Source: Candidatus Saccharibacteria bacterium HGW-Saccharibacteria-1 | GTDB lineage: Bacteria > Patescibacteriota > Saccharimonadia > Saccharimonadales > Saccharimonadaceae | DNA: 64,000 nucleotides | Assembly (NCBI GenBank): GCA_002839415.1 | Contig: PGXZ01000003.1 | Coordinates: 1-64,000 of the forward strand | Direction: 5' to 3' | In this document: positions 1-64,000 of the stretch, one piece after another | How positions within the stretch are numbered: the first letter of the stretch is position 1 | Layout of the letters: every line of letters starts with the position of its first letter | The notes under the pieces: generated by a model | Databases searched by the model: none | Seen by the model: only the letters and a program-made list of their open reading frames with translations | Told to the model about the DNA's origin: nothing | Translations under genes and position numbers: made by a program

Positions 1-117
1 ATAGAAGATGATAACAATAGTTGCTAGAATTCCAATTATTACTATGACTACTAGGAGTTCTACTATGGTGAAGGCGGATTGGAAGTTTTTGTTTTTAAGA
101 TTTACATTAAGTTGCAT
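1..117 (-). CDS. Type IV prepilin-like protein, N-terminal part (runs off window)
   Basis: Only the first 39 codons are in view. They read as a short basic leader ending in QSA, followed by FTIVELLVV and a long hydrophobic helix, which is the class III signal and assembly helix of type IV pilins and pseudopilins. The prepilin peptidase would cut before FTIVE. Position -1 is Ala rather than the usual Gly, and Glu+5 is present. The ATG at 117 has no Shine-Dalgarno sequence. A TGC-TAGAAT extended -10 box ends 7 nt before it, so the mRNA is probably leaderless. The product would be a pilus or pseudopilus subunit in the membrane, relevant to twitching, DNA uptake or host attachment. Whether it is a major or minor pilin cannot be told. 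Confidence 0.85.
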   Translation of the reverse strand, partial: MQLNVNLKNKNFQSAFTIVELLVVIVIIGILATIVIIFY

Positions 118-124
118 ATGCTAA

Positions 125-133
125 ATTCTAGCA
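125..133 (-). promoter_or_regulatory. Extended -10 of prepilin gene, leaderless type
   Basis: Minus-strand TGC followed by TAGAAT (130-125), 7 nt before the ATG at 117. There is no good -35 hexamer, and the TGn element could replace it. Confidence 0.5.
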
Positions 134-305
134 CTACTATAACTTTAAATAAATAGCGCCTTAACCATTTTATAAAGTTACGGTTTATTTAGCATTAAAG
201 TAATTCATTTTGTAATAGTTTTAATCCTGCTGAAAATAAAAGTAGGGCGGTAAGTTCTATGTTAATAGGCTGCAAAACCAGACTAAATGAATAACTGTAT
301 TTAAA

Positions 306-334
306 AAAGCTCGGTAATTTACTTACCGAGCTTT
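306..334 (-). terminator. Intrinsic terminator after the 369-986 gene
   Basis: 12-bp perfect stem (AAAGCTCGGTAA pairing with TTACCGAGCTTT) with a 5-nt loop, lying about 35 nt past the stop of the minus-strand gene. The arms give A/T tracts on both sides. Confidence 0.75.
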
Positions 335-368
335 AGTTTTTTATTATAGTTTGTTCTTGAAGATGTAT

Positions 369-986
369 TTAGTATTCTGAGACCATCAATGCTACGCCTA
401 TGTTTTGCCAATCATCCTTAAAGATCTCTCTCTTGATCGATATGGTTTTTTGATGGTTGAAACTTTCTGATTTTGCGACCTCCTGCATAACGTAGAATTT
501 AAAATCTTCGGTTAGCTGAATTGAATTTAGTTCAATAATGGCATCCGAAATCATACACATAGCTAGGCCTACTCGACGCTCTTCTTGCCGGGGCTTTTTA
601 CTGCAAAGTATTTGGTTTGCTAACACGTAGTAGAAAGAATAATTATTGTCATCGTTGGCTTTTACTTCATAAGCTTTAGCTAGCTTATAAAATTCAGTTA
701 TGATTTCTCTATTTCTTGCACTTAAAAGCTTGAATATTGGCTTGAATGGCGCAAGTTCGTTTAACCTTCTAAGGCCGGAATAGCTGTTTGTTATCACTCC
801 TTCGCTGCAATCAGTTCCAAGATCTTCATTTTGCCATTTCCATAAATACTTATTGTAATAATATTCATTTGTTCTGGCGGCTGGATCAATAAATACAGAT
901 TTTACAATTGCGTCTTTGTCCACTGCCATACGAAAGCCTACATCTGTAGGTTCAACCAAAAATGTGTTTGAAGCATTACGTTCCAT
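369..986 (-). CDS. Hypothetical soluble protein, 205 aa
   Basis: I do not recognise this family. The protein is charged and rich in aromatic residues (a KYLWKWQNED stretch near residue 50). It has no membrane segment or signal peptide, and a helical C-terminal half. The ATG at 986 is preferred over the in-frame GTG at 989 because AGGAGG lies 7 nt upstream of the ATG. The gene stands alone, divergent from the 1163 gene and followed by an intrinsic terminator, so it is its own transcription unit. The good Shine-Dalgarno sequence contrasts with many neighbours that have none. Confidence 0.75.
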   Translation of the reverse strand: MERNASNTFLVEPTDVGFRMAVDKDAIVKSVFIDPAARTNEYYYNKYLWKWQNEDLGTDCSEGVITNSYSGLRRLNELAPFKPIFKLLSARNREIITEFYKLAKAYEVKANDDNNYSFYYVLANQILCSKKPRQEERRVGLAMCMISDAIIELNSIQLTEDFKFYVMQEVAKSESFNHQKTISIKREIFKDDWQNIGVALMVSEY

Positions 987-1149
987 CACACTTCCTCCTA
1001 GAATATATATTTCTGAAACAAACTTTTAAAAAACTGTCAGTCTGTACTGCCAACTTTTTACAGTGAGTATCAGATAACTAGTTTTGGATTGTATAATATA
1101 CAGTATTATTTGTCAAATGGCCACCATTAGTCGTATCGAAGTTATGTTC

Positions 1150-1155
1150 TATAAT
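1150..1155 (+). promoter_or_regulatory. -10 box of YdjM-like gene, leaderless type
   Basis: TATAAT ends 7 nt before the ATG at 1163, and there is no Shine-Dalgarno sequence. The -35 region is weak. Confidence 0.5.
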
Positions 1156-1162
1156 AGATAGT

Positions 1163-1741
1163 ATGATTGCCAGAACCCACGACCTAGCTGCAATTACAGC
1201 ATTAAGTATTGCCATATTGTTAGTCTCGGCTCATCCGATAACTTTATCGACCTTAATATTTGCAATCATAGCCAATCTAGTTGGCGGGATTGTGCCTGAT
1301 ATTGACCAGCCGACTGCCCCGTTCTGGCGAAACTTGCCTATCGGCAATGTGTTCGGAAAGGTTTTTAGTAAAATGACAGGTGGCCATCGGTTTATCACTC
1401 ACTCAATTTTAGGCGTGCTAATTATTGGCTATTTATTTTTTGTCTTGCTAAATTTTATTAGTCCAATTATTGGATCGGTCGATGTTAATGTTGTTTGGTG
1501 GGCGTTTATGATTGGAATATTGTCTCATTTGATAATGGATACTTTCAACAAAGAAGGAGTGCCTTGGTTGCTGCCTATTCCAATTAAAATAGGTTTTTTG
1601 CCGATTAAGGCCTTAAGGATTGAAACAGATTCATGGGTTGAAAATTGGGTAATATTTCCGGGGTTGGTCATTTTTAATTGTTGCTTGTACTTAATAAATT
1701 ATCAATATATTTTGCATTTGTTGAGGACGATGGTCGTTTAG
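1163..1741 (+). CDS. YdjM/DUF457-family inner-membrane putative metal-dependent hydrolase
   Basis: 192 aa with about four membrane segments. Family hallmarks are visible: PDIDQP near residue 46, GHRFITHSILG near residue 75, and SHLIMDTFNKEG near residue 120 followed by WLLPIP. These His/Asp clusters inside membrane-spanning segments match the LexA-regulated YdjM family (DUF457). That family is a predicted metal-dependent hydrolase of membrane lipids, with no proven reaction. The length is normal for the family. The start is fixed by a TATAAT box ending 7 nt upstream. It is a single gene, followed by the A-tract-split gene at 1856. Confidence 0.85.
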   Translation: MIARTHDLAAITALSIAILLVSAHPITLSTLIFAIIANLVGGIVPDIDQPTAPFWRNLPIGNVFGKVFSKMTGGHRFITHSILGVLIIGYLFFVLLNFISPIIGSVDVNVVWWAFMIGILSHLIMDTFNKEGVPWLLPIPIKIGFLPIKALRIETDSWVENWVIFPGLVIFNCCLYLINYQYILHLLRTMVV

Positions 1742-1855
1742 GCCTTGACCGTCAATTTGACTAAACTTCAAAAATAGTATTATAATATATTTATTCGGAA
1801 TCAATATTCGAATGGAATTTTTACATTTTGAAAATACATTTCAAGGGGGTTTGTG

Positions 1856-2280
1856 ATGAAATCGCAAATTAAAAAAACCGTTGGTGAGATTGCGGCAGAA
1901 TGGTGGTTTTATTGCTTAAACAATCGATTTCTAGCGGTTTTACGAAAAGCCAAAATCGCTCGAAAAAATCAATCTTAAAATCTATCCATGAAAACGGCCA
2001 GAGTAGTGATGCTAATTACGATTTTTTTAAATATTATTTAGCACAGGTTATTAACACTATGGTTCGTAATGGTCTAGAGATTGGCATTTACACCGGTGAC
2101 GAAGCTTCAATCGGCATCGTAAATCGTTGCCTAATCGAATCGGGACTTAAGCCTGAAAATATTGATTGGCCACCTGAAACAGAAATGGATATTAGTTCGG
2201 AAAGTATCGTTGTGTACTATGAATTAGATCCTGACCCGACTACACTGTGGGTAGCCGAGCGATTCCCGCCTGTTATGTAA
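1856..2280 (+). CDS. Hypothetical gene split by a -1 shift at an A6 tract
   Basis: ATG at 1856 follows a strong AAGGGGG with 6-nt spacing and opens a basic reading frame (starting MKSQIKKTVGE) that stops at 1978. The remaining coding sequence, to TAA at 2278-2280, lies in the -1 frame. In that frame the only upstream start is an ATG at 1900 without a Shine-Dalgarno sequence, and the segment before residue 25 looks like out-of-frame translation. Joining the frames at A-AAA-AAT (1963-1969) gives one 141-aa protein with an acidic C-terminal half. The causes could be programmed -1 frameshifting, RNA polymerase slippage, a real indel (pseudogene) or a sequencing error. Function is not recognised. 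A terminator follows at 2288-2320. Confidence 0.6.
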
Positions 2281-2287
2281 AAATGTA

Positions 2288-2320
2288 ATAAGCCCGAGAT
2301 TATATTATTCTCGGGCTTAT
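2288..2320. terminator. Bidirectional intrinsic terminator
   Basis: 12-bp stem (ATAAGCCCGAGA with TCTCGGGCTTAT) and a 9-nt loop, with T tracts on both strands, between convergent genes ending at 2280 and 2324. Confidence 0.85.
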
Positions 2321-2323
2321 TTT

Positions 2324-3499
2324 TTATACTTTTTCAAGATTGTGCAGTTTGATGATTGTTATTAGTGTCAATGGCGCAAATATTGCTATTGTAGCGACCA
2401 TTGTTAATCGAATGTCGACATTGCCAGCTAGACTAATTATCCAAACTGTTGGTATATAAATTAGCTGCGACAATGACTTCATTATAGAGATTATAATCGA
2501 TTGGTTTTTACCCGGAGCGGCTTCTTGAACTAGTGGTTTTAGCGTTGCTGATGCAAAGCCCTGGCTGGCTCCAATTAGAGAATATAACCATATTGTTATT
2601 ATCGACAAATTGAAGCTCATTATTATTAACGCGATCAGGGTTAGTGATGTTGATACGGCAAGTTTTTGCCAGCTATTCAGCGAATGAACTATGCGACCAC
2701 CTACCTTAGCGCCAATAGTTGCCGAGGCTGAATTGATTATCCATCCTATTGCAACGATTTCCATTGGTACGCCAGCTAGTATTAGTAGCGGAGTTAACGC
2801 CCATATAATGGAGTGCGTAATCTCGGTACCGATTGCGTAACTAATTATTCGCCAGCGCAATACCGGATTAGTCCCGACTGTGCTTTTTGCGACATGCAAT
2901 ATATCTTTAATAGGGTTCTTGTGAGTACAAACATGTCGCTCACCTTCTTCCTTTATTAGTAATGATAATATAAACCCTGCTAAATATGGCAAAGCAGAAA
3001 TTAAAATTGCTAATCTAAAATTTATTGCGCCGATTGCTCCGCCGATAATCAATGCGATTATTTGTGCGATAAATTTCCAGGTGGCGATGCTAGCTGATTG
3101 ATCGTGAAGCATTTTACCGCTACTATCAAGTTTTTGAGTGTAGGCTCTAATTAAGCCGTCGTCAGCCCCTTGACTAAGAGCAATCGCAATACCAAAAATC
3201 AGCTCGCCAATAATTACATCGTAAAAACTTGTAGCTTGTGAATAAAAGATCAAGGCCACGACGCAACCAAGGTCGCCAATCGCATTAAATGTTTTTCGAC
3301 TGAATCGATCAGCTAACCATCCTGTCGGAATGTTAATTAGCATCAGAATAACTGTAAAGACAGCTTGACTTAATCCAATCATACCTTGGTCGAGGCCAAT
3401 TGAATTGTAAAACGGTGTCATAATTGGCATCGCCATTAGGGTGCTAGTGAGAATCATTTCCAAACGTAAACAGACCAGACTTGCTTTGATATTTTTCAC
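2324..3499 (-). CDS. Major facilitator superfamily transporter
   Basis: 391 aa with about 12 hydrophobic segments. The loop after the second helix carries the MFS motif A variant PTGWLADRFSRK. The fold is that of the MFS_1 group of proton-coupled exporters. Substrate cannot be assigned; small drug-like compounds or metabolites are usual for this type. The start is GTG at 3499, with GGAGG 8 nt upstream. Its 5' region (3500-3650) holds a terminator and a second half-copy of that terminator sequence, so read-through from the small transcript at 3749 could influence it. Confidence 0.85.
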   Translation of the reverse strand: MKNIKASLVCLRLEMILTSTLMAMPIMTPFYNSIGLDQGMIGLSQAVFTVILMLINIPTGWLADRFSRKTFNAIGDLGCVVALIFYSQATSFYDVIIGELIFGIAIALSQGADDGLIRAYTQKLDSSGKMLHDQSASIATWKFIAQIIALIIGGAIGAINFRLAILISALPYLAGFILSLLIKEEGERHVCTHKNPIKDILHVAKSTVGTNPVLRWRIISYAIGTEITHSIIWALTPLLILAGVPMEIVAIGWIINSASATIGAKVGGRIVHSLNSWQKLAVSTSLTLIALIIMSFNLSIITIWLYSLIGASQGFASATLKPLVQEAAPGKNQSIIISIMKSLSQLIYIPTVWIISLAGNVDIRLTMVATIAIFAPLTLITIIKLHNLEKV

Positions 3500-3599
3500 T
3501 AAAATATCCTCCTTTTTTAATCTTGAAATGTAAAAGTACGTCGCTACATTTTTGTGTAGCCAGAAAAGTCCCCGATTATTAGATTCTTAGTAATTTAAA

Positions 3600-3620
3600 A
3601 GTCCCCGACTATCGGAGACT
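3600..3620 (-). terminator. Intrinsic terminator of the small transcript 3749-3600
   Basis: On the minus strand AGTCTCCGA-TAG-TCGGGGACT forms a 9-bp stem (one G-U pair) followed by TTTTAAATT. A half-copy of the 3' arm (TCGGGGACTTTT) recurs about 30 nt further on, near 3565-3576. Confidence 0.7.
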
Positions 3621-3650
3621 CATCCAGTTTCATAATATATTTAGTTTATT

Positions 3651-3749
3651 TTAATACTTGATAAGTCTCTTGTTCATTTGCGCCAACATAAAACTGAGGC
3701 CACTGTGTGTGGTTGGCGTTGATTGAACTGAGTACTTATTGTTGTTCAT
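3651..3749 (-). CDS. Candidate 32-aa small protein encoded in a long RNA hairpin
   Basis: ATG at 3749 sits 7 nt after a TATAAT box and opens a 32-codon frame (starting MNNNKYSVQS, ending MNKRLIKY) that stops at 3651, with a terminator 30 nt later. The same stretch can fold into a long interrupted hairpin: on the plus strand ATAAGT, CTC, GTTCA and GCGCCAAC (3661-3687) pair with GTTGGCGT, TGAAC, GAG and ACTTAT (3712-3739). So this unit is either a leaderless small-protein mRNA or a structured non-coding RNA of about 150 nt. I cannot decide between these. No family was recognised. Confidence 0.4.
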   Translation of the reverse strand: MNNNKYSVQSTPTTHSGLSFMLAQMNKRLIKY

Positions 3750-3756
3750 GATAGTA

Positions 3757-3784
3757 ATTATATCATGATAGGTGAATTTTACAA
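3757..3784 (-). promoter_or_regulatory. Promoter of the small transcript
   Basis: Minus-strand TTGTAA (3784-3779), 16-nt spacer, TATAAT (3762-3757). The -10 is flanked by two copies of ATCATGA, part of the palindrome ATCATGAT, a possible operator. Confidence 0.6.
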
Positions 3785-3809
3785 GCATAAATATAAATTA
3801 AATTTCAGT

Positions 3810-4496
3810 TTATGATGTTGTTTTTTGTATCGATGTTGGCTTAATTAAAGCTGGCTTTATTTGCCTAACAAATTCTAAACTGGTATCAAGAAACAGCATA
3901 CCGTCACCTTGATTAGGATCGTTAATTATGTACATTTTATTGTTAAATATTTCCCAAAAATTATTTTTACAATAGTCTGTTATAAAGGCCATTGCGGCTG
4001 GGTCTAATATATACTGTGTTATCGAGCCTTGTCCTCTGCGTGCGTATATAGAAAAGTTATCTGAAAAACTACCCTCGAGACTAATTTGTTCTAGGTCATT
4101 TACCAGCATATACTCGCCTATCAAAGCGCTGCTGATGGCGTATTTTTTACTTAGTCCGACAATATGAGCATCCGTATTAAAAGGCAACATTAAATTATAG
4201 ATTGTTGCACCAGGTTCTGTATTGGTATTGGCTTTTTCTTCAGGATTTAGATTGAAATGCTCGGTTGTTATAAAGATCGAATAATTCATGCCATTTATTG
4301 AATCATTTGTGGCGAGTTTTAGGTCATAGCCTTTTGAATAATAGGACATAATCAAAGCCCTATTTGTAGGATTGGTTATGTTGTTTTTTGCTCGATGACT
4401 AATTGTTAGTTTTTTGTAGATATATGCGCCAATAATAAAGATGCACAAGATTACCAGAGTTTGAAGAGAATCGTTTGCGGTATTGGTTTCAAGCAT
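3810..4496 (-). CDS. Hypothetical N-terminally membrane-anchored protein, 228 aa
   Basis: One hydrophobic segment at residues 14-28 (LVILCIFIIGAYIY) follows a short polar N terminus, and the rest is a soluble mixed alpha/beta domain ending in a Thr/Lys-rich tail. This suggests a single-pass protein with the large domain facing the cytoplasm, because KK follows the helix. I do not recognise the domain. There is no Shine-Dalgarno sequence at the ATG. A 9-codon upstream ORF (4518-4489) overlaps the start and may provide translational coupling. Confidence 0.7.
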   Translation of the reverse strand: MLETNTANDSLQTLVILCIFIIGAYIYKKLTISHRAKNNITNPTNRALIMSYYSKGYDLKLATNDSINGMNYSIFITTEHFNLNPEEKANTNTEPGATIYNLMLPFNTDAHIVGLSKKYAISSALIGEYMLVNDLEQISLEGSFSDNFSIYARRGQGSITQYILDPAAMAFITDYCKNNFWEIFNNKMYIINDPNQGDGMLFLDTSLEFVRQIKPALIKPTSIQKTTS

Positions 4497-4518
4497 ATTG
4501 TGTCTGTATTTTTTGCAT
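4489..4518 (-). CDS. Candidate leaderless 9-codon upstream ORF
   Basis: Minus-strand ATG at 4518 lies 7 nt after TATAAT (4531-4526). It encodes MQKIQTQYA and stops at TGA 4491-4489, overlapping the ATG (4496) of the 228-aa gene. If real, ribosomes load on the leaderless uORF and re-initiate on the gene. Very short, so mainly a positional argument. Confidence 0.3.
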   Translation of the reverse strand: MQKIQTQYA

Positions 4519-4525
4519 TAGCTTA

Positions 4526-4531
4526 ATTATA
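4526..4531 (-). promoter_or_regulatory. -10 box upstream of the uORF/228-aa gene
   Basis: Minus-strand TATAAT. A transcript from it starts at about the uORF ATG and gives the 228-aa gene a 22-nt leader lacking a Shine-Dalgarno sequence. Confidence 0.5.
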
Positions 4532-4673
4532 AGGCATTTGAATGATTTATAAAAATATGCGGTTTGACTGCGAACTTATTTTATAATAATATAGCTCTAA
4601 TCTTGATTGAGTGGCTTTCCTGCTCTGCAGGTTATGTTGTTTAAAAATTTGACAAGACTATACGGAGGTTGCC

Positions 4674-5186
4674 GTGAGTATTTTTGCTGATATTGCAATT
4701 GCTATGGACAAAGCTATTAGGCTAAAAAATAATATCAATTTACCGGATGCTGCCAGAGAATACAATAACTTAATTCGACTATGTAATGCTAAAATTGGAT
4801 TGATAATGTCGTTTGCAAAAGATAAGCAAAATTTACCAAATGATTTTGTTTGGGTTGAGTATTCGGTTGGCGTTCGAGAGCCGGGTTTTGTTGTATCTGA
4901 TTTAATCCATGAAACTACCAGGAAAATTTCTGGAGATAACGTGGTTGAAATATTTAAAAGTATTGTTTTTATACCCGGCGAAGATAATGATTCATTGGAA
5001 AAAAATGACAAGTTAGCTTATTGTTATAGCTCCGACAATAAATTGTCGTATAAGTACGGCGGAATGTGTTATTTGCGTGAGGTAAAGCCTGTTTCAAATG
5101 ACCCGCTATCCCACGTGAACTTTCCGGTGCTAGAAAATGTTTTTTCCGGCCTAAGGCTGATTGAGCAAGAATTCAAGTCACTATAG
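4674..5186 (+). CDS. Hypothetical protein, 170 aa
   Basis: Soluble protein with no recognised domain. The N-terminal 40 residues are helical and Asp/Lys/Asn-rich, the centre has FVWVEYSVGVREPGF, and the C terminus is amphipathic. The start is GTG at 4674, preceded by GGAGG with 5-nt spacing, which excludes the overlapping antisense frame. A TTGACT (4564-4569) lies 17 nt before a weak TAATAT, giving a leader of about 75 nt that contains a small CCTGC-TCT-GCAGG hairpin (4620-4632). A terminator follows. Confidence 0.7.
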   Translation: MSIFADIAIAMDKAIRLKNNINLPDAAREYNNLIRLCNAKIGLIMSFAKDKQNLPNDFVWVEYSVGVREPGFVVSDLIHETTRKISGDNVVEIFKSIVFIPGEDNDSLEKNDKLAYCYSSDNKLSYKYGGMCYLREVKPVSNDPLSHVNFPVLENVFSGLRLIEQEFKSL

Positions 5187-5206
5187 TTTGTTATTTAAAC
5201 AAGATT

Positions 5207-5229
5207 GACTCTGCCTACGTGGCAGGGTC
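5207..5229 (+). terminator. Intrinsic terminator of the 4674 gene
   Basis: 9-bp stem GACTCTGCC/GGCAGGGTC (one G-U pair), 5-nt loop, then TTTTTATTTT. Confidence 0.85.
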
Positions 5230-5245
5230 TTTTTATTTTACAAAA

Positions 5246-5273
5246 TTAATCCCACATTTTCGGGTGGGATTAA
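5246..5273 (-). terminator. Intrinsic terminator of the 25-aa gene
   Basis: 10-bp stem TTAATCCCAC/GTGGGATTAA, 8-nt loop. On the minus strand it is followed by a T-rich stretch. Confidence 0.75.
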
Positions 5274-5300
5274 CTAAACTTAAAATAATTAAATTAAAGA

Positions 5301-5378
5301 TTATTTCTTTTGTGATTTAAGCTTTTTCTTTAAAAGACGTTTGCGGCTAGCGCCGTGCCAATTCTTGTGTTTTGCCAT
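5301..5378 (-). CDS. Very small, highly basic protein, 25 aa
   Basis: The frame from ATG 5378 to TAA 5301 encodes a 25-aa peptide with 11 Lys/Arg and two His (starts MAKHKNWHGASRKR, ends KSQKK). It has its own terminator. A possible promoter, TTGACC with 16-nt spacer to TATATA, lies upstream. Such composition is typical of minimal ribosome-associated proteins (bTHX or bS22/COX24-like), but I cannot show homology. An RNA-binding role is inference. The unit of promoter, frame and terminator with no other gene on either strand makes a real gene likely. Confidence 0.6.
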   Translation of the reverse strand: MAKHKNWHGASRKRLLKKKLKSQKK

Positions 5379-5529
5379 AATTATTAGTCCGATCAATTTA
5401 TATCTATATAATCATAACACGTAAGTGGTCAAATTGATAAATATTGCATTTGATTTTTTGTAATTTGTAGTTGATTTCGCTGTTAATTATCAGTTTATTG
5501 CGCTAAAATACAACTAAAGGATAAGAACT

Positions 5530-8301
5530 ATGACAAAAACAAAATATTCAGTTTCTGATGTTTATCAAATAAGTACGGACGAAGCCTTAAGCCGATTTAG
5601 CGCTAACCTATCTGGCCTTGATGAGGTTGAGAGCTTAAAGCGTTTGGACGAATACGGCACTAACGGTCTTAGTAATCTTAAGAAAAGTCCAGTGATACTT
5701 AAATTCTTTGCTCAGTTTAAGGATCTAATGATTATTCTTTTGATAATTTGCGCAGCTATTTCATTGTATCTTGGCGATATCCGAACGTCGGGTATTTTAG
5801 TGGCAATTGTAGTTATCAATGCCTTGATTGGTTTTGTTCAAGAGTTCAAGGCTGATAAGGTTATGGACTCTTTGCGGTCATTGATGGTGCCAGAGGCTAA
5901 GGTTTATCGTGGCGGTCAACTTGAGACGATCGAAGCTAGCCAGTTAGTGCCCGGTGACATTATATTTGTTGATGAGGGCGATTCGGTGCCAGCTGATGCC
6001 AGGATATTAGAAGAGAATGAAGTATCGACGAACGACTTTGCTTTGACTGGCGAATCAAACCCTTGTCGTAAATTTACGCACCCAATTTCGGGTATCGTTG
6101 GTATTGGTGATCGTCGCAATTTGATTTTTATGGGTACGACGGTGGCGACTGGGAATGCAGTTTGTTTAGTAGTGGCAACTGGTATGAGCACCGAGCTTGG
6201 ACGTATCGCTTCGCTTAGCCAGTCAACCAAGCCAAGCTTGTCGACGTTGCAGCGCGAAATGAACAACCTAGCCTTTCGCATTACAATCGCAACTTTAATA
6301 TTAGCCGTTATTTTGGTATTTATTTCACTCGGTGCTAATCTAAGCCTGACTGACGCTTTCTTGTTTGCGATTAGTATTTCTAGCGCCATGATACCACAGG
6401 GCTTGCCAGCCGAGGTCAACGTTTCCCTGTCGCGCGCGGCGAGTGTTTTAGCCAAGGAGCGAACACTTGTTAAGAAGCTAAGCGCCGTCGAAACATTAGG
6501 TGCAACCTCTATTATTTGCACTGACAAAACTGGAACTTTGACGAAGAATGAAATGACTGTTGAAAAAATAATGCTATTAAATACGCATTTTGATATCACC
6601 GGTAGTGGATACGAGCCAAAGGGTGAAATCAAAGACGCTAATGGTCAATCGATTGATAAAAATAATTTAAATTACTTATATAAATTCATAGCTACTGGTT
6701 ATTTTGCTAGTAATGCAAAAATTTACGGACCCGACGATAATCATCCAGTCTGGCACTGTATTGGCGATCCGACCGAAGGTGCGTTAATTACATTGACTGA
6801 AAAAGCAGGTATAAATCTTGATACGTTAAATGCAAATTCGCCAGAACTAAAAGAATTTCCGTTTGATTCGGTTCGCAAGCGTATGAGCTCGATACGTACT
6901 TTTGACAATCAATTAACCGTGTTCGTAAAAGGTGCACCAGAATCCGTGCTAGAAAAATGTTCAAGAATTTGGTTGCCTGACGGTACAGTTCGCGAACTTA
7001 ACGATGACGACAGGCGAACTATCCACTTGCAAAATGACGAAATGGCAAATAATGCGATGCGCAACCTCGCCTATGCCTTTAAAAATATTGATGAATCGGT
7101 CGATTACAAACAACACAATCCTGCTATTGTTGAAAATGAATTGATATATATGGGAATGGTTTCGATTATCGACCCTATCCGCGAAGAAGTTGCCGAGGCC
7201 ATGCAGGCTGCACGCGACGCGCATATTCGGGTTTCGATAATCACCGGTGATTATGCTCTGACAGCCAAAGCAATTGCAGTGCGCGCCAAACTAGCTGACA
7301 CGCCAGAAGAAATTGAAGTTGTCGAGGGTGATAAATTGCACGCTCTTCGTGATTCCGAGGTGTTAGAGTTGGTGCTTCGCGGTAGCATCGTCTTTTCGCG
7401 AGTTTCGCCCGAAGATAAGATGCGTATCGTTGGCCTTGTTAAGGATAATAATCATGTGATTGCTGTTACTGGTGATGGTATCAACGATGCCCCAGCTTTA
7501 AAACGAGCGGATATTGGTGTTGCCATGGGCAAGACTGGTACAGACGTTGCCAAACAGTCCGCTGAGATTGTCTTGTTGGATGATAGCTTTCACACATTGG
7601 TTGGTGCGATTCAAAAAGGCCGTACTGTCTATCAAAATATTAAAAAAGCTACTATTTCGTGTTTAACTTCAAATTATGGGGAATTGATGATTGTTTTGAT
7701 TGGACTGGTGGCGATGGCGATTCTGGGTATTCCACCTGCGATTACGCCAATCTTGATATTGTCGATTGATTTAATTGCCGAGCTGTTTCCTATTGCTGCA
7801 CTTGGTTGGGACGAACCAGATAAAGAATTGATGCATGATAGCCCACGGGATACAAAAAATCACATTTTTAATATTTCGACTTTCTTTGACCTATTATTCA
7901 CAGGTAGCTTGATGGGTTTTTTGGCATATGGAAACTATCTTTTCTTTGCGTACAGAAACGGAATAGGTTTGAGCGAGCTTGCTGGCCATGGTTTGTATTT
8001 TAGCGCGGTTACGATAACCTATGTTACGATTGTGCTTTGTCAGCTTGTGAATATTCTAGTCAGGCGATCGCGCAATTCTACGTTTTCGTCATACCTATTC
8101 ACCAACAAGCAACTGTGGATGGCGATGGGCTTTTCGTTAGCATGTGTAATGGCAATTGTTTATATTCCACTAGTGAACCGTATTTTTGGCTCAGGACCAC
8201 TAACTCTAGTTGATTGGGGTTGCGGATTTGCGGCGGCCTTGATGTTCTTTGCGGTCAAGGAAGTCGATAAATTCTCTAGTCGTTCACCTAAAAACGCTTA
8301 A
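5530..8301 (+). CDS. P2-type cation-transporting P-type ATPase
   Basis: 923 aa, normal for calcium- or sodium/potassium-type pumps. The order is: N-terminal cation-ATPase domain, actuator loop with LTGES, TM4, phosphorylation site ICTDKTGTLT, nucleotide-binding domain with KGAPE, hinge VTGDGINDAP, and C-terminal helices. TM4 reads MIPQGLPAE, with Gln where SERCA and Na,K-ATPase have the ion-binding Glu of PEGLP. TM6 reads LSIDLIAELFP, nearer the Na,K-type IDLGTD than the Ca-type NLVTDG. The transported ion is therefore open (Ca2+, Na+ or H+). AAAGGA lies 8 nt before the ATG. Confidence 0.9.
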   Translation: MTKTKYSVSDVYQISTDEALSRFSANLSGLDEVESLKRLDEYGTNGLSNLKKSPVILKFFAQFKDLMIILLIICAAISLYLGDIRTSGILVAIVVINALIGFVQEFKADKVMDSLRSLMVPEAKVYRGGQLETIEASQLVPGDIIFVDEGDSVPADARILEENEVSTNDFALTGESNPCRKFTHPISGIVGIGDRRNLIFMGTTVATGNAVCLVVATGMSTELGRIASLSQSTKPSLSTLQREMNNLAFRITIATLILAVILVFISLGANLSLTDAFLFAISISSAMIPQGLPAEVNVSLSRAASVLAKERTLVKKLSAVETLGATSIICTDKTGTLTKNEMTVEKIMLLNTHFDITGSGYEPKGEIKDANGQSIDKNNLNYLYKFIATGYFASNAKIYGPDDNHPVWHCIGDPTEGALITLTEKAGINLDTLNANSPELKEFPFDSVRKRMSSIRTFDNQLTVFVKGAPESVLEKCSRIWLPDGTVRELNDDDRRTIHLQNDEMANNAMRNLAYAFKNIDESVDYKQHNPAIVENELIYMGMVSIIDPIREEVAEAMQAARDAHIRVSIITGDYALTAKAIAVRAKLADTPEEIEVVEGDKLHALRDSEVLELVLRGSIVFSRVSPEDKMRIVGLVKDNNHVIAVTGDGINDAPALKRADIGVAMGKTGTDVAKQSAEIVLLDDSFHTLVGAIQKGRTVYQNIKKATISCLTSNYGELMIVLIGLVAMAILGIPPAITPILILSIDLIAELFPIAALGWDEPDKELMHDSPRDTKNHIFNISTFFDLLFTGSLMGFLAYGNYLFFAYRNGIGLSELAGHGLYFSAVTITYVTIVLCQLVNILVRRSRNSTFSSYLFTNKQLWMAMGFSLACVMAIVYIPLVNRIFGSGPLTLVDWGCGFAAALMFFAVKEVDKFSSRSPKNA

Positions 8302-8325
8302 CTTTGAATCGCTAATACAATAGAC

Positions 8326-8354
8326 TTTACAAATAAGCACTTTCATGTTAATAT
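8326..8354 (+). promoter_or_regulatory. Promoter of the Wzz-like gene (shared type)
   Basis: TTTACA, 17-nt spacer, TAATAT with TGT before it (extended -10). The spacer shares CACTT and ATGT in register with the promoter at 9238-9266. Confidence 0.75.
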
Positions 8355-8379
8355 TGAGATATTAAATGAGGAAAAAATA

Positions 8380-9198
8380 GTGCAAGACATTAATCTGTAT
8401 CAGCTGCTTAAATTCTATGCCAAAAATTGGATATGGATTGTATCGATAACCTTAACTAGCTTAGTTCTTGGAATAATTTTTTGTAATTTTATCCAGACGC
8501 CAATGTACAAAAGTGAGGCTACGTTACTTTTAGTTCGTTCAAATAGTCTTGCGAGTGGAACCTCTCAAGATACGGTACTTATCAATAATTACATCGAGCT
8601 ATTTAAATCTAGGCGCGTACTTGATCCAGTTATTGAAAAACAAAAATTAAATATAGCCTATGATGAGATGGCTGGTCTGGTCGAAGCTTCTAATAGCAAA
8701 AGCACCGAGGTTATTAAAGTCGCGGTTTCGACTACTGATGCTGAAAAAAGTAAATCGTTCCTAGAAGAAGCCGTTATTTCGTTTAAGGCTCAGGTTAAGC
8801 AGTTATATAAACTTGATAACGTTAAAGTCGTTGATAGTGCTAGCCTAGCGTCAAAATCTTATAATATCAACAAGGGCTTAACGATATTACTATCAACGGT
8901 TGCAGGCTTTTTGTTTATAATTATTATTCTGTTTTTTGTGTATGATTTCAGAATATCAACTAAATCTAAAAAAACTTCTGACGAACCTACTGATGATGGC
9001 GAATTAGTCGTAGAGAATGTCGATGTCTTAATTCAGCCAGATGATGTATTGCGAATACCTGAGATAAAAAATGATACGCCAAATAATGCAGCAGTAGTCG
9101 AACCAAAAGCTAATCCGTCGACATACACCAACACTCTCAGGGCGCGCGATAGGCTGTTTCAAGCCTCTTACCCACGAGAGCGAAATATCAGACGTTGA
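8380..9198 (+). CDS. Wzz/CapA-type polysaccharide chain-length regulator
   Basis: 272 aa with TM1 near residues 18-37, an extracytoplasmic coiled region of about 120 residues, TM2 near residues 165-190, and an acidic cytoplasmic tail of about 80 residues. This is the Wzz fold of polysaccharide co-polymerases. The tail has no Walker motifs or tyrosine cluster, so there is no BY-kinase. It should set chain length for the polymer made by the neighbouring Wzy/Wzx set. The start is GTG at 8380 with GAGG upstream. Its promoter matches that of the following sugar-transferase gene, suggesting co-regulation. Confidence 0.8.
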   Translation: MQDINLYQLLKFYAKNWIWIVSITLTSLVLGIIFCNFIQTPMYKSEATLLLVRSNSLASGTSQDTVLINNYIELFKSRRVLDPVIEKQKLNIAYDEMAGLVEASNSKSTEVIKVAVSTTDAEKSKSFLEEAVISFKAQVKQLYKLDNVKVVDSASLASKSYNINKGLTILLSTVAGFLFIIIILFFVYDFRISTKSKKTSDEPTDDGELVVENVDVLIQPDDVLRIPEIKNDTPNNAAVVEPKANPSTYTNTLRARDRLFQASYPRERNIRR

Positions 9199-9237
9199 TA
9201 TTGTCGTAAGATTGATTAAAGCATAAACAAAATATAA

Positions 9238-9266
9238 TTTACAAACTTACACTTCTATGTTAATAT
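9238..9266 (+). promoter_or_regulatory. Promoter of the sugar transferase gene (shared type)
   Basis: TTTACA, 17-nt spacer, TAATAT, preceded by TGT. Nearly identical in sequence and spacing to 8326-8354. Confidence 0.75.
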
Positions 9267-9294
9267 AAGTGTAAATCAGAGAGGAATTGCAAAG

Positions 9295-9966
9295 GTGCGG
9301 AGTGTGAATTTTTATCAGTTATATATTAAGAGAGTTTTCGATGTTATATTTTCGATCACTTTGTTAGCTATCTTATTTGTTCCGCTTTTGTTTGTCGCCC
9401 TCTGGGTAAAACTTGATTCAAAGGGGCCTGTCTTTTTCAAACACATCAGAGCCGGTAAGAGTCGCAAGCCTTTTATGGTTTATAAATTCCGTTCAATGAG
9501 TGTTAGTGCTCCAAAGTATCAGGCAACCAATGACCTGTTAGACGCCGGTACTTATATAACTTTTTCGGGGCGAATAATGCGAAAACTTTCAATTGATGAA
9601 TTGCCCCAACTGATTAACGTAATTAAGGGTGAAATGAGCATCGTTGGCCCCCGTCCTGTTATTCTAGAAGAAGAGGATCTGCTTGCTGAGCGCGAAAAGT
9701 ATAACGCAAACTCCTGCAAGCCAGGTATAACCGGCTGGGCGCAGGTTAATGGGCGCGACGAGCTCCGTATAAAAGAAAAAGCTAAAATGGACGGATACTA
9801 TGTTGATAATTTCGGTTTGATTATGGACGTCAAGTGCCTTATTAGGACCTTGCGGGCTGTCCTTTCCATGCACGGTCACAAAGAAGGTCACGAGAGTAAG
9901 CCTATAATTGATTTTGATGACTCGGCTTTGTCGCAGATTATTGAGTACGCTCGTTTTAACGGCTAA
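9295..9966 (+). CDS. Polyprenyl-phosphate sugar-1-phosphate transferase (WcaJ/RfbP type)
   Basis: 223 aa. An N-terminal hydrophobic reentrant helix is followed by the bacterial sugar transferase domain: KRVFDV, GPVFFKHIRAG, YKFRSM, RKLSIDELPQLINV, GEMSIVGPRP, and KPGITGWAQVNGR. It transfers a sugar-1-phosphate from a nucleotide sugar to undecaprenyl phosphate, the first step of repeat-unit assembly. Only the catalytic domain is present, as in RfbP C-terminal or PglC-like enzymes. The GTG at 9295 is taken as the start. A second in-frame GTG at 9304 with a closer purine-rich site is possible. Confidence 0.9.
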   Translation: MRSVNFYQLYIKRVFDVIFSITLLAILFVPLLFVALWVKLDSKGPVFFKHIRAGKSRKPFMVYKFRSMSVSAPKYQATNDLLDAGTYITFSGRIMRKLSIDELPQLINVIKGEMSIVGPRPVILEEEDLLAEREKYNANSCKPGITGWAQVNGRDELRIKEKAKMDGYYVDNFGLIMDVKCLIRTLRAVLSMHGHKEGHESKPIIDFDDSALSQIIEYARFNG

Positions 9967-10022
9967 TGTCAAATTGAACGATCATTTTATAATTATAAAT
10001 AAACTTAATCTAAAAGTGCCTT

Positions 10023-11552
10023 TTATCTCGAAACTAATTTACGTAAAACTTTTTTCGCTATCCTTTTAAAGTAATTTAGTTCTTCGCTTTTTCGATAAAA
10101 TATTGCTAAGACTAAGCTAGGGAGTATGAGGGCCGCCAGAACGGCTGCAGCAAGTTGTGTGGTTATTGACTCTATTGTCAGAGCCTTTAGCGTTACAACA
10201 GAAATAGCAGCGGTAATAGATGCCAGAATGATATATAGCAATAATTCTTTAAAATATTGCACATAATTTTTATCAAATAATTTTTTATATATAAATTTAG
10301 GGTAGCTATAAAATAGTATAAAAGCATTGCTAACTATGGTTCCCATGAAGACACCGGCTAAGCCAAAATATCGTAAAAAGATTATAGAGGCTGTTATATT
10401 GATCAAGGACTCGTATATGGGTATTAACCTATCTTCGTGGAATATACCAGCTGCCTCTTTGAAGCTATTATTTGAGCTTCGCATTATTTGCAGGAATAAA
10501 TTTATAGACAGCGCTATTACCACGCTGTTAGTAAGTAGATATTGTTTTCCGAGCCACAGTGTCATAAATGGGTTTGCGGCTAGCAAAAACCCCAATGACA
10601 TTATTGATGCTATCCAAAAGTTTATGAACCCCATTCTTCTGTATGTGATGAATAATTTTTCTTCATTATCGCTTGCGACCAAATTTCCGATAGTAGTAGT
10701 TATTGCGCCAAAAATCTGATTATTAACACTTTGAATTGCACTTATGATAATGTAGTAATTATTAAATAGTCCGACAGTTCTAATGCCTAGAAATATTGAT
10801 ATTATTATATTGTCCGATCCGAAAACAATAAATGTACCAATCTTATGAAAGAAAAGCCCTTTAATCTTTTTGATAATATCATTGCGAGTACTTATTTCTA
10901 TTTGATTGCTGTCTTTATTGATATTGAATTGATAGCGTTTGTTTATTATTAATGTTAATACTGTATTTTCTAGAATGCGTACGATGATTTTTATTAGCAA
11001 GTACCCATAATAGTTATGGGTTGAGATTAGCCAGACTATTTGAGCGCTATTCATAATAGCGACATAGCCAAGGTGGGCCATATTTATAATATAGTTTTTC
11101 TGATCAGCGTATAACAAGGAGCGTTTATATGTTAATAGATATGAACAGATTATATCAATAATAAATAGAATAAATATTATATAAATATTTTCATTGATGG
11201 TTACTTCACCTGTTATTAGCGTAATAAATGGCAATATAGCCAGTCCGAGCATTGCAATTAGTGCGGCAACGACTCGGTAGCCGTTTCTATAAAAATTTAA
11301 TAATGAAGTTATTTGGTGTTCGTCTTTGTCTTTTATTGGTTTGTATAGATGAAATATTATTGCACTTCCAAGACCTAATTCGACAATCCCGAGCATTGTT
11401 GTTATATTCGTGAATAAACCATTTATGCCCATATACTCAAGGCTTAAAGTACTTGCAAAAACTCTTTGGGCGATAAAACTTAAGACTATCGTAAATGTAC
11501 TTAATACAAGTGCGGATATAGCGTTTATGAATACTGTTTTTGTCCTAGACAT
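10023..11552 (-). CDS. Wzx-type repeat-unit flippase (MATE/MOP superfamily)
   Basis: 509 aa with 12-14 hydrophobic segments. The N terminus has LEYMGINGLFTNITTMLGIVELGLGSAI in segments, typical of Polysacc_synt/Wzx proteins of Gram-positive capsule clusters. It should flip the lipid-linked repeat unit across the membrane. Its start overlaps the end of the upstream GT2 gene by 8 nt, so it is the last gene of the five-gene operon 15938-10023. No clear terminator was seen at its 3' end; only a TTTATAATTATAAA palindrome lies between it and the converging sugar transferase. Confidence 0.85.
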   Translation of the reverse strand: MSRTKTVFINAISALVLSTFTIVLSFIAQRVFASTLSLEYMGINGLFTNITTMLGIVELGLGSAIIFHLYKPIKDKDEHQITSLLNFYRNGYRVVAALIAMLGLAILPFITLITGEVTINENIYIIFILFIIDIICSYLLTYKRSLLYADQKNYIINMAHLGYVAIMNSAQIVWLISTHNYYGYLLIKIIVRILENTVLTLIINKRYQFNINKDSNQIEISTRNDIIKKIKGLFFHKIGTFIVFGSDNIIISIFLGIRTVGLFNNYYIIISAIQSVNNQIFGAITTTIGNLVASDNEEKLFITYRRMGFINFWIASIMSLGFLLAANPFMTLWLGKQYLLTNSVVIALSINLFLQIMRSSNNSFKEAAGIFHEDRLIPIYESLINITASIIFLRYFGLAGVFMGTIVSNAFILFYSYPKFIYKKLFDKNYVQYFKELLLYIILASITAAISVVTLKALTIESITTQLAAAVLAALILPSLVLAIFYRKSEELNYFKRIAKKVLRKLVSR

Positions 11553-12513
11553 TTTTTTTCACACTATCATGAAGAAGTACTAATATTTTTGGGTGTAACG
11601 TTGCTAATAATGCGAATAGCTTGTCCTTTATGCTCGATTTTTTGTCAAAAATAATTGATTTAGAAGTTTTTCTTATTATGTTTCTACACATGTTGAAATC
11701 TTTGATATGTTCTTTTCTTAATTCTTTATCCATAGAGAAAGCCGTTCTTGTTGCGGCAAAAAATAGCCGACGTTTTGCTGCAGTTTCAAGTTCTGGAAAT
11801 AGTTTTTTGACATCATCTAGCATGTCGGTACTTACTTTTACTGCATCCATTCGAGATTTGGTAAATTTTGCACGTGTTGTATTTTTAGGATTTTGAAAAT
11901 ATATATATTTTTTTTGATTACTAATTATTATTTTTTTTGCCTTCTTAAATACTTCATAGTTGAACATAAAGTCTTCACCTATGGTGGTATTTTCTGGGAA
12001 GCGTATCCGTGCTACTATTCTTCTTGAATATAGTTTAGCGCAGGGACCATTGTCGATGTTTATCTGGTAAAACATATATTCAATGCCCTTTTTACCACTA
12101 ATTGATTCAATTGATTCAATTTTGTTATTTTCAATATCTGATATGTCTCTCGATTTTTTCAGGGCATATTCACAAGACACGACATCTGCATTATCTGATA
12201 TTTTTACTAAGTATTCAATCATGTCCGCAGTACAAAGGTCGTCGGCGTCGACGAAGCAAATATAATCGCCTTTTGACATTTTAATACCCGCATTCCTTGC
12301 TAGTGATACGCCAGATTTCTTTTGGTGTGTTACGATTAACCTATCGTCTATTTTTTCAAAATTATCTAATATTTCACCGGTGCCATCATATGAACCGTCG
12401 TCTATGACTATAATTTCAATATTAGCGTAAGTTTGATTTAGCAGACAGCGTAAGCAATCTTGTATATAATCTGCTGTATTGAATACTGGAACTATAATTG
12501 ATATCTTTTTCAT
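11545..12513 (-). CDS. Family 2 glycosyltransferase
   Basis: 322 aa GT-A fold enzyme. IIVPVFNTADYI lies at the N terminus, then VIDDGSYDGT (nucleotide-sugar binding), GVSLARNAGI, and FVDADD (the DXD-type metal site), with a helical C-terminal part after residue 220. It would add a sugar to the lipid-linked intermediate. It overlaps the genes on both sides by 4-8 nt, a sign of translational coupling in one operon. Acceptor and donor sugars are unknown. Confidence 0.85.
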   Translation of the reverse strand: MKKISIIVPVFNTADYIQDCLRCLLNQTYANIEIIVIDDGSYDGTGEILDNFEKIDDRLIVTHQKKSGVSLARNAGIKMSKGDYICFVDADDLCTADMIEYLVKISDNADVVSCEYALKKSRDISDIENNKIESIESISGKKGIEYMFYQINIDNGPCAKLYSRRIVARIRFPENTTIGEDFMFNYEVFKKAKKIIISNQKKYIYFQNPKNTTRAKFTKSRMDAVKVSTDMLDDVKKLFPELETAAKRRLFFAATRTAFSMDKELRKEHIKDFNMCRNIIRKTSKSIIFDKKSSIKDKLFALLATLHPKILVLLHDSVKKNV

Positions 12514-13961
12514 TTTATTATTTTTTCTTTATTATTTCTTGATATAACCATCGACAACAAAAATATTAAAGTCAATAGTATTATCGTTTTTGGATATAAC
12601 AGTTGCATTATTACGTTTGCGACAATACCTCTTGGCAGCATAAAAATCTCAGTAGTAATTATCAATATTATATAATTTATAATCCAATATTTGCCAAAAG
12701 CGTTGGTCGCCTTGATTAAGAATAGCCCTATTATAAATGAAATAGCAAAGACGCCAATCCAGCCTGCATCGAGATATGAATCGATAATATAAGAACTTCC
12801 TAGTCCGTAACCTTCTAAATATCTGTCTCCAATTACAACGTAAGATAGCGCATCTGCGCTATTTACGCCGCGCTCGGCGCTCTTCAATGTTTGACTGCTT
12901 ATTGTTTTGTTGCTACCAAGGAAATAGCCCGCCAGGTTGTTTATTACTGGCGAAAAGATATAGCTACCGTAAGCTGGCTTTGGTATTTCTTCTTCTCGTT
13001 CTATTGAGAATGCGACAATTCGAAAAGTTACCCCTTGTTTTTCTATTAGGTCTACGAGGCCATTGCTACTGGTGTTGTCGTTTGACATATTAGCGTTCCC
13101 TCTACTATTACCGACCGCGGACATTGCAATCATAATAATTGGTGTCATTATGATAATCATGATCAGTTCTTTTTTCTTTAGCCATTGCTTGCTTTCGCTG
13201 AATGAAATTGGTCGATATTTTCGAAGTAGTATGTATGCTAGCGAGAAAACTATTGCACTAATAAGCGGAGCCCGAGAACCAATTATACAAATTGGTATTT
13301 GGGACATGATATATATCATTAGTACTAAATTTGTTTTTTTCTTTGATGGATAAGTGGCTAGAAATACGCACATTACATAAATGAAAAGTTGTGAGATTCC
13401 AGTCAACATTTCGGGCATAATCGAACGACTGGAATCTATATAAAGACTTTCGTATGGCTGGCCTCTCATTGATTCAAGCAATAGAAGATTGTAAACTAAA
13501 AATACTATTCCTGATAAAATCGACAATGGCCATGATATATTTTTTACAATTTTTGATCTTTTACTTATTGATGCGCTATGCGAATTATTTGGTGACATTA
13601 AACCTATTATGCTTCCAATAATTACTCCGTATAAGCTAATATAAATTAATCTAAGAGTTTTAATTATTGAGTCATTGTTTACGTATTGTGAAGTAGTGTC
13701 TCCGTTTATAAAATGCAATGTGTATCTACCTAGCAGAAATAAACCAATTGCACAGGTAAATAACAAAAGAAGAAATGATCTATTCCAACTTTTGGCGCAC
13801 ATAAGGATTATTGAAAAAAACAAGAGACTCACAGAAATAAATAGTGTAACTTGATTATTAAATCCAAACAGAAAAAACACCATTGATGTAGTTATGGCGA
13901 ACGATAATATTATTACTAATCGGACGCTAATGCGTGGCATCTTTTGATTACTGCATTTCAT
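12510..13961 (-). CDS. Wzy-like polysaccharide polymerase
   Basis: 483 aa, about 12 membrane segments, with a long extracytoplasmic loop (about residues 265-385) holding Arg-rich and Asp-rich stretches. This is the topology of O-antigen/capsule polymerases, which have little sequence conservation. Assignment rests on topology and on the operon context between two glycosyltransferase-type genes and a Wzx flippase. The 5' end overlaps the TagF-like gene by 14 nt and the 3' end overlaps the GT2 gene by 4 nt. Confidence 0.7.
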   Translation of the reverse strand: MKCSNQKMPRISVRLVIILSFAITTSMVFFLFGFNNQVTLFISVSLLFFSIILMCAKSWNRSFLLLLFTCAIGLFLLGRYTLHFINGDTTSQYVNNDSIIKTLRLIYISLYGVIIGSIIGLMSPNNSHSASISKRSKIVKNISWPLSILSGIVFLVYNLLLLESMRGQPYESLYIDSSRSIMPEMLTGISQLFIYVMCVFLATYPSKKKTNLVLMIYIMSQIPICIIGSRAPLISAIVFSLAYILLRKYRPISFSESKQWLKKKELIMIIIMTPIIMIAMSAVGNSRGNANMSNDNTSSNGLVDLIEKQGVTFRIVAFSIEREEEIPKPAYGSYIFSPVINNLAGYFLGSNKTISSQTLKSAERGVNSADALSYVVIGDRYLEGYGLGSSYIIDSYLDAGWIGVFAISFIIGLFLIKATNAFGKYWIINYIILIITTEIFMLPRGIVANVIMQLLYPKTIILLTLIFLLSMVISRNNKEKIIK

Positions 13962-15174
13962 AATTTTTTATAGCCTTGAATATTCTCTCGGAATTATTTT
14001 TGTCAATTTTTCCAAAGAATTTGTCTACTCTTTCTATGTATGGTTTTGTCATTGCAAAATTGTTTTGTTGGGATTTAATTAAATTATTAACGGTTGATTT
14101 GTTGGATTTGCATATTGGACCAAATCCGTTATTGCTATATGAAAAGTAGCCTTGCTGATATTGTTTTTTTCGATATTCCTCTTGGTCAAATTGATAGTAA
14201 ATAATAGGTTTTTGCATGTATGCAAAATCAAAAAAAACAGAAGAGTAATCTGTAATCAAGATTGCGGATTCTTTTAATAGGGTCTGTATATCAACATCTT
14301 CTTTTTTTAGTATTTTAATATTGTTATTTTTTATCATAAAAAAATCAGCGTACTTTTGCATATTAAAGTGAAGATAGAAGCATACCTGTAGATTATTATC
14401 TAAGATGTACTCATTGAACTTTTTATTATTTAATAAGCTCATCCAGTCTTGATAAAATTTGCTGTTAATAAAATCATCTTTGTTTTTGTCGAGAAAGTTC
14501 GTGTCTCTTCCCAGCCAATTTCGCCACGTCGGCATAATTAACACTTGCCGTTTATTGATGCTGATATCATGGAGCATGTCAAATCTTGCAAATCCGGTGT
14601 TTATAACATTACTACTTGGATATCCAAATTTTTGTTTGATGTATAAGTACTCGTCATTCGCACCGCATATAAATAATTTAAACTTAGTTTCATTAAAATA
14701 AAGCCATTTTAGGTTGTCTTTCGTAATTCCATGTTGTAGAAAGGTTCTATTGTTTCTTATTAATCCGTATATATGAAGCAAGTAAAATATCGCAGGAGAT
14801 GGATTGCCACCCTTCTGTGTGCTTATGTTTTCTTTTGCTGATAAATAGTATATCCAGTGTCCTATACTGCCGTAATTGATGATACCCCCTAGTCTTTCAA
14901 GCTTCTTGCGATCTGGCGAATTATTTTTGATAGCGTAATACGATTCTATTTCCGGATGCTCTTTTTTTAGATAAGCATAAAAATGATACCCATTATCTCT
15001 TGCAGTGTCAGGTGATTCGCATATTAGCCAAGGCTCTCTCTCTTGCCATTTTAAATATATTCGATAGATAATTGCAATTGGATATACGAGTATAAACTTA
15101 AATATTGAAACAAAATCGCTTAATTTTAAATAATGTAGGTTAGAAAATAGCCTTTTGAATGAAAGACTTACCAT
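13948..15174 (-). CDS. CDP-glycerol glycerophosphotransferase family protein (TagF/TagB-like)
   Basis: 408 aa. The C-terminal half carries the Glyphos_transf signature: NVINTGFARFD, LIMPTWRNWL, LLKESAILITDYSSVFFDFAY, QKPIIYYQFDQEEYR, then a Gly/Tyr-rich GYFSYSNNGFGP. Family members polymerise or prime glycerol-phosphate or ribitol-phosphate on a teichoic-acid-like chain, using CDP-activated alditols. With the LCP and LtaS-like genes nearby, this suggests a phosphate-containing wall polymer. It overlaps both operon neighbours. The substrate alditol cannot be read from sequence. Confidence 0.85.
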   Translation of the reverse strand: MVSLSFKRLFSNLHYLKLSDFVSIFKFILVYPIAIIYRIYLKWQEREPWLICESPDTARDNGYHFYAYLKKEHPEIESYYAIKNNSPDRKKLERLGGIINYGSIGHWIYYLSAKENISTQKGGNPSPAIFYLLHIYGLIRNNRTFLQHGITKDNLKWLYFNETKFKLFICGANDEYLYIKQKFGYPSSNVINTGFARFDMLHDISINKRQVLIMPTWRNWLGRDTNFLDKNKDDFINSKFYQDWMSLLNNKKFNEYILDNNLQVCFYLHFNMQKYADFFMIKNNNIKILKKEDVDIQTLLKESAILITDYSSVFFDFAYMQKPIIYYQFDQEEYRKKQYQQGYFSYSNNGFGPICKSNKSTVNNLIKSQQNNFAMTKPYIERVDKFFGKIDKNNSERIFKAIKNYEMQ

Positions 15175-15938
15175 CCTAGGCGCCTTCTTGTTGCATTGAT
15201 GCAGTAACTGGTAAAGCAGATTGTTGCATATATAAAATTAAGGTTTTCGATTTTTCGGTAAATTATCCAATTATTTCTTATTGCCCTTAGCTTATTTGAA
15301 GATTGTGAGTTACTAGTTCGTCTATATATAGATAATACGTCTGGTACTCCATAAGCTTTATCTATTTTTTTTAGTATACTCCACCAAGTCGTAGAGTCCT
15401 CTCCGGTTTCCAAATCTTTCATTTTCATATCTTCTTTTTGAATCTGCAGGGAATCTAGCATGACAGTGCATGTCCATATTGTCGTGTTTTTTAGTGCTTG
15501 ATTGTACGTGATGGTCTTTGGGACTATCACTTTCTTGCCAGTCGTATTTAGATCTTTATCGGCAAACTCGTAACTAGTGTAGCTGAATGCGCAATTGTTG
15601 TCTTTCATAAATTTTATTTGTATTTCAAGTTTTTTTATATTCCATACATCGTCTGCATCTAAGAAGGTTATGTATCTACCTGAAGATTTGTCTATTCCAA
15701 TATTACGCGATATTGCTGCACCATAATTTTTATCGTTACAAACTAATTGAATCCTTTTGTCATTTTCTGAATATAATTTTGCAATATTGCTGCTATTGTC
15801 ACTAGAGCAGTCGTCAACGATTATCAATTCCCAAGAAGTTGCTGTTTGATTTATTATTGATTCTAATGCCTCTGAAAGAAATGCCTCAGTATTGTATACG
15901 GGCATTATTATACTTATGAGATCTTTTGTTTTTTTCAT
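15168..15938 (-). CDS. Family 2 glycosyltransferase, first gene of the polymer operon
   Basis: 256 aa. GT-A motifs ISIIMPVYNTEAFL, IIVDDCSSDNSS, NYGAAISRNIGI and TFLDADDVW are in order, and EDSTTWWSIL supplies the ED-type catalytic base region followed by the usual R-x-S motif (YRRTSNSQS). ATG at 15938 has AAAGGTG with 7-nt spacing. The next gene starts within its last codons (overlap 7 nt), placing it at the head of the operon 15938-10023. Its 5' region contains two inverted repeats and a 12-bp palindrome. Confidence 0.85.
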   Translation of the reverse strand: MKKTKDLISIIMPVYNTEAFLSEALESIINQTATSWELIIVDDCSSDNSSNIAKLYSENDKRIQLVCNDKNYGAAISRNIGIDKSSGRYITFLDADDVWNIKKLEIQIKFMKDNNCAFSYTSYEFADKDLNTTGKKVIVPKTITYNQALKNTTIWTCTVMLDSLQIQKEDMKMKDLETGEDSTTWWSILKKIDKAYGVPDVLSIYRRTSNSQSSNKLRAIRNNWIIYRKIENLNFIYATICFTSYCINATRRRLGW

Positions 15939-15969
15939 ATAATTTCACCTTTCAGCGGCTCTCGAATTA

Positions 15970-16046
15970 TCTAGTAGTTCAAATACCTAGCTAGATAATG
16001 CACTTTTATTTATTCTGTACAGAAAACTGGCATAGTTTTAAACTAT
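15970..16046. promoter_or_regulatory. Operator-like palindromes between the polymer operon and vanZ
   Basis: Three inverted repeats lie in the divergent region: ATTATCTAG...CTAGATAAT on the minus strand (about 15966-15998), the perfect 12-bp palindrome TTCTGTACAGAA (16013-16024), and ATAGTTT-T-AAACTAT (16032-16046). They are candidate binding sites for a dimeric regulator controlling the operon at 15938. Confidence 0.5.
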
Positions 16047-16151
16047 AATAACACCTAATTGAAAAAAAGTAAATACCGAGAGTATTATTGTTACTAGTGT
16101 TATCGAACTTTTTGTGGATTGAGATATTTATAATGCGTTGGTTGATATATA

Positions 16152-16628
16152 ATGTTTGATGTGATAAACAAACGAGTCTATAAATATATATTACTAATAA
16201 TATGGATGTTCGTAATCTTCATGTTATCCAGTGAACCAGCTGGCGTCTCGTCTGGTCGGAGTGATTTGATTGTCGGTGCAATATCAAATTCATTGCGTCT
16301 AACTTTGTCGCAAGAGGTAATGACGTTTTTAGTTAGAAAGTCAGCTCATACTGTTGCTTACTTTGTGCTAGGAATTTTGATATTTAATATTGTAAAAGAT
16401 TTTAGGCTTAACAGGGCTAGACTGGCTATCGCTATTAGTGTTGCGGCTGCCTTTTTCTATGCAGTATCTGACGAGTTCCATCAGTTGTTCGTTCAGGGGC
16501 GTAGTTGCGAGCTGCGAGACGTAATGATTGATACTATAGCGGCCACAATTGGAGTATGTTTTTACTATCTAATTTGTCGATTTGCCAGCTCAAAACATGA
16601 GTCAAATTTGCATAATCAATTAAAATAA
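16152..16628 (+). CDS. VanZ-like family membrane protein
   Basis: 158 aa with four hydrophobic segments. Family motifs are FMLSSEPAG after helix 1, RKSAHTVAYFVLG in the middle, and SDEFHQLFVQGRSCELRDVMIDTIAATIG near the C terminus. VanZ proteins affect resistance to glycopeptides and wall turnover; the mechanism is not settled. A TATAAT (16148-16153) overlaps the ATG at 16152, so the in-frame GTG at 16161, exactly 7 nt beyond, could be the start of a leaderless mRNA. The alternative is an upstream TATAAT at 16129. Confidence 0.85.
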   Translation: MFDVINKRVYKYILLIIWMFVIFMLSSEPAGVSSGRSDLIVGAISNSLRLTLSQEVMTFLVRKSAHTVAYFVLGILIFNIVKDFRLNRARLAIAISVAAAFFYAVSDEFHQLFVQGRSCELRDVMIDTIAATIGVCFYYLICRFASSKHESNLHNQLK

Positions 16629-16636
16629 TTTATAAT
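16608..16636 (+). promoter_or_regulatory. Promoter of the LCP gene, leaderless type
   Basis: TTGCAT, 17-nt spacer, TATAAT (16631-16636), 7 nt, then the ATG at 16644. The -35 lies inside the end of vanZ. Confidence 0.6.
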
Positions 16637-16643
16637 ATACTTA

Positions 16644-18080
16644 ATGAACTTCAATAAGTTTGGTGTTTTTAAATTAGACAAAGAATTTATTTTTAAATGG
16701 CTACGGCGGCTAGTTGGGGCTGCTCTAGGTGTCGCCTATTTGGCGGCGGTGATTTTAGTTGTCCGGTCGAATATATTGCCAATGCGGTACCTAATACCGG
16801 TCGTCGGCATCACTGGATTGCTAGTGGCTGTTTTGGTATTTGTTAATTTTAAACAAAAGATTTCATTAAAAAAGAACATATTCGTTACTTCCCTATCTTT
16901 GGTAATGGTAGCGCTGAGTGTTGTTATCTTATTTTTTAGCGGTTTGACTACTAATTTTATTAAAAAGATTCAAAGTAGTGGCAGTACTTATATTGAATAT
17001 TGTATCGTCGCAAAAAAAGATCAGCATATTAAACTTGCTTCTACGCAAAAACAATCAATTGGCGTAATTAAGTCTGATTCAAATTTAGACGCTATAACTC
17101 AAAGTGTAGATAAGCTAACTAGTGTTAATTACATAAACTACGATAACATCACGAGTCAAACTGTGGCGCTGGATACTAACGAATCAAACATGTTGGTTTT
17201 AAGTAGTTCGTCGATGGATTTGATAAAAGAAAATTACAGTAATTTTTATCAAAATATAGAAGTTTTAGTGACCTTTAGAATAAAGACCGAAACGTTGTCG
17301 GCTGCGAAAAAAACTGATATTACAAAACCATTCATCGTCTATATTAGCGGCATTGATACTTATGGTCCGGTAACATCTGTTTCGCGAAGTGATGTAAATA
17401 TTTTGGCGGTTGTTAATCCTCAAACTCGTAAAATATTACTAGTTAATACACCAAGAGATTATTATGTACAATTGCATGGAACGAGCGGCGTCAAGGATAA
17501 GCTGACGCACGCTGGTGTTTATGGTATTGATATGTCGGTCAATACGCTGGAGGATTTGTATGATATTCAAATTGATTATTATTTGCGAGTAAACTTTTCG
17601 TCACTTACAAACATTGTTAATGAACTAAATGGTATTACTGTTTATTCTAACTACACTTTTTCGACTGACAAATATTCATTTACAAAAGGCTACAATCAGC
17701 TAAACGGCGAGCAAGCCCTAGCCTTTTCGAGAGCGCGTTACTCGTTTTCTGCTGGCGACAGAACAAGGGGTGAAAACCAACAATTAGTAATTGAGGCTAT
17801 TATTGCAAAGATGAATAATCCAGCGACGCTACTGAACTATCAGAAAATATTAGCTTCGACTGAAGCTGCCGTGCAGACAAATATGAATTATGACGATATG
17901 ACATCGTTAATTCGAAATCAGCTAACCGATATGACGAAATGGACGGTCGAGTCGACTGCGGTTGACGGTATTGATAGCCGTAATTACACCTACAGTATGG
18001 GTAATGTGAAGTTGTATGTAATGGAGCCTAATCAAATATCGGTTGACACGGCCAAGATTAGAATCCAACAAAATCGATAG
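16644..18080 (+). CDS. LytR-CpsA-Psr family polymer ligase
   Basis: 478 aa: three N-terminal membrane segments (about residues 20-110) rather than one, an accessory domain, then the LCP catalytic domain from about residue 225. Hallmarks are RSDVNILAVVNPQTRKILLVNTPRDYYV, KLTHAGVYG, LNGEQALAFSRARYSF and GDRTRGENQQ. The Arg and Asp residues bind the polyprenyl pyrophosphate. It transfers polyprenyl-linked polymers onto peptidoglycan on the outer face of the membrane, the last step for the polymer made by the neighbouring operon. The position directly after VanZ supports a wall role. Confidence 0.9.
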   Translation: MNFNKFGVFKLDKEFIFKWLRRLVGAALGVAYLAAVILVVRSNILPMRYLIPVVGITGLLVAVLVFVNFKQKISLKKNIFVTSLSLVMVALSVVILFFSGLTTNFIKKIQSSGSTYIEYCIVAKKDQHIKLASTQKQSIGVIKSDSNLDAITQSVDKLTSVNYINYDNITSQTVALDTNESNMLVLSSSSMDLIKENYSNFYQNIEVLVTFRIKTETLSAAKKTDITKPFIVYISGIDTYGPVTSVSRSDVNILAVVNPQTRKILLVNTPRDYYVQLHGTSGVKDKLTHAGVYGIDMSVNTLEDLYDIQIDYYLRVNFSSLTNIVNELNGITVYSNYTFSTDKYSFTKGYNQLNGEQALAFSRARYSFSAGDRTRGENQQLVIEAIIAKMNNPATLLNYQKILASTEAAVQTNMNYDDMTSLIRNQLTDMTKWTVESTAVDGIDSRNYTYSMGNVKLYVMEPNQISVDTAKIRIQQNR

Positions 18081-18118
18081 TTTTTGATTTGCTAGTTTAT
18101 TATTAAGCCGCTTTAGGT

Positions 18119-18124
18119 TAAAAT
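18119..18124 (+). promoter_or_regulatory. -10 box, leaderless type
   Basis: TAAAAT, 6 nt before the ATG at 18131. Confidence 0.45.
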
Positions 18125-18130
18125 AAAATA

Positions 18131-18607
18131 ATGAATATGGATAAACGTGATATTAAACGCATATTGGCTTTGGGCTCTCGTGGACATATCGTTCCTCCTG
18201 TTAGAAGTTTTAGGCTGGCAAAAGTCGTCATAGACCCAGTCGTGGTTAAGGATGCTAAATCAATTGAGATAAAGGCAGTCGACTTACCTGCTGTTGTGCA
18301 GCCAAAACCACTGGCTGTAATACCTGTTTATGAGCCATTTGTTCCTTCGCAGCCCAAACCGATATCTACACCAAAGCCTGATATCTTGCCAAATAAACCT
18401 AAGAATGACAATGTCTTGAACGCAAAAGAAAGCCTAGCTCAGGAAGTTGATAAAGTCGAACTATTAAATGGCGTTGTTAAAAAAAGTTCTGAAAAGCATA
18501 GGTTCAGCAAGGCGTTTTTTGGTCGCCTCGCAATCGGCCTTGTTGTTTTGATTATTATTGGCCTAACTGGTTATTTTGGTTATATTAACCTGCGAATTTA
18601 TATCTAA
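18131..18607 (+). CDS. Hypothetical tail-anchored Pro/Lys-rich protein, 158 aa
   Basis: Basic N terminus, then a low-complexity Pro/Lys/Val-rich region (about residues 55-105, repeated PKP motifs), a short helix and one membrane helix near residues 135-153 close to the C terminus. No recognised domain. The layout suggests a C-terminally anchored protein with a flexible cytoplasmic linker. TAAAAT (18119-18124) ends 6 nt before the ATG and there is no Shine-Dalgarno sequence, pointing to a leaderless transcript separate from the LCP gene. Confidence 0.7.
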   Translation: MNMDKRDIKRILALGSRGHIVPPVRSFRLAKVVIDPVVVKDAKSIEIKAVDLPAVVQPKPLAVIPVYEPFVPSQPKPISTPKPDILPNKPKNDNVLNAKESLAQEVDKVELLNGVVKKSSEKHRFSKAFFGRLAIGLVVLIIIGLTGYFGYINLRIYI

Positions 18608-18622
18608 ATATAAAAGATTGGT

Positions 18623-19039
18623 TTATTTGGCGATTTTAGTGTTTTCTTCGTCATAGCCATCCTCGGCAACGTCGTATCGAAAATTTATATCGGCATAATT
18701 TTTGCTAATATAGTCAGATATTTCGGTAATTGCTTTACTGCTGTTTATTCCCGCCCAAGAGCTGTCACCCAGTAAAGTGTTAAAGCCTTTTTCTTCGTGT
18801 ATCATAACTGCAAGGTTGTTTAATGGCAGGTATTCGTCAAATTCAGTGTTGAGTTCGGCTAAAAGGTTGTTTAACCTGTCTTGAAGTTCTTGGCGAGGTT
18901 TGTAGTCCTTTGATCCTTTTACGTCAAATAGAAAAAGACATAGGCCATTTTTATCGATAAATTTATCAGCTTTATTTATGCATTGCTCGATCGTTGCGCC
19001 TTTTTCGTGCTTTTCATTTTGGCTTTTCATTGTTTCCAT
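18623..19039 (-). CDS. Hypothetical protein, 138 aa
   Basis: Soluble acidic protein. FDVKGSKDYKPRQELQDRLN followed by LNTEFDEYLPLN loosely recalls SatD-like proteins (a D-x-x-G-S motif then a helix with RxELQ), but this is weak and I do not assign the family. The ATG at 19039 lies 6 nt after TATAAT (19051-19046) with no Shine-Dalgarno sequence. A second in-frame ATG is three codons downstream. It converges on the 18131 gene with a 15-nt gap. Confidence 0.65.
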   Translation of the reverse strand: METMKSQNEKHEKGATIEQCINKADKFIDKNGLCLFLFDVKGSKDYKPRQELQDRLNNLLAELNTEFDEYLPLNNLAVMIHEEKGFNTLLGDSSWAGINSSKAITEISDYISKNYADINFRYDVAEDGYDEENTKIAK

Positions 19040-19045
19040 GATCTA

Positions 19046-19051
19046 ATTATA
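19046..19051 (-). promoter_or_regulatory. -10 box, leaderless type
   Basis: Minus-strand TATAAT ends 6 nt before the ATG at 19039. Confidence 0.5.
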
Positions 19052-19090
19052 CAATCATTCTTATCTCATGGGTATAGGCTGTGATTATAA

Positions 19091-19119
19091 TTGACCAATT
19101 GTGTTGCAAGTAATAATAT
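19091..19119 (+). promoter_or_regulatory. Promoter of the HIT gene
   Basis: TTGACC, 17-nt spacer, TAATAT. It gives a leader of about 30 nt with GAGGT 6 nt before the GTG start. Confidence 0.7.
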
Positions 19120-19156
19120 AGAGTCAATATAATTTCAATAGATATGAGGTAATTTT

Positions 19157-19585
19157 GTGGCGACCCGTAAGAAACCGAATGAAAAACGGTATGTTGATTA
19201 TCGTAAAAGCAAGCCAGTTGATAAGTGTGATTTTTGTGATTTTGATATGCAAAATAGTAATGTCATAGATGAGCATAAATACTTTTGGATTGTTAAAAAT
19301 GTATTTGGTTATGATATTTGGGATAATATGGAAGTTAGCGAGCATTTGATGATTGTGCCGAAATATCACATCGAATCAATTAGCAAGCTTGAACAATCTG
19401 CAGTTGATGAATACGGAAAAATTATCGCTAAATATGACGGTAATGGTTATTCTTATTATGCACGTTCGGCTGACAACAAATCAAAAAGCGTCCCGCATCA
19501 GCATACTCACCTATTGAAATTCACTGGTAAGAGAAAAAGATTTTTAATTTTTATTAAGAGACCGTATTTACTATGGTTCAAATGA
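19157..19585 (+). CDS. HIT-family nucleotide-binding hydrolase
   Basis: 142 aa. The histidine triad is visible as VPHQHTHLL near residue 115, and a CDFC pair near residue 26 resembles the zinc site of many HIT proteins. HIT enzymes (HinT/GalT-like/Ap4A type) hydrolyse or transfer nucleoside monophosphates. The N terminus is basic and probably disordered. The start is GTG at 19157 with GAGGT at good spacing. The C-terminal tail after the triad (KRKRFLIFIKRPYLLWFK) is basic and hydrophobic and could touch the membrane. The precise substrate is unknown. Confidence 0.85.
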   Translation: MATRKKPNEKRYVDYRKSKPVDKCDFCDFDMQNSNVIDEHKYFWIVKNVFGYDIWDNMEVSEHLMIVPKYHIESISKLEQSAVDEYGKIIAKYDGNGYSYYARSADNKSKSVPHQHTHLLKFTGKRKRFLIFIKRPYLLWFK

Positions 19586-19727
19586 TTGTGATTATTGTTG
19601 TAGCTTACGGATTGTAAGACGATCGTTATATGTGTTATTATTCGTTTAATCTTGGTTGAGCTGAAATTTCTATTTATGCCCCGGGAAGTTCATTTCAAAA
19701 TTATGCAAGATAAGAAAAGGTGTCAGA

Positions 19728-20156
19728 ATGGAACGTTTTGCGGATAATTATGATTCAAGTTGCACTGCAAAATATAATAGCTGGGTTGATTATATAAATG
19801 AAGCTGTACCAGTAATAACTGCCGTGGCAAAAGATAACTTGGCGCACGAATGTCTACTGGTTCAACCTCGTCATGGCGACTGTGTCGGTTGGTATATTGG
19901 CAGTAGCGAACAAAATTGCTACAGGACTAATCTGTATTTATTGCCCGATGAGAAAATAATTGAACTTCATCATTTTGTATCAAATCACCCCTTCCCCTAT
20001 ATTGATCTGTCGCGTATTGATGATAGAGTATTGCTGAGCGAAAAAGATTTTTATGATATGAAAAATATTTTAAAAAACTTGGTTAATTTTGGCCTGAGGC
20101 TTGGTGTCGAGCCTATGATGTCTAAAGAAATATTACACATTGGCTATGTTCACTAA
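19728..20156 (+). CDS. Hypothetical protein, 142 aa
   Basis: Soluble protein with no recognised domain. Cys residues occur at about 12, 44, 52 and 65, a CVGWYIGSSEQNCY segment lies mid-protein, and a helical segment leads to the C-terminal IGYVH. ATG at 19728 follows AAAGGTG with 5-nt spacing. An intrinsic terminator follows at once, so it ends a unit. It may share a transcript with the HIT gene, because the 140-nt gap has only weak promoter-like sequence. Confidence 0.7.
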   Translation: MERFADNYDSSCTAKYNSWVDYINEAVPVITAVAKDNLAHECLLVQPRHGDCVGWYIGSSEQNCYRTNLYLLPDEKIIELHHFVSNHPFPYIDLSRIDDRVLLSEKDFYDMKNILKNLVNFGLRLGVEPMMSKEILHIGYVH

Positions 20157-20176
20157 AAGTGTGTCTTGCAATTTTG

Positions 20177-20196
20177 GCCCTAAACTTTTTTAGGGC
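20177..20196 (+). terminator. Intrinsic terminator
   Basis: 8-bp stem GCCCTAAA/TTTAGGGC, 4-nt loop, followed by TTTTTT. Confidence 0.85.
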
Positions 20197-20228
20197 TTTT
20201 TTAATGCTAAATATGATAAAGTTGAGTT

Positions 20229-21083
20229 ATGGAAATAAATTTTAGCTCAATATCAAATAACATACTTGTACATATCGCAATAATTATACTAGTCGCCTTT
20301 TTACTGCATTTTTTTAGTGATACTATTGTAAGTTATTTCATAAAAGTTTTAACTCGGCGCCAAAAAGATCAAACAAAGACTGACGCAAAGAAGCGAGAGG
20401 CAACCTTGACTAGTATATTTAGCACTGTGGCTAAATTGTTTATATGGACGGTGGCGATTGTTGCGATTCTGGACGCAATCAATCTAAATATTTCATCAAT
20501 TGCAGCTGGTGCTGGTGTTGTCGGTATTATTGTCGGTTTGGGTGCGCAGACGACTATTCGTGATTATTTGGCCGGCGTATTTATTATTTTGGAAAATCAA
20601 TATCGCGTTGGCGATGTAATTACGCTAAGCGGCGGCAGCACGGGCATGACCGGCACTTCTGGCACAGTTGAGGATATCACGCTTCGAATTACGAAACTAC
20701 GAGGCCTTGACGGCACGTTGAACGTTGTCCGAAACGGTGAAGCTAGTATTATCACCAACAGGACGTTTAAATTTGCAAACATTGTGATTGATATCGGCAT
20801 TGATTACAAGAGTGACATTGATGTCGTTGAGAATATTATGAATAAGGTCGGTCAAGATATGATGAAAAATGAGAAGTTTTTACATAATATTTTTGAGCCA
20901 ATTTCATTTTTATACATAGATGATTTATCGGACTCGTCAATTATCGTCAGGGCTATGGGTAAAGTTAAGCCTGCTGAACAATGGGAAGTCGCCGGCGAAT
21001 ACCGTCGATTGTTGCTTAAGGCTTTTAATGAAGCTAATGTTAAGATTGCCCTACCTCAGGTTGTAGTCCACAAAGAAAACTAG
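20229..21083 (+). CDS. MscS-family small-conductance mechanosensitive channel
   Basis: 284 aa. Three membrane helices (about residues 12-30, 62-82 and 88-118). The last is the pore helix, rich in Gly/Ala (IAAGAGVVGIIVGLGAQ). It is followed by the beta domain with IILENQYRVGDVI and VRNGEASIITN and a cytoplasmic alpha/beta domain. The channel opens under membrane tension to release osmolytes. Length matches E. coli MscS (286 aa). A short Gly/Thr-rich insertion (SGGSTGMTGTSGTVED) sits in the beta domain. TATGAT lies 11 nt before the ATG with no clear Shine-Dalgarno sequence. Confidence 0.92.
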   Translation: MEINFSSISNNILVHIAIIILVAFLLHFFSDTIVSYFIKVLTRRQKDQTKTDAKKREATLTSIFSTVAKLFIWTVAIVAILDAINLNISSIAAGAGVVGIIVGLGAQTTIRDYLAGVFIILENQYRVGDVITLSGGSTGMTGTSGTVEDITLRITKLRGLDGTLNVVRNGEASIITNRTFKFANIVIDIGIDYKSDIDVVENIMNKVGQDMMKNEKFLHNIFEPISFLYIDDLSDSSIIVRAMGKVKPAEQWEVAGEYRRLLLKAFNEANVKIALPQVVVHKEN

Positions 21084-21304
21084 CGATTAGTCGTATATAG
21101 TTGCGCCTGTTTATATTTGAGGTTATTATTATAATTGCTTTGTTTTATACTAAGCGCACTTTTAATAAACTGCTAAAATATTTTATTACTTATTTTAATG
21201 GTCGAGTGATTTAATAGCTTATGCGATTTAAGTTATTGGATCACTCGATCGATATAAATTTAATTTATAAATCTCTTGGTCGAGTATGTACAAGAGGTGA
21301 AATT

Positions 21305-21766
21305 ATGGATGATTGCGTAAAACATGCTATTGAGTCTTTTTCGGTTAATTTTAAAAAAAATGAATTATTAGACAAAATCAGTATGGCCACTGAATCTGTT
21401 TGTGTTGAGCTGGACGGTATAGAGGAAGGTAAGCAAAGGCGGCGCGATATTATAATTTTAGATATTTATAATACGTGCATCCTTAAAGTAGCTGATAATC
21501 TGAAACTGGCTATTATTAGTAACTCAGGTTTAAACATGTCTGTTTGTAATGTTGATGTTCGGATTGGTAATGTTCTTTATGAAGGTGCGAGTGTTATTTT
21601 TGTAGCGTTTGATCATTATATTGACAACAATAGCTATGATTTAATTACAAATATAATTGCTGAGTTGTTGAATGATATCTTGCTAGACCATGAAACGCAG
21701 AATTTTAGTAATGAATTATTTGTAGAAGAATATCAAAAACGTCAATGCAAACGCGCTAATTATTGA
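21305..21766 (+). CDS. Hypothetical protein, 153 aa
   Basis: I choose ATG 21305 because AGAGGTG lies 5 nt upstream. The frame is open to ATG 21221 but that start has no ribosome site. The protein (starting MDDCVKHAIESF) is soluble, acidic and helical at both ends, with a beta-rich centre. No family was recognised. Upstream, GGTCGAGTGAT (21199-21209) and ATCACTCGATC (21239-21249) form an inverted repeat, and GGTCGAGT recurs near 21279, suggesting a regulated leader. A terminator follows. Confidence 0.65.
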   Translation: MDDCVKHAIESFSVNFKKNELLDKISMATESVCVELDGIEEGKQRRRDIIILDIYNTCILKVADNLKLAIISNSGLNMSVCNVDVRIGNVLYEGASVIFVAFDHYIDNNSYDLITNIIAELLNDILLDHETQNFSNELFVEEYQKRQCKRANY

Positions 21767-21789
21767 CTGTAGTTGGTTGAAAAGTGACG

Positions 21790-21811
21790 GCACCCGTTTT
21801 TTAATGGGTGC
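21790..21811 (+). terminator. Intrinsic terminator
   Basis: Stem GCACCC(GTT)/(AAT)GGGTGC with T-rich loop, followed by TTATTTATTT. Confidence 0.75.
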
Positions 21812-21916
21812 TTATTTATTTGAAGATTAAGTACTTTTTAATGTTTGTAAAATATAGTGAATAAATGGACTCATTATTTGGTTATTGTGATACAAATAAG
21901 TTAAAATAATATATTA

Positions 21917-23725
21917 GTGACTAAGATAATAAAAAATATCATCAAATTTATTACAGCATTTTTATGTGAGCAGTATTTGCTCATCTTTTTTGTTATCACG
22001 ATTGGCTATAAATTATATTATTTTAATACCTATGTTTTGAAGGTTACTTGGCCTGATTCTCAATATCAGGACGGAATAATGTTTGGGTATATTACTCTCG
22101 CGATCATATTCTCGCCGCTTCTTTTTGTGAAAAAGCGAAAAAATATATTCGCCATTTTTTTAGCCATCATACTGTCGATTTTGATATTTATTGATAATGT
22201 ATATTTTTCATATTTCGCTTCCCTGCCGACGGCCGGGCTGATTAGTTCTATGGGTCAAGCTAGCGATGTTGGTCCGGCGATTGCCGATCTTTTACACCCA
22301 TGGCTGCTGCTATATTTTGTTGATATTGTGATAGCTATTATTTCGTTAAAATACGTCAAACTCTTAGTTCAATGGTTACGTGATAAATATACTTTACCTA
22401 CGATTGATTTCAAGCCATCTGTAGTGTTCGTCTTGGCAGTGTTTATTTCTTTTTTGGCAGCGGTTAATCATGTAGGTTACGATAAATTGTCAGAAGTTGT
22501 CGATAGGGGTTATGATACAGTTTCAACGTCTCAATATTATGGAATTATGATGGCGCATGCGATTGATGTGGCACGCTTTATTAAGGAAGAGACTTCTCAT
22601 CTATCGCCTACCGAAGAAGCAGATTTGGCCAAGTGGGTAAATGATAATAAATCGAACCAAGTCGCTAGCAACCTAAGTGGTGTTGCTAAAAACAAAAATA
22701 TAATAATGATACAGGTTGAATCACTTGGAGGTTTTGTAATAAACCAAAAGATAAATAACAAGGAAATAACTCCAAATTTAAATAAATTAGCAGCGACGTC
22801 GCAATATTTTCCAAATAACCGTTTTATGATTGGCGGTGGACATACATCTGATTCTGATTTTGTTGCCAATACGTCATATTACCCACTAACAGACGCTTCT
22901 GTTTTTGTGCTATATGGTCGTGATGACTTTACGAGTTTGCCAAAAACGTTAGTATCAAGTGGCTATAGTGCGAATGCATACCATGGTTATAATCGAAATT
23001 TTTGGAATCGCGATACGGCGCTTAGCTCTCTGGGTTATCAAAAGTTTTACGCAGCTGATAGTTTTTCGAAAGGATCAATGATAAACCTGGGGCTAAACGA
23101 CGGTACATTTTTGTCTGAGACGGCTGACTTCATTAAAGAACAGACAAAACCAAGTTTTAGCTTTGCAATTACATTGACTTCGCACGTGCCGTTTGCTACG
23201 ACTAGCGAAACAAAAGATCTGGGTCTTCATATTGATGATTATCCAAATCAGGTTGGTGGTTATTTAGAAAACATCAATTACACTGATCGGATGCTGGGAA
23301 GTTTCTTTGATAAGTTAAAAGCGAATGGCCTATACGATGATTCATTGATTGTTGTTTATGGTGATCACGTGCCTGTTCTGACAAAGTTTTCTGCCGGAAC
23401 TATTAGCTATGATCCGGAAACTGTCCAAGGCAAGGAAGTCCCGTTGATTATAAAATTGCCAAATGAAACCGAAGGAAAAACCTATGAAAACAAGGGCACT
23501 AACCTGGATATTATGCCTACTATATTAGACCTGGCAGGTGTGAAGACTACTAATCTAATGTTTGGGCAGAGTTTGTTTGCGAGTGGTGATAAATCATTGA
23601 ATGTTTGTACGGATCAATTAGTGGTATTTTCGATTACCGGTGATTGCAAAGCTGATTTAAAAGCGGCTAAACTCAAATCAGCTAAAATTATACGCTACAA
23701 TCAGTTTGATAATGTTAATAAATAA
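21917..23725 (+). CDS. LtaS-like polyglycerolphosphate synthase (sulfatase-fold phosphotransferase)
   Basis: 602 aa: five N-terminal membrane helices (to about residue 185), then an extracellular alkaline-phosphatase-fold domain. Metal and catalytic motifs match LtaS: MIQVESLGGFVINQKINNKE, ITPNLNKLA, GGGHTSDSDFVANTSYYPL (catalytic Thr near residue 309), DRMLGSFFDKL and VVYGDHVP. LtaS transfers glycerol phosphate from phosphatidylglycerol onto a growing lipoteichoic acid chain outside the cell. GTG start at 21917. TAAAAT ends 9 nt upstream with TTGGTT 18 nt before it, and no Shine-Dalgarno sequence is seen. It points to a teichoic-acid-type polymer together with the TagF-like and LCP genes. 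Confidence 0.88.
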   Translation: MTKIIKNIIKFITAFLCEQYLLIFFVITIGYKLYYFNTYVLKVTWPDSQYQDGIMFGYITLAIIFSPLLFVKKRKNIFAIFLAIILSILIFIDNVYFSYFASLPTAGLISSMGQASDVGPAIADLLHPWLLLYFVDIVIAIISLKYVKLLVQWLRDKYTLPTIDFKPSVVFVLAVFISFLAAVNHVGYDKLSEVVDRGYDTVSTSQYYGIMMAHAIDVARFIKEETSHLSPTEEADLAKWVNDNKSNQVASNLSGVAKNKNIIMIQVESLGGFVINQKINNKEITPNLNKLAATSQYFPNNRFMIGGGHTSDSDFVANTSYYPLTDASVFVLYGRDDFTSLPKTLVSSGYSANAYHGYNRNFWNRDTALSSLGYQKFYAADSFSKGSMINLGLNDGTFLSETADFIKEQTKPSFSFAITLTSHVPFATTSETKDLGLHIDDYPNQVGGYLENINYTDRMLGSFFDKLKANGLYDDSLIVVYGDHVPVLTKFSAGTISYDPETVQGKEVPLIIKLPNETEGKTYENKGTNLDIMPTILDLAGVKTTNLMFGQSLFASGDKSLNVCTDQLVVFSITGDCKADLKAAKLKSAKIIRYNQFDNVNK

Positions 23726-23738
23726 TTAAAATTAAATA

Positions 23739-23760
23739 AGAGCCCCGGTAAAAGGGCTCT
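23739..23760. terminator. Bidirectional intrinsic terminator
   Basis: AGAGCCC/GGGCTCT stem, flanked by AAATAAG and CTTATTT that extend it, between convergent genes. Confidence 0.85.
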
Positions 23761-23780
23761 TTCTTATTTAAATCCATTAG

Positions 23781-24713
23781 CTAGTTTTGACGCAGGATTA
23801 CTACGTTGATTAAGTGCTGTCTGATTTTTTCCAGATCAACGACTTTTATATTTAGAGCATTATCAATACCATTCTTGGATTTAACCATTACCGAGCCAAT
23901 ATTATTTTTTGGGTTGTAAGTTACCTCGACCTCAACCCTATTACGCCGGTATCTAAAATGAAAGTTGTCATCATGAAAATAAGTTACCTCCCAGCCACCC
24001 ATTATGACTTCTTCTGATGCGTTATCAGAGATGTTGAGCAGTGGTGTAAAATTGATAGCGCAATTTACGTCGGTTACTACTGATGCGTAATTTTCAAATA
24101 CATAGTAAATTGTTTCTTCGGTTAGAGGGTTGATATTGAGTAGATTTAATATTTTCTGGATTGAATCAAACTCACAATCATTACTTTCTAGGAAGGCAAT
24201 GTCGTATCTGATGTCATGTTCATTAAAAAGGTTTGGTTCGTTATTGACGTCGGTGTACTTTTTATATACGACCCTATCTTCATATTTTACATTGTCCATT
24301 TTTATGACATTAGTCATAAATTTGTTTGACGATACTGAAACGGTGCCTTGCCCTTTGTAATTAGTTACTAGTTTAATTTTACCAATTTTTTCGGTTTCTT
24401 TAAGGTTGTTACTATCATGTGAAGTTGGCGATACGTCTTTGACGATGTCAGCAATAAAAATCCGGCGTTCACTGGTTAGGTCTTTTATACTCTTGCCTAG
24501 TATTGCGTCAATTGATTCACCGTAGCCTTTTCGCCACCTATCTTCAATCATTGGAATTAGTAACGAAGATTCACGTTCGCAGATTTGGTCGATAGTGACT
24601 GAATATATCGAGGTAAAGCAAGAAGCGCTATCGATTAGGGTGCGAATAACAAAGAATACTTCATCCCAGTTTTTGACTGGAACATTTTCAAACACTCTAC
24701 AACTAGTTTCCAT
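23781..24713 (-). CDS. Hypothetical protein, 310 aa
   Basis: Start set at ATG 24713, because AAAGGAG lies 8 nt upstream. The frame extends to 24743 without a ribosome site. The protein is soluble, with a helical N-terminal part (FFVIRTLIDSASCF) and a beta-rich C-terminal domain (GGWEVTYFHDDNFHFRYRRNRVEVEVTY). No family was recognised. The leader has a TGGCG-TCCAA-CGCCA hairpin just before the Shine-Dalgarno sequence, and a promoter candidate TTTCAA-17-TATTAT upstream overlaps a repeated TTGAAAG (plus strand, about 24842 and 24858). Regulation by leader structure is possible. Confidence 0.7.
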   Translation of the reverse strand: METSCRVFENVPVKNWDEVFFVIRTLIDSASCFTSIYSVTIDQICERESSLLIPMIEDRWRKGYGESIDAILGKSIKDLTSERRIFIADIVKDVSPTSHDSNNLKETEKIGKIKLVTNYKGQGTVSVSSNKFMTNVIKMDNVKYEDRVVYKKYTDVNNEPNLFNEHDIRYDIAFLESNDCEFDSIQKILNLLNINPLTEETIYYVFENYASVVTDVNCAINFTPLLNISDNASEEVIMGGWEVTYFHDDNFHFRYRRNRVEVEVTYNPKNNIGSVMVKSKNGIDNALNIKVVDLEKIRQHLINVVILRQN

Positions 24714-24915
24714 AACAAATACTCCTTTGGCGTTGGACGCCACCCGAATTTTGTGGTGTTTCTGTGTATCCTGATGTAGGTATTCGTGCTTAGCTTATGG
24801 ATTTTAATGAGCGTCAAACACTTGACATAACTACATAATAGTTGAAAGGCTTATATATTGAAAGCATAAACATATATGAAAACTTATTTTTGGTCTATGC
24901 AAAAACATATCATAC

Positions 24916-24924
24916 TGTTAAAAT
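24916..24924 (+). promoter_or_regulatory. Promoter of the ATP synthase operon
   Basis: Extended -10 TGT-TAAAAT ending 9 nt before the ATG at 24934. A transcript would be leaderless or have a 2-nt leader. Confidence 0.5.
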
Positions 24925-24933
24925 GTAAAACGT

Positions 24934-25179
24934 ATGATTGAGTCGCCTAGTTTAAAAACTACGACGACAAAACCGCCTAAATCAACGGCATTTTTGTTGT
25001 TATTTACAATTCTCGATACCACATGGAGGGCTTTTGTTCCCCCAATAAGTGGTGTTTTTGTAGGTATTTATTTAGACAAACTTTTTAATATGGTGCCCTT
25101 ATTTACATCTGTGCTGATAATATCAGGCTTTGTCGTTAGCCTCGTTTTAATTATTTTACAGATAAGAAGGTTGAAGTAA
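24934..25179 (+). CDS. atpZ: ATP synthase accessory protein AtpZ/AtpI-like
   Basis: 81 aa, first gene of the ATP synthase operon. A polar N terminus is followed by two membrane helices separated by a short loop (PPISGVFVGIYLDKLFN), which is the two-helix F0F1 gene-1 layout. Homologues help c-ring assembly or Mg2+ handling. Identification rests on size, topology and position directly before atpB. TGT-TAAAAT lies 9 nt upstream and there is no Shine-Dalgarno sequence. Confidence 0.75.
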   Translation: MIESPSLKTTTTKPPKSTAFLLLFTILDTTWRAFVPPISGVFVGIYLDKLFNMVPLFTSVLIISGFVVSLVLIILQIRRLK

Positions 25180-25182
25180 TCT

Positions 25183-25998
25183 ATGCTAATTTACTTTTCG
25201 TCAGTTGCGTTAAATGTTGAAATTGCTGCACAAGAAATCTTTTCTTTTAATGGCATTTCAATAACTAACGCTATGTTTACCGGCTGCATTAGTCTACTGA
25301 TTGTATTTGGTGTTTTATTGTATGTAAGCAGTAAGATTCGTAACAATCAATATAATCGATTTGTCGGCTTGGTTCAGTGGGTTTTTAACGGTTTAGTAAA
25401 TTCGATTGAGGATATAATACCAGATAAAATTTTGGCACGTAAAATTACTCCGCTAGCGGTCACAATATTTTTTTATGTTTTATTCAATTATTGGTTCAGT
25501 GTTGTTCCAGGACTTGAGTCTATACATATTGGTCACATACCGCTTTTGCGTAGTATGACGGCTGACCTAAATTTTACGGTTGCTCTTGCTATTGTAACTA
25601 TGGTTGCAGTTCAGTTCTATGCGATAAAATCATTAGGACTGTTTGAAAATGCAAAGAGGTACTTTAGGAACCCTATTAAAGACCCGCTTGGCTCCTTCGA
25701 GGGTGTATTGGAGTTAGCTGGCGAATTGTCAAGGGGTATTGCCCTAGCCTTGAGGTTATTTGGCAATGCATTTGCTGGTGAGGTATTATTAGCCGTGATT
25801 ACCGTTCTCGCTGGTTATTTTGCAAGTTTTGTATTGCCTATCTTTATGATTTTTGAGTTATTTATTGGTTTCATTCAAGCTTATGTGTTTTTTATGTTGA
25901 CGCTAATTTTTACCTCACTTGCCGTTGCTCATACCAGTAGCGATTCACATGCCAATCATTCTGTGCCCGTAACAAATATGGTCAAGAAATTGGAATGA
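25183..25998 (+). CDS. atpB: F1Fo ATP synthase subunit a
   Basis: 271 aa, five to six membrane helices. The essential Arg of the proton half-channels lies in GIALALRLFGNAFAGE near residue 193, followed by the last helix pair with FIQAYVFFMLTLIFTSLA. It forms the stator channel against the c-ring in the membrane. The start ATG follows atpZ by 3 nt with little ribosome site, so coupling is likely. The C terminus has a short His/Ser-rich tail. It terminates in TGA, which shows that TGA is a stop in this organism. Confidence 0.95.
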   Translation: MLIYFSSVALNVEIAAQEIFSFNGISITNAMFTGCISLLIVFGVLLYVSSKIRNNQYNRFVGLVQWVFNGLVNSIEDIIPDKILARKITPLAVTIFFYVLFNYWFSVVPGLESIHIGHIPLLRSMTADLNFTVALAIVTMVAVQFYAIKSLGLFENAKRYFRNPIKDPLGSFEGVLELAGELSRGIALALRLFGNAFAGEVLLAVITVLAGYFASFVLPIFMIFELFIGFIQAYVFFMLTLIFTSLAVAHTSSDSHANHSVPVTNMVKKLE

Positions 25999-26029
25999 TA
26001 AAGTAAGTAAGTAAGGAGAATAATATATT

Positions 26030-26242
26030 ATGGAACAAATGGCATTTGGATTAACTTATGCAGTACCTGCTTTTGGTGCAGCAATTAGTATTGCGGTTAT
26101 TGGTTATAGTGCAATGAATGCAGCGGGTCGTAACCCTGAAAAGATCAACGATATTCGTACTCTTATGATTACGGCAATCGTTTTCGCTGACTCATTGGCG
26201 ATCATTGCCCTTATTGTTGCAATAGTCGGTAAGTTGCTATAA
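26030..26242 (+). CDS. atpE: F1Fo ATP synthase subunit c
   Basis: 70 aa hairpin of two helices with the polar loop AAGRNPEK, which contacts F1. The ion-binding carboxylate is Asp in the second helix (TAIVFADSLAI, about residue 54), as in E. coli rather than the Glu of most bacteria. The Na+ signature (Gln in helix 1, Glu-Ser-Thr in helix 2) is not complete, so H+ is most likely. AAGGAG upstream gives strong translation, as usual for the c subunit, which is needed in many copies. Confidence 0.95.
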   Translation: MEQMAFGLTYAVPAFGAAISIAVIGYSAMNAAGRNPEKINDIRTLMITAIVFADSLAIIALIVAIVGKLL

Positions 26243-26252
26243 GGTTCCTATC

Positions 26253-26792
26253 GTGACTCCTATAATGCTATTCGCATCATCAGAGCCGTCTTCGGGCGGT
26301 ATCTTTGGTGCGCTAGGTATCAATTTTCAAGTTCTTGCTATTCAAATTATTGCATTCATAATTTTGCTATTAATTTTGAAGAAGTTTGTATACCCTTGGT
26401 TGATTAAATCAGTTGATGACTATCGTGATAATTTAGAGGCTGCATCTAAAGCGGCTACTGAAGCTCGATTCGCCGCTGACGATACAAAAGATAAGGTTAC
26501 GAAGATATTAAAAGAAGCTCAGGTAAGTGCGTCTGATATCATCTTGACGGCGAAACTTGAAGCAGCGACGTTACTGGGCGATAGTGAAGAAAAGGCTAAA
26601 AAGCGATCCGAGCAAATTGTGGCTAGTGCCCAAGAAGATATTAAAAAAGAAGTCATTGCCGCTAAAAAGGCTCTTCACGATGAAACGCTTGAGCTAGTTG
26701 CTCTGGCTACTGAAAAAGTTCTTGGCAAGGTGATAACTGACAAGACTGACTCGAAATTGATTGACGAAGCGTTAAGGGAAATTAAGCAATAA
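26253..26792 (+). CDS. atpF: F1Fo ATP synthase subunit b
   Basis: 179 aa. An N-terminal membrane helix (about residues 25-48) is followed by a long charged helix rich in Ala/Lys/Glu that forms the peripheral stalk. GTG start at 26253 with AAGG 8 nt upstream. The length is close to the usual 160-170 aa; the N terminus has an extra Ser/Gly-rich stretch of about 20 residues before the helix. It lies 10 nt after atpE and 1 nt before atpH. Confidence 0.92.
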   Translation: MTPIMLFASSEPSSGGIFGALGINFQVLAIQIIAFIILLLILKKFVYPWLIKSVDDYRDNLEAASKAATEARFAADDTKDKVTKILKEAQVSASDIILTAKLEAATLLGDSEEKAKKRSEQIVASAQEDIKKEVIAAKKALHDETLELVALATEKVLGKVITDKTDSKLIDEALREIKQ

Positions 26793-26793
26793 T

Positions 26794-27192
26794 ATGGCTG
26801 TGCGTTTATCTCGTCGAAAAATAACTAACTATATTGCTGATCAACTAGTTGATGGTTGTGATGAAAAAGAATTAGTTAAGCAACTGGCTTCGTTTTTAGT
26901 TGACAACAAGAGAGTTGGCGAGCTTGAGCTTGTAATTAGAGATGTCGAATATGAGCTAAAAAATCGCGGTATTGTGCTGGCACGAATTACGTCCGCTTTT
27001 GATTTAGCTGCTTCGATGAAAGATGCGATTATAAAACTCGTTAAAGATGAGACGGGCGCAGAACATGTTCAGCTGAGTCAATTTGTTGATCCAAGTGTTT
27101 TAGGCGGTATAAAGCTTGATTTACCAGGTCAACAATTTGACGGCACAATTGCTCGTAAATTATTAACATTAAGAACAAGTAATAAGGAATAA
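26794..27192 (+). CDS. atpH: F1Fo ATP synthase subunit delta, short form
   Basis: 132 aa against the usual 175-180. The C-terminal segment with [25 protein letters not shown] is the conserved delta/OSCP signature. The N-terminal helical bundle that binds the top of alpha3beta3 is reduced to about 60-70 residues. This looks like lineage trimming rather than a broken gene, because the frame is intact and the gene is tightly packed between atpF (1 nt) and atpA (5 nt). Confidence 0.85.
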
Positions 27193-27197
27193 TAGGT

Positions 27198-28724
27198 ATG
27201 ACTGAATTGTCAGTAGTAGAAATTTCTAAAGACCTTCGCAGTGCGATTGCAAACTTGGAAAAGAGCAATGGGCTTGAAAGCACCGGCGTAGTAATTCGTG
27301 TTGGCGATGGAATTGCTTGGATCCATGGATTGTATAACGCTGCATATAGCGAAGTGTTAGAGATTGAAACAGATAATGGTATTATTGAAGCTTTCGTTTT
27401 GAACTTAATGGAAGATGAAATAGGTGCGGTTCTTTTTGGAGCCGACGCTCAGGTATCAGCGGGTAATACTGTACGCTTGAAGGGTTCGGTGCTTCAGGTA
27501 CCTATTGGCCCAGAACTACTAGGACGAGTAGTTGACCCGCTTGGTCGACCACTTGATGGCGCTGGTCCAATCGAAACAAAACAATTTGGTTTGATTGAGC
27601 GGGAGGCGGCTGGCGTTATGGACCGAAAATCTGTCCACGAACCGTTGATGACTGGAATTATGGCGATCGATTCGATGTTCCCTATTGGACGTGGCCAGCG
27701 CGAATTGATAATTGGCGACCGTCAAACTGGCAAAACTGCGCTTGCTATTGACACTATGATTAATCAAGCAAGGCAAAAGACTGGCGTCGTTAACGTTTAT
27801 GTTGCCATTGGCCAAAAATCTTCAAAGGTTGCGCGGTTGGTTGAGCGGCTTAAATCCGAAGATGTCATGGATCAGACTATTGTCGTGGCTACTAGTCCGT
27901 CTGATCCTGCTTCGTTACTATATCTTGCGCCTTATGCCGCAACTGCTATGGGTGAATATTTCCGCGACAACAGCAAGCATGCTCTGATTATTTATGATGA
28001 TCTGACAAAGCACGCAGTCGCTTATCGTCAAATGTCATTACTGCTGCGTCGCCCACCTGGACGCGAAGCTTATCCTGGCGATGTTTTCTATCTGCACTCT
28101 CGCCTATTGGAGCGTTCTACGAAATTGAGCGAAGAATTAGGAGCGGGATCGCTCACTGCTCTACCTATTATTGAAACTCAGGCCGGCGATATCAGTGCAT
28201 ATATACCAACCAATGTTATTTCGATTACCGACGGACAAATTTTCCTTGAAACTGATCTATTTTATCAAGGTATTCGTCCAGCAATTTCGGCTGGTCTGTC
28301 GGTCAGTCGTGTTGGTGGTGCCGCTCAGACGAAGTCTGTTAAGTCGGTCAGTGGTAGCTTGAAGCTTGGTCTTTCTCAATTTCGCGAGCTTGCTAGCTTT
28401 GCACAATTCGGTAGTGATCTTGATGACGCAACTAAATCACAAATTGATCGAGGGCGCCGTTTGACTGAACTTCTAAAGCAACCACAATATCAACCGGCAA
28501 GCATTTGGGAGCAGGTTGTAAGTATTTATACTGTAACGAATGGTTTGTTTGACGAAGTTGCGCCTAAACAAATAAAAGATGCTCAATCGTCATTGCTATC
28601 ACGATTATGGTTGGAGCACAAAGAAGAGATGCGTGAACTGAACAAGGGCGACAAGCCAACTGAGGCTCATATTAAACTGATTGAGAAAATCGCCAAAGCA
28701 GTAAGTAAAGGTTTTGAAGGCTAG
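27198..28724 (+). CDS. atpA: F1Fo ATP synthase subunit alpha
   Basis: 508 aa, full length. The non-catalytic nucleotide site carries [10 protein letters not shown] near residue 175. The family segments [26 protein letters not shown] and [17 protein letters not shown] are present. It forms the alpha3beta3 hexamer with AtpD. Normal length and motifs. Several out-of-frame ORFs inside are shadows. Confidence 0.97.
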
Positions 28725-28732
28725 GTATCTGT

Positions 28733-29602
28733 ATGGCATCAACTCAGGTTTTAAAATCTCGAATTCATTCGGTAAAAAATACCAAGCAAATCACCAAGGC
28801 GATGCAACTTGTTTCAGCAAGTAAGATGCGCCGGGCTCAAGATGCGACAAAGGCTTCAGGTCCCTATACGCAGGCTGCTTGCGAACTTTTATCGTCTCTT
28901 TCGAATTACACCTCGGTTGAACAGCATCCATTTTTTGTAAAACGACCAGTTAAAAGGCGTCTGATTGTCGTCATCGCTTCGGACAAGGGCTTAGCTGGCG
29001 CGTATAATAGTAACATTTTTAAAGCTTACATTGAACAGCTTAAAAAAGATGACAAGGCGGACATTAAAAACGCTACAATCGCCATCGGTCGCAAGATGTC
29101 GCAATTTGTAACGCGTATTGAGGATAGCAATGTTATGGGTGTTTATGAAAACTTAAACGATCGTCCAAATCAGCGAAAATTCAAAACTATTCTTTATAGC
29201 ATTATAGAAATGTTTGAAAAGGGCGAAATTGATGCTGTTGATATTATTTATACCAAATTTATAAATAGTATTAGTCAACAACCTCGGGTTGATCGAGTTT
29301 TGCCAGCTGGTTTTTGCAAGACTAAATCAGAAAATACTTCACCAGACATTAGATTCGAGCCAAGTGTTAAAGAGGTTTTGGATGTAGTGGCTCGTCGCTT
29401 GATTGGCGCGCAAGTTTTTCAAGCCTTGCTTGATGCTAGGGCGAGCGAGCATAGTATGCGCATGATTGCCATGAAAAACGCGACCGATAATGCATCGGAT
29501 TTGGCTGATGATCTAACCTTAGCTATGAACAAGGCGCGTCAAGGTGCAATAACCCAAGAATTAGCAGAAATTAGTGGTGGCGTTGAATCGCTTAATGCAT
29601 AA
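28733..29602 (+). CDS. atpG: F1Fo ATP synthase subunit gamma
   Basis: 289 aa. The N-terminal KSRIHSVKNTKQITKAMQLV and the C-terminal MRMIAMKNATDNASDL are the two long helices of the central rotor shaft. The middle Rossmann-like part includes ASDKGLAGAYN. Normal length. It couples c-ring rotation to catalysis. Nine nt after atpA. Confidence 0.96.
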   Translation: MASTQVLKSRIHSVKNTKQITKAMQLVSASKMRRAQDATKASGPYTQAACELLSSLSNYTSVEQHPFFVKRPVKRRLIVVIASDKGLAGAYNSNIFKAYIEQLKKDDKADIKNATIAIGRKMSQFVTRIEDSNVMGVYENLNDRPNQRKFKTILYSIIEMFEKGEIDAVDIIYTKFINSISQQPRVDRVLPAGFCKTKSENTSPDIRFEPSVKEVLDVVARRLIGAQVFQALLDARASEHSMRMIAMKNATDNASDLADDLTLAMNKARQGAITQELAEISGGVESLNA

Positions 29603-30985
<1,383 letters not shown>

Positions 30986-30990
30986 ATATA

Positions 30991-31416
30991 ATGCAGTTGA
31001 CACTTACAACCTTGCTTGGTACGAAAGTTGATCGAATAATTTACGAGTTAATCGTTCCGACTGTTGATGGTGAAATTGCAATATTCCCAAGTCACGAACC
31101 CTTAGTTACGCTTGCCAAATCAGGTGTGATTGCTATCCGTAATAAAAAAAATGACAGTAATGACAAGCTTGAATATCTGGCTATTACTGACGGTGTTGTT
31201 AAAATTTCTCAAAAAAAGGTTGATTTGCTTGTTGATGAAGCTGATTATGGTCGTGATATTTCTGAAAATGAAGTAAAAGCCGCGCTTGAGCGTGCTCTTA
31301 AGATGCGAGACGAAGCTAAAGATCAAGTTGAACTTGATGAGGCTCACCAACTTGTTAACCGCCATACAGTACGCCTAAGGGTTGCTGAATTGCACCGACG
31401 GCATCGTCATAATTAA
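30991..31416 (+). CDS. atpC: F1Fo ATP synthase subunit epsilon
   Basis: 141 aa, last gene of the operon. The N-terminal beta sandwich (VPTVDGEIAIFPSHEPLVT) and the helical hairpin (EVKAALERALKMRDEAKDQ) are both present, so the inhibitory C-terminal domain is retained. It starts 5 nt after atpD and is followed by a strong terminator. Confidence 0.93.
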   Translation: MQLTLTTLLGTKVDRIIYELIVPTVDGEIAIFPSHEPLVTLAKSGVIAIRNKKNDSNDKLEYLAITDGVVKISQKKVDLLVDEADYGRDISENEVKAALERALKMRDEAKDQVELDEAHQLVNRHTVRLRVAELHRRHRHN

Positions 31417-31428
31417 GAACGACATTGA

Positions 31429-31458
31429 AAAAGTCCCCGAAATTTGTTGGGGACTTTT
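31429..31458. terminator. Bidirectional terminator after atpC
   Basis: 10-bp stem AAAAGTCCCC/GGGGACTTTT, 10-nt loop. It serves the atp operon and the convergent 31470-31882 gene. Confidence 0.88.
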
Positions 31459-31469
31459 CGTTAAATCAA

Positions 31470-31882
31470 TTAGTTGTAAGAGCATGTTGGGTTTACAATA
31501 CTGTAGCCGCGCAGTTTGTCTGATTTTACAGAAACCATTACTTTGCCGCGCCCGTCAAGATCGCATAAAAATTTAATTTCTCCAATTTCTATTAAACTTG
31601 ATGTATACAGTTTACATATCAATAACTTTTCGTCTGTGCCGGTTAGCCTTAGATTATTGTCAAGGTTTAGCCAAACATTCTTAATTATTAAGATAAGTTG
31701 TTCATTGTGATGGTTTGTATCTTCAAGCACATACAGTAACTCCCCATTATTTTTCCTTAGTTCTTTATGGATTTGTTCGGCGGCAAATCCTAAAGCTACT
31801 GTTTTTAATTTGGTAGCTTCTTTGATAAAATTTAAAGCTACATCCCATTTTTCTGTACCTATTGTAGATACATTTTTTTCAT
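31470..31882 (-). CDS. Hypothetical gene needing a -1 shift at an A7 tract
   Basis: ATG at 31882 has a strong AGAGGTG 5 nt upstream but its frame ends after 7 codons (MKKMYLQ). In the -1 frame an open frame runs from there to TAA at 31470. It encodes a charged protein (NVSTIGTEKWDVALNF..., ending GYSIVNPTCSYN) with no start codon before GTG 31730. One extra A in the tract on the plus-strand T run 31873-31879 restores a 137-aa protein. The options are slippage, programmed shift, indel or read error. The family is not recognised. The leader holds repeats that could switch pairing. Confidence 0.55.
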
Positions 31883-31988
31883 CTTCTCACCTCTTTGTAA
31901 TTTGCGATGGTCGCAACCCAATTTTTTGTCAAAGAATAGTAAAGTTTGGGGTATTTTTTTGATTTAACGAACACCCAATTTTAGGGCC
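31883..31988 (-). promoter_or_regulatory. Leader with competing base-pairing elements
   Basis: On the minus strand TTGGGT occurs twice (31978-31973 and 31921-31916), on either side of ACCCCAA (31952-31946), which can pair with either copy. A TTGCGA-CCA-TCGCAA hairpin (31915-31901) sits between the second copy and the Shine-Dalgarno sequence. This resembles a two-state leader. Confidence 0.4.
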
Positions 31989-31994
31989 TGCGCT

Positions 31995-32023
31995 ATACTA
32001 TCATTAAGCTAACGCATCGTCAA
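31995..32023 (-). promoter_or_regulatory. Promoter of the 31882 gene
   Basis: Minus-strand TTGACG (32023-32018), 17-nt spacer, TAGTAT (32000-31995) with TGA before it. Confidence 0.7.
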
Positions 32024-32042
32024 CTTTTTACTGAATGATATG

Positions 32043-33341
32043 TCATTTATACAAAGTTCGACTAATGACGATAGAGTCGCCGCGTTCGTATAACCTATCC
32101 AGGTAGTCAAGGTACGTGCCTGGTGTAATTATTCCATTTACTTTTAAAATATCTATCCCAGATTTACCTACTAATTGGTCGGCTAGCTTAACGCAGTTTG
32201 TGCCCATTGCATAGTAAGTTTTAAATGGATTGCCGAGTTTGAATTTGAAAAACTTTGCATTTGAATCGTTATAAAGCTGACTAGATGTATCTTTGTAGTC
32301 GGTTGGCTTGCCTTTGATTAACCCACTCTTGCATTGCTCTGCAAGTGGCATCCATTTGATCATGTCTTTCTGAAGTTCTTTCAGCTTACTTATTACGGCT
32401 TTTTTGTGTTCTGGTGTCAGCGATAACCCGTAGGCCATTAAAATCTTCTTTTCTACACTCAGCGCTTGTTTAATGTGAAATCTGTTATCCATTTCGACCA
32501 GTACCCCGTCGGCAAAAAATCCGCCAAATTTCCAGGTTGAATCGTCATAGTTGCCATAGCTATAAACGGTGCCTTCTATACTGATATCGACGTGACCCAT
32601 GCCCGTAACGAGGCCTTCGCGCGTATGTATGAATATAACTAAATCTTCTGTTTGTTTTTTAGATTGATTCGGTAATAATAACAAAGCTTCGGGCTCTTCT
32701 TGGACAAGTTTGTTAATGTCTTTTAATAGTTTAATTGGTAAAAACGCTGCAATTACGACCGGCATTGATATTCGGATTCGTTTTTTTACTTTTTGTGCGC
32801 CGTCATTTGAGCTCATTAAACTTGTCAGTGCATCAATAAAAATATTGAAAGCAAATAGCAACAAATAAGAACCAAGTAAAGTACTAAATAATCTGTCTTG
32901 GCGGCTGAAAAAAGCCATTTCTATACCTAGAACTATATAGATTAGAGCCGATATTAGCGTTCCGACCCAAGACGCGCCATCGTACTTTAACTTTATACTG
33001 TTCAGTAATATAAATAGACCGATTATTATCCCCAGCATTCCGGCTGTAAAGCTAAAAGCGCCTTTTACGATTTGTGGGGCGATAAAGAGCGCTGCTCCAC
33101 CTAATGTACACAATAACCCGATCAATAGGTGTTTGAGCTTGTTCTCTGTAGTTTTAATCATAAGTGAAATGATATACATTACGCCAATAACAAATACCAA
33201 CCCCACAACAATTAGTTCGATTGCAACCCAAGCAAGCTTGATATTGAAGATTAACATTATTCCAGTGATAAATAACGCGACTGCCATAATTAACCATATT
33301 ACTGGCGCAGTATTTTTTAGTGATAAAACGGAATATTTCAT
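32043..33341 (-). CDS. HdeD-like membrane protein fused to a putative permuted papain-like domain
   Basis: 432 aa. The first 210 residues hold about six membrane helices in the tandem arrangement of DUF308/HdeD proteins. The C-terminal part (from about residue 230) contains GMGHVDISIEGTVYSYGNYD and, about 140 residues later, MGTNCVKLADQLV. A His in the first strand and a Cys at a helix start, in this order, are typical of circularly permuted NlpC/P60 (papain-like) enzymes such as LRAT and YiiX. So a lipid acyl or peptide hydrolase at the membrane is a reasonable inference, not proven. The ATG lies 8 nt after a near-consensus promoter. Confidence 0.65.
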   Translation of the reverse strand: MKYSVLSLKNTAPVIWLIMAVALFITGIMLIFNIKLAWVAIELIVVGLVFVIGVMYIISLMIKTTENKLKHLLIGLLCTLGGAALFIAPQIVKGAFSFTAGMLGIIIGLFILLNSIKLKYDGASWVGTLISALIYIVLGIEMAFFSRQDRLFSTLLGSYLLLFAFNIFIDALTSLMSSNDGAQKVKKRIRISMPVVIAAFLPIKLLKDINKLVQEEPEALLLLPNQSKKQTEDLVIFIHTREGLVTGMGHVDISIEGTVYSYGNYDDSTWKFGGFFADGVLVEMDNRFHIKQALSVEKKILMAYGLSLTPEHKKAVISKLKELQKDMIKWMPLAEQCKSGLIKGKPTDYKDTSSQLYNDSNAKFFKFKLGNPFKTYYAMGTNCVKLADQLVGKSGIDILKVNGIITPGTYLDYLDRLYERGDSIVISRTLYK

Positions 33342-33349
33342 CTAATTTC

Positions 33350-33378
33350 ATTCTAGTCCATATTTAGTACGTCGTCAA
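33350..33378 (-). promoter_or_regulatory. Promoter of the HdeD-like gene, leaderless type
   Basis: Minus-strand TTGACG (33378-33373), 17-nt spacer, TAGAAT (33355-33350), then 8 nt to the ATG. No Shine-Dalgarno sequence. Confidence 0.7.
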
Positions 33379-33456
33379 AGTATTTCAAGGTAAAGATACT
33401 CAATTGGCCCTGTATCTAGTATAGTAAGTATATAAATCTAATATTGGAGACACAAA

Positions 33457-34215
33457 TTGTTTAGTAATTCGTTGGTTACCTTTCTGTGGTTGTTTGTCAT
33501 TTATGCCTTTTTAGGTTGGTGTCTTGAAGTTATTTATGCAACCGTCCATACTGGAAAGTTCGTAAATCGTGGTTTTTTGAACGGGCCTTATTGCCCTATT
33601 TATGGGGTTGGCATGATTGTAATTATATTGTTACTCGAGCCATTTAAAGTCAATATTCCAATATTTTTTGTCGGAGCGGTAATACTAACTACAGCCCTGG
33701 AGTTAATCACAGGCTTTGTGTTGGAACGAATTTTTAACCAAAAATGGTGGGACTATGCTGAAAATCCGTTTAATTTGGGTGGTTATGTCTGCCTTGGGCA
33801 GTCGCTAGTTTGGGGAGTTGCCAGCATATTTGTAATTTATATACTGCAACCTTTCGTTGATGATTTTATCAGTTTGATGTCTGGGCGAGTTGGCATTGCT
33901 GTGTTGATATTTATTCTGGCTGCATTTTTGGCGGATGTATTCGTTACTGTTATGGTTCTTGCCAAGGTAAAGCAATACAGCCGTGTTTTGGATGAAGTTG
34001 GTGATAGGATAAAGTCATTATCAAATTCAATGGGTAAAAATATATCTGACGGTGCAAGAAGTGCTATGAAACTTGGCGACAAAAACAAGCAAGAGCTGGA
34101 TAACCTACGAGAAAAATATCAATCAATTGTTGATAAAAATATCTTAGGCTACAAGCGATTAACAAAAGCCTTCCCTAGTCTGCATCCAATAAAGAGTAAG
34201 CGAATTAAGAAGTAA
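33457..34215 (+). CDS. CmpB-family putative ABC-transporter permease-like membrane protein
   Basis: 252 aa, five to six membrane helices in the first 175 residues, then a cytoplasmic coiled-coil tail. The signature FLGWCLEVIYATVHTGKFVN, RGFLNGPYCPIYGVG and ERIFNQKWWDY matches the ABC_trans_CmpB family, common in Firmicutes and CPR, with no proven function. TTG start at 33457 with GGAG 7 nt upstream. The last 11 nt overlap the convergent 34205-35791 gene. Confidence 0.8.
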   Translation: MFSNSLVTFLWLFVIYAFLGWCLEVIYATVHTGKFVNRGFLNGPYCPIYGVGMIVIILLLEPFKVNIPIFFVGAVILTTALELITGFVLERIFNQKWWDYAENPFNLGGYVCLGQSLVWGVASIFVIYILQPFVDDFISLMSGRVGIAVLIFILAAFLADVFVTVMVLAKVKQYSRVLDEVGDRIKSLSNSMGKNISDGARSAMKLGDKNKQELDNLREKYQSIVDKNILGYKRLTKAFPSLHPIKSKRIKK

Positions 34216-35791
34216 TTTTAGCCAACTCTTTGGTAGCTTTTTCATATCGAGTTAAAAATGAACTATCGCCATCTTCGATACGTTTTTTGTATTCATTTTG
34301 ACGAGCGGTTAATTTGCTGACTCTTTTGTTTTTATCTTTTCTTTCATTTTCACTTCTTTGAGCGTCAACTTTGATTTTATTTTGTTGTTTGTATATTTGC
34401 TCGGGGTTTTTGCCTTTTTGAAAAATAATATGACAACCAACGCAAACCTTACAGCCTCCGACTTTGGTTTTGTTTGGCAGCCAGCTAATTTCGCCACGAC
34501 TGGGGCAATTACCTATTCGACAAACGTCAAAACTTTCTTGTCCAAAGTTTTTGAGTCTATTCATCGAGCCAAAGGCAAGCGATAATATGCCTTCGTCTGA
34601 CAACCCTGTACTGTCGCCTTCTTCGCCACCATTGAATTCAGGGCAGCTAAGACTTTCATAATTAAGGCCATTTGCGGTCGCCATTTGACCAAAATGGGAT
34701 GCGGTGTCACGAGTTGCTTGGCTGTTATTGATATTTTTGGTTAGCTCTGCAATTGTTTCTTTGTCGGCATTATCGACTGAACTCGCGATTGTTTTGATGA
34801 CGAGGTTAAGTTGATTTCTGATTGATTTGGTGGTCAACTTTTGACCTACTGTTGTATTGATGTCCAATTTTAACTCTTTGTAAAACTTCGATAATTCTGA
34901 TGTCATTACGCCATCGCTATTTTCAATTAGTTTAATGGCGTCCAGATATATGTTTGTAACCCCGGATAGTTGCTTTACTTTTTCCAGACCATTAAATATT
35001 TCGCTATGCTTTTTGATTTCAATTCCATGCCTAAATTTCTTGTTGGTTTTTTCATATAAAAGTTGATCATAAACGCCAACGTAATATTCGATTGCTTCGT
35101 CTATATCTTCTAAATCAGGCTCATTTATCTCATAGCAGTTCCGTAGGATATCGATATTGTTTTTATTGTCGCTACTAATACCAAATTCTGCACGCATATC
35201 GTTAAATTGTTGAACGCTAGAATTATGTAATGTAAAAAAACCACCTTCTATATTTTTTTCATCTAATTTACGAAATATACGATTAAATGCATATTCTTCC
35301 TTTGCTCCGATTGGTGGCGATTCGACAACAAAATTTGCTCCGATTGATGCGTCAACAAACCATTCAACAAGCTTTTCAACTTCTTCCATTTCAACTTGGG
35401 CTCTAGCTAATTCAATTGCCAGTTCTGGGTGGCTGATGCACACTCTTTGCCATGTTTCTAGGTTGTTTTTAGTCATCGTTCGCATCGACACATTGTCATT
35501 GACCGAAATAAAATCAGAATTATCAAAATTAAATTGTAATTTGTTTATAATAAACGCTTCTTTGTTTTTTAAACGCTCCGAGGTGGTTGTTTCGATGTCC
35601 TCTTTAATGCCAGCCAGTGATTCGTCGCCACGTTTAATATAGTCACACAGATGAATGACTGGGTCGTTGATGCTAATTTCGCACCTTTCGATCGCTAGAC
35701 TGCCCAGCTCGACGGTCCATCTGTCTCTGCTTTTTTCCAAGGTTGAGCGCTTGGTCTCGCGCGCTTCATTGAAACTTACAATTTCACCCAT
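34205..35791 (-). CDS. Unknown 528-aa protein under a cobalamin-type riboswitch, with a C-terminal Cys cluster
   Basis: Soluble, largely helical and acidic protein with no membrane segment. Near residues 420-455 it has CRIGNC, about 20 residues, then CKVCVGC, a probable zinc (or other metal) site of four to five Cys. A basic tail with RVSKLTARQNEYKKR follows. No family was recognised. ATG at 35791 has GGGGA upstream, and a cobalamin riboswitch fills the whole leader, so expression should fall when B12 is abundant. Genes under such control usually serve B12 import, B12-independent isoenzymes or cobalt handling. This protein resembles none of these. Confidence 0.75.
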   Translation of the reverse strand: MGEIVSFNEARETKRSTLEKSRDRWTVELGSLAIERCEISINDPVIHLCDYIKRGDESLAGIKEDIETTTSERLKNKEAFIINKLQFNFDNSDFISVNDNVSMRTMTKNNLETWQRVCISHPELAIELARAQVEMEEVEKLVEWFVDASIGANFVVESPPIGAKEEYAFNRIFRKLDEKNIEGGFFTLHNSSVQQFNDMRAEFGISSDNKNNIDILRNCYEINEPDLEDIDEAIEYYVGVYDQLLYEKTNKKFRHGIEIKKHSEIFNGLEKVKQLSGVTNIYLDAIKLIENSDGVMTSELSKFYKELKLDINTTVGQKLTTKSIRNQLNLVIKTIASSVDNADKETIAELTKNINNSQATRDTASHFGQMATANGLNYESLSCPEFNGGEEGDSTGLSDEGILSLAFGSMNRLKNFGQESFDVCRIGNCPSRGEISWLPNKTKVGGCKVCVGCHIIFQKGKNPEQIYKQQNKIKVDAQRSENERKDKNKRVSKLTARQNEYKKRIEDGDSSFLTRYEKATKELAKITS

Positions 35792-35801
35792 TTACTAAAA
35801 T

Positions 35802-35958
35802 ATCCCCTACTCTCAATCGAGCAGAGGTCTAAAAGCTATCAAATAGATAAAGACTACTCCTGCTCGGGAGATTTAAGCTGTATCGGACTTGATATAAATA
35901 TCTTACCGTTGCGGCACAGTTCCGGATTTTCACCGGATTCCAGCATTTGATTTGTTAA
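35802..35958 (-). promoter_or_regulatory. Cobalamin (B12) riboswitch
   Basis: On the minus strand GGAATCCGGTGAAAATCC (35942-35925), GAACTGTGCCGCAACGGTAAG and AAGTCCGATACAGC reproduce the B12-box core: GGGAA, GGTGAAAATCC, CnG, CCGC-AACnGTAA, and AGnCnG-AnAC. A GCTG/CAGC helix closes it. Downstream, CGAGCAGGAG (about 35852) can pair with CTCTGCTCG, and CTCCC can pair with the GGGGA Shine-Dalgarno sequence, giving a translational on/off choice. The family is an established ligand-binding RNA. The exact boundaries are approximate. Confidence 0.85.
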
Positions 35959-35965
35959 TGATTTA

Positions 35966-35993
35966 ATTATAACTAATTGATGAATAATGTCCA
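35966..35993 (-). promoter_or_regulatory. Promoter of the riboswitch transcript
   Basis: Minus-strand TGGACA (35993-35988), 16-nt spacer, TATAAT (35971-35966). Confidence 0.75.
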
Positions 35994-36016
35994 GGTTTTG
36001 GGGATTTTTTAAGTAG

Positions 36017-36448
36017 CTAATTGTTTTGTTTCATGGTTAGGTTATATTTAACACTATTAGTCTTATTAAATCCAAGACTTTCATAAAGGTGATGGGCATC
36101 GTATGCCGTGTCTAAACATGTTAAATTGATAGAGTTGTATCCGTTCTTTTTTGCAAAATCAAACACATATTCAAACATAGTTTTTGCTATTTTTTTACCA
36201 CGATATTCTTTTTTTACGCAAACATTAAATATTTCTAATGTTGGTTGAAATGAAAACGTAAATAAATCAATACGGTACAAAGTAATGCTCCCGACTATTT
36301 CATCAACGTTCTTGGCGACGATAATAGTGTAATTTGTGTCATTCTCGTCATAATTATATGCTTTAATTTCATTGCTTCCGTCAAAGCATATATCTATTAA
36401 TTTTTTGTATTTTGCTATATCCTGTTGTTTTAGTTTCTCGATAATCAT
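36017..36448 (-). CDS. GNAT-family N-acetyltransferase
   Basis: 143 aa, a single GNAT domain. Acetyl-CoA binding motif A reads VKKEYRGKKIAKTMFEYVF (near residues 78-96), followed by NLTCLDTAYDAHHLYESLGF, the usual motif B. Substrate is unknown; small metabolites or protein N termini are typical. It is divergent from the Nudix gene, with TGC-TAGTAT ending 6 nt before its ATG and no Shine-Dalgarno sequence. Confidence 0.88.
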   Translation of the reverse strand: MIIEKLKQQDIAKYKKLIDICFDGSNEIKAYNYDENDTNYTIIVAKNVDEIVGSITLYRIDLFTFSFQPTLEIFNVCVKKEYRGKKIAKTMFEYVFDFAKKNGYNSINLTCLDTAYDAHHLYESLGFNKTNSVKYNLTMKQNN

Positions 36449-36454
36449 AAATTG

Positions 36455-36463
36455 ATACTAGCA
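36455..36463 (-). promoter_or_regulatory. Extended -10 of the GNAT gene, leaderless type
   Basis: Minus-strand TGC-TAGTAT ending 6 nt before the ATG at 36448. Confidence 0.5.
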
Positions 36464-36492
36464 TACATTCACCGTTTTACTATTCTATTTGT

Positions 36493-36498
36493 TATACT
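36493..36498 (+). promoter_or_regulatory. -10 box of the Nudix gene, leaderless type
   Basis: TATACT ending 6 nt before the ATG at 36505. Confidence 0.5.
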
Positions 36499-36504
36499 AA
36501 TTTT

Positions 36505-37005
36505 ATGAATACGCCAGATCTAATTAGAGAGTTTGAATACAAAGGAAGTCAAATAAGAGTTGAATGGTTTGATTTAGTCGGCAAAGATGTGCCAGATCTA
36601 AAATGGGAACGAATCTATGCTATTGGTGATATCGATGGTTTAGTGCCGGTTGTTTGCTATGAGAATGATCACGACAATTTGCCGGGCGGCGGAGTCGAAC
36701 CAGGCGAAACAGCCGAGCAAGCTCTAATACGCGAAATTGATGAAGAATTGAATATGGGTGTAGTGTCATGGAGGCCGTTAGGCTACCAATCTTGGACCGA
36801 AATCAGTCCGAATCCAAAAACAAGCCTATCATTGAGGGTTTGTGCAAAATTTGTTAAAAAGGGTGAATTTGAAAACGACCCAGGAGGTGCAGTCATTGGT
36901 TATAAGCTGGTCCCCCTTGAAAAGTTAAATCATTGCATTGAATATGGAACTGTTGGTGACCGAATGATTGAGCTAGTTAAAGCTGTTCAACTTAAAACTG
37001 ACTAA
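36505..37005 (+). CDS. Nudix hydrolase
   Basis: 166 aa. The Nudix box is complete: GGGVEPGETAEQALIREI then DEELNM, fitting GX5EX7REUXEEXGU with a hydrophobic end. It hydrolyses a nucleoside diphosphate linked to another group, with Mg2+ bound by the Glu cluster. The substrate is not evident. The next gene, at 37084, has its own ribosome site and a 78-nt gap. Confidence 0.9.
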   Translation: MNTPDLIREFEYKGSQIRVEWFDLVGKDVPDLKWERIYAIGDIDGLVPVVCYENDHDNLPGGGVEPGETAEQALIREIDEELNMGVVSWRPLGYQSWTEISPNPKTSLSLRVCAKFVKKGEFENDPGGAVIGYKLVPLEKLNHCIEYGTVGDRMIELVKAVQLKTD

Positions 37006-37083
37006 ATCGAGTTTCAATTATATTTACAAAGATTATGCTAATTTAACTATATGTTGTAAAATTAAATAAAGGGGTAAAAGAAT

Positions 37084-37545
37084 ATGATTGATACGAAGAA
37101 AACTTTATACAGATTACCAAGACAAGGCCAAATCGCGGGTGTTTGCGCGGGGTTAGCTGAATATTTGGATATAGATGTTACGCTAATGAGGGTTATTTGG
37201 GTTGTCTCGATCTTTATAACTGGTGGTGCGTCTATTTTGTTGTATTTAATTTTAGCTGTCGTAGTACCATCATCTAACGAAAAAATCACTTTAAAAACTA
37301 AGGCTGCTCGAGCTGCCGAAACTGACGAAACTTTTGGTGAAAAAATGCACAATATGGGCAAAGATATCCAGACTAATGCTGGTACAGACCGAGTTAGAAA
37401 TATCATTGGTTTCTGTTTGCTGGTTTTGGGGGTTTGGTTGCTGTTGGTTCAATTCTTTCCCCAATGGATGTCTTTCCGTTGGGACTTTATTTGGCCAGTG
37501 ATTTTAATAATTGCCGGTGTTCTAATTATCATTAGGAGAAAATAA
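37084..37545 (+). CDS. PspC-domain membrane protein with LiaI-like C-terminal part
   Basis: 153 aa. The PspC domain (RLPRQGQIAGVCAGLAEYLDIDVTLMRVIWVV) is followed by a charged linker and two more membrane helices with FFPQWMSFRWDFIWPVILIIAG, the short-helix pair seen in LiaI/DUF5668. PspC proteins sense envelope stress. AAGGGG stands 9 nt before the ATG. It forms a two-gene unit with the LiaF-like gene 2 nt downstream. Confidence 0.88.
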   Translation: MIDTKKTLYRLPRQGQIAGVCAGLAEYLDIDVTLMRVIWVVSIFITGGASILLYLILAVVVPSSNEKITLKTKAARAAETDETFGEKMHNMGKDIQTNAGTDRVRNIIGFCLLVLGVWLLLVQFFPQWMSFRWDFIWPVILIIAGVLIIIRRK

Positions 37546-37547
37546 CT

Positions 37548-38516
37548 ATGTCAAACGAATCTGAAGATGTAAATCAGACAAGCCAAAACGTTCATCACAA
37601 TCACAAATCTCGATCTAAAAATAAATCAGGCTGGTCGGTTAATAAATTATTCTGGGGACTATTATTAGTATTGGTTGGTGGTTTGATGCTGGCGAGTAAC
37701 TTTGGTTTGATTGACGTTAAATGGGCTAATATCTGGCGGTTATGGCCACTAATAATTATTTCGGCTGGTTTGTCTGTGATGTCGTTTAAGAGTGTTGTTT
37801 GGCGCATTTTGATGGTTCTGCTAGTTATTTTATCGCTTGGCGCTATCACCTGGGTGGTTATTGGTGATAATACTGGGTTAAGTCCAATTAACTCGCAGAA
37901 CACCTCGGTTTACAAGATTTCAAATGACATCAAGCGTGCCGAAATCAGCGTCAAAGCTGGTGCAAGTGTGCTAAAAATAAATTCTGTTAATCAAAAAGAG
38001 GTTGCAAAAGTACGTCTTGATAGTAACGTTGCTACCTTGGCAAAAAACTCGAATCAAAGTGGTGAAAATCAGCAAATCGAGTTTAGCATGACAGATGTCA
38101 GTAATTGGTGGGCTGGTGATGTGCGTAATAATTGGGATGTAAAGTTAACTAATGATTTGCCGTTAACGCTAAATGTTGACGCTGGTGCGTCTGACACTCA
38201 GATTGATACTTCCAGTGCCCAACTTGATGAAATGAATATCAAGGCTGGTGCTAGTAGTTTGAAGGTTAAACTTGGCAGCATCGAGAATATATCCAATTTA
38301 AACATTGATTCAGGTGCAAGTTCTATCGTAGTCAAAGTTCCATCTGGGATTGGTGTAAAATTGAAAATTGAGGGTGGCTTGACGACTAATCACCTAGCTG
38401 ACCTAAATGAAACCGTCAAGAATACGTTTCAATCACCGAATTATTCACAGTCGCAAAAGCAAATCAATATTACAGCAAAAATTGGCGTTTCGTCATTTAC
38501 GATCGAACGTTATTAG
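37548..38516 (+). CDS. LiaF-like envelope stress protein (DUF5668 + toastrack beta domain)
   Basis: 322 aa: a polar His/Lys/Ser-rich N terminus, four short membrane helices with KWANIWRLWPLIIISAG (the same W-P motif as its neighbour), then an extracytoplasmic beta-repeat domain with recurring D/K-AGAS motifs (VKAGASVLKI, VDAGASDTQI, IKAGASSLKV, IDSGASSIVV). This is the layout of LiaF and of DUF4097-type toastrack proteins, which control LiaRS-like responses to wall damage. AGGAGA lies 8 nt before the ATG. Coupled to pspC. Confidence 0.85.
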   Translation: MSNESEDVNQTSQNVHHNHKSRSKNKSGWSVNKLFWGLLLVLVGGLMLASNFGLIDVKWANIWRLWPLIIISAGLSVMSFKSVVWRILMVLLVILSLGAITWVVIGDNTGLSPINSQNTSVYKISNDIKRAEISVKAGASVLKINSVNQKEVAKVRLDSNVATLAKNSNQSGENQQIEFSMTDVSNWWAGDVRNNWDVKLTNDLPLTLNVDAGASDTQIDTSSAQLDEMNIKAGASSLKVKLGSIENISNLNIDSGASSIVVKVPSGIGVKLKIEGGLTTNHLADLNETVKNTFQSPNYSQSQKQINITAKIGVSSFTIERY

Positions 38517-38558
38517 TATATTTTATGCTTTAGTCTGTCAAAGTATAATATAAATTGT

Positions 38559-38564
38559 TATACT
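38559..38564 (+). promoter_or_regulatory. -10 box of the K+ channel gene, leaderless type
   Basis: TATACT ending 6 nt before the ATG at 38571. TGTCAA at 17-nt spacing is a poor -35. Confidence 0.5.
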
Positions 38565-38570
38565 GTGATT

Positions 38571-38909
38571 ATGAATCAAGGTCAACCAGATTTAAAAGAT
38601 TTATCACGGCTGATTAAAGTTTTAATCCCTATGCTTGCCGCTTTTGTCACACTGGGTGTAGTCTTTTACCATTTTACCGAGAAATGGAGTTGGTTTGATA
38701 GCTTGTGGTTTACAATCGTAACTATTGCGACGATTGGTTACGGTGATTTTGTGCCGCATACTTTTGCGGGCAAAGTATTTACAATGTTTTATGTCTTTAT
38801 TGGTATAGGATTGTTCGTTTTTGTTGCTAACACTTTCTTGCGTTATCAGGCGATTCGCAGTATCCAGGCTCGTAAAACGAGAAAAGAAAAAAATGGCAAA
38901 CAAGATTAA
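38571..38909 (+). CDS. Two-helix potassium channel (KcsA/Ion_trans_2 type)
   Basis: 112 aa: M1 helix (about residues 14-33), pore helix, selectivity filter TIATIGYGDFVP, then M2 (FTMFYVFIGIGLFVFVANTF) and a short basic tail. TIGYGD is the K+ filter, and four copies form the pore. ATG 38571 is chosen over the in-frame GTG 38565 because a TATACT ends 6 nt before it. The next gene starts inside its last 17 nt. Confidence 0.92.
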   Translation: MNQGQPDLKDLSRLIKVLIPMLAAFVTLGVVFYHFTEKWSWFDSLWFTIVTIATIGYGDFVPHTFAGKVFTMFYVFIGIGLFVFVANTFLRYQAIRSIQARKTRKEKNGKQD

Positions 38910-39783
38910 CCTTGCGGACAAAAACGAAAAGCCAAAATCAAAATTAGGCCGCGGCTTGATAGTGGCGACAATTGTTGCGGGATTTTTGTTAGTAATTGCC
39001 AACTCTGCCCTGTGGGTTAATCGAGCCTTATTTAACGTCGATACGTTTTCGACTATCGCGGAAAAATCACTGCTTTCTGAATCTAGTCGTAATGCATTGG
39101 CTAGTGAGATAGTTGATACAGCGCTTGCAGACAGGCCTATGGTCAAGAATGTCGCTGGCGATACGATAACTAAACTTATATCAGGACTGCTCGGCAGTAA
39201 TCAGGCTGAGACTGGTGTCAAAAAGATAATCTCGAGGATTCACTTGGCGATAACTAGTGAAAATCCTAAAAATATTGAATATGATTTAACCGGAATTAAA
39301 TCTGTAATTGATAAAATTATTACATTGATTGGAAAAGATGAGTCGACTTCATCGGTTAGCAAAATTCCAGACAAATTAGTAATATTAGATGTAAGTAATT
39401 TGCCGAAGTTGTATATTTATGGAGTTGTTTTTTTATGGGTGGCTCCGTTTGCTTTGATATGCGCAGCGATAATTTTGGCCCGACCGCACATAATTAGACG
39501 CCGATTAGACGCAAATATATTGACGTTTCAGGGTTTTGCAGTTGTTGGTGCGAGTGTAATGGCGCTACTAATTGGCCCTCTATTTAGGCCAACTATACTA
39601 GCCCGAATCCCAACATCTGATTTGCGGATAGTTGTTCAAGATGTTTATGACGCGTTTATCGCAAACTTTAACGCCCAGACAATGTGGTTATTTGACCTTG
39701 GGTTAGTAATCTTAGCTGTTGCTGTGATTGTATTTATTTACAATCGTTTTATTATAAAGTGGATCGAATCAAGAGAAGCTTGA
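38893..39783 (+). CDS. Hypothetical membrane protein, 296 aa
   Basis: Start set at ATG 38893, since the upstream in-frame extension to 38821 only mirrors the K+ channel gene. Layout: basic N terminus, TM1 (about residues 20-42), an extracytoplasmic domain of about 120 residues beginning WVNRALFNVDTFSTIAEKSLL, then three membrane helices and a short basic end. Actinobacteria have similarly built membrane proteins with a VDTF-like motif after TM1; function is unknown. The 17-nt overlap implies co-translation with the channel. Confidence 0.75.
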   Translation: MANKINLADKNEKPKSKLGRGLIVATIVAGFLLVIANSALWVNRALFNVDTFSTIAEKSLLSESSRNALASEIVDTALADRPMVKNVAGDTITKLISGLLGSNQAETGVKKIISRIHLAITSENPKNIEYDLTGIKSVIDKIITLIGKDESTSSVSKIPDKLVILDVSNLPKLYIYGVVFLWVAPFALICAAIILARPHIIRRRLDANILTFQGFAVVGASVMALLIGPLFRPTILARIPTSDLRIVVQDVYDAFIANFNAQTMWLFDLGLVILAVAVIVFIYNRFIIKWIESREA

Positions 39784-39793
39784 GCTTAGTGTT

Positions 39794-40846
39794 TTAGCGG
39801 TTCAACCGCTTATTCTGTTTTTCAATTATCGCTGCCTGTTCTTTGTTAAGCTCGCTGTATTCTTTGCTGTTTTGGGTTAACTGATCTTTTTGTTTGTCGG
39901 TTAGGTCAAATACGCGTAGCAAAATACTATCGATGTCTTTGGTAATCGTACGCGCGGTCGCTAGACTCACCTGTTCGGCGTTAATGACTAGTTTGTTGGT
40001 TTGTTCGTTCCTGAAGCTGCTAGTTTCTTTATCAAAAATCTCTAGCCGTTTAATCGCGTTGTTGGCGTCTTTTTTAGGTAATTTGCTAATAGCTTTTTCA
40101 TATTGATCACGTAAGCTCAAGATTGTGATCAAATCCCATTTTTTGTCCAAAATGTCAATCAGCACCCCGCCGCTCATGGCTGTGATTGAATTAAGTCGGT
40201 TTTTAATCTCGTACAAGCGGTCGCTTTCGGCTGTTAGGACTTGTCTTTGTTCTGCCTCGATTTGTAATATGACTTTTTTCCGCACTGATTTAGAGTCGCA
40301 TGGGTCGATGACGGCGATATTGTTCTTTTTGGCAGCTGCTTTGTAGGCCAGATAATCGGTTTGATGATTTTTTAGTTGCAAGATATCGGCTTCGGGCTTT
40401 GATACCAGCATTCGTAGATGTTTGCGTTGCTTTTTATAGACACTTTTCTTGAACTTTTTATTGATAGGATAAACGCCTAATATAAATTTATTCAAAATTT
40501 CGGCTTTGCGCTTGGTAATGATTTGGTCAAGTTCGGCTTGGATTTCGTCTTTGTCTAGATACAAATTCTTTGCAAGTGATTTTTTAAAGTTTGCATCTTT
40601 GTGTTTTTCTTCAAGGTTATTATTTAGGGGTAGCAGCTCGTTTTCCCAGGCTGCCAGCACACTTTGACTCTCGACACATTTGCCGTCTAGTTTTTTTAAT
40701 ATTGAACGCTCTTTTTTGCTAAACGCACCGAAAACTTTCGAGGCTTCAGTCCTAAATTCTTCAACATTAGTCGAAATCATTTTTGCTATACTTAGCTTAG
40801 TCGATTGCGCGTTTTCTTTGCTGCTGGTTGCTGATTCTTTTGTCAT
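39794..40846 (-). CDS. Hypothetical coiled-coil protein, 350 aa
   Basis: Very rich in Lys, Glu and Gln, almost entirely helical, with no membrane segment or signal. It has long heptad-like stretches (residues 40-130 and 200-345) and a basic patch FKKSVYKKQRKHLRML near residue 150. No family was recognised. The ATG lies 1 nt after the stop of the 40848-41342 gene, so the two genes form a coupled operon. Confidence 0.7.
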   Translation of the reverse strand: MTKESATSSKENAQSTKLSIAKMISTNVEEFRTEASKVFGAFSKKERSILKKLDGKCVESQSVLAAWENELLPLNNNLEEKHKDANFKKSLAKNLYLDKDEIQAELDQIITKRKAEILNKFILGVYPINKKFKKSVYKKQRKHLRMLVSKPEADILQLKNHQTDYLAYKAAAKKNNIAVIDPCDSKSVRKKVILQIEAEQRQVLTAESDRLYEIKNRLNSITAMSGGVLIDILDKKWDLITILSLRDQYEKAISKLPKKDANNAIKRLEIFDKETSSFRNEQTNKLVINAEQVSLATARTITKDIDSILLRVFDLTDKQKDQLTQNSKEYSELNKEQAAIIEKQNKRLNR

Positions 40847-40847
40847 A

Positions 40848-41342
40848 TTATCGTACCTGTGTCCTTAGATATGAGAAATCAAGGGCTTTTTGCCATTGTC
40901 GCCATATCTTGTTATATTGGCGAATTTCGCCGTTAATTTTGCTAATCTTTACAAGTGCTGGGCTGTATGGAGTTAAGGTTTTATAGTACGCGATTTCTTT
41001 TGCGCTAGTGGGTTTAAGATTTGGAAAAACTGATCTAAACAGTCTGTATCCAAAACGTAAAAAATAATCCCGATCGCCACCCGGTGGTAAGTATTCGTCG
41101 GCTTCCATACCCATGGATTTAATCAGGCTTTTTACGTCAGCTAGTGACATCGCGTCATCAGATTGACAAAGCGCGTAAATGACATTTCGGTCACTTTTAA
41201 TGATTGTCGTACGCGAACTGTGGCTGGTTGGTGCTTCGAACAGTAGAAAATCTTTTATTCGCAAATCGACATCAAAATTAGATTTGCAGAAATTCTCTAC
41301 TTTAGAAATGGTTGATATGTTGCTATTTAACACTTCCGTCAT
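40848..41342 (-). CDS. Hypothetical protein, 164 aa
   Basis: Soluble. The first 75 residues look like a small alpha/beta domain (SSRTTIIKSDRNVIYALCQ), and the rest is helical and aromatic (YFLRFGYRLFRSVFPNL). No family was recognised. The promoter is close to consensus (TTGACA-17-TATTAT), 9 nt before the ATG, and there is no Shine-Dalgarno sequence. It is coupled to the downstream coiled-coil gene. Confidence 0.7.
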   Translation of the reverse strand: MTEVLNSNISTISKVENFCKSNFDVDLRIKDFLLFEAPTSHSSRTTIIKSDRNVIYALCQSDDAMSLADVKSLIKSMGMEADEYLPPGGDRDYFLRFGYRLFRSVFPNLKPTSAKEIAYYKTLTPYSPALVKISKINGEIRQYNKIWRQWQKALDFSYLRTQVR

Positions 41343-41351
41343 ATTAGTGCC

Positions 41352-41380
41352 ATAATAACACGGTTGTGTGTAAATGTCAA
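41352..41380 (-). promoter_or_regulatory. Near-consensus promoter, near-leaderless type
   Basis: Minus-strand TTGACA (41380-41375), 17-nt spacer, TATTAT (41357-41352), then 9 nt to the ATG at 41342. Confidence 0.75.
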
Positions 41381-41409
41381 GTATGTACTATAATCTAAAA
41401 TCGTTGTGG

Positions 41410-43455
41410 TTAGATTGCGAAGCCGAATACAATATGGTGGCTGCCCTCCGATGTGGCATATGCAGAAACATTGTCGTAACGTACAAAGCAGTAAAAGAAG
41501 TTAGTTCCGCCCATAGCGCTAGCCGAACGCATCCACCAGCCTTCATAACCTATTGTTTTAATCCAATTCGAGCTATTATCGAAAATTGGATATTTTACTC
41601 CTTCTCCAGAATATGAATTGGTTATAGCACCAAAAACTTCTATTTCTGAGAATAGGAAGATTTTATCTACAGAGGTCCTGAGTTCTCTTTGGTATCCACC
41701 TGACGATATTTTATTGACAGGTTTAATGGCCGTTTGTAAATTTGTTGGCAAGCTGTTGAATAAACTGCCATTAGTCCATGTTCTTATGTCTGACTCATCC
41801 CAACCACCCTCATTAGATGGAATTGACTTAATGCTTGCCTTTGACGTCGTTGCATCCTTGAGTCCAAACGTAATTCCAGCCTTACCTGATGAATCAGATT
41901 TGTTGTCATGATTGAAGTCGTATATTTGTAATACCAATGATTCTCCGGATATTGTTATATTTTTAGTGTTTCCGACATCAAAATATGTATCTGCTTGGCC
42001 GTGTTCGGATATATATGCAATTTGTTCCCAGCTAAACGATTCAAGCGGTGTACCAACGGCTGGAATATCAAGCCATTTAGCATACAATGTCGTATTGGCA
42101 GTTACGGTGTCGTTTGAAAAGTTCCAGGCGTTTGTATATGATGCTTCTTTGTACCAACCAGCAAAAACCGAGCCTAATTTTGTTGGGGCGGTGGGCTCAG
42201 TTATTTTCTCTCCAACCTCTAAATTTTGAGATGTTACAGCACTGCCGCCTTGAGAGTTAAATATTACGCTATATCTTGGTGAATTACCGATTGCAAAGCC
42301 AAAGCATATGCCATTGTTTACAGTTGCGTAGGTGCCTGAACTATTTCCAGCCATATCAACTAAGTCGTAAGTTGAGGCTATAATAGCGCGACTTGGTGAG
42401 CGTAGCCAGTATTCACTCGCTATACCAGATTGTTTTTTTGCGCGACTGGCGTTATCTGTGAAGATGGGGTATTTTGTACCTTCGCCGTAATATGAAAATG
42501 AGTTGCTACCAAAAAGTTCTACTTCGGAGAATAAGAATAGCTTATCAATTGAGTTTATTATGGAATAGCCTGAATATCCAACGCTCGTTTTTTTAATTAC
42601 GGGTTTTATTGATGACTGAACATAACTTGGTATTGTGTTATACAGGGTGGTGTTTATCCATGCGCGTGACTGTGAGGCATCCCATCCACCGACGTTGGTG
42701 TCTGGATTATTCATTATTCTTTTTGATGCCATCAAATCCTTAGTCCCAAAAGTAATATTAGCTTTGCCGCTACCATCGGATTTATCATCATGATTAAAAT
42801 CATAAATTTGCATAGTCAATGTTTCGCCAGTTGTTAGCGTTAAGTCTTTGGTGTCACCGATATTAAAATAATCATCGCCCAGGCCTGCTTCGGCGATGAG
42901 CTTGATTTCTTTCCATGTGCAATTTGCTAGCGTCGTTCCGATTTCCGGTAGCGAACCTGTTAGTTTGGAATATAGCGATGAAGATGTGGTTTGCTTGAAC
43001 TCTCGCCAAACACTTGAATCGTTTGACCTTAGTAAAACTACTCTACCGGTCGCAGAGATTTCGGTATATTTATTGTCCGAATCTTTTGGCGGAACTGGCA
43101 CTGAAAACGTGGCAATGATTCTGTTATCGTCGGTAACTACGACTGAACATTTTGGGTCAATCGAGCCGTCTGTGCAAGCGGTTACTACGTCGCCCTTGCA
43201 ATCAGTATTTACTTTTAGAGGTTTGTCGTTTGTCCACCCAGGTGTTTTAGTTGGCTCGTTAGCGATGCAAGCCTTGGCGTATACAACGCCAGCGTCGGCT
43301 GCCTCGCCCGATAATTGGTTGTAATATTGCGTTTTTAATGACGTTCTAACGGCAGATGTAGACGAGGCTGCTGACAACAAGACCATTAACATGATTATGG
43401 ACGAAATCAAGACGGTTGGTAGTGCGAAACCACCTCTCCTACTACTAAAACTCAT
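41410..43455 (-). CDS. Pilin-anchored surface protein with two DUF6273-like domains and a Listeria-Bacteroides repeat
   Basis: 681 aa. N terminus RRGGFALPTVLISSIIMLMV is a prepilin-type leader (G before FALPT) with the assembly helix. Residues about 170-395 and 467-681 are homologous copies: each has YDFNHD-KSD-SGKA-ITFG, GGWD, W-N-LFNS/LYNT, IKPV, S-DK-FLFSE-E-FG, YPIF and WLRS/WMRS. Between them, about residues 399-465 (VIFNSQGGSAV to TLYAKW) match the Flg_new/InlB B repeat. This suggests a secreted pilus-associated or tip adhesin. ATG 43455 is 6 nt after TGC-TATAAT. A TTG precedes it. Confidence 0.8.
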   Translation of the reverse strand: MSFSSRRGGFALPTVLISSIIMLMVLLSAASSTSAVRTSLKTQYYNQLSGEAADAGVVYAKACIANEPTKTPGWTNDKPLKVNTDCKGDVVTACTDGSIDPKCSVVVTDDNRIIATFSVPVPPKDSDNKYTEISATGRVVLLRSNDSSVWREFKQTTSSSLYSKLTGSLPEIGTTLANCTWKEIKLIAEAGLGDDYFNIGDTKDLTLTTGETLTMQIYDFNHDDKSDGSGKANITFGTKDLMASKRIMNNPDTNVGGWDASQSRAWINTTLYNTIPSYVQSSIKPVIKKTSVGYSGYSIINSIDKLFLFSEVELFGSNSFSYYGEGTKYPIFTDNASRAKKQSGIASEYWLRSPSRAIIASTYDLVDMAGNSSGTYATVNNGICFGFAIGNSPRYSVIFNSQGGSAVTSQNLEVGEKITEPTAPTKLGSVFAGWYKEASYTNAWNFSNDTVTANTTLYAKWLDIPAVGTPLESFSWEQIAYISEHGQADTYFDVGNTKNITISGESLVLQIYDFNHDNKSDSSGKAGITFGLKDATTSKASIKSIPSNEGGWDESDIRTWTNGSLFNSLPTNLQTAIKPVNKISSGGYQRELRTSVDKIFLFSEIEVFGAITNSYSGEGVKYPIFDNSSNWIKTIGYEGWWMRSASAMGGTNFFYCFVRYDNVSAYATSEGSHHIVFGFAI

Positions 43456-43777
43456 CAAATAATTATAGCATAAGAATTACTACAATTTGCCTGTTGACGC
43501 GTGCCGTATAGGTCGATGTATACTAGATATAGTCATGTGAGTACTGGTTAAAATCTTTTCACTCACAGGCTTATATAAAAGCCACCATAAACGTTGTCAT
43601 ACTCTTGATTGAGCCACTGATTAACGATAAATACAATCTGTAACTTGGTAAAAAGAATATACAAATCGAGCGGTTTTGTTATTCCTATCTAATTACTTAT
43701 ATTTAAATCCGTTTGCTGACAAATTTTAAAAATTTACCAGCCCTATTTACTTTATTTAAATTTATGGAGGAGAGATT
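43456..43777 (+). promoter_or_regulatory. 322-nt divergent intergenic region with structured leader
   Basis: On the minus side TGC-TATAAT (43470-43462) serves the adhesin gene. On the plus side TTGACG (43494) and TATACT (43519-43524, 19-nt spacer) may start a leader of about 245 nt for the 43778 gene. That leader has the inverted repeat TGTGAGT/ACTCACA (43536-43542, 43561-43567) and directly after it the hairpin GGCTT-ATATAA-AAGCC (43568-43583). No ORF with a start signal was found in it. Confidence 0.45.
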
Positions 43778-44029
43778 ATGAGTCAAATCAAAATCAACGA
43801 GCCTGTCGAAATTACTGCAATCGGTTTTCGTAAAAACTTAGCCGCCTATCCTCGTCGTATGGAATATCGCGGCAATACTTATGATTTTATTGATGCCGGT
43901 TTACGCTGTTTGGTTAAATGCAGTGATCGAATCGCTGAGGTCATTACAATGTCTGACGGCGTTTCGAATTATTTTTTAAGGACGGACAGTGGTGGCAAGA
44001 AATGGATATTGCTAAGTATAGCGACATAA
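43778..44029 (+). CDS. Hypothetical protein, 83 aa
   Basis: Small beta-rich protein (starts MSQIKINEPVEIT, ends KKWILLSIAT). It looks like a compact beta domain with MEYRGNTYDFIDAG and VSNYFLRTDSGGKKW, perhaps an SH3-like or PRC-like fold. This is only an impression. GGAGGAG lies close before ATG 43778, giving strong initiation. Long structured leader upstream, very strong terminator downstream. Confidence 0.75.
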   Translation: MSQIKINEPVEITAIGFRKNLAAYPRRMEYRGNTYDFIDAGLRCLVKCSDRIAEVITMSDGVSNYFLRTDSGGKKWILLSIAT

Positions 44030-44030
44030 A

Positions 44031-44075
44031 CAAATATAAAAATCACCTACAACGCGTAGGTGATTTTTATATTTG
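44031..44075. terminator. Bidirectional terminator with a 20-bp perfect stem
   Basis: 44031-44050 and 44056-44075 are exact reverse complements, with loop AACGC. T runs on both strands serve the convergent genes ending at 44029 and 44084. Confidence 0.9.
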
Positions 44076-44083
44076 TTTATGGT

Positions 44084-44560
44084 TTATAATATTTTAACTA
44101 GCTTAAAACAAATTGTTTTTGTGCCGTTTTTCCATTTAACCATATCCTGAACGGTCTTGCCGATTAGGTTTTGGCCAATCGGGCTAAGGTTCGAGATGCG
44201 TCCGTCGCTAGGGTTGGCCTCGACACTGTCAACGATTGTGTAGCGATATTTACGCCCGCGGTTATCCAATAGTTCGACGACGGAGCCAATTGCTACCTGA
44301 AGTCTGGTTCTTTTTGAAGGGATCAACTTGGCGTTTGCGAGTAATGATTTTTTCTCGTCAAGTTCTATTTCGATACCTTCAAGGTTGGCCAATCGATCGA
44401 TTCTTTCTAATCTTTCTTCACGACCATTGGTTTTGTCTAAATCTCGGAGCAGTTGCAACTCTTTGTTTTTGTCGTGCTCGAGTTGGATTAAAGTCTTTTT
44501 TAACTCCTTGATACCCTTTTTGCTTAGATAAACTGTTCGGTCTGTTATGGTGGTGTTCAT
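44084..44560 (-). CDS. greA: Transcription elongation factor GreA/GreB family
   Basis: 158 aa. An N-terminal antiparallel coiled coil carries LSKKGIKELKKTLIQLEHDK and an acidic tip region (DLDKTNGREERLERIDRL). The C-terminal FKBP-like domain has VAIGSVVELLDNRGRKYRYTIVDS and LSPIGQNLIGKTVQD. It stimulates transcript cleavage by backtracked RNA polymerase. AAGGAGG lies 8 nt before the ATG. The length is normal for GreA. The tip reads D-x-x-x-x-G-x-x-E-E, slightly different from the usual DYxEN. Confidence 0.9.
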   Translation of the reverse strand: MNTTITDRTVYLSKKGIKELKKTLIQLEHDKNKELQLLRDLDKTNGREERLERIDRLANLEGIEIELDEKKSLLANAKLIPSKRTRLQVAIGSVVELLDNRGRKYRYTIVDSVEANPSDGRISNLSPIGQNLIGKTVQDMVKWKNGTKTICFKLVKIL

Positions 44561-44681
44561 AATGAATTCCTCCTTTTGTAATTGTTTACATATACATTAT
44601 CTCGCACTTGGCTGAAACAATGCTTAAAGAATTATCATTTTTGTAGCTATTTACATCTTTAGACACTATAATTAAGGATAG

Positions 44682-46994
44682 ATGAAAGATTTTTTTGTAA
44701 TTGTACGTAGGAATTTTGCCTCACCGATTGTGATTGCGATTTTAATATTGGCGATTATTTTATTGATATTAAATGAAAAGCGCGATGCCTGGTTTATCTC
44801 GGTAGTCATTTTGTTGAATACAACTCTTGCGATTGTTCAAGAAGTTCGGGCTCAACATGCCCTGAAAAAACTCGAATTAATGAGTGCGCCACGTGCTAGA
44901 CGAATTGAATCAAACGGAACTATCAATGAAGTTATGTTTGATAAGCTGGTTGTTGGCGACAAGATTCAACTGAGAATTGGCGATGAGGTTCCAGTTGACG
45001 GAAAAGTCATTTCTAGTTCAGGCCTTGAGGCTGATGAGAGTATTTTGACTGGTGAATCGGCTCCGGTTGACAAGGCTGATGATTCGATTGTTTATGCGGC
45101 TAGCGCAATAACTGCGGGCCACGCGATTGTAAAAGTTGCGGCGGTTGGCGTTGACACCAAGGTTGGTTCAATGACGGCTACATTAAAACGCTATGTTCCG
45201 CAATTAACTCCGTTACAACAAGCAATTAGCCATGCAATTACATGGTTGACTTATGGCGCGCTTTTTTTGGCGCTGCTAATATTTGTTGTTTATTATTTTT
45301 CAGGTCAAGACGCTGTCAGGATATTTAAGACAATCACATCGGCAGCAGTTACTGTTGTGCCCGAGGGGCTGTTGCTGGCAAGTTCATTATTGTTGGCGTT
45401 TGGTTCGCTTAAATTAGCACAGGCAAAAGTTCTGCCGCAAAAACTTGCTGCGATTGAGGCGATGGCACTGTTGGACGTTTTATGTGTTGATAAAACAGGC
45501 ACACTAACGAGCGATGAGATTATGTTTGAGGCATTTGAACTGTTTGATAAGAAAGCTACGCATATTCCAAGTTTAGTAGGAGCGATTGCCAAGGAGACTA
45601 GTAATGGCAGTTTGACTGGTGAGGCGATTATTAAGGGCTTGCCAGTATTAGAAGATTATAAGATACTCGAGACGCTATCTTTCTCATCTGCGCGCAAGAT
45701 GAGTGGCCTGCGCCTCAAAGTTGGTAGTAAAATCTATACGATAATCATGGGCGCGCCCGAATATGTCGGTAAATTAGCTAAGATGATAGATGATCAAAAA
45801 ACACAGGTTGAATTACTGGCTAGCGAAGGCAAGCGGGTTTTGTTGGTTGCAATTTTTGACGATAGTGATATTTCGATGAAAGATTTGCCGGATGGTTCAG
45901 GCCGGGCTGCTGGTGTAATTGTTTTATCAAATAATCTTCGTGAAGGTGTTAGAAAAACAATTAAATATTTACAGAAAAATAATGTTCGCGTTAAGGTTAT
46001 TAGCGGTGATAATCCAAATACGGTCAGCTATATCGCCCACCAGGCTGGAATAATAAATCATCACAAGATATTAACTGGGGCCGAACTGTCGGAAATTAGT
46101 GATGAGGATTGGGGCAAGGCAGTTGCTGAAACGACGATCTTTGCCAGAGTTTTGCCTGAGCAAAAAGAAAAACTGATCGTAACTTTTAAAGCGCTTGGCT
46201 ATTACACCGGTATGGTTGGTGATGGTGTCAACGATGCGCTGGCGCTTAAGGAGGCTGATTTAGGTGTGGCGATGTATGCTGGTGCTGCAGCCTCAAGGCG
46301 AGTGGCTGATATTGTACTTTTGAATAATTCGTTTAACTCGTTGCCGATTGGCATGAAGTTAGGTGACCGGATTATGCAAGCTATTGAAATAATTGCTACG
46401 TTGTTCTTTCATAAGATTATATATGGCGTTGTGCTGTTATTATGCACCTTGGCGCTAACGATTGTTTATCCTTACGAGCCACGGCATATTTCATTTATGA
46501 ACATCTTTTTGGTTACATTACCTACGGTTATGTGGACGATATTTCCGCCACTGCCCCGCCATCGTTTATCTCCTAAATATTTTTGGCAAGATACGCTGTT
46601 TGCGGTTGCGCCGATTGCAGTTTTGACTGGTTTTGCTGTAACATCGACTTATCTTTTTCTGAGGTATATGCACCCAGGTAATTTGCTTGGCGTTTCAACA
46701 ACTACGGTCTTAGTCGCGACTTTCTTTGGTATTTATCTGGTATTTTTGGTGCCAAAGATGTTCGACGTAATTAGTAATGGTGAGACAAGGTTTGCAAGGT
46801 CGTTATATATAGCAACGGTCGTCGTAGTTGTTGTTTCAAGTTTTGGACTGGGTTTTTTGCGTGATTTCTTTGACTTTACAACACCAGCTTGGCAAAATAC
46901 TTTGCCGCTGCTGGTGTTGATATCGTGTACTGCTATGCTGCAGTGGATGATTGCCGAAGCTGCTGGTCGACGGCTGCGAATGCGCGAGCCTTGA
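44682..46994 (+). CDS. CtpE-like P-type cation ATPase
   Basis: 770 aa, shorter than the 5530-8301 pump. Actuator loop ESILTGESAPV, TM4 VVPEGLLLASSLLLA, phosphorylation motif LCVDKTGTLTSDE, hinge GMVGDGVNDALALKEADLG, and six C-terminal helices. The PEGL-L and VLCVDKTGTLT context is that of actinobacterial CtpE-type ATPases, linked to Ca2+ uptake in mycobacteria. Unlike the other pump it keeps the TM4 Glu. TATAAT ends 9 nt before the ATG and an AAGGA overlaps the predicted transcript start. Its stop abuts the convergent ABC gene with no gap. Confidence 0.88.
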   Translation: MKDFFVIVRRNFASPIVIAILILAIILLILNEKRDAWFISVVILLNTTLAIVQEVRAQHALKKLELMSAPRARRIESNGTINEVMFDKLVVGDKIQLRIGDEVPVDGKVISSSGLEADESILTGESAPVDKADDSIVYAASAITAGHAIVKVAAVGVDTKVGSMTATLKRYVPQLTPLQQAISHAITWLTYGALFLALLIFVVYYFSGQDAVRIFKTITSAAVTVVPEGLLLASSLLLAFGSLKLAQAKVLPQKLAAIEAMALLDVLCVDKTGTLTSDEIMFEAFELFDKKATHIPSLVGAIAKETSNGSLTGEAIIKGLPVLEDYKILETLSFSSARKMSGLRLKVGSKIYTIIMGAPEYVGKLAKMIDDQKTQVELLASEGKRVLLVAIFDDSDISMKDLPDGSGRAAGVIVLSNNLREGVRKTIKYLQKNNVRVKVISGDNPNTVSYIAHQAGIINHHKILTGAELSEISDEDWGKAVAETTIFARVLPEQKEKLIVTFKALGYYTGMVGDGVNDALALKEADLGVAMYAGAAASRRVADIVLLNNSFNSLPIGMKLGDRIMQAIEIIATLFFHKIIYGVVLLLCTLALTIVYPYEPRHISFMNIFLVTLPTVMWTIFPPLPRHRLSPKYFWQDTLFAVAPIAVLTGFAVTSTYLFLRYMHPGNLLGVSTTTVLVATFFGIYLVFLVPKMFDVISNGETRFARSLYIATVVVVVVSSFGLGFLRDFFDFTTPAWQNTLPLLVLISCTAMLQWMIAEAAGRRLRMREP

Positions 46995-47669
46995 TTACTT
47001 TTCGATTACGATTTGACCGTCTTTTAGCCTAAATGTACGGTCGGTTTTACCGGCAATGTCCATGTCATGCGTAACGGCGATGATAGTGACATTTTCGCTT
47101 CGGGTTAGGCTGTGTAACAGGTCAAAAATCTTTTTACCGGTTTCGCTATCCAGGTTGCCGGTTGGTTCGTCGGCGAGGACAATTGCTGGTTTATTGGCAA
47201 GCGCACGTGCGATCGAGACGCGTTGTTGCTGGCCACCGCTTAGGCGAGTTGGCTTGCGCAACTGCTCGTCCTCATCAAGGCCGACTTCAGTTAATAATTC
47301 TTGGGCGCGAGCTTTGCGCTTGCTTGCTGGCATGCCGCCAAATTCTAGCGCTAGCATGACATTTTCGAGTGCCGTTAGGTTGGGAATTAAGTTGTAGTGC
47401 TGGAACACAAACCCGATCTTTTTAGCCCTATATGCCGTTTGCTTAGCGGCTGATAGTTTGGCAATGTCAATGTCATCAACCTGAATGCTGCCGCTAGTTG
47501 GAACGTCGAGCGCCCCTAGCATACTTAGTAGCGTACTTTTACCGCTACCGGATTTGCCTATAATGCTGGCAAACTCACCTGTGTTAATTGTCATATTTAC
47601 GTCTTTTAGTGCGTGGACTTCACCGCCTGCACTGTTGAACGATTTTGTAAGATTTTTTACTACTAACAT
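46995..47669 (-). CDS. MacB/LolD-type ABC transporter ATPase
   Basis: 224 aa. Walker A GKSGSGKST, Q-loop FVFQHYNLIPNLTALEN, signature LSGGQQQRVSIARAL, Walker B PAIVLADEPTGNLDS and the switch His in VTHDMD are all present. It energises the FtsX-type permease encoded 8 nt upstream. Family members export antimicrobial peptides or lipoproteins, or transmit signals to wall hydrolases. AGGAGATA precedes the ATG. Confidence 0.93.
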   Translation of the reverse strand: MLVVKNLTKSFNSAGGEVHALKDVNMTINTGEFASIIGKSGSGKSTLLSMLGALDVPTSGSIQVDDIDIAKLSAAKQTAYRAKKIGFVFQHYNLIPNLTALENVMLALEFGGMPASKRKARAQELLTEVGLDEDEQLRKPTRLSGGQQQRVSIARALANKPAIVLADEPTGNLDSETGKKIFDLLHSLTRSENVTIIAVTHDMDIAGKTDRTFRLKDGQIVIEK

Positions 47670-47677
47670 ATTATCTC

Positions 47678-49054
47678 CTATTCCGTCCTCAATACTTCAC
47701 CTGGTCGAATTCTTGCGATGAACCAAGCCGGTACTGCACTGCCGATGATTGAGATTATTAGTGTTATTCCGACTGCCGCTGCAAATACTTGAGGCGTTAA
47801 GCTGCCAGTTACTTGGGTAATATTTGAGCTAAGTTGGCTCATTCCGCCTTTGAACATTCTACCCGGGCCACCTGCGCCTGGACCGGCCTGAGTTGTTGCT
47901 GTGCTGGATTGATTGCTGACTAGCGAGCTTGTCATCGGCCCGCTAACTACGATTCCAAGACTAAGGCCTACGATTGCGCCGATTATAGTTAAAGTGAGAG
48001 CTTCGCTGACAAATTGTCCGATGACTTTTACGTTTGATCCACCAATGGCTTTGATAACACCGATTTCGCGACGTCGTTCACGTACAATCATTACCATGGC
48101 CAGGAGAACAATAACCGAACCCGCGATGGTTGCTCCGACTACGCCAGCAAGTGCAAGTGAAGAAATGCTTTCCAATGATGATACGCTGGCAGCTGCTTGT
48201 TCAACTTGGCTGGTGATATCTGCCTTGTCGCCTAATGATGATTTGAGCGTTGTAACGGTTGAGCTGACGTTGTCGCTACTGTCGACTTTGGCTATGACAC
48301 TATTAACGGCGCCAGATTGGTCGGTTAGGGTCTGAACGGTTGCAAGCGGCATAATTAAACCGCTGTCTGCAAATGTATTGCCGGTTTTAAATATGCCTTT
48401 GACCGTGATGGTCTTGTCGTAAGCCGTAAAGGTGCTGCCAACTTTTAGGCTATTTTTTGTCGCAAGACTAGTTCCAACAAGTGCCACTAGGTCGCTACTG
48501 CTGCCATCAATTGATGAACCGCTGGAAAGTACTAGGTCGCTCCCGTCGGTTGAAACTGAGTTTTGATCTGTTGTTCCTGTAACGGTTGTTTTTGGAGTGG
48601 GCGCCTGCCTGGTTGTAGTAGTTTCTGTTGAGCTACTATCTGCTGGTGCCGCCGCATTACTATCGGTTGACGAAGTTGAATCTGTCGAACTTCGTTGCTG
48701 GCGAGCACCGAATAATCCAAGTTCAAGTGATGGAGTTAGGCTTGTATCTGATGTCGTCAACTGATCGCTTAATGTTGCGACTATGCTTGATACGTGTGCC
48801 GTATCCTTGATAGTTGTTATCTGAGCTGCAGTTAACGGATCGCCGCCACCATCAAAACCGTGGACGCCAGCTGGGCTGATAGTTACACTAGTGCCAGCCG
48901 ATGATTTGACCTCAGTTATCTTTGCATTCACGCTACTGCGAGCTACTAGCATGCTTAATATTAGACCAATGCTAATTGCTAGCATTAGGACGATTGCGCC
49001 TGAGCGCATTGGACTACGTAGGGCATTTTTTATGCCCCTCGACACTACATTCAT
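47678..49054 (-). CDS. MacB/FtsX-family ABC permease
   Basis: 458 aa: TM1 (about residues 18-40), a large extracytoplasmic domain, then three C-terminal helices (the FtsX domain with VIVLLAMVMIVRERRREIGVIKAIGGS). The extracytoplasmic domain contains a Ser/Thr-rich low-complexity stretch of about 60 residues (around 115-165) and the C-terminal loop a Gly/Pro/Ser insert. It pairs with the ATPase. A two-component system directly upstream in the same direction suggests regulated peptide or antibiotic export. AAAGGAG before the ATG. Confidence 0.88.
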   Translation of the reverse strand: MNVVSRGIKNALRSPMRSGAIVLMLAISIGLILSMLVARSSVNAKITEVKSSAGTSVTISPAGVHGFDGGGDPLTAAQITTIKDTAHVSSIVATLSDQLTTSDTSLTPSLELGLFGARQQRSSTDSTSSTDSNAAAPADSSSTETTTTRQAPTPKTTVTGTTDQNSVSTDGSDLVLSSGSSIDGSSSDLVALVGTSLATKNSLKVGSTFTAYDKTITVKGIFKTGNTFADSGLIMPLATVQTLTDQSGAVNSVIAKVDSSDNVSSTVTTLKSSLGDKADITSQVEQAAASVSSLESISSLALAGVVGATIAGSVIVLLAMVMIVRERRREIGVIKAIGGSNVKVIGQFVSEALTLTIIGAIVGLSLGIVVSGPMTSSLVSNQSSTATTQAGPGAGGPGRMFKGGMSQLSSNITQVTGSLTPQVFAAAVGITLIISIIGSAVPAWFIARIRPGEVLRTE

Positions 49055-49097
49055 TTATTCTCCTTTAATTTAGGTGTTTATGAAAATAGTATATGAA

Positions 49098-50123
49098 TTA
49101 GTTCTTAGTTTTCGCTTGAAGTCTGTGATTCAATGGCAATAACAGAGTAAAAGTCGTTTCTTTTTCAAGTTCGCTAGTTACTGAAATTCTGCCATTGTGT
49201 AATTCAACGATATTTTTAGCTAGCGCTAGTCCAAGGCCATAGCCTTTTTTTTCGCCATTTGTGCGTGAAGTATCGGCACGATAGAATCTGTCGAAAATAT
49301 GAGGCATCTTTTCGGCGGCAATCCCGGAACCTTGGTTTGTAATTTCAAATTTAGCAAAGTCGTCATGTTTGCTGATATTGATATGTACCTTTGAATCATT
49401 AGGGCTGTAAAGCAGTGCATTATCGACGAGAATTCTAATAAGGTCATTTAATGCAGTCTCGTTAGCGCTAACTATTTGATGTTTTTTGCCGTTAATTGCC
49501 ACTCTGCCGGGCGGTAATTTGAAATCCTTAACAATGCACTGAGCCGCCTTGTTGAGGTCGATTGGGCACATCTTGAGCTTGGCGTGTTCAAGCCTTGATA
49601 AATTAAGCAGCATTTCGGATAGTCTGGTCAATTTGTCGATTTCTTCGAGGTTGGAGGATAAGGTTTCTTTGAGTTCGCTGATTGTCGGGTCTTTGTCGCG
49701 CAGTGCGACTTCAATCTCGGCCTTCATAACAGCCAGTGGCGTTCTAAGCTCGTGACTAGCGTCGCTTGTAAAACGTGACTGAGATTCGTGAGCTTTTTCG
49801 ATTGGGTACAACGTGCGTCGCGCCAGATAGTAACTACCAAATCCTCCAACTACGAGTACGATTAAGTTGGCATACAATAATTCGATTGATAGATTTTCGG
49901 AGGCTTTGTCTAGTTCTTGAGCGCGAAAGTTGTTGACTCTGTTTCCGGGAGGAATAATTTGGATTGATTCTTGGAATGTGGTTTGAAAACGATCAAGTCT
50001 TGTCCTAACCTCAGTTGAAGCGATTTGAAAAATAGCAAAACTGAAAGATACGCTAACAAGCATAAGTATCGTGAGATACCAGCCTGTTAGTCGTAAAGTT
50101 GCAGATTGAAATATGCTGTTCAA
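49098..50123 (-). CDS. Sensor histidine kinase
   Basis: 341 aa. TM1 (about residues 12-32), a short sensor loop of about 45 residues, TM2 (about 82-98), HisKA box SDASHELRTPLAVMKAEIEVAL with the phosphorylated His near residue 124, then the N box DNALLYSPND, G1 ITNQGSGIAAE, F box IFDRFYRADTSR and G2 GYGLGLALAKNIV. It is a small intramembrane-type sensor. TTG start at 50123 with only a weak ribosome site. It lies 20 nt after the response regulator gene. Confidence 0.92.
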   Translation of the reverse strand: MNSIFQSATLRLTGWYLTILMLVSVSFSFAIFQIASTEVRTRLDRFQTTFQESIQIIPPGNRVNNFRAQELDKASENLSIELLYANLIVLVVGGFGSYYLARRTLYPIEKAHESQSRFTSDASHELRTPLAVMKAEIEVALRDKDPTISELKETLSSNLEEIDKLTRLSEMLLNLSRLEHAKLKMCPIDLNKAAQCIVKDFKLPPGRVAINGKKHQIVSANETALNDLIRILVDNALLYSPNDSKVHINISKHDDFAKFEITNQGSGIAAEKMPHIFDRFYRADTSRTNGEKKGYGLGLALAKNIVELHNGRISVTSELEKETTFTLLLPLNHRLQAKTKN

Positions 50124-50143
50124 GGTTTTGTCTTATCTTTAGG

Positions 50144-50818
50144 CTATTTTGCTTCTAGTTTATAGCCAAACCCACGAATAGTGTGGAGTAATGGTTTTTT
50201 GAATGGATCGTCGATTTTTTGCCTTAAATACTTTACATAGACTTCAACAGTATTTGGTAGAACATCAGCGTTATAGTCCCAAACGTGGCTAATAATCGTA
50301 TCTTTATCGCTTGGTCGGCCTTGGTTGCGTAGCAGAAATTCTAGTAGCGCAAACTCTTTGCCGGTTAGATGTATGTCCTTGTTGGCGCGCTTAACCTCGC
50401 ATGTAATGGTGTTAAGTGAAAGGTCGCCGGCAGTTAGTATAGTTTGCTGCATCTCGACTGGTCGACGCAAAAGGGCGCGAACTCGGGCAAGTAGCTCGTC
50501 AAGAGCAAATGGTTTCACTAAGTAATCATCAGCGCCAGCGTCAAGTCCAGCTGTTCGATCAGCAATAGTGCCTTTGGCGGTTAAAATTAGTACTGGTGTG
50601 TGAATTTTGGCTTCACGCATTGCTTTAATAATTCCGATTCCATCATATTCGCCAGGGATCATTCTGTCGATAATTGCTAAATCGTAAGGTTCGGTTGTTG
50701 CCATGGCGTAGCCATCATCTCCGTCATAGGAAACGTCTACGGCATAACTTTCTTGTTGCAAAGCTTTTTTTAAAGCGTGTGCAATTTTGTGCTCATCTTC
50801 TATAACTAATATTCTCAT
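50144..50818 (-). CDS. OmpR/PhoB-family response regulator
   Basis: 224 aa from ATG 50818 (MRILVIEDE). The receiver has the acidic pair ED, the phosphorylated Asp in LAIIDRMIPG, T in ILTAKG and K in LVKPF. The C-terminal winged helix ends TVEVYVKYLRQKID and TIRGFGYKLE. The longer frame to 50839 is rejected because TATAAT (50830-50825) ends 6 nt before this ATG, which makes the transcript leaderless. It should control the neighbouring MacB-type exporter. Confidence 0.93.
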   Translation of the reverse strand: MRILVIEDEHKIAHALKKALQQESYAVDVSYDGDDGYAMATTEPYDLAIIDRMIPGEYDGIGIIKAMREAKIHTPVLILTAKGTIADRTAGLDAGADDYLVKPFALDELLARVRALLRRPVEMQQTILTAGDLSLNTITCEVKRANKDIHLTGKEFALLEFLLRNQGRPSDKDTIISHVWDYNADVLPNTVEVYVKYLRQKIDDPFKKPLLHTIRGFGYKLEAK

Positions 50819-50824
50819 GTAATA

Positions 50825-50830
50825 ATTATA
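50825..50830 (-). promoter_or_regulatory. -10 box of the two-component operon, leaderless type
   Basis: Minus-strand TATAAT ending 6 nt before the ATG at 50818. Confidence 0.55.
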
Positions 50831-50875
50831 CACCTTCATTACTGAGTGTTTGCTGAGTAGATTAAAACTAGCTAA

Positions 50876-52114
50876 TTACTTGGATTTAATAACGTTGTTC
50901 TTTGGCTTAAAAATTGACCTCAGTGATAGACGTTTCGAGTATTCGAGAGTACCATATCGGAAGATCTGGATCGCGATATTGATTGCGACTACTCCACTGA
51001 TAAATACAACAGCTAGGCCGATAAGGGCCTCATTGATTCCAATTGTACCAAAAGCATTTCGCGTCATTAGTGTTACTGGCGCGGTTAGTGGAAAGTATGA
51101 CAGTATAGAAATGACAATTGACGGTTCAGGACTCATTAATAGCGAAAAGAAGTAGAAGGGTATAAACATTATTAGGATTATTACACCAAAAAAACTGTTA
51201 GCCTCTTTGGCTGTTGGGCTAGCAGCGCCAATGCCAACAAGCAAACCGGTAAATAATAGGAAACCAGATACTAATAATCCTGCTCCAATAAACACAGGCC
51301 AAAATTCAATTGTAATCACCTGAGTGAAATTTGAAATGTCTGGAATGTTTAGTCTTTCTCTTGCGAATAAATATACAAAAACGACTGGAGTCAATATTGT
51401 AATTATTTGAATAAAACCAAGAGCAACCAGCGACGCGATTTTGCCGACAATCAACGTCTTTGAAGACAAGCTCGTAAGCAGCATCTCGGTTACCCGATTT
51501 TCTTTTTCTTCGGTTGTGCTGGCCAACATCTGATTTCCAAGCAAAACAATGACTGAATAAAATATTACCAGAAATATCGCTGGAGCTATCATGCTACCAA
51601 CCAGGTTAATCTCTTTTCCCTTTTCGTAACTCTTTTGATTGACGTTTATATTACCCTTGGCTATTGATAGCAATTCAGGAGCGTCAATGGCGTTAGTTGA
51701 AGCGGATATTAGGAGGTTTTTTGCTACTAATGTGTATTTGTCATTTGCTGTCAGTCCGTCATTTTTGTTATAGACTTCAATTTGATTTTTTACAGCATCT
51801 TTTGGATAATAAAAAAATGCGTCAACTTCGGCAGAGCTTACCTTGTTAATTGCGAGCTGTTTGTTGTCGGCACGTGTTGCATTAAGTTGTTTGATTGATG
51901 TGTCTGAAATCAATTTAGTTTCGTCCATAACAATTAAACTGAACGGTTTTTTGTTAATTTCAGCCTGAGTTGCATCGCTAGTTTTTTGAGAAAAAATTAT
52001 GATTCCAAAAATAAACGCCAATAAAGCTGGTGTCGCGAGGACGCTAATCCAAAATGATGGCTTCTTTAATGTTCTAATCAACTCGAATTGAATAACTGTG
52101 AATAAATTATGCAT
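50876..52114 (-). CDS. NatB-type ABC-2 exporter permease
   Basis: 412 aa. TM1 (about residues 20-42) is followed by an extracytoplasmic domain of about 150 residues, then five helices. A conserved QMLASTTEEKENRVTEMLLTSLSS segment lies before the second membrane block, as in ABC2_membrane_3/NatB proteins. The start overlaps the ATPase gene by 8 nt. Substrate could be Na+, peptides or lipids; not decidable. Confidence 0.88.
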   Translation of the reverse strand: MHNLFTVIQFELIRTLKKPSFWISVLATPALLAFIFGIIIFSQKTSDATQAEINKKPFSLIVMDETKLISDTSIKQLNATRADNKQLAINKVSSAEVDAFFYYPKDAVKNQIEVYNKNDGLTANDKYTLVAKNLLISASTNAIDAPELLSIAKGNINVNQKSYEKGKEINLVGSMIAPAIFLVIFYSVIVLLGNQMLASTTEEKENRVTEMLLTSLSSKTLIVGKIASLVALGFIQIITILTPVVFVYLFARERLNIPDISNFTQVITIEFWPVFIGAGLLVSGFLLFTGLLVGIGAASPTAKEANSFFGVIILIMFIPFYFFSLLMSPEPSIVISILSYFPLTAPVTLMTRNAFGTIGINEALIGLAVVFISGVVAINIAIQIFRYGTLEYSKRLSLRSIFKPKNNVIKSK

Positions 52115-53033
52115 GTTTCACCTCTTCTCCGTATATACTGACGAATATTTCATCCAAGGATGGTTTTTGAATATCGAAAGTGGTAATTTGTAAGTTTCCA
52201 CAAATAGCTAATTCCCTTAATATTCTTTGTGGGTCAACGTTTGGTTTTGGGATTAATTCTGCGTACGAAGTGTCTTGTTCCTTAATTTGAAAGAAATTTG
52301 GTCGACTTTGGAGTTTACCTTTATATCGCAAGATAATTCTTTGTCCGCCAAAATTGTCTTTTATGTCGTCAATTGTTCCATAAGCTTCTGCTTTGCCGTC
52401 TTTTAGCAATATCGCTCGATTACACAGTCGTTCAACCTCCTCCATCTGGTGTGTGACCATTATGACACCAGCGCCTTTTTTGTTTTGTTCTTCGATAATA
52501 TCCATTAGCAAACGACGGTTGACTGGGTCAAATCCTTTGGTCGGCTCATCTAGTATTAGCAATTCGGGGTTATTCATAACGGTAACGCCAAGTTGAACTT
52601 TTTGTTGCTGACCACCAGATAATTTGTCGAGGCGAATTTTTGATTTATCCGATAACTCGACCCTATCCAGGTAGTCCAATGACCATTTTTTAGCTTCATT
52701 GCTCTTCATGCCCTTTAGCTTACCAAAATATGTCATTATGTCTATTACAGGCTCTTTTTTGTATAAACCGCGCTCTTCCGGCAGATAGCCTAACCTACGA
52801 CCGGTATTTCTGGGATTGAATTTTTTGCCGTTTATCAATAATGAACCACCGGTTGGCTCGTACAGACCAAGTAACGCTCGGATTGTTGTGGTTTTGCCGC
52901 ATCCATTACTGCCTAAAAAACCAAATATCTCACCAGCCTCAACGGAAAATGATAAATCCTTGATAACAGTTGTTTTGTCGAAATCCATTCTAAAATTTTT
53001 TATACTGACGAGTGGGCTTTTGTTATTGCTCAT
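52107..53033 (-). CDS. NatA-type ABC exporter ATPase
   Basis: 308 aa. Walker A FLGSNGCGKTTTIRALLG (Cys inside the P-loop, as in many ABC-2 ATPases), signature LSGGQQQKVQLGV, Walker B LLILDEPTKGFDPVNR, switch VTHQMEEV. The C-terminal 90 residues match the DUF4162-like tail of NatA. It forms an exporter with the overlapping permease. No clear Shine-Dalgarno sequence at ATG 53033; CATAAT is only 3 nt upstream, so the promoter position is uncertain. Confidence 0.9.
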   Translation of the reverse strand: MSNNKSPLVSIKNFRMDFDKTTVIKDLSFSVEAGEIFGFLGSNGCGKTTTIRALLGLYEPTGGSLLINGKKFNPRNTGRRLGYLPEERGLYKKEPVIDIMTYFGKLKGMKSNEAKKWSLDYLDRVELSDKSKIRLDKLSGGQQQKVQLGVTVMNNPELLILDEPTKGFDPVNRRLLMDIIEEQNKKGAGVIMVTHQMEEVERLCNRAILLKDGKAEAYGTIDDIKDNFGGQRIILRYKGKLQSRPNFFQIKEQDTSYAELIPKPNVDPQRILRELAICGNLQITTFDIQKPSLDEIFVSIYGEEVKHA

Positions 53034-53094
53034 GTAATTATGTTATCACAAAATTGTATTCAAGTTCTTTGTCTAAATTTATCTATTAAAGTGT

Positions 53095-53100
53095 TATAAT
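53095..53100 (+). promoter_or_regulatory. -10 box of the AI-2E family gene, leaderless type
   Basis: TATAAT ending 6 nt before the ATG at 53107. No Shine-Dalgarno sequence. Confidence 0.55.
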
Positions 53101-53106
53101 TACTCT

Positions 53107-54237
53107 ATGAAAGTAAAAATTGAAATTGATACAAGAACCTTTGTTCGCTTTTGGCTAGTTGTAATTGGCTTTGCCTTGGCTGGATTTGCGATTTATAGCG
53201 CTAGTACGGCCCTAATTATCATCTGCTCATCGTTGTTTTTTGCGATTGCTCTTAGTATACCTGTTAATCGCTTGGCGAAAATATTACCAAGCAAAAGCCG
53301 CGTTCTAAGTACGGCACTATCTTATGTTGCGGTAATTGTCGTACTGGGTGCTTTCACTTTTCTCGTTATACCTCCAATTGTCGAACAAACGGTTAAATTT
53401 GCTCAGACTGTTCCTGATTTAGTTGATAGTGCCGCTAAACAATATAGTGTTGTTGACGATGTTGTAAATAAATATAATCTAAAACCAGAGGTTGACAAGG
53501 CTGTAAGCTCAGTTAAAAATAGCACAACTCAATTTGCTACAAATGTTGGCTCGGCGTTTTTATCTATATTAGGCTCGTTCTTGTCTTTGATGGTGTCGAT
53601 GATATTAGTATTAGTACTAACCTTTTTGATGCTAGTTGAGGGCCCTGTTTGGCTGAAACTTTTATGGGGCATATATAACGACCAAGACCGCATGGAGGCT
53701 CACAAAAATATTTTGAATCGTATGTACGGCGTTGTTAAAGGCTATATTGTTGGCCAGCTGTCGGTGTCGGCAATAGCCGGATTTACTGCCGGTATGGTGG
53801 TATTTTTACTGACTTTGGCGTTGAATGTTCCAACTAGTCTAATCATACCAACTGCGGCTATTATATTTATTCTGTCACTCGTGCCAATGTTTGGCGGTAT
53901 CGCGGGTGCAGTTATCGTCGGCTTCTTCTTGGCGTTGAATGACTGGACAGCAGCTGTGATCTTTCTGGCCTTTTATATCGTTTATCAACAAATCGAGGCA
54001 AATTATATTTCACCAAAGATTCAGTCAAAGCAGATTGATCTATCGCCGCTTGCAATTTTAATTGCAGTAACAATCGGTCTATATCTGTTTGGTATGGTCG
54101 GTGGTATTATTTCGATTCCAATTGCCGGCTGCATCAAGGTTTTGGTCGAAGACTACTTTGTTCGTGCTAAAAAGAACCGCATAAAAAGCGAGAAACCAAT
54201 AAATAAATTCATCAAAAAGCTTAAAGCGGCTGAATAA
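53107..54237 (+). CDS. AI-2E (PerM/YdiK) family transporter
   Basis: 376 aa with about seven membrane helices. The central periplasmic-type helical region lies at residues 95-160, and the family signature ends with PMFGGIAGAVIVGFFLALND, YQQIEANYISPKIQSKQIDLSPLAIL and GGIISIPIAGCIKVL. Members were named for AI-2 export but many act as Na+/H+ antiporters or have unknown substrates. Basic C-terminal tail. Monocistronic, with its own terminator. Confidence 0.9.
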   Translation: MKVKIEIDTRTFVRFWLVVIGFALAGFAIYSASTALIIICSSLFFAIALSIPVNRLAKILPSKSRVLSTALSYVAVIVVLGAFTFLVIPPIVEQTVKFAQTVPDLVDSAAKQYSVVDDVVNKYNLKPEVDKAVSSVKNSTTQFATNVGSAFLSILGSFLSLMVSMILVLVLTFLMLVEGPVWLKLLWGIYNDQDRMEAHKNILNRMYGVVKGYIVGQLSVSAIAGFTAGMVVFLLTLALNVPTSLIIPTAAIIFILSLVPMFGGIAGAVIVGFFLALNDWTAAVIFLAFYIVYQQIEANYISPKIQSKQIDLSPLAILIAVTIGLYLFGMVGGIISIPIAGCIKVLVEDYFVRAKKNRIKSEKPINKFIKKLKAAE

Positions 54238-54249
54238 ACTACGATATTT

Positions 54250-54280
54250 AAAATAAGACCCTTGATAGGGGTCTTATTTT
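54250..54280. terminator. Bidirectional intrinsic terminator
   Basis: 12-bp stem AAAATAAGACCC/GGGTCTTATTTT with a 7-nt loop, between convergent genes. Confidence 0.88.
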
Positions 54281-54289
54281 TTAATGGGT

Positions 54290-55750
54290 TTATTTGTATT
54301 CCCAAATAGTTTCTTTGTCGGCGTCTCGGATGGAGATATTTTTCTTTAGTAATTCATCACGTAATTTATCTGATTTTGCCCAATCTTTTTCATCACGAGC
54401 GCGGCGGCGTTCAATGATTATATTTTTTGTTTCGTCGCTAATATCGGGGCTACTATCGATAAGCTCAAGTCCGAGTAGGCTGTCGATTGTTTCAAGTAGT
54501 TTTACTAATGATGGACGATGAATATATTCTAAGCGGGCGCTAGTAACTTTTGCAAAAGCTTCGTCGATAATTCGTAAAACTTCAGGGGTGTTTAAATCAT
54601 TGTTGACGGCTTCTATAATAGCTTGAGGTGTTGCGTATAATAAAACGGTCTTTGGGTCGTCCATTTTTTCTTTGTTAGATTCAATCGTGTTATGGATTTG
54701 ATGTCTAATAGCTGCGATATTTTTCCAGTTATTCAATCTGTTTTTTGCAGCAGTTAAATTATCGAAGGTAAAGTTTCCTTCATTTTTATAGTTACCCTGC
54801 AAGACGAACATTCGAAAATCTTGCGCGCTAAAGCCTTTTTCTTCAAGGTTTTCGAGGTTGTATCCGTTGCCTAGTGATTTGCTTATCTTGGTGCCATTAA
54901 CTTTTAGATGGTTGTTATGCAGCCAGTAATTACTAAATCGAACACCACTAATAGCTTCGGATTGAGCGATTTCATTGGTGTGATGCACGGGGATGTGGTC
55001 AATTCCACCCGTGTGAATATCAATAGTCTGTCCTAAAATTGACATTGCCATAGCCGAACATTCAAGGTGCCAACCTGGAAAGCCTTTTTTGACAGTAGTA
55101 TTGTCGTCAAGCAAGTCTAGCGGCGTATCCCACTGCATATCGCGTTTTTCGTCATTTGGCGTAAATTTCCAAAGTGCAAAATCGCTGTGATTGCGTTTTT
55201 CAGTGTTGTATTCTACTCTGGCGCCAGCCTGTAGTTCGTCCAGATCTAGGTGTGCAAAATCAGCATAGGTTGGAAATTTTGAAGTGTCGTAATATAAACC
55301 ATCACTGATTTGATAAGTGTAGCCCTTTTGCTTTAACTTTCTAATCAGATCCAGTTGCTCGACAATATAATCGGTCGCCTTGGCGATATGTTGAGGCATA
55401 ATAATGTTTAATCGCTTGATGCCGTATAGGAAATCATTTGTATAAAATTCGGCGATATCCCAGGCGGTTTTGTTTTCTCGACGAGCGCCTTTTTCAAGTT
55501 TATCTTGGCCTTCGTCGCTGTCGCTTACTAAATGGCCGACGTCGGTAATATTCATAGCGCGATCAACTTCGTAATTGTTCGCAATTAATGTTCGAACGAG
55601 GATATCCCAGTAAATATAGGCCACCCAATTGCCGATGTGTGGGTAATCATAAACTGTTGGTCCACAGGTGTAGACTAGTGCCTTGCCTTCGGTTTGAGGT
55701 ACAAATTCATCTAGTTTGCCCGTTAGTGTATTATGAAGCTTTAATGTCAT
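54290..55750 (-). CDS. cysS: Cysteinyl-tRNA synthetase
   Basis: 486 aa from ATG 55750 (MTLKLHNTL), which has AAGGA 8 nt upstream. The 11-residue longer frame is rejected. Class I signatures: TYDYPHIGNW (HIGH), KISKSLGN (KMSKS). Zinc ligands are expected at CGPTVYD, HLECSAMAM and GIDHIPVHHTNE. The length is normal. It charges tRNA-Cys. The start lies inside the last 20 nt of the DHH phosphoesterase gene, so the two are coupled. Confidence 0.96.
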   Translation of the reverse strand: MTLKLHNTLTGKLDEFVPQTEGKALVYTCGPTVYDYPHIGNWVAYIYWDILVRTLIANNYEVDRAMNITDVGHLVSDSDEGQDKLEKGARRENKTAWDIAEFYTNDFLYGIKRLNIIMPQHIAKATDYIVEQLDLIRKLKQKGYTYQISDGLYYDTSKFPTYADFAHLDLDELQAGARVEYNTEKRNHSDFALWKFTPNDEKRDMQWDTPLDLLDDNTTVKKGFPGWHLECSAMAMSILGQTIDIHTGGIDHIPVHHTNEIAQSEAISGVRFSNYWLHNNHLKVNGTKISKSLGNGYNLENLEEKGFSAQDFRMFVLQGNYKNEGNFTFDNLTAAKNRLNNWKNIAAIRHQIHNTIESNKEKMDDPKTVLLYATPQAIIEAVNNDLNTPEVLRIIDEAFAKVTSARLEYIHRPSLVKLLETIDSLLGLELIDSSPDISDETKNIIIERRRARDEKDWAKSDKLRDELLKKNISIRDADKETIWEYK

Positions 55751-56729
55751 TATAATATTCCTTGATTGCCTTGTCTGTGGCATTTAATAACTCTGGCGTT
55801 ATTGTATCAATAGATTCATAAATCCTAAAGCCTGCTGCGTAATTATGGCCACCGCCGCCAAAGAAACCAGCAATACTGGCTGATATTGGGCTGTTGCTTC
55901 TGATTTTGCCGGTTAATTTACCGTCTGGATAAGTTTTGATAGCAACGCCGACTTCTACGCCCTCGACTAGCTTCATCTCATCAAGCACTAAGACGCTTGG
56001 ATTATATTGGTCGCTATAAGTTTTAATTTCGTCCCATGGTATATGGATCAGGGCTAGTTTGCCGTCCAAAAAATATTCAATTCGCTCAAGTAAGACGCCT
56101 TTGTATTTCAAAATTTCGGCAGATTTTTTCATGTATTCACGTCGACGTGATTCTATGACAGAATTTGAGGCTCCAAGCTCGGTTAGTTTTCCTGCTGTAT
56201 AGAATGTTCGCGGCGAGACATTTTGGACGGTTAGTCCTAGACTGTCGCTCATGATTGCAATCATTAAATCTTCGGCCGCCTGAGTATTGATTGGCCAGCC
56301 CGCATCACTTGCCAAACTGTAGATAATTTCGCTAGTTGCAATCGCATCTTCTGCAAGTGCCACGTGATTAAATGTTAGGTTTGAATCTGAAACGTGATGA
56401 TCAATCACTAGTACTGGATGGCTGTCGAGAAAATGACGGACACCAGGCGTTTCAAGTACTTTGGTCATCAGGACGTCGGCCATCGTGTCGACGACAATAG
56501 CTAAATCTGCTGAAGTGTCAAAGTTATACTCTACCCTATCCCAGCCATTTATATAGTGCATATATTTTGGTATTTCGACTGGGCAATAAAGAGAAACATC
56601 TTTGCCAAGGTCACTTAAAATCTCCTCAAGAGCAAGTGCGCTTCCGAGCGAATCGCCGTCTGGGTTTTCGGCTTGAATAACAATAATTTTTTTAGCTGAG
56701 TTAATCAGCTCGATCGCTTGGTTGTACAT
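55731..56729 (-). CDS. DHH-family phosphoesterase (NrnA-like)
   Basis: 332 aa. DHH motifs in order: ENPDGDSLGSALAL, VVDTMADV, LVIDHHVSD (DHH), MSDSLGLT, and in the DHHA1 domain GGGGHNYAAGF. NrnA-type enzymes degrade nanoRNA and 3'-phosphoadenosine phosphate, or cyclic dinucleotides in some relatives. The first motif has NPDGD rather than the usual HxNPDGD, with Glu in place of His. The start overlaps the recR stop by one base. Confidence 0.9.
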   Translation of the reverse strand: MYNQAIELINSAKKIIVIQAENPDGDSLGSALALEEILSDLGKDVSLYCPVEIPKYMHYINGWDRVEYNFDTSADLAIVVDTMADVLMTKVLETPGVRHFLDSHPVLVIDHHVSDSNLTFNHVALAEDAIATSEIIYSLASDAGWPINTQAAEDLMIAIMSDSLGLTVQNVSPRTFYTAGKLTELGASNSVIESRRREYMKKSAEILKYKGVLLERIEYFLDGKLALIHIPWDEIKTYSDQYNPSVLVLDEMKLVEGVEVGVAIKTYPDGKLTGKIRSNSPISASIAGFFGGGGHNYAAGFRIYESIDTITPELLNATDKAIKEYYNDIKAS

Positions 56730-57343
56730 TAAAATGCCCTTCTGCCTTCAAGGGCGTGAGTAAGTGTGATTTGTCCGGCATATTCCAGATCAACGCCAAC
56801 CGGTATACCGCGTGCAAGCCTGGTTAACTTAATCTCAATACCGGCATCTTTGATATGTCGTTGCAAGAATAGCGCCGTAGACTCGCCTTCAACGCTAGCA
56901 TTAGTGGCTATGATTACCTCTTGGACATTATCCTTCGTTAGGCGTTCGATCAGTTCAGGTATATGAAGCTGCTCGGGGCCGACACCGTCAATTGGGCTAA
57001 TCGCCCCGCCCAATACGTGATAAGTGCCATTGAACTGCCCGGTGCGCTCAAGGGCGATAATATCAAGCGGCTCTTCGACGACAGCGACCATTTGTTTGTC
57101 GCGGCTAGGGTCAGAATAAAGTTCAGATACGTCCTCGTCGGCGTCAATCAGTGCGAATGTTACAGGGCAATTTTTGACATTAGTTTTTAGGTTAGACACT
57201 GCATCGGCTAGCTTTTCGCCAACTCGCGAATCGGCGCGCAACAAAAAATAAGCATAACGCTCAGCTGTACGAACTCCGACGCCAGGAAGGCGCCCAAGTT
57301 CGTCAATGGCAGTTACAAGTGCCGATGGAAGTAGTTGTGCCAA
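56729..57343 (-). CDS. recR: Recombination protein RecR, without zinc-finger cysteines
   Basis: 204 aa, full length. Helix-hairpin-helix PGVGVRTAERYAYFLL, Toprim segments YHVLGGAISPIDGVGP and EVIIATNASVEGESTALFL, and the C-terminal ARGIPVGVDLEYAGQITLTHALEGR are all present. The zinc finger between them (normally two CxxC pairs) reads NCPVTFALIDADEDVSELYSDPSRD, with a single Cys. RecR loads RecA at gaps with RecO/RecF. TTG start at 57343 with AAGGT 8 nt upstream, overlapping the ybaB stop region. Same operon as ybaB. Confidence 0.92.
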   Translation of the reverse strand: MAQLLPSALVTAIDELGRLPGVGVRTAERYAYFLLRADSRVGEKLADAVSNLKTNVKNCPVTFALIDADEDVSELYSDPSRDKQMVAVVEEPLDIIALERTGQFNGTYHVLGGAISPIDGVGPEQLHIPELIERLTKDNVQEVIIATNASVEGESTALFLQRHIKDAGIEIKLTRLARGIPVGVDLEYAGQITLTHALEGRRAF

Positions 57344-57354
57344 TTTAAATTACC

Positions 57355-57645
57355 TTAGAATCCTAGGTTTCCAAGACTTCCCATTAGTGGTTTCATTTTT
57401 TCAGCAGCAACTTCTTGGGCTTTGGCAAGTCCGTCGCGTACGGCGATTTCAATCCAGTGCTCAAGTTCGCTAATATCCTCTAGGTCGACTTGTTCTGGGT
57501 CGATTGTGACTTTTTTAATCTTAAGTTCACCGGTAATTTGCACGACAACGGCACCGTCGCCAGCTTCGACTTCGATAATCTCTTTTTTAAGTTCATTTTG
57601 TGCTTTACGCAAATTATTCATCATTTTTACTTGGTCAAACGCCAT
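57355..57645 (-). CDS. ybaB: YbaB/EbfC nucleoid-associated protein
   Basis: 96 aa. Basic helical N terminus with KMMNNLRKAQNELKKE, beta segment VVVQITGELKIKKVTIDPEQV and C-terminal helix. It binds DNA as a tweezer-like dimer. Placement directly before recR is the classical dnaX-ybaB-recR order minus dnaX, which here lies about 5 kb away. AAAGGAG 7-8 nt before the ATG. Confidence 0.93.
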   Translation of the reverse strand: MAFDQVKMMNNLRKAQNELKKEIIEVEAGDGAVVVQITGELKIKKVTIDPEQVDLEDISELEHWIEIAVRDGLAKAQEVAAEKMKPLMGSLGNLGF

Positions 57646-57688
57646 AATCTTACTCCTTTGGTCTAGTATATTATCTAACTAGTATACT

Positions 57689-59116
57689 TTATTGAACTGC
57701 CTTTGTGTACAGATAAAATCGGTCGCCATTGTCTTTGGTATAGGTGGTGATAATTTTACTTAGATTATATCCACTGAATTGACCTTTTATTTTACGGGTC
57801 GCTAGAAATGAATCACCTGTCGGCGTGGCTACTACCGTAATCTTTTTGTTTCTGATTTCGACGACTTTATAAAAGGCCATTTCTTCACTTGAGACCATCA
57901 AATATTTGGTATCTTTGGGGATAATTCTGATATCTCTTGAAAAACTTGGTACAATTTGTGGGTCGTATCGGTAGCCGTAAATGTATCGATCCATACCTGA
58001 TAATACTAGTACTGAAACCAGAATGATGATTGGAATTAGTCCTCCAACTCTAGCATACGGGTTGAGTGGAAATAGCTCGTACCAATATGAAATAAATTTA
58101 TTCAGCCCCTTGGCGAGGAGTAGTACCATTGGAAATAGCGTAACAACAGCCAAATTTGGATTCACGATAACAATCGGCACTAACATCAAGCTCCAGATTG
58201 CAATAACATAGCTTTTAGCTGAGGTGTGGTGTTTTGCTACAACATAAACACCCAACGCAATAATCAGCATTGACCCTAGTTCGAAAAATGGCGTCATAAC
58301 CGTCGAGCCACCGGGTTTGCTAAAGCCTAGATATTGCGCACCTAGTAGTGTAATATTGGCGCTAAGATTGGGCATTTTAGTCGGAATTCCTAATAATGAC
58401 AATCCAAGGCTTGGGTTTTTGATTATTGAAATAGCTAACGGCGTGATTAGGATTAACGAAAGAATTGTGCCGGCGACAATTTCAACGTTTGGTATTTGTT
58501 TTATTAAATAGCGAAGATGTGGGTGAAATAGTATTGCACAGGCAAAAGCAATTAGCATATAAGCGCTCAGCGGCGTATAAAGACTAAGTGCTGCAAGTAG
58601 CGCAAATATTACAATAAGGGTTTTTCTGAATCTTTGTGTGCGCGAGATAATACTTGCAATTAACAGTAGTGAAACTGACCAAACCAGGCACATACCATTG
58701 GCAGTTCCGTCCTGAGACATGAACAAAAATTGCCCGGTCGAGATTGCGATTAGGGCAACCAGAATACTGACGCTTGGCTTGAACCATATTCTAAGCAATA
58801 TGATTGCGCCAACAATTGAGATGAAGGCCAATATTAACGATGGTAGTTTGATGCTAAATACGCTTACGCCAAATAGCATTATGCTGATGTGTTGTAGTGT
58901 GTGATATGGTAAGTCGGCAATGGCAAGCGAATTGAGGTTGTTAAAATTTATTGAATTACTTATAACTACCGATTGCATCTCTGGCTCAGAAATTCCGCCA
59001 GTCAAGAAAAAGCCAGTGAAAGTCAAAATGCTAATTAGTATTGCGGCAATCAGTCCGTAGCCTATCCAGTAGCGCCAACGGTAAATCGCATAATCTGTGA
59101 TTTTGAGTTTACTCAT
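57689..59116 (-). CDS. GT-C type membrane glycosyltransferase (family 39-like)
   Basis: 475 aa, 11-12 membrane helices and a soluble C-terminal domain of about 90 residues. The first loop after TM1 has GISEPEMQSVV, an acidic motif at the position of the catalytic D/E of PMT-type enzymes, followed by LPYHTLQHI. Such enzymes use polyprenyl-phosphate sugars to glycosylate lipids, glycans or proteins outside the cell. A TATAAT lies 11 nt before the ATG without a clear Shine-Dalgarno sequence. Acceptor unknown; pilins or the surface polymer are candidates. Confidence 0.75.
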   Translation of the reverse strand: MSKLKITDYAIYRWRYWIGYGLIAAILISILTFTGFFLTGGISEPEMQSVVISNSINFNNLNSLAIADLPYHTLQHISIMLFGVSVFSIKLPSLILAFISIVGAIILLRIWFKPSVSILVALIAISTGQFLFMSQDGTANGMCLVWSVSLLLIASIISRTQRFRKTLIVIFALLAALSLYTPLSAYMLIAFACAILFHPHLRYLIKQIPNVEIVAGTILSLILITPLAISIIKNPSLGLSLLGIPTKMPNLSANITLLGAQYLGFSKPGGSTVMTPFFELGSMLIIALGVYVVAKHHTSAKSYVIAIWSLMLVPIVIVNPNLAVVTLFPMVLLLAKGLNKFISYWYELFPLNPYARVGGLIPIIILVSVLVLSGMDRYIYGYRYDPQIVPSFSRDIRIIPKDTKYLMVSSEEMAFYKVVEIRNKKITVVATPTGDSFLATRKIKGQFSGYNLSKIITTYTKDNGDRFYLYTKAVQ

Positions 59117-59192
59117 ATTTACATTTAATTATATCACGTGGTGTTTGTGATATATATGACATATCGAAACTCATCCCTAAGTTTTTTAAAAA

Positions 59193-59221
59193 TTGAGATC
59201 AATTACTTATGATGTTATAAT
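59193..59221 (+). promoter_or_regulatory. Promoter of the 59364 gene
   Basis: TTGAGA, 17-nt spacer, TATAAT with TGT before it. The predicted transcript start is about 59228, giving a leader of about 136 nt. Confidence 0.75.
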
Positions 59222-59255
59222 ATATAAATTGAACCTTAAAATTACAAAAAACACT

Positions 59256-59357
59256 TGATTTAAGAGTGGTGCTTTGGTCTGGCAGTTTGCCCAGTTTAGT
59301 GCGTCACTCTTAAATTATAAGCTTAATCTTACATTGCGATATGAAATTCAAGGATTA
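59256..59357 (+). promoter_or_regulatory. Structured leader, candidate riboswitch or attenuator
   Basis: 59258-59268 (ATTTAAGAGTG) and 59305-59315 (CACTCTTAAAT) are perfect 11-bp partners, enclosing an inner CTGGC/GCCCAG stem and two similar asymmetric loops. CACTT at 59252-59256 can compete for the AGAGTG arm. TAATCTT (59324-59330) can pair with AAGGATTA (59350-59357) and would hide the Shine-Dalgarno sequence. The class is not recognised. Confidence 0.5.
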
Positions 59358-59363
59358 GTTTGA

Positions 59364-60158
59364 GTGGCGACGGAAAGGATGCGCTTCATAATGCCTAAGT
59401 TTAATTTGTTTCAAGTTTGCAAACGAACTGCACGCAGTCGTTTTGATCACTACTATCACCTTTTACGCTCAATCAAAGAGCAAGCAAATTATTTAAGAAA
59501 ATTAAATAATCAGTTGTCTGAAGAGTATAAGGTGCCAGATGTTTGGTTTGAGGATTTTGACGCAACAAGCAATCATCACCAAACGTTTGAAGACCTTGAG
59601 TTTGTGTATATAGTTCCAAGTACGAATATTAAAAAGCTTTTTATGTTTCAATATGAAATAATGAAGCAGATTCAACCGAATACTGAAATTGGTCTATGTA
59701 GAGGCTTAGAGCTTTCGGGAATGAAGTTTGACGACTGCGCTGATTTGGATTTGTTCAAGAATCCAGGTATTTACAAAAGACGTATAAACTTGTTTAATAA
59801 TTGGAATAGTGAACCGGTAGGAGTTTCGTTAGATGACTATTCGGATAGTCGCTGTGATGGCCTACGGAAAAAGGAGTTGTGGCAAATTCGAGAATACGCC
59901 AAACGAAATGGTTTTAAGCTGGCTGGATTACCCGCTATCGCGGCATGTCTGGTGCAGGATGAGTCATTATTGCGGTTTATGAATTCGGTTTTTCTACCAC
60001 AGATTTGTGCGCCAGAGTTATTGGCTGACGGATTGACGTCTTATCATCATATTGTGTTCTCTGTTGAAATTAGTGGTAGTAAATTCAGGCTTAATGCTCA
60101 ACCAGATTTTGAGCTCTCGTTAAGTAATAAATATTGCATGCCAATATTTATTGACTAA
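59364..60158 (+). CDS. Hypothetical protein, 264 aa, behind a structured leader
   Basis: Soluble basic N terminus, helical region (RSIKEQANYLRKLNNQLSEEY), then a mixed domain with several Cys and many acidic/aromatic residues (VWFEDFDATSNHHQTFEDLEFVYIV). No family was recognised. GTG 59364 has AAGGA 9 nt upstream. ATG 59379 or 59391 are alternatives. Strong promoter, long folded leader and strong terminator indicate a tightly controlled single gene. Confidence 0.7.
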   Translation: MATERMRFIMPKFNLFQVCKRTARSRFDHYYHLLRSIKEQANYLRKLNNQLSEEYKVPDVWFEDFDATSNHHQTFEDLEFVYIVPSTNIKKLFMFQYEIMKQIQPNTEIGLCRGLELSGMKFDDCADLDLFKNPGIYKRRINLFNNWNSEPVGVSLDDYSDSRCDGLRKKELWQIREYAKRNGFKLAGLPAIAACLVQDESLLRFMNSVFLPQICAPELLADGLTSYHHIVFSVEISGSKFRLNAQPDFELSLSNKYCMPIFID

Positions 60159-60180
60159 GTATTTTTTGTAAAAATGGTTC

Positions 60181-60208
60181 ATAGCCTTCGATTTAATTCG
60201 AAGGCTAT
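60181..60208. terminator. Bidirectional intrinsic terminator
   Basis: 11-bp stem ATAGCCTTCGA/TCGAAGGCTAT with a 6-nt loop, between the 60158 end and dnaB. Confidence 0.88.
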
Positions 60209-60222
60209 TTGTTTTAACAAAA

Positions 60223-61569
60223 TTATTGATCGTATTTTTTGTCGAGCGACATAAAGCGTAGGCGTTCTGGGTGGAAGTATAATTCGACTTTGCCGGTAGG
60301 TCCGTTACGGTGCTTAGCGATGATTAAATCGGTGATATTTTCACGTTCGGTCTCGGGGTTGTAATAAGCTTCGCGATAGATAAACATAACGATATCGGCA
60401 TCCTGCTCGATAGATCCAGATTCACGCAGGTCGGCTAGTTGTGGAATCTGAGGGCTACGTGATTCAACGGAACGAGACAACTGCGACAGGGCAATAACTG
60501 GCACATTTAATTCACGGGCGATTAACTTTAAGCCACGTGAGATTTCAGACACCTCTTGGACGCGGTTACCTTGGCTAGCACCACTGCCTTGCATAAGCTG
60601 TAAGTAGTCGATGATAATCAGGCCTAATGTCTGTTCGTGATTAGCGCGTCTGGCCTTAGTTCGCATTTCTAGTACGCTAACACCAGGTGTATCATCGATA
60701 TAGATTGGCGCTTCGGCTAGTTCACCCATAGCTTCGGACAATTTACCAAAATCATCATCTGATAAATTACCAGTTCGAATATTCCAAGCGTCAACACCCG
60801 AGGCGTCGGCTAACATACGATCGACCAACTGCTCTTTGCTCATCTCAAGGCTAAAGAACAAAACTGATTGTTTGGCAACGGTCGCAACGTTATATGCCAG
60901 GTTGGTAACCAGGGTGGTTTTACCCATAGCGGGACGAGCAGCAAGGATAATTAGATCGCTACGTTGTAGGCCGGCGGTCATATTATCTAGGTCTCGATAA
61001 CCAGTCCTGACGCCGCGGAGTTGACCTTTGTTGCGATGGAGTTCTTCCATACGGTCAAAACTTTCGGTCAAGATACTTTCAATGCTGACCAAATCTTGTT
61101 TTAGTGATTGATCGCTAACTGAAAACAGTTCAGCCTCGGCTTTTTCTAATAGTTCTTGTGTTGTTGTTTCTTCGTCATAGCCAAATTCAGCAATTTCGGC
61201 GCTTGCCTTGATTAAGCGACGGCGAACGGCTTTTTGAGAAACTAATTTAGCGTAAGCTTCGGCATGAGCCGATGTCGGCACGTAGTTTGTCAGTTCGGTT
61301 AAATACGCCGAGCCACCAACAATGTCCAATTCGTCTTTTCGTTTTAATTCGTCGGTTAGCGTCAACAAATCGACTGGACTGTGCTTTTCGTACAGTCGCA
61401 TCATGCCGCCATAAATTATCGAATGGCGTTTTTCGTAAAAATCTTTGACAGTAACATTTTCGGAAATATCGGCCAGGGTTTCTTCGTCAATTAAAACAGC
61501 ACCAAGTAAACTTTTCTCGGCATCAACATTTTGGGGTGGTATTTTTCCTACTGCAATTTCTTTACTCAC
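60223..61569 (-). CDS. dnaB: Replicative DNA helicase
   Basis: 448 aa. The N-terminal primase-interacting domain begins PPQNVDAEKSLLGAVLID. The RecA-like core has Walker A AARPAMGKTT, Walker B LIIIDYLQLM, LSQLSRSVE and the C-terminal IAKHRNGPTGKVEL. No intein. GTG start at 61569, 13 nt after the dnaX stop, with only a weak purine stretch upstream, so it is probably co-transcribed with dnaX. Confidence 0.96.
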   Translation of the reverse strand: MSKEIAVGKIPPQNVDAEKSLLGAVLIDEETLADISENVTVKDFYEKRHSIIYGGMMRLYEKHSPVDLLTLTDELKRKDELDIVGGSAYLTELTNYVPTSAHAEAYAKLVSQKAVRRRLIKASAEIAEFGYDEETTTQELLEKAEAELFSVSDQSLKQDLVSIESILTESFDRMEELHRNKGQLRGVRTGYRDLDNMTAGLQRSDLIILAARPAMGKTTLVTNLAYNVATVAKQSVLFFSLEMSKEQLVDRMLADASGVDAWNIRTGNLSDDDFGKLSEAMGELAEAPIYIDDTPGVSVLEMRTKARRANHEQTLGLIIIDYLQLMQGSGASQGNRVQEVSEISRGLKLIARELNVPVIALSQLSRSVESRSPQIPQLADLRESGSIEQDADIVMFIYREAYYNPETERENITDLIIAKHRNGPTGKVELYFHPERLRFMSLDKKYDQ

Positions 61570-61582
61570 GGCGCAAACTCTC

Positions 61583-63061
61583 TTAAACGGACTCTATCGA
61601 GACCTCTTCTCCTCCACCCATCATAGCAGCAATAGCGGCCGCTTGGCTATCCTTTGGTGGTGGTGCGGTTGGGATTGTGTCAATATCCAACCCAAATACG
61701 CCAATATCTTGGAGGCATTTATTTAGCAGTGGACTGTATTTTGTGTCATCAAGTTTTTTCTTGTAAAAGTTATTGCACGTATATAGTGTTAGTACGTTAC
61801 CGTTTAATTCATAGCTACATTTTGACAATACGCTATGCAGTGCGACGTAATTTTGCCTAACATGCTCGACTAATTTTGCCCAGTCAAAAGTGTCAATTTT
61901 AATTTCTGATGGTTTTAGTGGACGCGCCGATGCGACGTTTTTCTCGGTTAGTGTTGGTTTAACTGGTTTTGTCGCAACTTTTTTAGCGGGCTTTTGGGTA
62001 TGTATTTCGTTTGGGCGCGCTTTGATGGCTTCTTTTTCAAGTTCGGCAATCGAAGCTTTGACTTCCAGAACTGGCGTTGCTAATGCGACGGTTTTAGGAA
62101 TGTGCTTTGGTGTAGATTCCTGGCCAAGGATGCTAAGTAACTTTAAATCCGGCTGGGGGCTTTTGTCGACATCAATTAACTGGTCAAGTAGTGGCAACAG
62201 CTGTGGTTTTGAGGCAATTGAACTACGAATATAATTTGTTAGTTGATTTGATAGTACTGACGCGCTAATACCCTCGTTAAATGAGCGATCCAAAATTTCA
62301 ACAACAACGGTTAGATTTTTGGCTTCAACTGCATCTAGAAGTTGATTTATCATTTCATTTGGCGCAAGTCCTAATGTTTCTTCGATCAATTTAGCAGTTA
62401 TCTGATTTTTTTCATCAGTCTCGACTAGGCTGGATAATTGGTCAAGCAAACTAATGCTGTCGCGAAAACTACCATCACTGCGCTCGGCAATTAGTTTTAG
62501 AGCGTCATCTGTTATATTGATTTTTTCTTGACCCGCAATATATGCCAGATGTTTGATAGCGTCATCGTTCGAAATCGGCCTAAAGCCATAGCGTTGTGTG
62601 CGACTGATGATAGTAGCTGGCAATTTTTCTGCGTTGGTTGTTGCCAGTATAAATACAACGTGTTCTGGCGGCTCTTCAAGCGTTTTAAGTAGTGCGTTAA
62701 AAGCAGCTTTTGATAGCATGTGAACTTCGTCGATGATATAAATTTTCTTTTTTGCCGAAACTGGTGCGATCTGAACTTTTTCACGCAAATCACGTACGTC
62801 TTCGACGCCGTTATTGCTGGCGGCATCAATCTCGATAATATCTAGGTTAGTACTATCTTCGTCGTAAGGTAGATTATTGATCTCGTAAGCTAAAATTCTG
62901 GCAACCGAAGTCTTACCGACACCTCTTGGGCCAGTCAGCAGATATGCATGAGACACACGCCCTTGCGAGACGGCACGTGCCAAAATACTTGTAATGTGTT
63001 TTTGACCAATCACTTCATCGAGTGATTTGCTACGATATTTACGATACAATGCTTTTGACAT
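61583..63061 (-). CDS. dnaX: DNA polymerase III subunit gamma/tau, without zinc module
   Basis: 492 aa from ATG 63061 (MSKALYRKYRSK), with AGGGGAG about 9 nt upstream. The frame to 63088 is rejected. Walker A GPRGVGKTS, Walker B IYIIDEVHMLSK and sensor ISRTQRYGF are clear. The zinc-binding Cys cluster normally between Walker A and the IEIDAAS motif is absent: that stretch is EINNLPYDEDSTNLD. It loads the sliding clamp. The C-terminal third is a Lys/Pro linker and a small domain. -10 box at 63106-63101. Confidence 0.95.
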   Translation of the reverse strand: MSKALYRKYRSKSLDEVIGQKHITSILARAVSQGRVSHAYLLTGPRGVGKTSVARILAYEINNLPYDEDSTNLDIIEIDAASNNGVEDVRDLREKVQIAPVSAKKKIYIIDEVHMLSKAAFNALLKTLEEPPEHVVFILATTNAEKLPATIISRTQRYGFRPISNDDAIKHLAYIAGQEKINITDDALKLIAERSDGSFRDSISLLDQLSSLVETDEKNQITAKLIEETLGLAPNEMINQLLDAVEAKNLTVVVEILDRSFNEGISASVLSNQLTNYIRSSIASKPQLLPLLDQLIDVDKSPQPDLKLLSILGQESTPKHIPKTVALATPVLEVKASIAELEKEAIKARPNEIHTQKPAKKVATKPVKPTLTEKNVASARPLKPSEIKIDTFDWAKLVEHVRQNYVALHSVLSKCSYELNGNVLTLYTCNNFYKKKLDDTKYSPLLNKCLQDIGVFGLDIDTIPTAPPPKDSQAAAIAAMMGGGEEVSIESV

Positions 63062-63100
63062 TGTTAAAAACTCCCCTACTTCCCTCACGTTCTATCTATG

Positions 63101-63106
63101 ATTATA
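63101..63106 (-). promoter_or_regulatory. -10 box of dnaX-dnaB
   Basis: Minus-strand TATAAT about 40 nt before the dnaX ATG, giving a leader of about 33 nt with a Shine-Dalgarno sequence. Confidence 0.55.
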
Positions 63107-63122
63107 CGCGTTTTTAAATGTT

Positions 63123-63734
63123 TTATTGTTGTGCTTTAAGCGTTTCTTTGTTTTTCGCATTTAAATAGCAAACTCCGCAAAGTGATTCATAAGCAACGTT
63201 GCTTTCGCCGTCGATTGCAATCTGATTGCCGCTAAATACAAATTGATTGTCGATTTTTCGACAGTTAAACTCTGCCTGCGAGCCACATCGGCACATGGTT
63301 GGTATTTTTTCGATATTGTCTGCCAGAGCAAGCAATCTTTTGCTACCTGCAAATAAACTCGATAAAAAATCAGTCCGAAGTCCATACGCAATCACAGAGA
63401 TATTGTCGTGCTTTGCAATATTAAACAATTGATCGATTTGGTTTTCGGTCAAAAGCTGCGCCTCGTCAACTAATATACAGTGAATTTTTGAAAGATCACG
63501 ATTAGTGGTATATTTTCTGACCTCATTTTGAACATTCGACTTTGGGCTGATTAAAATATCAACGTCTCGCCTTCCACCGGCTCGCGTAACAACTGTTTTG
63601 CCACCTTTGGTATCGATACTTGGTTTGATTACAATTACGTTTAGGCCACGCTCTGTATAGTTATAGGCGGTTTTTATTAGAATGTCGGTTTTGCCGCTAT
63701 TCATTGCGCCATATTTAAAATGAAGTTTTGCCAT
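63123..63734 (-). CDS. tdk: Thymidine kinase (type II)
   Basis: 203 aa. P-loop GAMNSGKT at residues 9-16, Walker B-like CILVDEAQLL, lasso-zinc domain with MCRCGSQAEFNC and later SLCGVCY, and a Tyr in the substrate-binding region. It phosphorylates thymidine for salvage, fitting an organism that imports nucleosides. AGAGGT 7 nt before the ATG. Confidence 0.95.
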   Translation of the reverse strand: MAKLHFKYGAMNSGKTDILIKTAYNYTERGLNVIVIKPSIDTKGGKTVVTRAGGRRDVDILISPKSNVQNEVRKYTTNRDLSKIHCILVDEAQLLTENQIDQLFNIAKHDNISVIAYGLRTDFLSSLFAGSKRLLALADNIEKIPTMCRCGSQAEFNCRKIDNQFVFSGNQIAIDGESNVAYESLCGVCYLNAKNKETLKAQQ

Positions 63735-63783
63735 ATTTATTACCTCTTGTTTATTTTTTGTCCTCGCCCCACGCGATATCTAT

Positions 63784-63812
63784 ATTATATTGCTTGTGAT
63801 TTTTAAAATCAA
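63784..63812 (-). promoter_or_regulatory. Promoter of tdk
   Basis: Minus-strand TTGATT (63812-63807), 17-nt spacer, TATAAT (63789-63784). Confidence 0.75.
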
Positions 63813-63814
63813 AT

Positions 63815-63838
63815 AAAGTCCGCCAAATAGCGAACTTT
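63815..63838 (-). terminator. Intrinsic terminator of the gene entering from the right edge
   Basis: 9-bp stem AAAGTTCGC/GCGGACTTT (one G-U pair) with a 6-nt loop, followed on the minus strand by ATTTGATTTT. Confidence 0.7.
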
Positions 63839-63860
63839 ATTGAATATACTAGTATATGGA

Positions 63861-64000
63861 TTATAAAGCTGTTTCAACAGCTGCCCAGATAGCCTCTGGA
63901 TTGTCAGCAGGGATGATAATTGCAACTTGGTCACCGACGTTGATACGGAAATATGTCACGCTAGCTAGCAAGATTCGATATTCGCGTCCGCTGGCTTCGA
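63861..64000 (-). CDS. C-terminal end of an unknown protein (runs off window)
   Basis: The last 45 codons are in view, ending at TAA 63863-63861. They read GREYRILLASVTYFRINVGDQVAIII then PADNPEAIWAAVETAL, beta strands followed by a final helix. No family can be named from this fragment. The terminator downstream and sensible composition support a real gene. Confidence 0.7.
   Translation of the reverse strand, partial: EASGREYRILLASVTYFRINVGDQVAIIIPADNPEAIWAAVETAL

Follow-up and report, generated by a model that had tools for sequence, protein, structure and literature searches.

The window analyzed here is the whole 64,000-nucleotide stretch at positions 1 to 64,000 of contig PGXZ01000003.1 of Candidatus Saccharibacteria bacterium HGW-Saccharibacteria-1. 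A leader on its minus strand precedes a gene for a 528-aa protein, and the following features were assigned.

35993-35988 and 35971-35966, minus strand: sigma-70-type promoter TGGACA-N16-TATAAT, read from the sequence.
35981-35859, minus strand: cobalamin riboswitch aptamer, RF00174, with the conserved core at ~35944-35876 (cmscan and covariation).
35857..35870, minus strand: conserved hairpin CTCC-CGAGCA-GGAG, 3' of the aptamer (kept in relatives; fold energies).
35797..35827, minus strand: terminator-like hairpin CCTCTGCTCGATTGAGAGTAGGGG, followed by ATATTTT (fold energy, shuffles, and relatives).
34205..35791, minus strand: ORF of the 528-aa riboswitch-linked family member (family profile E value of 1.6e-105 in its own genome).

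The initial annotation had placed a cobalamin riboswitch upstream of this gene. A cmscan search of the whole window detected RF00174 with a score of 34.6 bits relative to a gathering score of 31.5 bits (E = 4.3e-5), in agreement with that assignment, and no other Rfam family exceeded its threshold in the window. The B12-box core quoted previously, GGTGAAAATCC...GCCGCAACGGTAAG, was present, and the promoter was found with the 16-nucleotide spacing that had been reported for it. A genome-wide cmscan of the host (30 contigs totaling 1.10 Mb, with a completeness of 98.9%) detected this RF00174 match only, bearing out the suggestion that a reduced genome has kept one such RNA. Among 88 non-redundant relatives of the RNA, compensatory changes involving several pair types were present in P3, P5, P6, and the P6 extension. 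The relatives also scored with the RF01482 and RF01689 models; many fell below the RF00174 cutoff, and the passing scores were only slightly above it. In their core, B12-box region, and covarying P3, P5, and P6, these RNAs resemble the cobalamin riboswitch clan (RF00174, RF01482, and RF01689), but they add a recurrent post-aptamer CGAGCA hairpin common to CPR phyla and control a gene family without known identity. The element CTCCCGAGCAGGAG or a near variant was located 3' of the aptamer in nearly all relatives. In cobalamin riboswitches, loop L5 kisses the loop of a 3' hairpin; here, the 3' hairpin with its CGAGCA loop was conserved, but a clear complement in L5 was not seen on inspection by eye only. 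By computation, the leader truly belongs to the cobalamin riboswitch clan, while binding of cobalamin and an effect on expression are inferred.

The start of the 528-aa ORF lies 68 nucleotides past the end of the Rfam match. Within this interval, the terminator-like hairpin had a fold energy of -15 kcal/mol (z, -4.7), none of 200 shuffles was equally stable, and the hairpin with its ATATTTT ended a few nucleotides upstream of the ATG. Similar hairpins were present immediately upstream of the start codon in many relatives. The CGAGCAGG segment of the post-aptamer hairpin can pair with the 5' arm of the terminator (35825-35818), and the hairpin, ATATTTT, and alternative pairing together have the layout of an OFF switch of the terminator type. 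Control at the level of translation is still possible, as the terminator-like hairpin holds AGGGG, which may be a ribosome site.

The 528-aa protein had been described as unrecognized, and it has no family match in Pfam, NCBIfam, PHROGs, or PADLOC. The Cys motifs noted near its C terminus were located at residues 424 to 429 (CRIGNC) and 447 to 453 (CKVCVGC). AlphaFold models of this protein (mean pLDDT, 79.5; pTM, 0.63) and of a 386-aa family member, termed L096 in the structural comparison (mean pLDDT, 77.7; pTM, 0.71), agreed in showing a domain of mixed alpha/beta structure that leads into helices, then a linker of low confidence and the Cys cluster. The layout of the window protein was as follows.

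Residues ~44-237: PAS/GAF-like domain.
Residues ~230-373: helical region.
C424, C429, C447, C450, and C453: zinc-ribbon-like Cys cluster.
After the cluster: helical tail.

The protein had also been characterized as soluble and helical. No signal peptide or transmembrane segment was evident in it and hydropathy was low over most of the family, consistent with the first term, but the mixed alpha/beta model is not purely helical. The predicted structure had no clear known fold: Foldseek searches against the PDB yielded no match below an E value of 0.001 for either model, and PDB sequences searched with the profile of the family gave nothing above chance level. A structural second look returned weak PAS/GAF-type matches, plus matches for the C-terminal helices, for both models. 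The PAS/GAF similarity reached a Z of 5.3 for the window model (residues 80 to 237) and 4.5 for L096, and this likeness of the modeled alpha/beta domain may reflect just a shared arrangement. Pfam searches of the window protein detected no RNR barrel domain (PF02867 or PF13597), no B12-binding domain (PF02310), and no DUF4430 (PF14478); likewise, neither model contained a ten-stranded barrel. By eye, the Cys cluster looks like the C-terminal zinc ribbon of NrdJ, and it was the only part aligned when the family and NrdJ profiles were compared. Homology between the two was pursued but left unproven, since the hhalign match was weak (E values of 0.003 to 0.004, probability of 8 to 11%) and HMMER gave no significant match.

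Homologues were collected from a starting set of 37 RNA-controlled proteins, joined by blastp, from 42 RNA sites. The family is very divergent, with a mean column identity of 17% in a 34-sequence alignment in which R130, C383, C424, and C453 were invariant; complete members range from ~250 aa (L217) to ~630 aa, and synonymous sites were saturated in all pairs but one in the dN/dS analysis. A family profile search detected members in 77 of 199 relatives. The RNA was located upstream of 75 of the 76 members examined (hand count; the member in G175 was left out). Where the strict RNA scan was silent, direct reading of the upstream DNA still revealed the core, as GCCGCAAC or, in certain members, GCCGCTAC, in all cases but one. 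The one exception, L177, was in G056, which is also the single NrdA-only genome holding the family. The RNA and the gene are linked nearly one to one by this computation, and two outcomes that would have refuted the initial proposal, lack of a significant covariance-model match and homologues that never carry the RNA, were not observed. Seven genomes of the window's genus encode the protein, and these were the same seven with the RNA before a family gene; an eighth RNA-bearing genome, G021, had the RNA before nrdD.

A sample of 380 genomes of the phylum contributed three marginal profile matches from outside the order. One of these sits among ribosomal-protein genes and was rejected as a likely chance match. 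The other two, L217 and L218, were behind the same RNA, and L218 could be aligned with family members across 303 columns (E value of 1.4e-11 by hhalign). The RNA-controlled proteins of L070, L074, L112, L121, L123, L126, L129, L130, and L050 were not recognizable as members by family-profile comparison. The sister species G022 has its copy of the gene broken into two ORFs that overlap, of 271 aa and ~270 aa (L059:5630-6445 and downstream), due to a frameshift or an assembly error. A gene for a NadD-like nucleotidyltransferase immediately follows the family gene across much of the order, the gene ends sometimes overlapping, which suggests a single operon. We considered and rejected a mobile element made up of the RNA and its gene: viral contigs contained no match in a pattern scan, and the recurrence of the same NadD-like or antiporter-like neighbor genes in much of the order also disfavors it.

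The gene content of the host and its relatives provided a link to ribonucleotide reduction. The only RNR detected in the host was the class II enzyme NrdJ (TIGR02504, 651 bits versus 400), and CobA and NrdR are also encoded. No B12-binding-domain protein (PF02310) was found in the host genome, and hence NrdJ, with no other B12-binding protein detected beside it, is the likely consumer of B12. DUF4430 was not detected in this genome; there was no DUF6580 match either, but the control was also silent, so that absence of the latter cannot be concluded. When RNR matches were sorted by length and score, the family was present in ~71 of 111 NrdJ-like genomes as opposed to 1 of the 46 genomes with NrdA only (P = 2e-14 by Fisher test; hand counts, uncorrected for relatedness). 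DUF4430 and the family rarely occurred together among genomes with NrdJ: 3 had both, 15 had DUF4430 only, and 68 had the family only (P = 1e-5; same reservations). Within the window's genus, 7 genomes had the family and 10 had DUF4430 beside nrdJ, with none having both; in species without the family, the DUF4430 gene adjoins nrdJ, DUF6580, and cobA.

A pattern scan for the RNA and its 3' element detected 48 loci across CPR phyla. At sites where the family gene is not next, the same RNA precedes nrdA in G101 and nrdD in G055; nrdDG lies behind it in G055 and in G021, a sister species that has NrdD and its activase. DUF4430 (PF14478) transcobalamin-like proteins and DUF6580 also occur behind this RNA in other CPR lineages, DUF4430 being the next gene after it in several of them, and both occur beside nrdJ in sister species. 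The DUF4430 domain is shared with transcobalamins (PMC4350170). These DUF4430 proteins are small and apparently exported, whereas the window protein has no sequence relation to them. Family genes were found in the orders RNA-nrdA-nrdB-RNA-family (G101), RNA-family-nrdR-nrdJ-nrdJ (L116, QKAA01000077.1), and RNA-pduO-family (L218). The regulon is one of ribonucleotide reduction, or of the B12 dependence of DNA synthesis, comprising uptake, adenosylation, and a B12-free RNR backup, and the family belongs to it.

Other arrangements were observed around this RNA. The adjoining nrdJ genes of L116 encode proteins of 715 and 648 aa. Gottesmanbacteria loci had the orders nrdR-nrdJ-pduO-RNA (L120 and L126) and pduO-RNA-large unknown protein-DUF4430-like-DUF6580 (L123), so as to form a compact B12/RNR island. 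In L129, L130 (Doudnabacteria), and L210/G153, the RNA is followed by genes for different large, unknown proteins (590 to 680 aa where complete); in L130 and G153, a gene for a Clp-like AAA+ ATPase comes right after that of the unknown protein.

NrdR-box-like sites were sought in 102 RNA leaders, using a threshold of at least 12 of 16 matches to ACACTATATATAGTGT, which we take to be the NrdR-box consensus. Sites were detected in 35 leaders, compared to 1.6 expected from shuffles, and second boxes were clustered at 30 to 33 bp from the first. Known NrdR boxes are 15 to 16 bp apart (PMC12051234), equivalent to 31 to 32 bp from start to start and, hence, matching the observed distances. Tandem sites of this type also precede nrdJ in several of the same genomes, a feature shared with the NrdR regulon. 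No NrdR box was found before the RNA of the window itself, where the best match was 10 of 16. These computations associate the family with NrdJ, with NrdR boxes, and with genes for adenosyltransferases.

The initial annotation had inferred an important B12- or corrinoid-linked task. The linkage to the RNA in 75 of 76 members and the ties to a B12-dependent RNR support such a task, without settling the choice offered between sparing, salvage, and handling. Our tentative proposal, for which we claim something less than an even case, is that the gene is repressed by cobalamin and that its product is a cytosolic accessory of the class II RNR module (NrdJ, CobA/PduO, and NrdR), made when B12 is scarce. 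Bound B12 would favor the terminator hairpin adjoining the ATG and so switch the gene off, while without B12 the CGAGCAGG segment would pair with the 5' arm of the terminator and transcription would proceed. Protein made under B12 scarcity would enable deoxyribonucleotide synthesis to go on, most likely by working with NrdJ itself to deliver, retain, or renew scarce adenosylcobalamin. We infer, rather than show, which way the switch acts, its reliance on a terminator, and all of the biochemistry, including the choice between a protein that delivers or renews cobalamin on NrdJ, one that bypasses NrdJ, and one that restrains it. We know of no loading, reactivating, or alternative-radical factor for class II RNR. 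A narrower version of the accessory proposal, in which a CPR-specific, B12-repressed partner of this enzyme lets NrdJ work or be bypassed at near-zero adenosylcobalamin, perhaps by loading cobalamin, by reactivating the enzyme, or by serving as an alternative radical source, is conceivable but doubtful.

Several observations bear on whether the protein instead replaces NrdJ function. The presence of the same RNA before nrdAB (G101) and nrdDG (G055 and G021), the NrdR boxes at 35 of 102 leaders, and the B12 riboswitch of Streptomyces class Ia nrdABS (PMC4991794) would all fit a B12-independent bypass, in which the protein itself, as a new radical source or small reductase, supplies what NrdJ gets from B12 and substitutes for NrdAB or NrdDG. 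We regard this as unlikely, given the size of the family (~250 to ~630 aa) with no RNR-domain match and no ten-stranded barrel in the models, and its coexistence with NrdJ rather than occurrence in its place. The family is almost never found without NrdJ, unlike NrdA or NrdD, which favors a helper over a replacement. The accessory proposal is itself weakened by the lack of any sequence or structural match indicating cobalamin or NrdJ binding, by the faintness of the likeness between the Cys cluster and the NrdJ zinc ribbon, and by the missing NrdR box at the window's leader, and the alternation of the family with DUF4430 uptake genes could mean an uptake role instead. The protein would then be a functional alternative to the DUF4430/DUF6580 pair in B12 acquisition, as the presence of the same RNA before DUF4430 in several CPR lineages and the rarity of genomes with both genes (P = 1e-5, uncorrected for relatedness; 7 versus 10 and none with both in the genus) might suggest. 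DUF4430 proteins begin with a hydrophobic segment, but the absence of an evident secretion signal or transmembrane segment in the window protein and the mostly low hydropathy of the family argue against a direct part in uptake and render this quite improbable.

There is similarly little to recommend a role in regulation or quality control, with a PAS/GAF-like sensor and zinc ribbon restraining or sequestering apo-NrdJ, passing it to a protease, or regulating dNTP genes at low B12. PAS and GAF domains recurred in the structural second look for both models and a Clp-like AAA+ ATPase gene follows a different RNA-controlled protein in G153 and L130, but the Z was at most 5.3, possibly just a common arrangement, and the AAA+ genes do not adjoin members of the window-protein family. 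Finally, scores barely over the cutoff, with many relatives below it, could denote a cobalamin-like fold sensing another ligand and a protein unrelated to B12; this is very hard to reconcile with the same RNA preceding DUF4430, nrdA, nrdD, and pduO in hosts that carry NrdJ and CobA.

CPR bacteria must obtain B12 from others, yet many rely on an enzyme that needs B12 to make all of their DNA precursors. The family represents a recurrent answer to this weakness, without a name in the libraries searched, and the protein probably helps these bacteria to cope with B12 shortage. The regulatory logic is already known from Streptomyces coelicolor, whose genome also encodes class II NrdJ and where class Ia nrdABS is under the control of a B12 riboswitch (PMC4991794, citing Borovok 2006), tying B12 supply to RNR choice as here. 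The target in Streptomyces is the class Ia RNR itself, whereas the protein targeted here lacks RNR domains; G101, G055, and G021 exhibit the classical arrangement. The protein family and its CPR-wide linkage to the RNA appear to be undescribed in the libraries and literature searched. Action of the protein on NrdJ, if real, would make it to our knowledge the first dedicated helper of a class II RNR. These findings raise a testable question concerning DNA replication of a parasite-like cell once B12 runs out.

A variant of the RNA was located in G180 (L050:6610-7893) before a gene for a 428-aa protein that weakly matched the RNR all-alpha domain and TauD, with a DUF6829 protein gene 3' of it. 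In the window, an ORF of 432 aa lies near the family gene (32043-33341, minus strand); it contains hydrophobic stretches, is weakly similar to DUF308, and has its own transcription.
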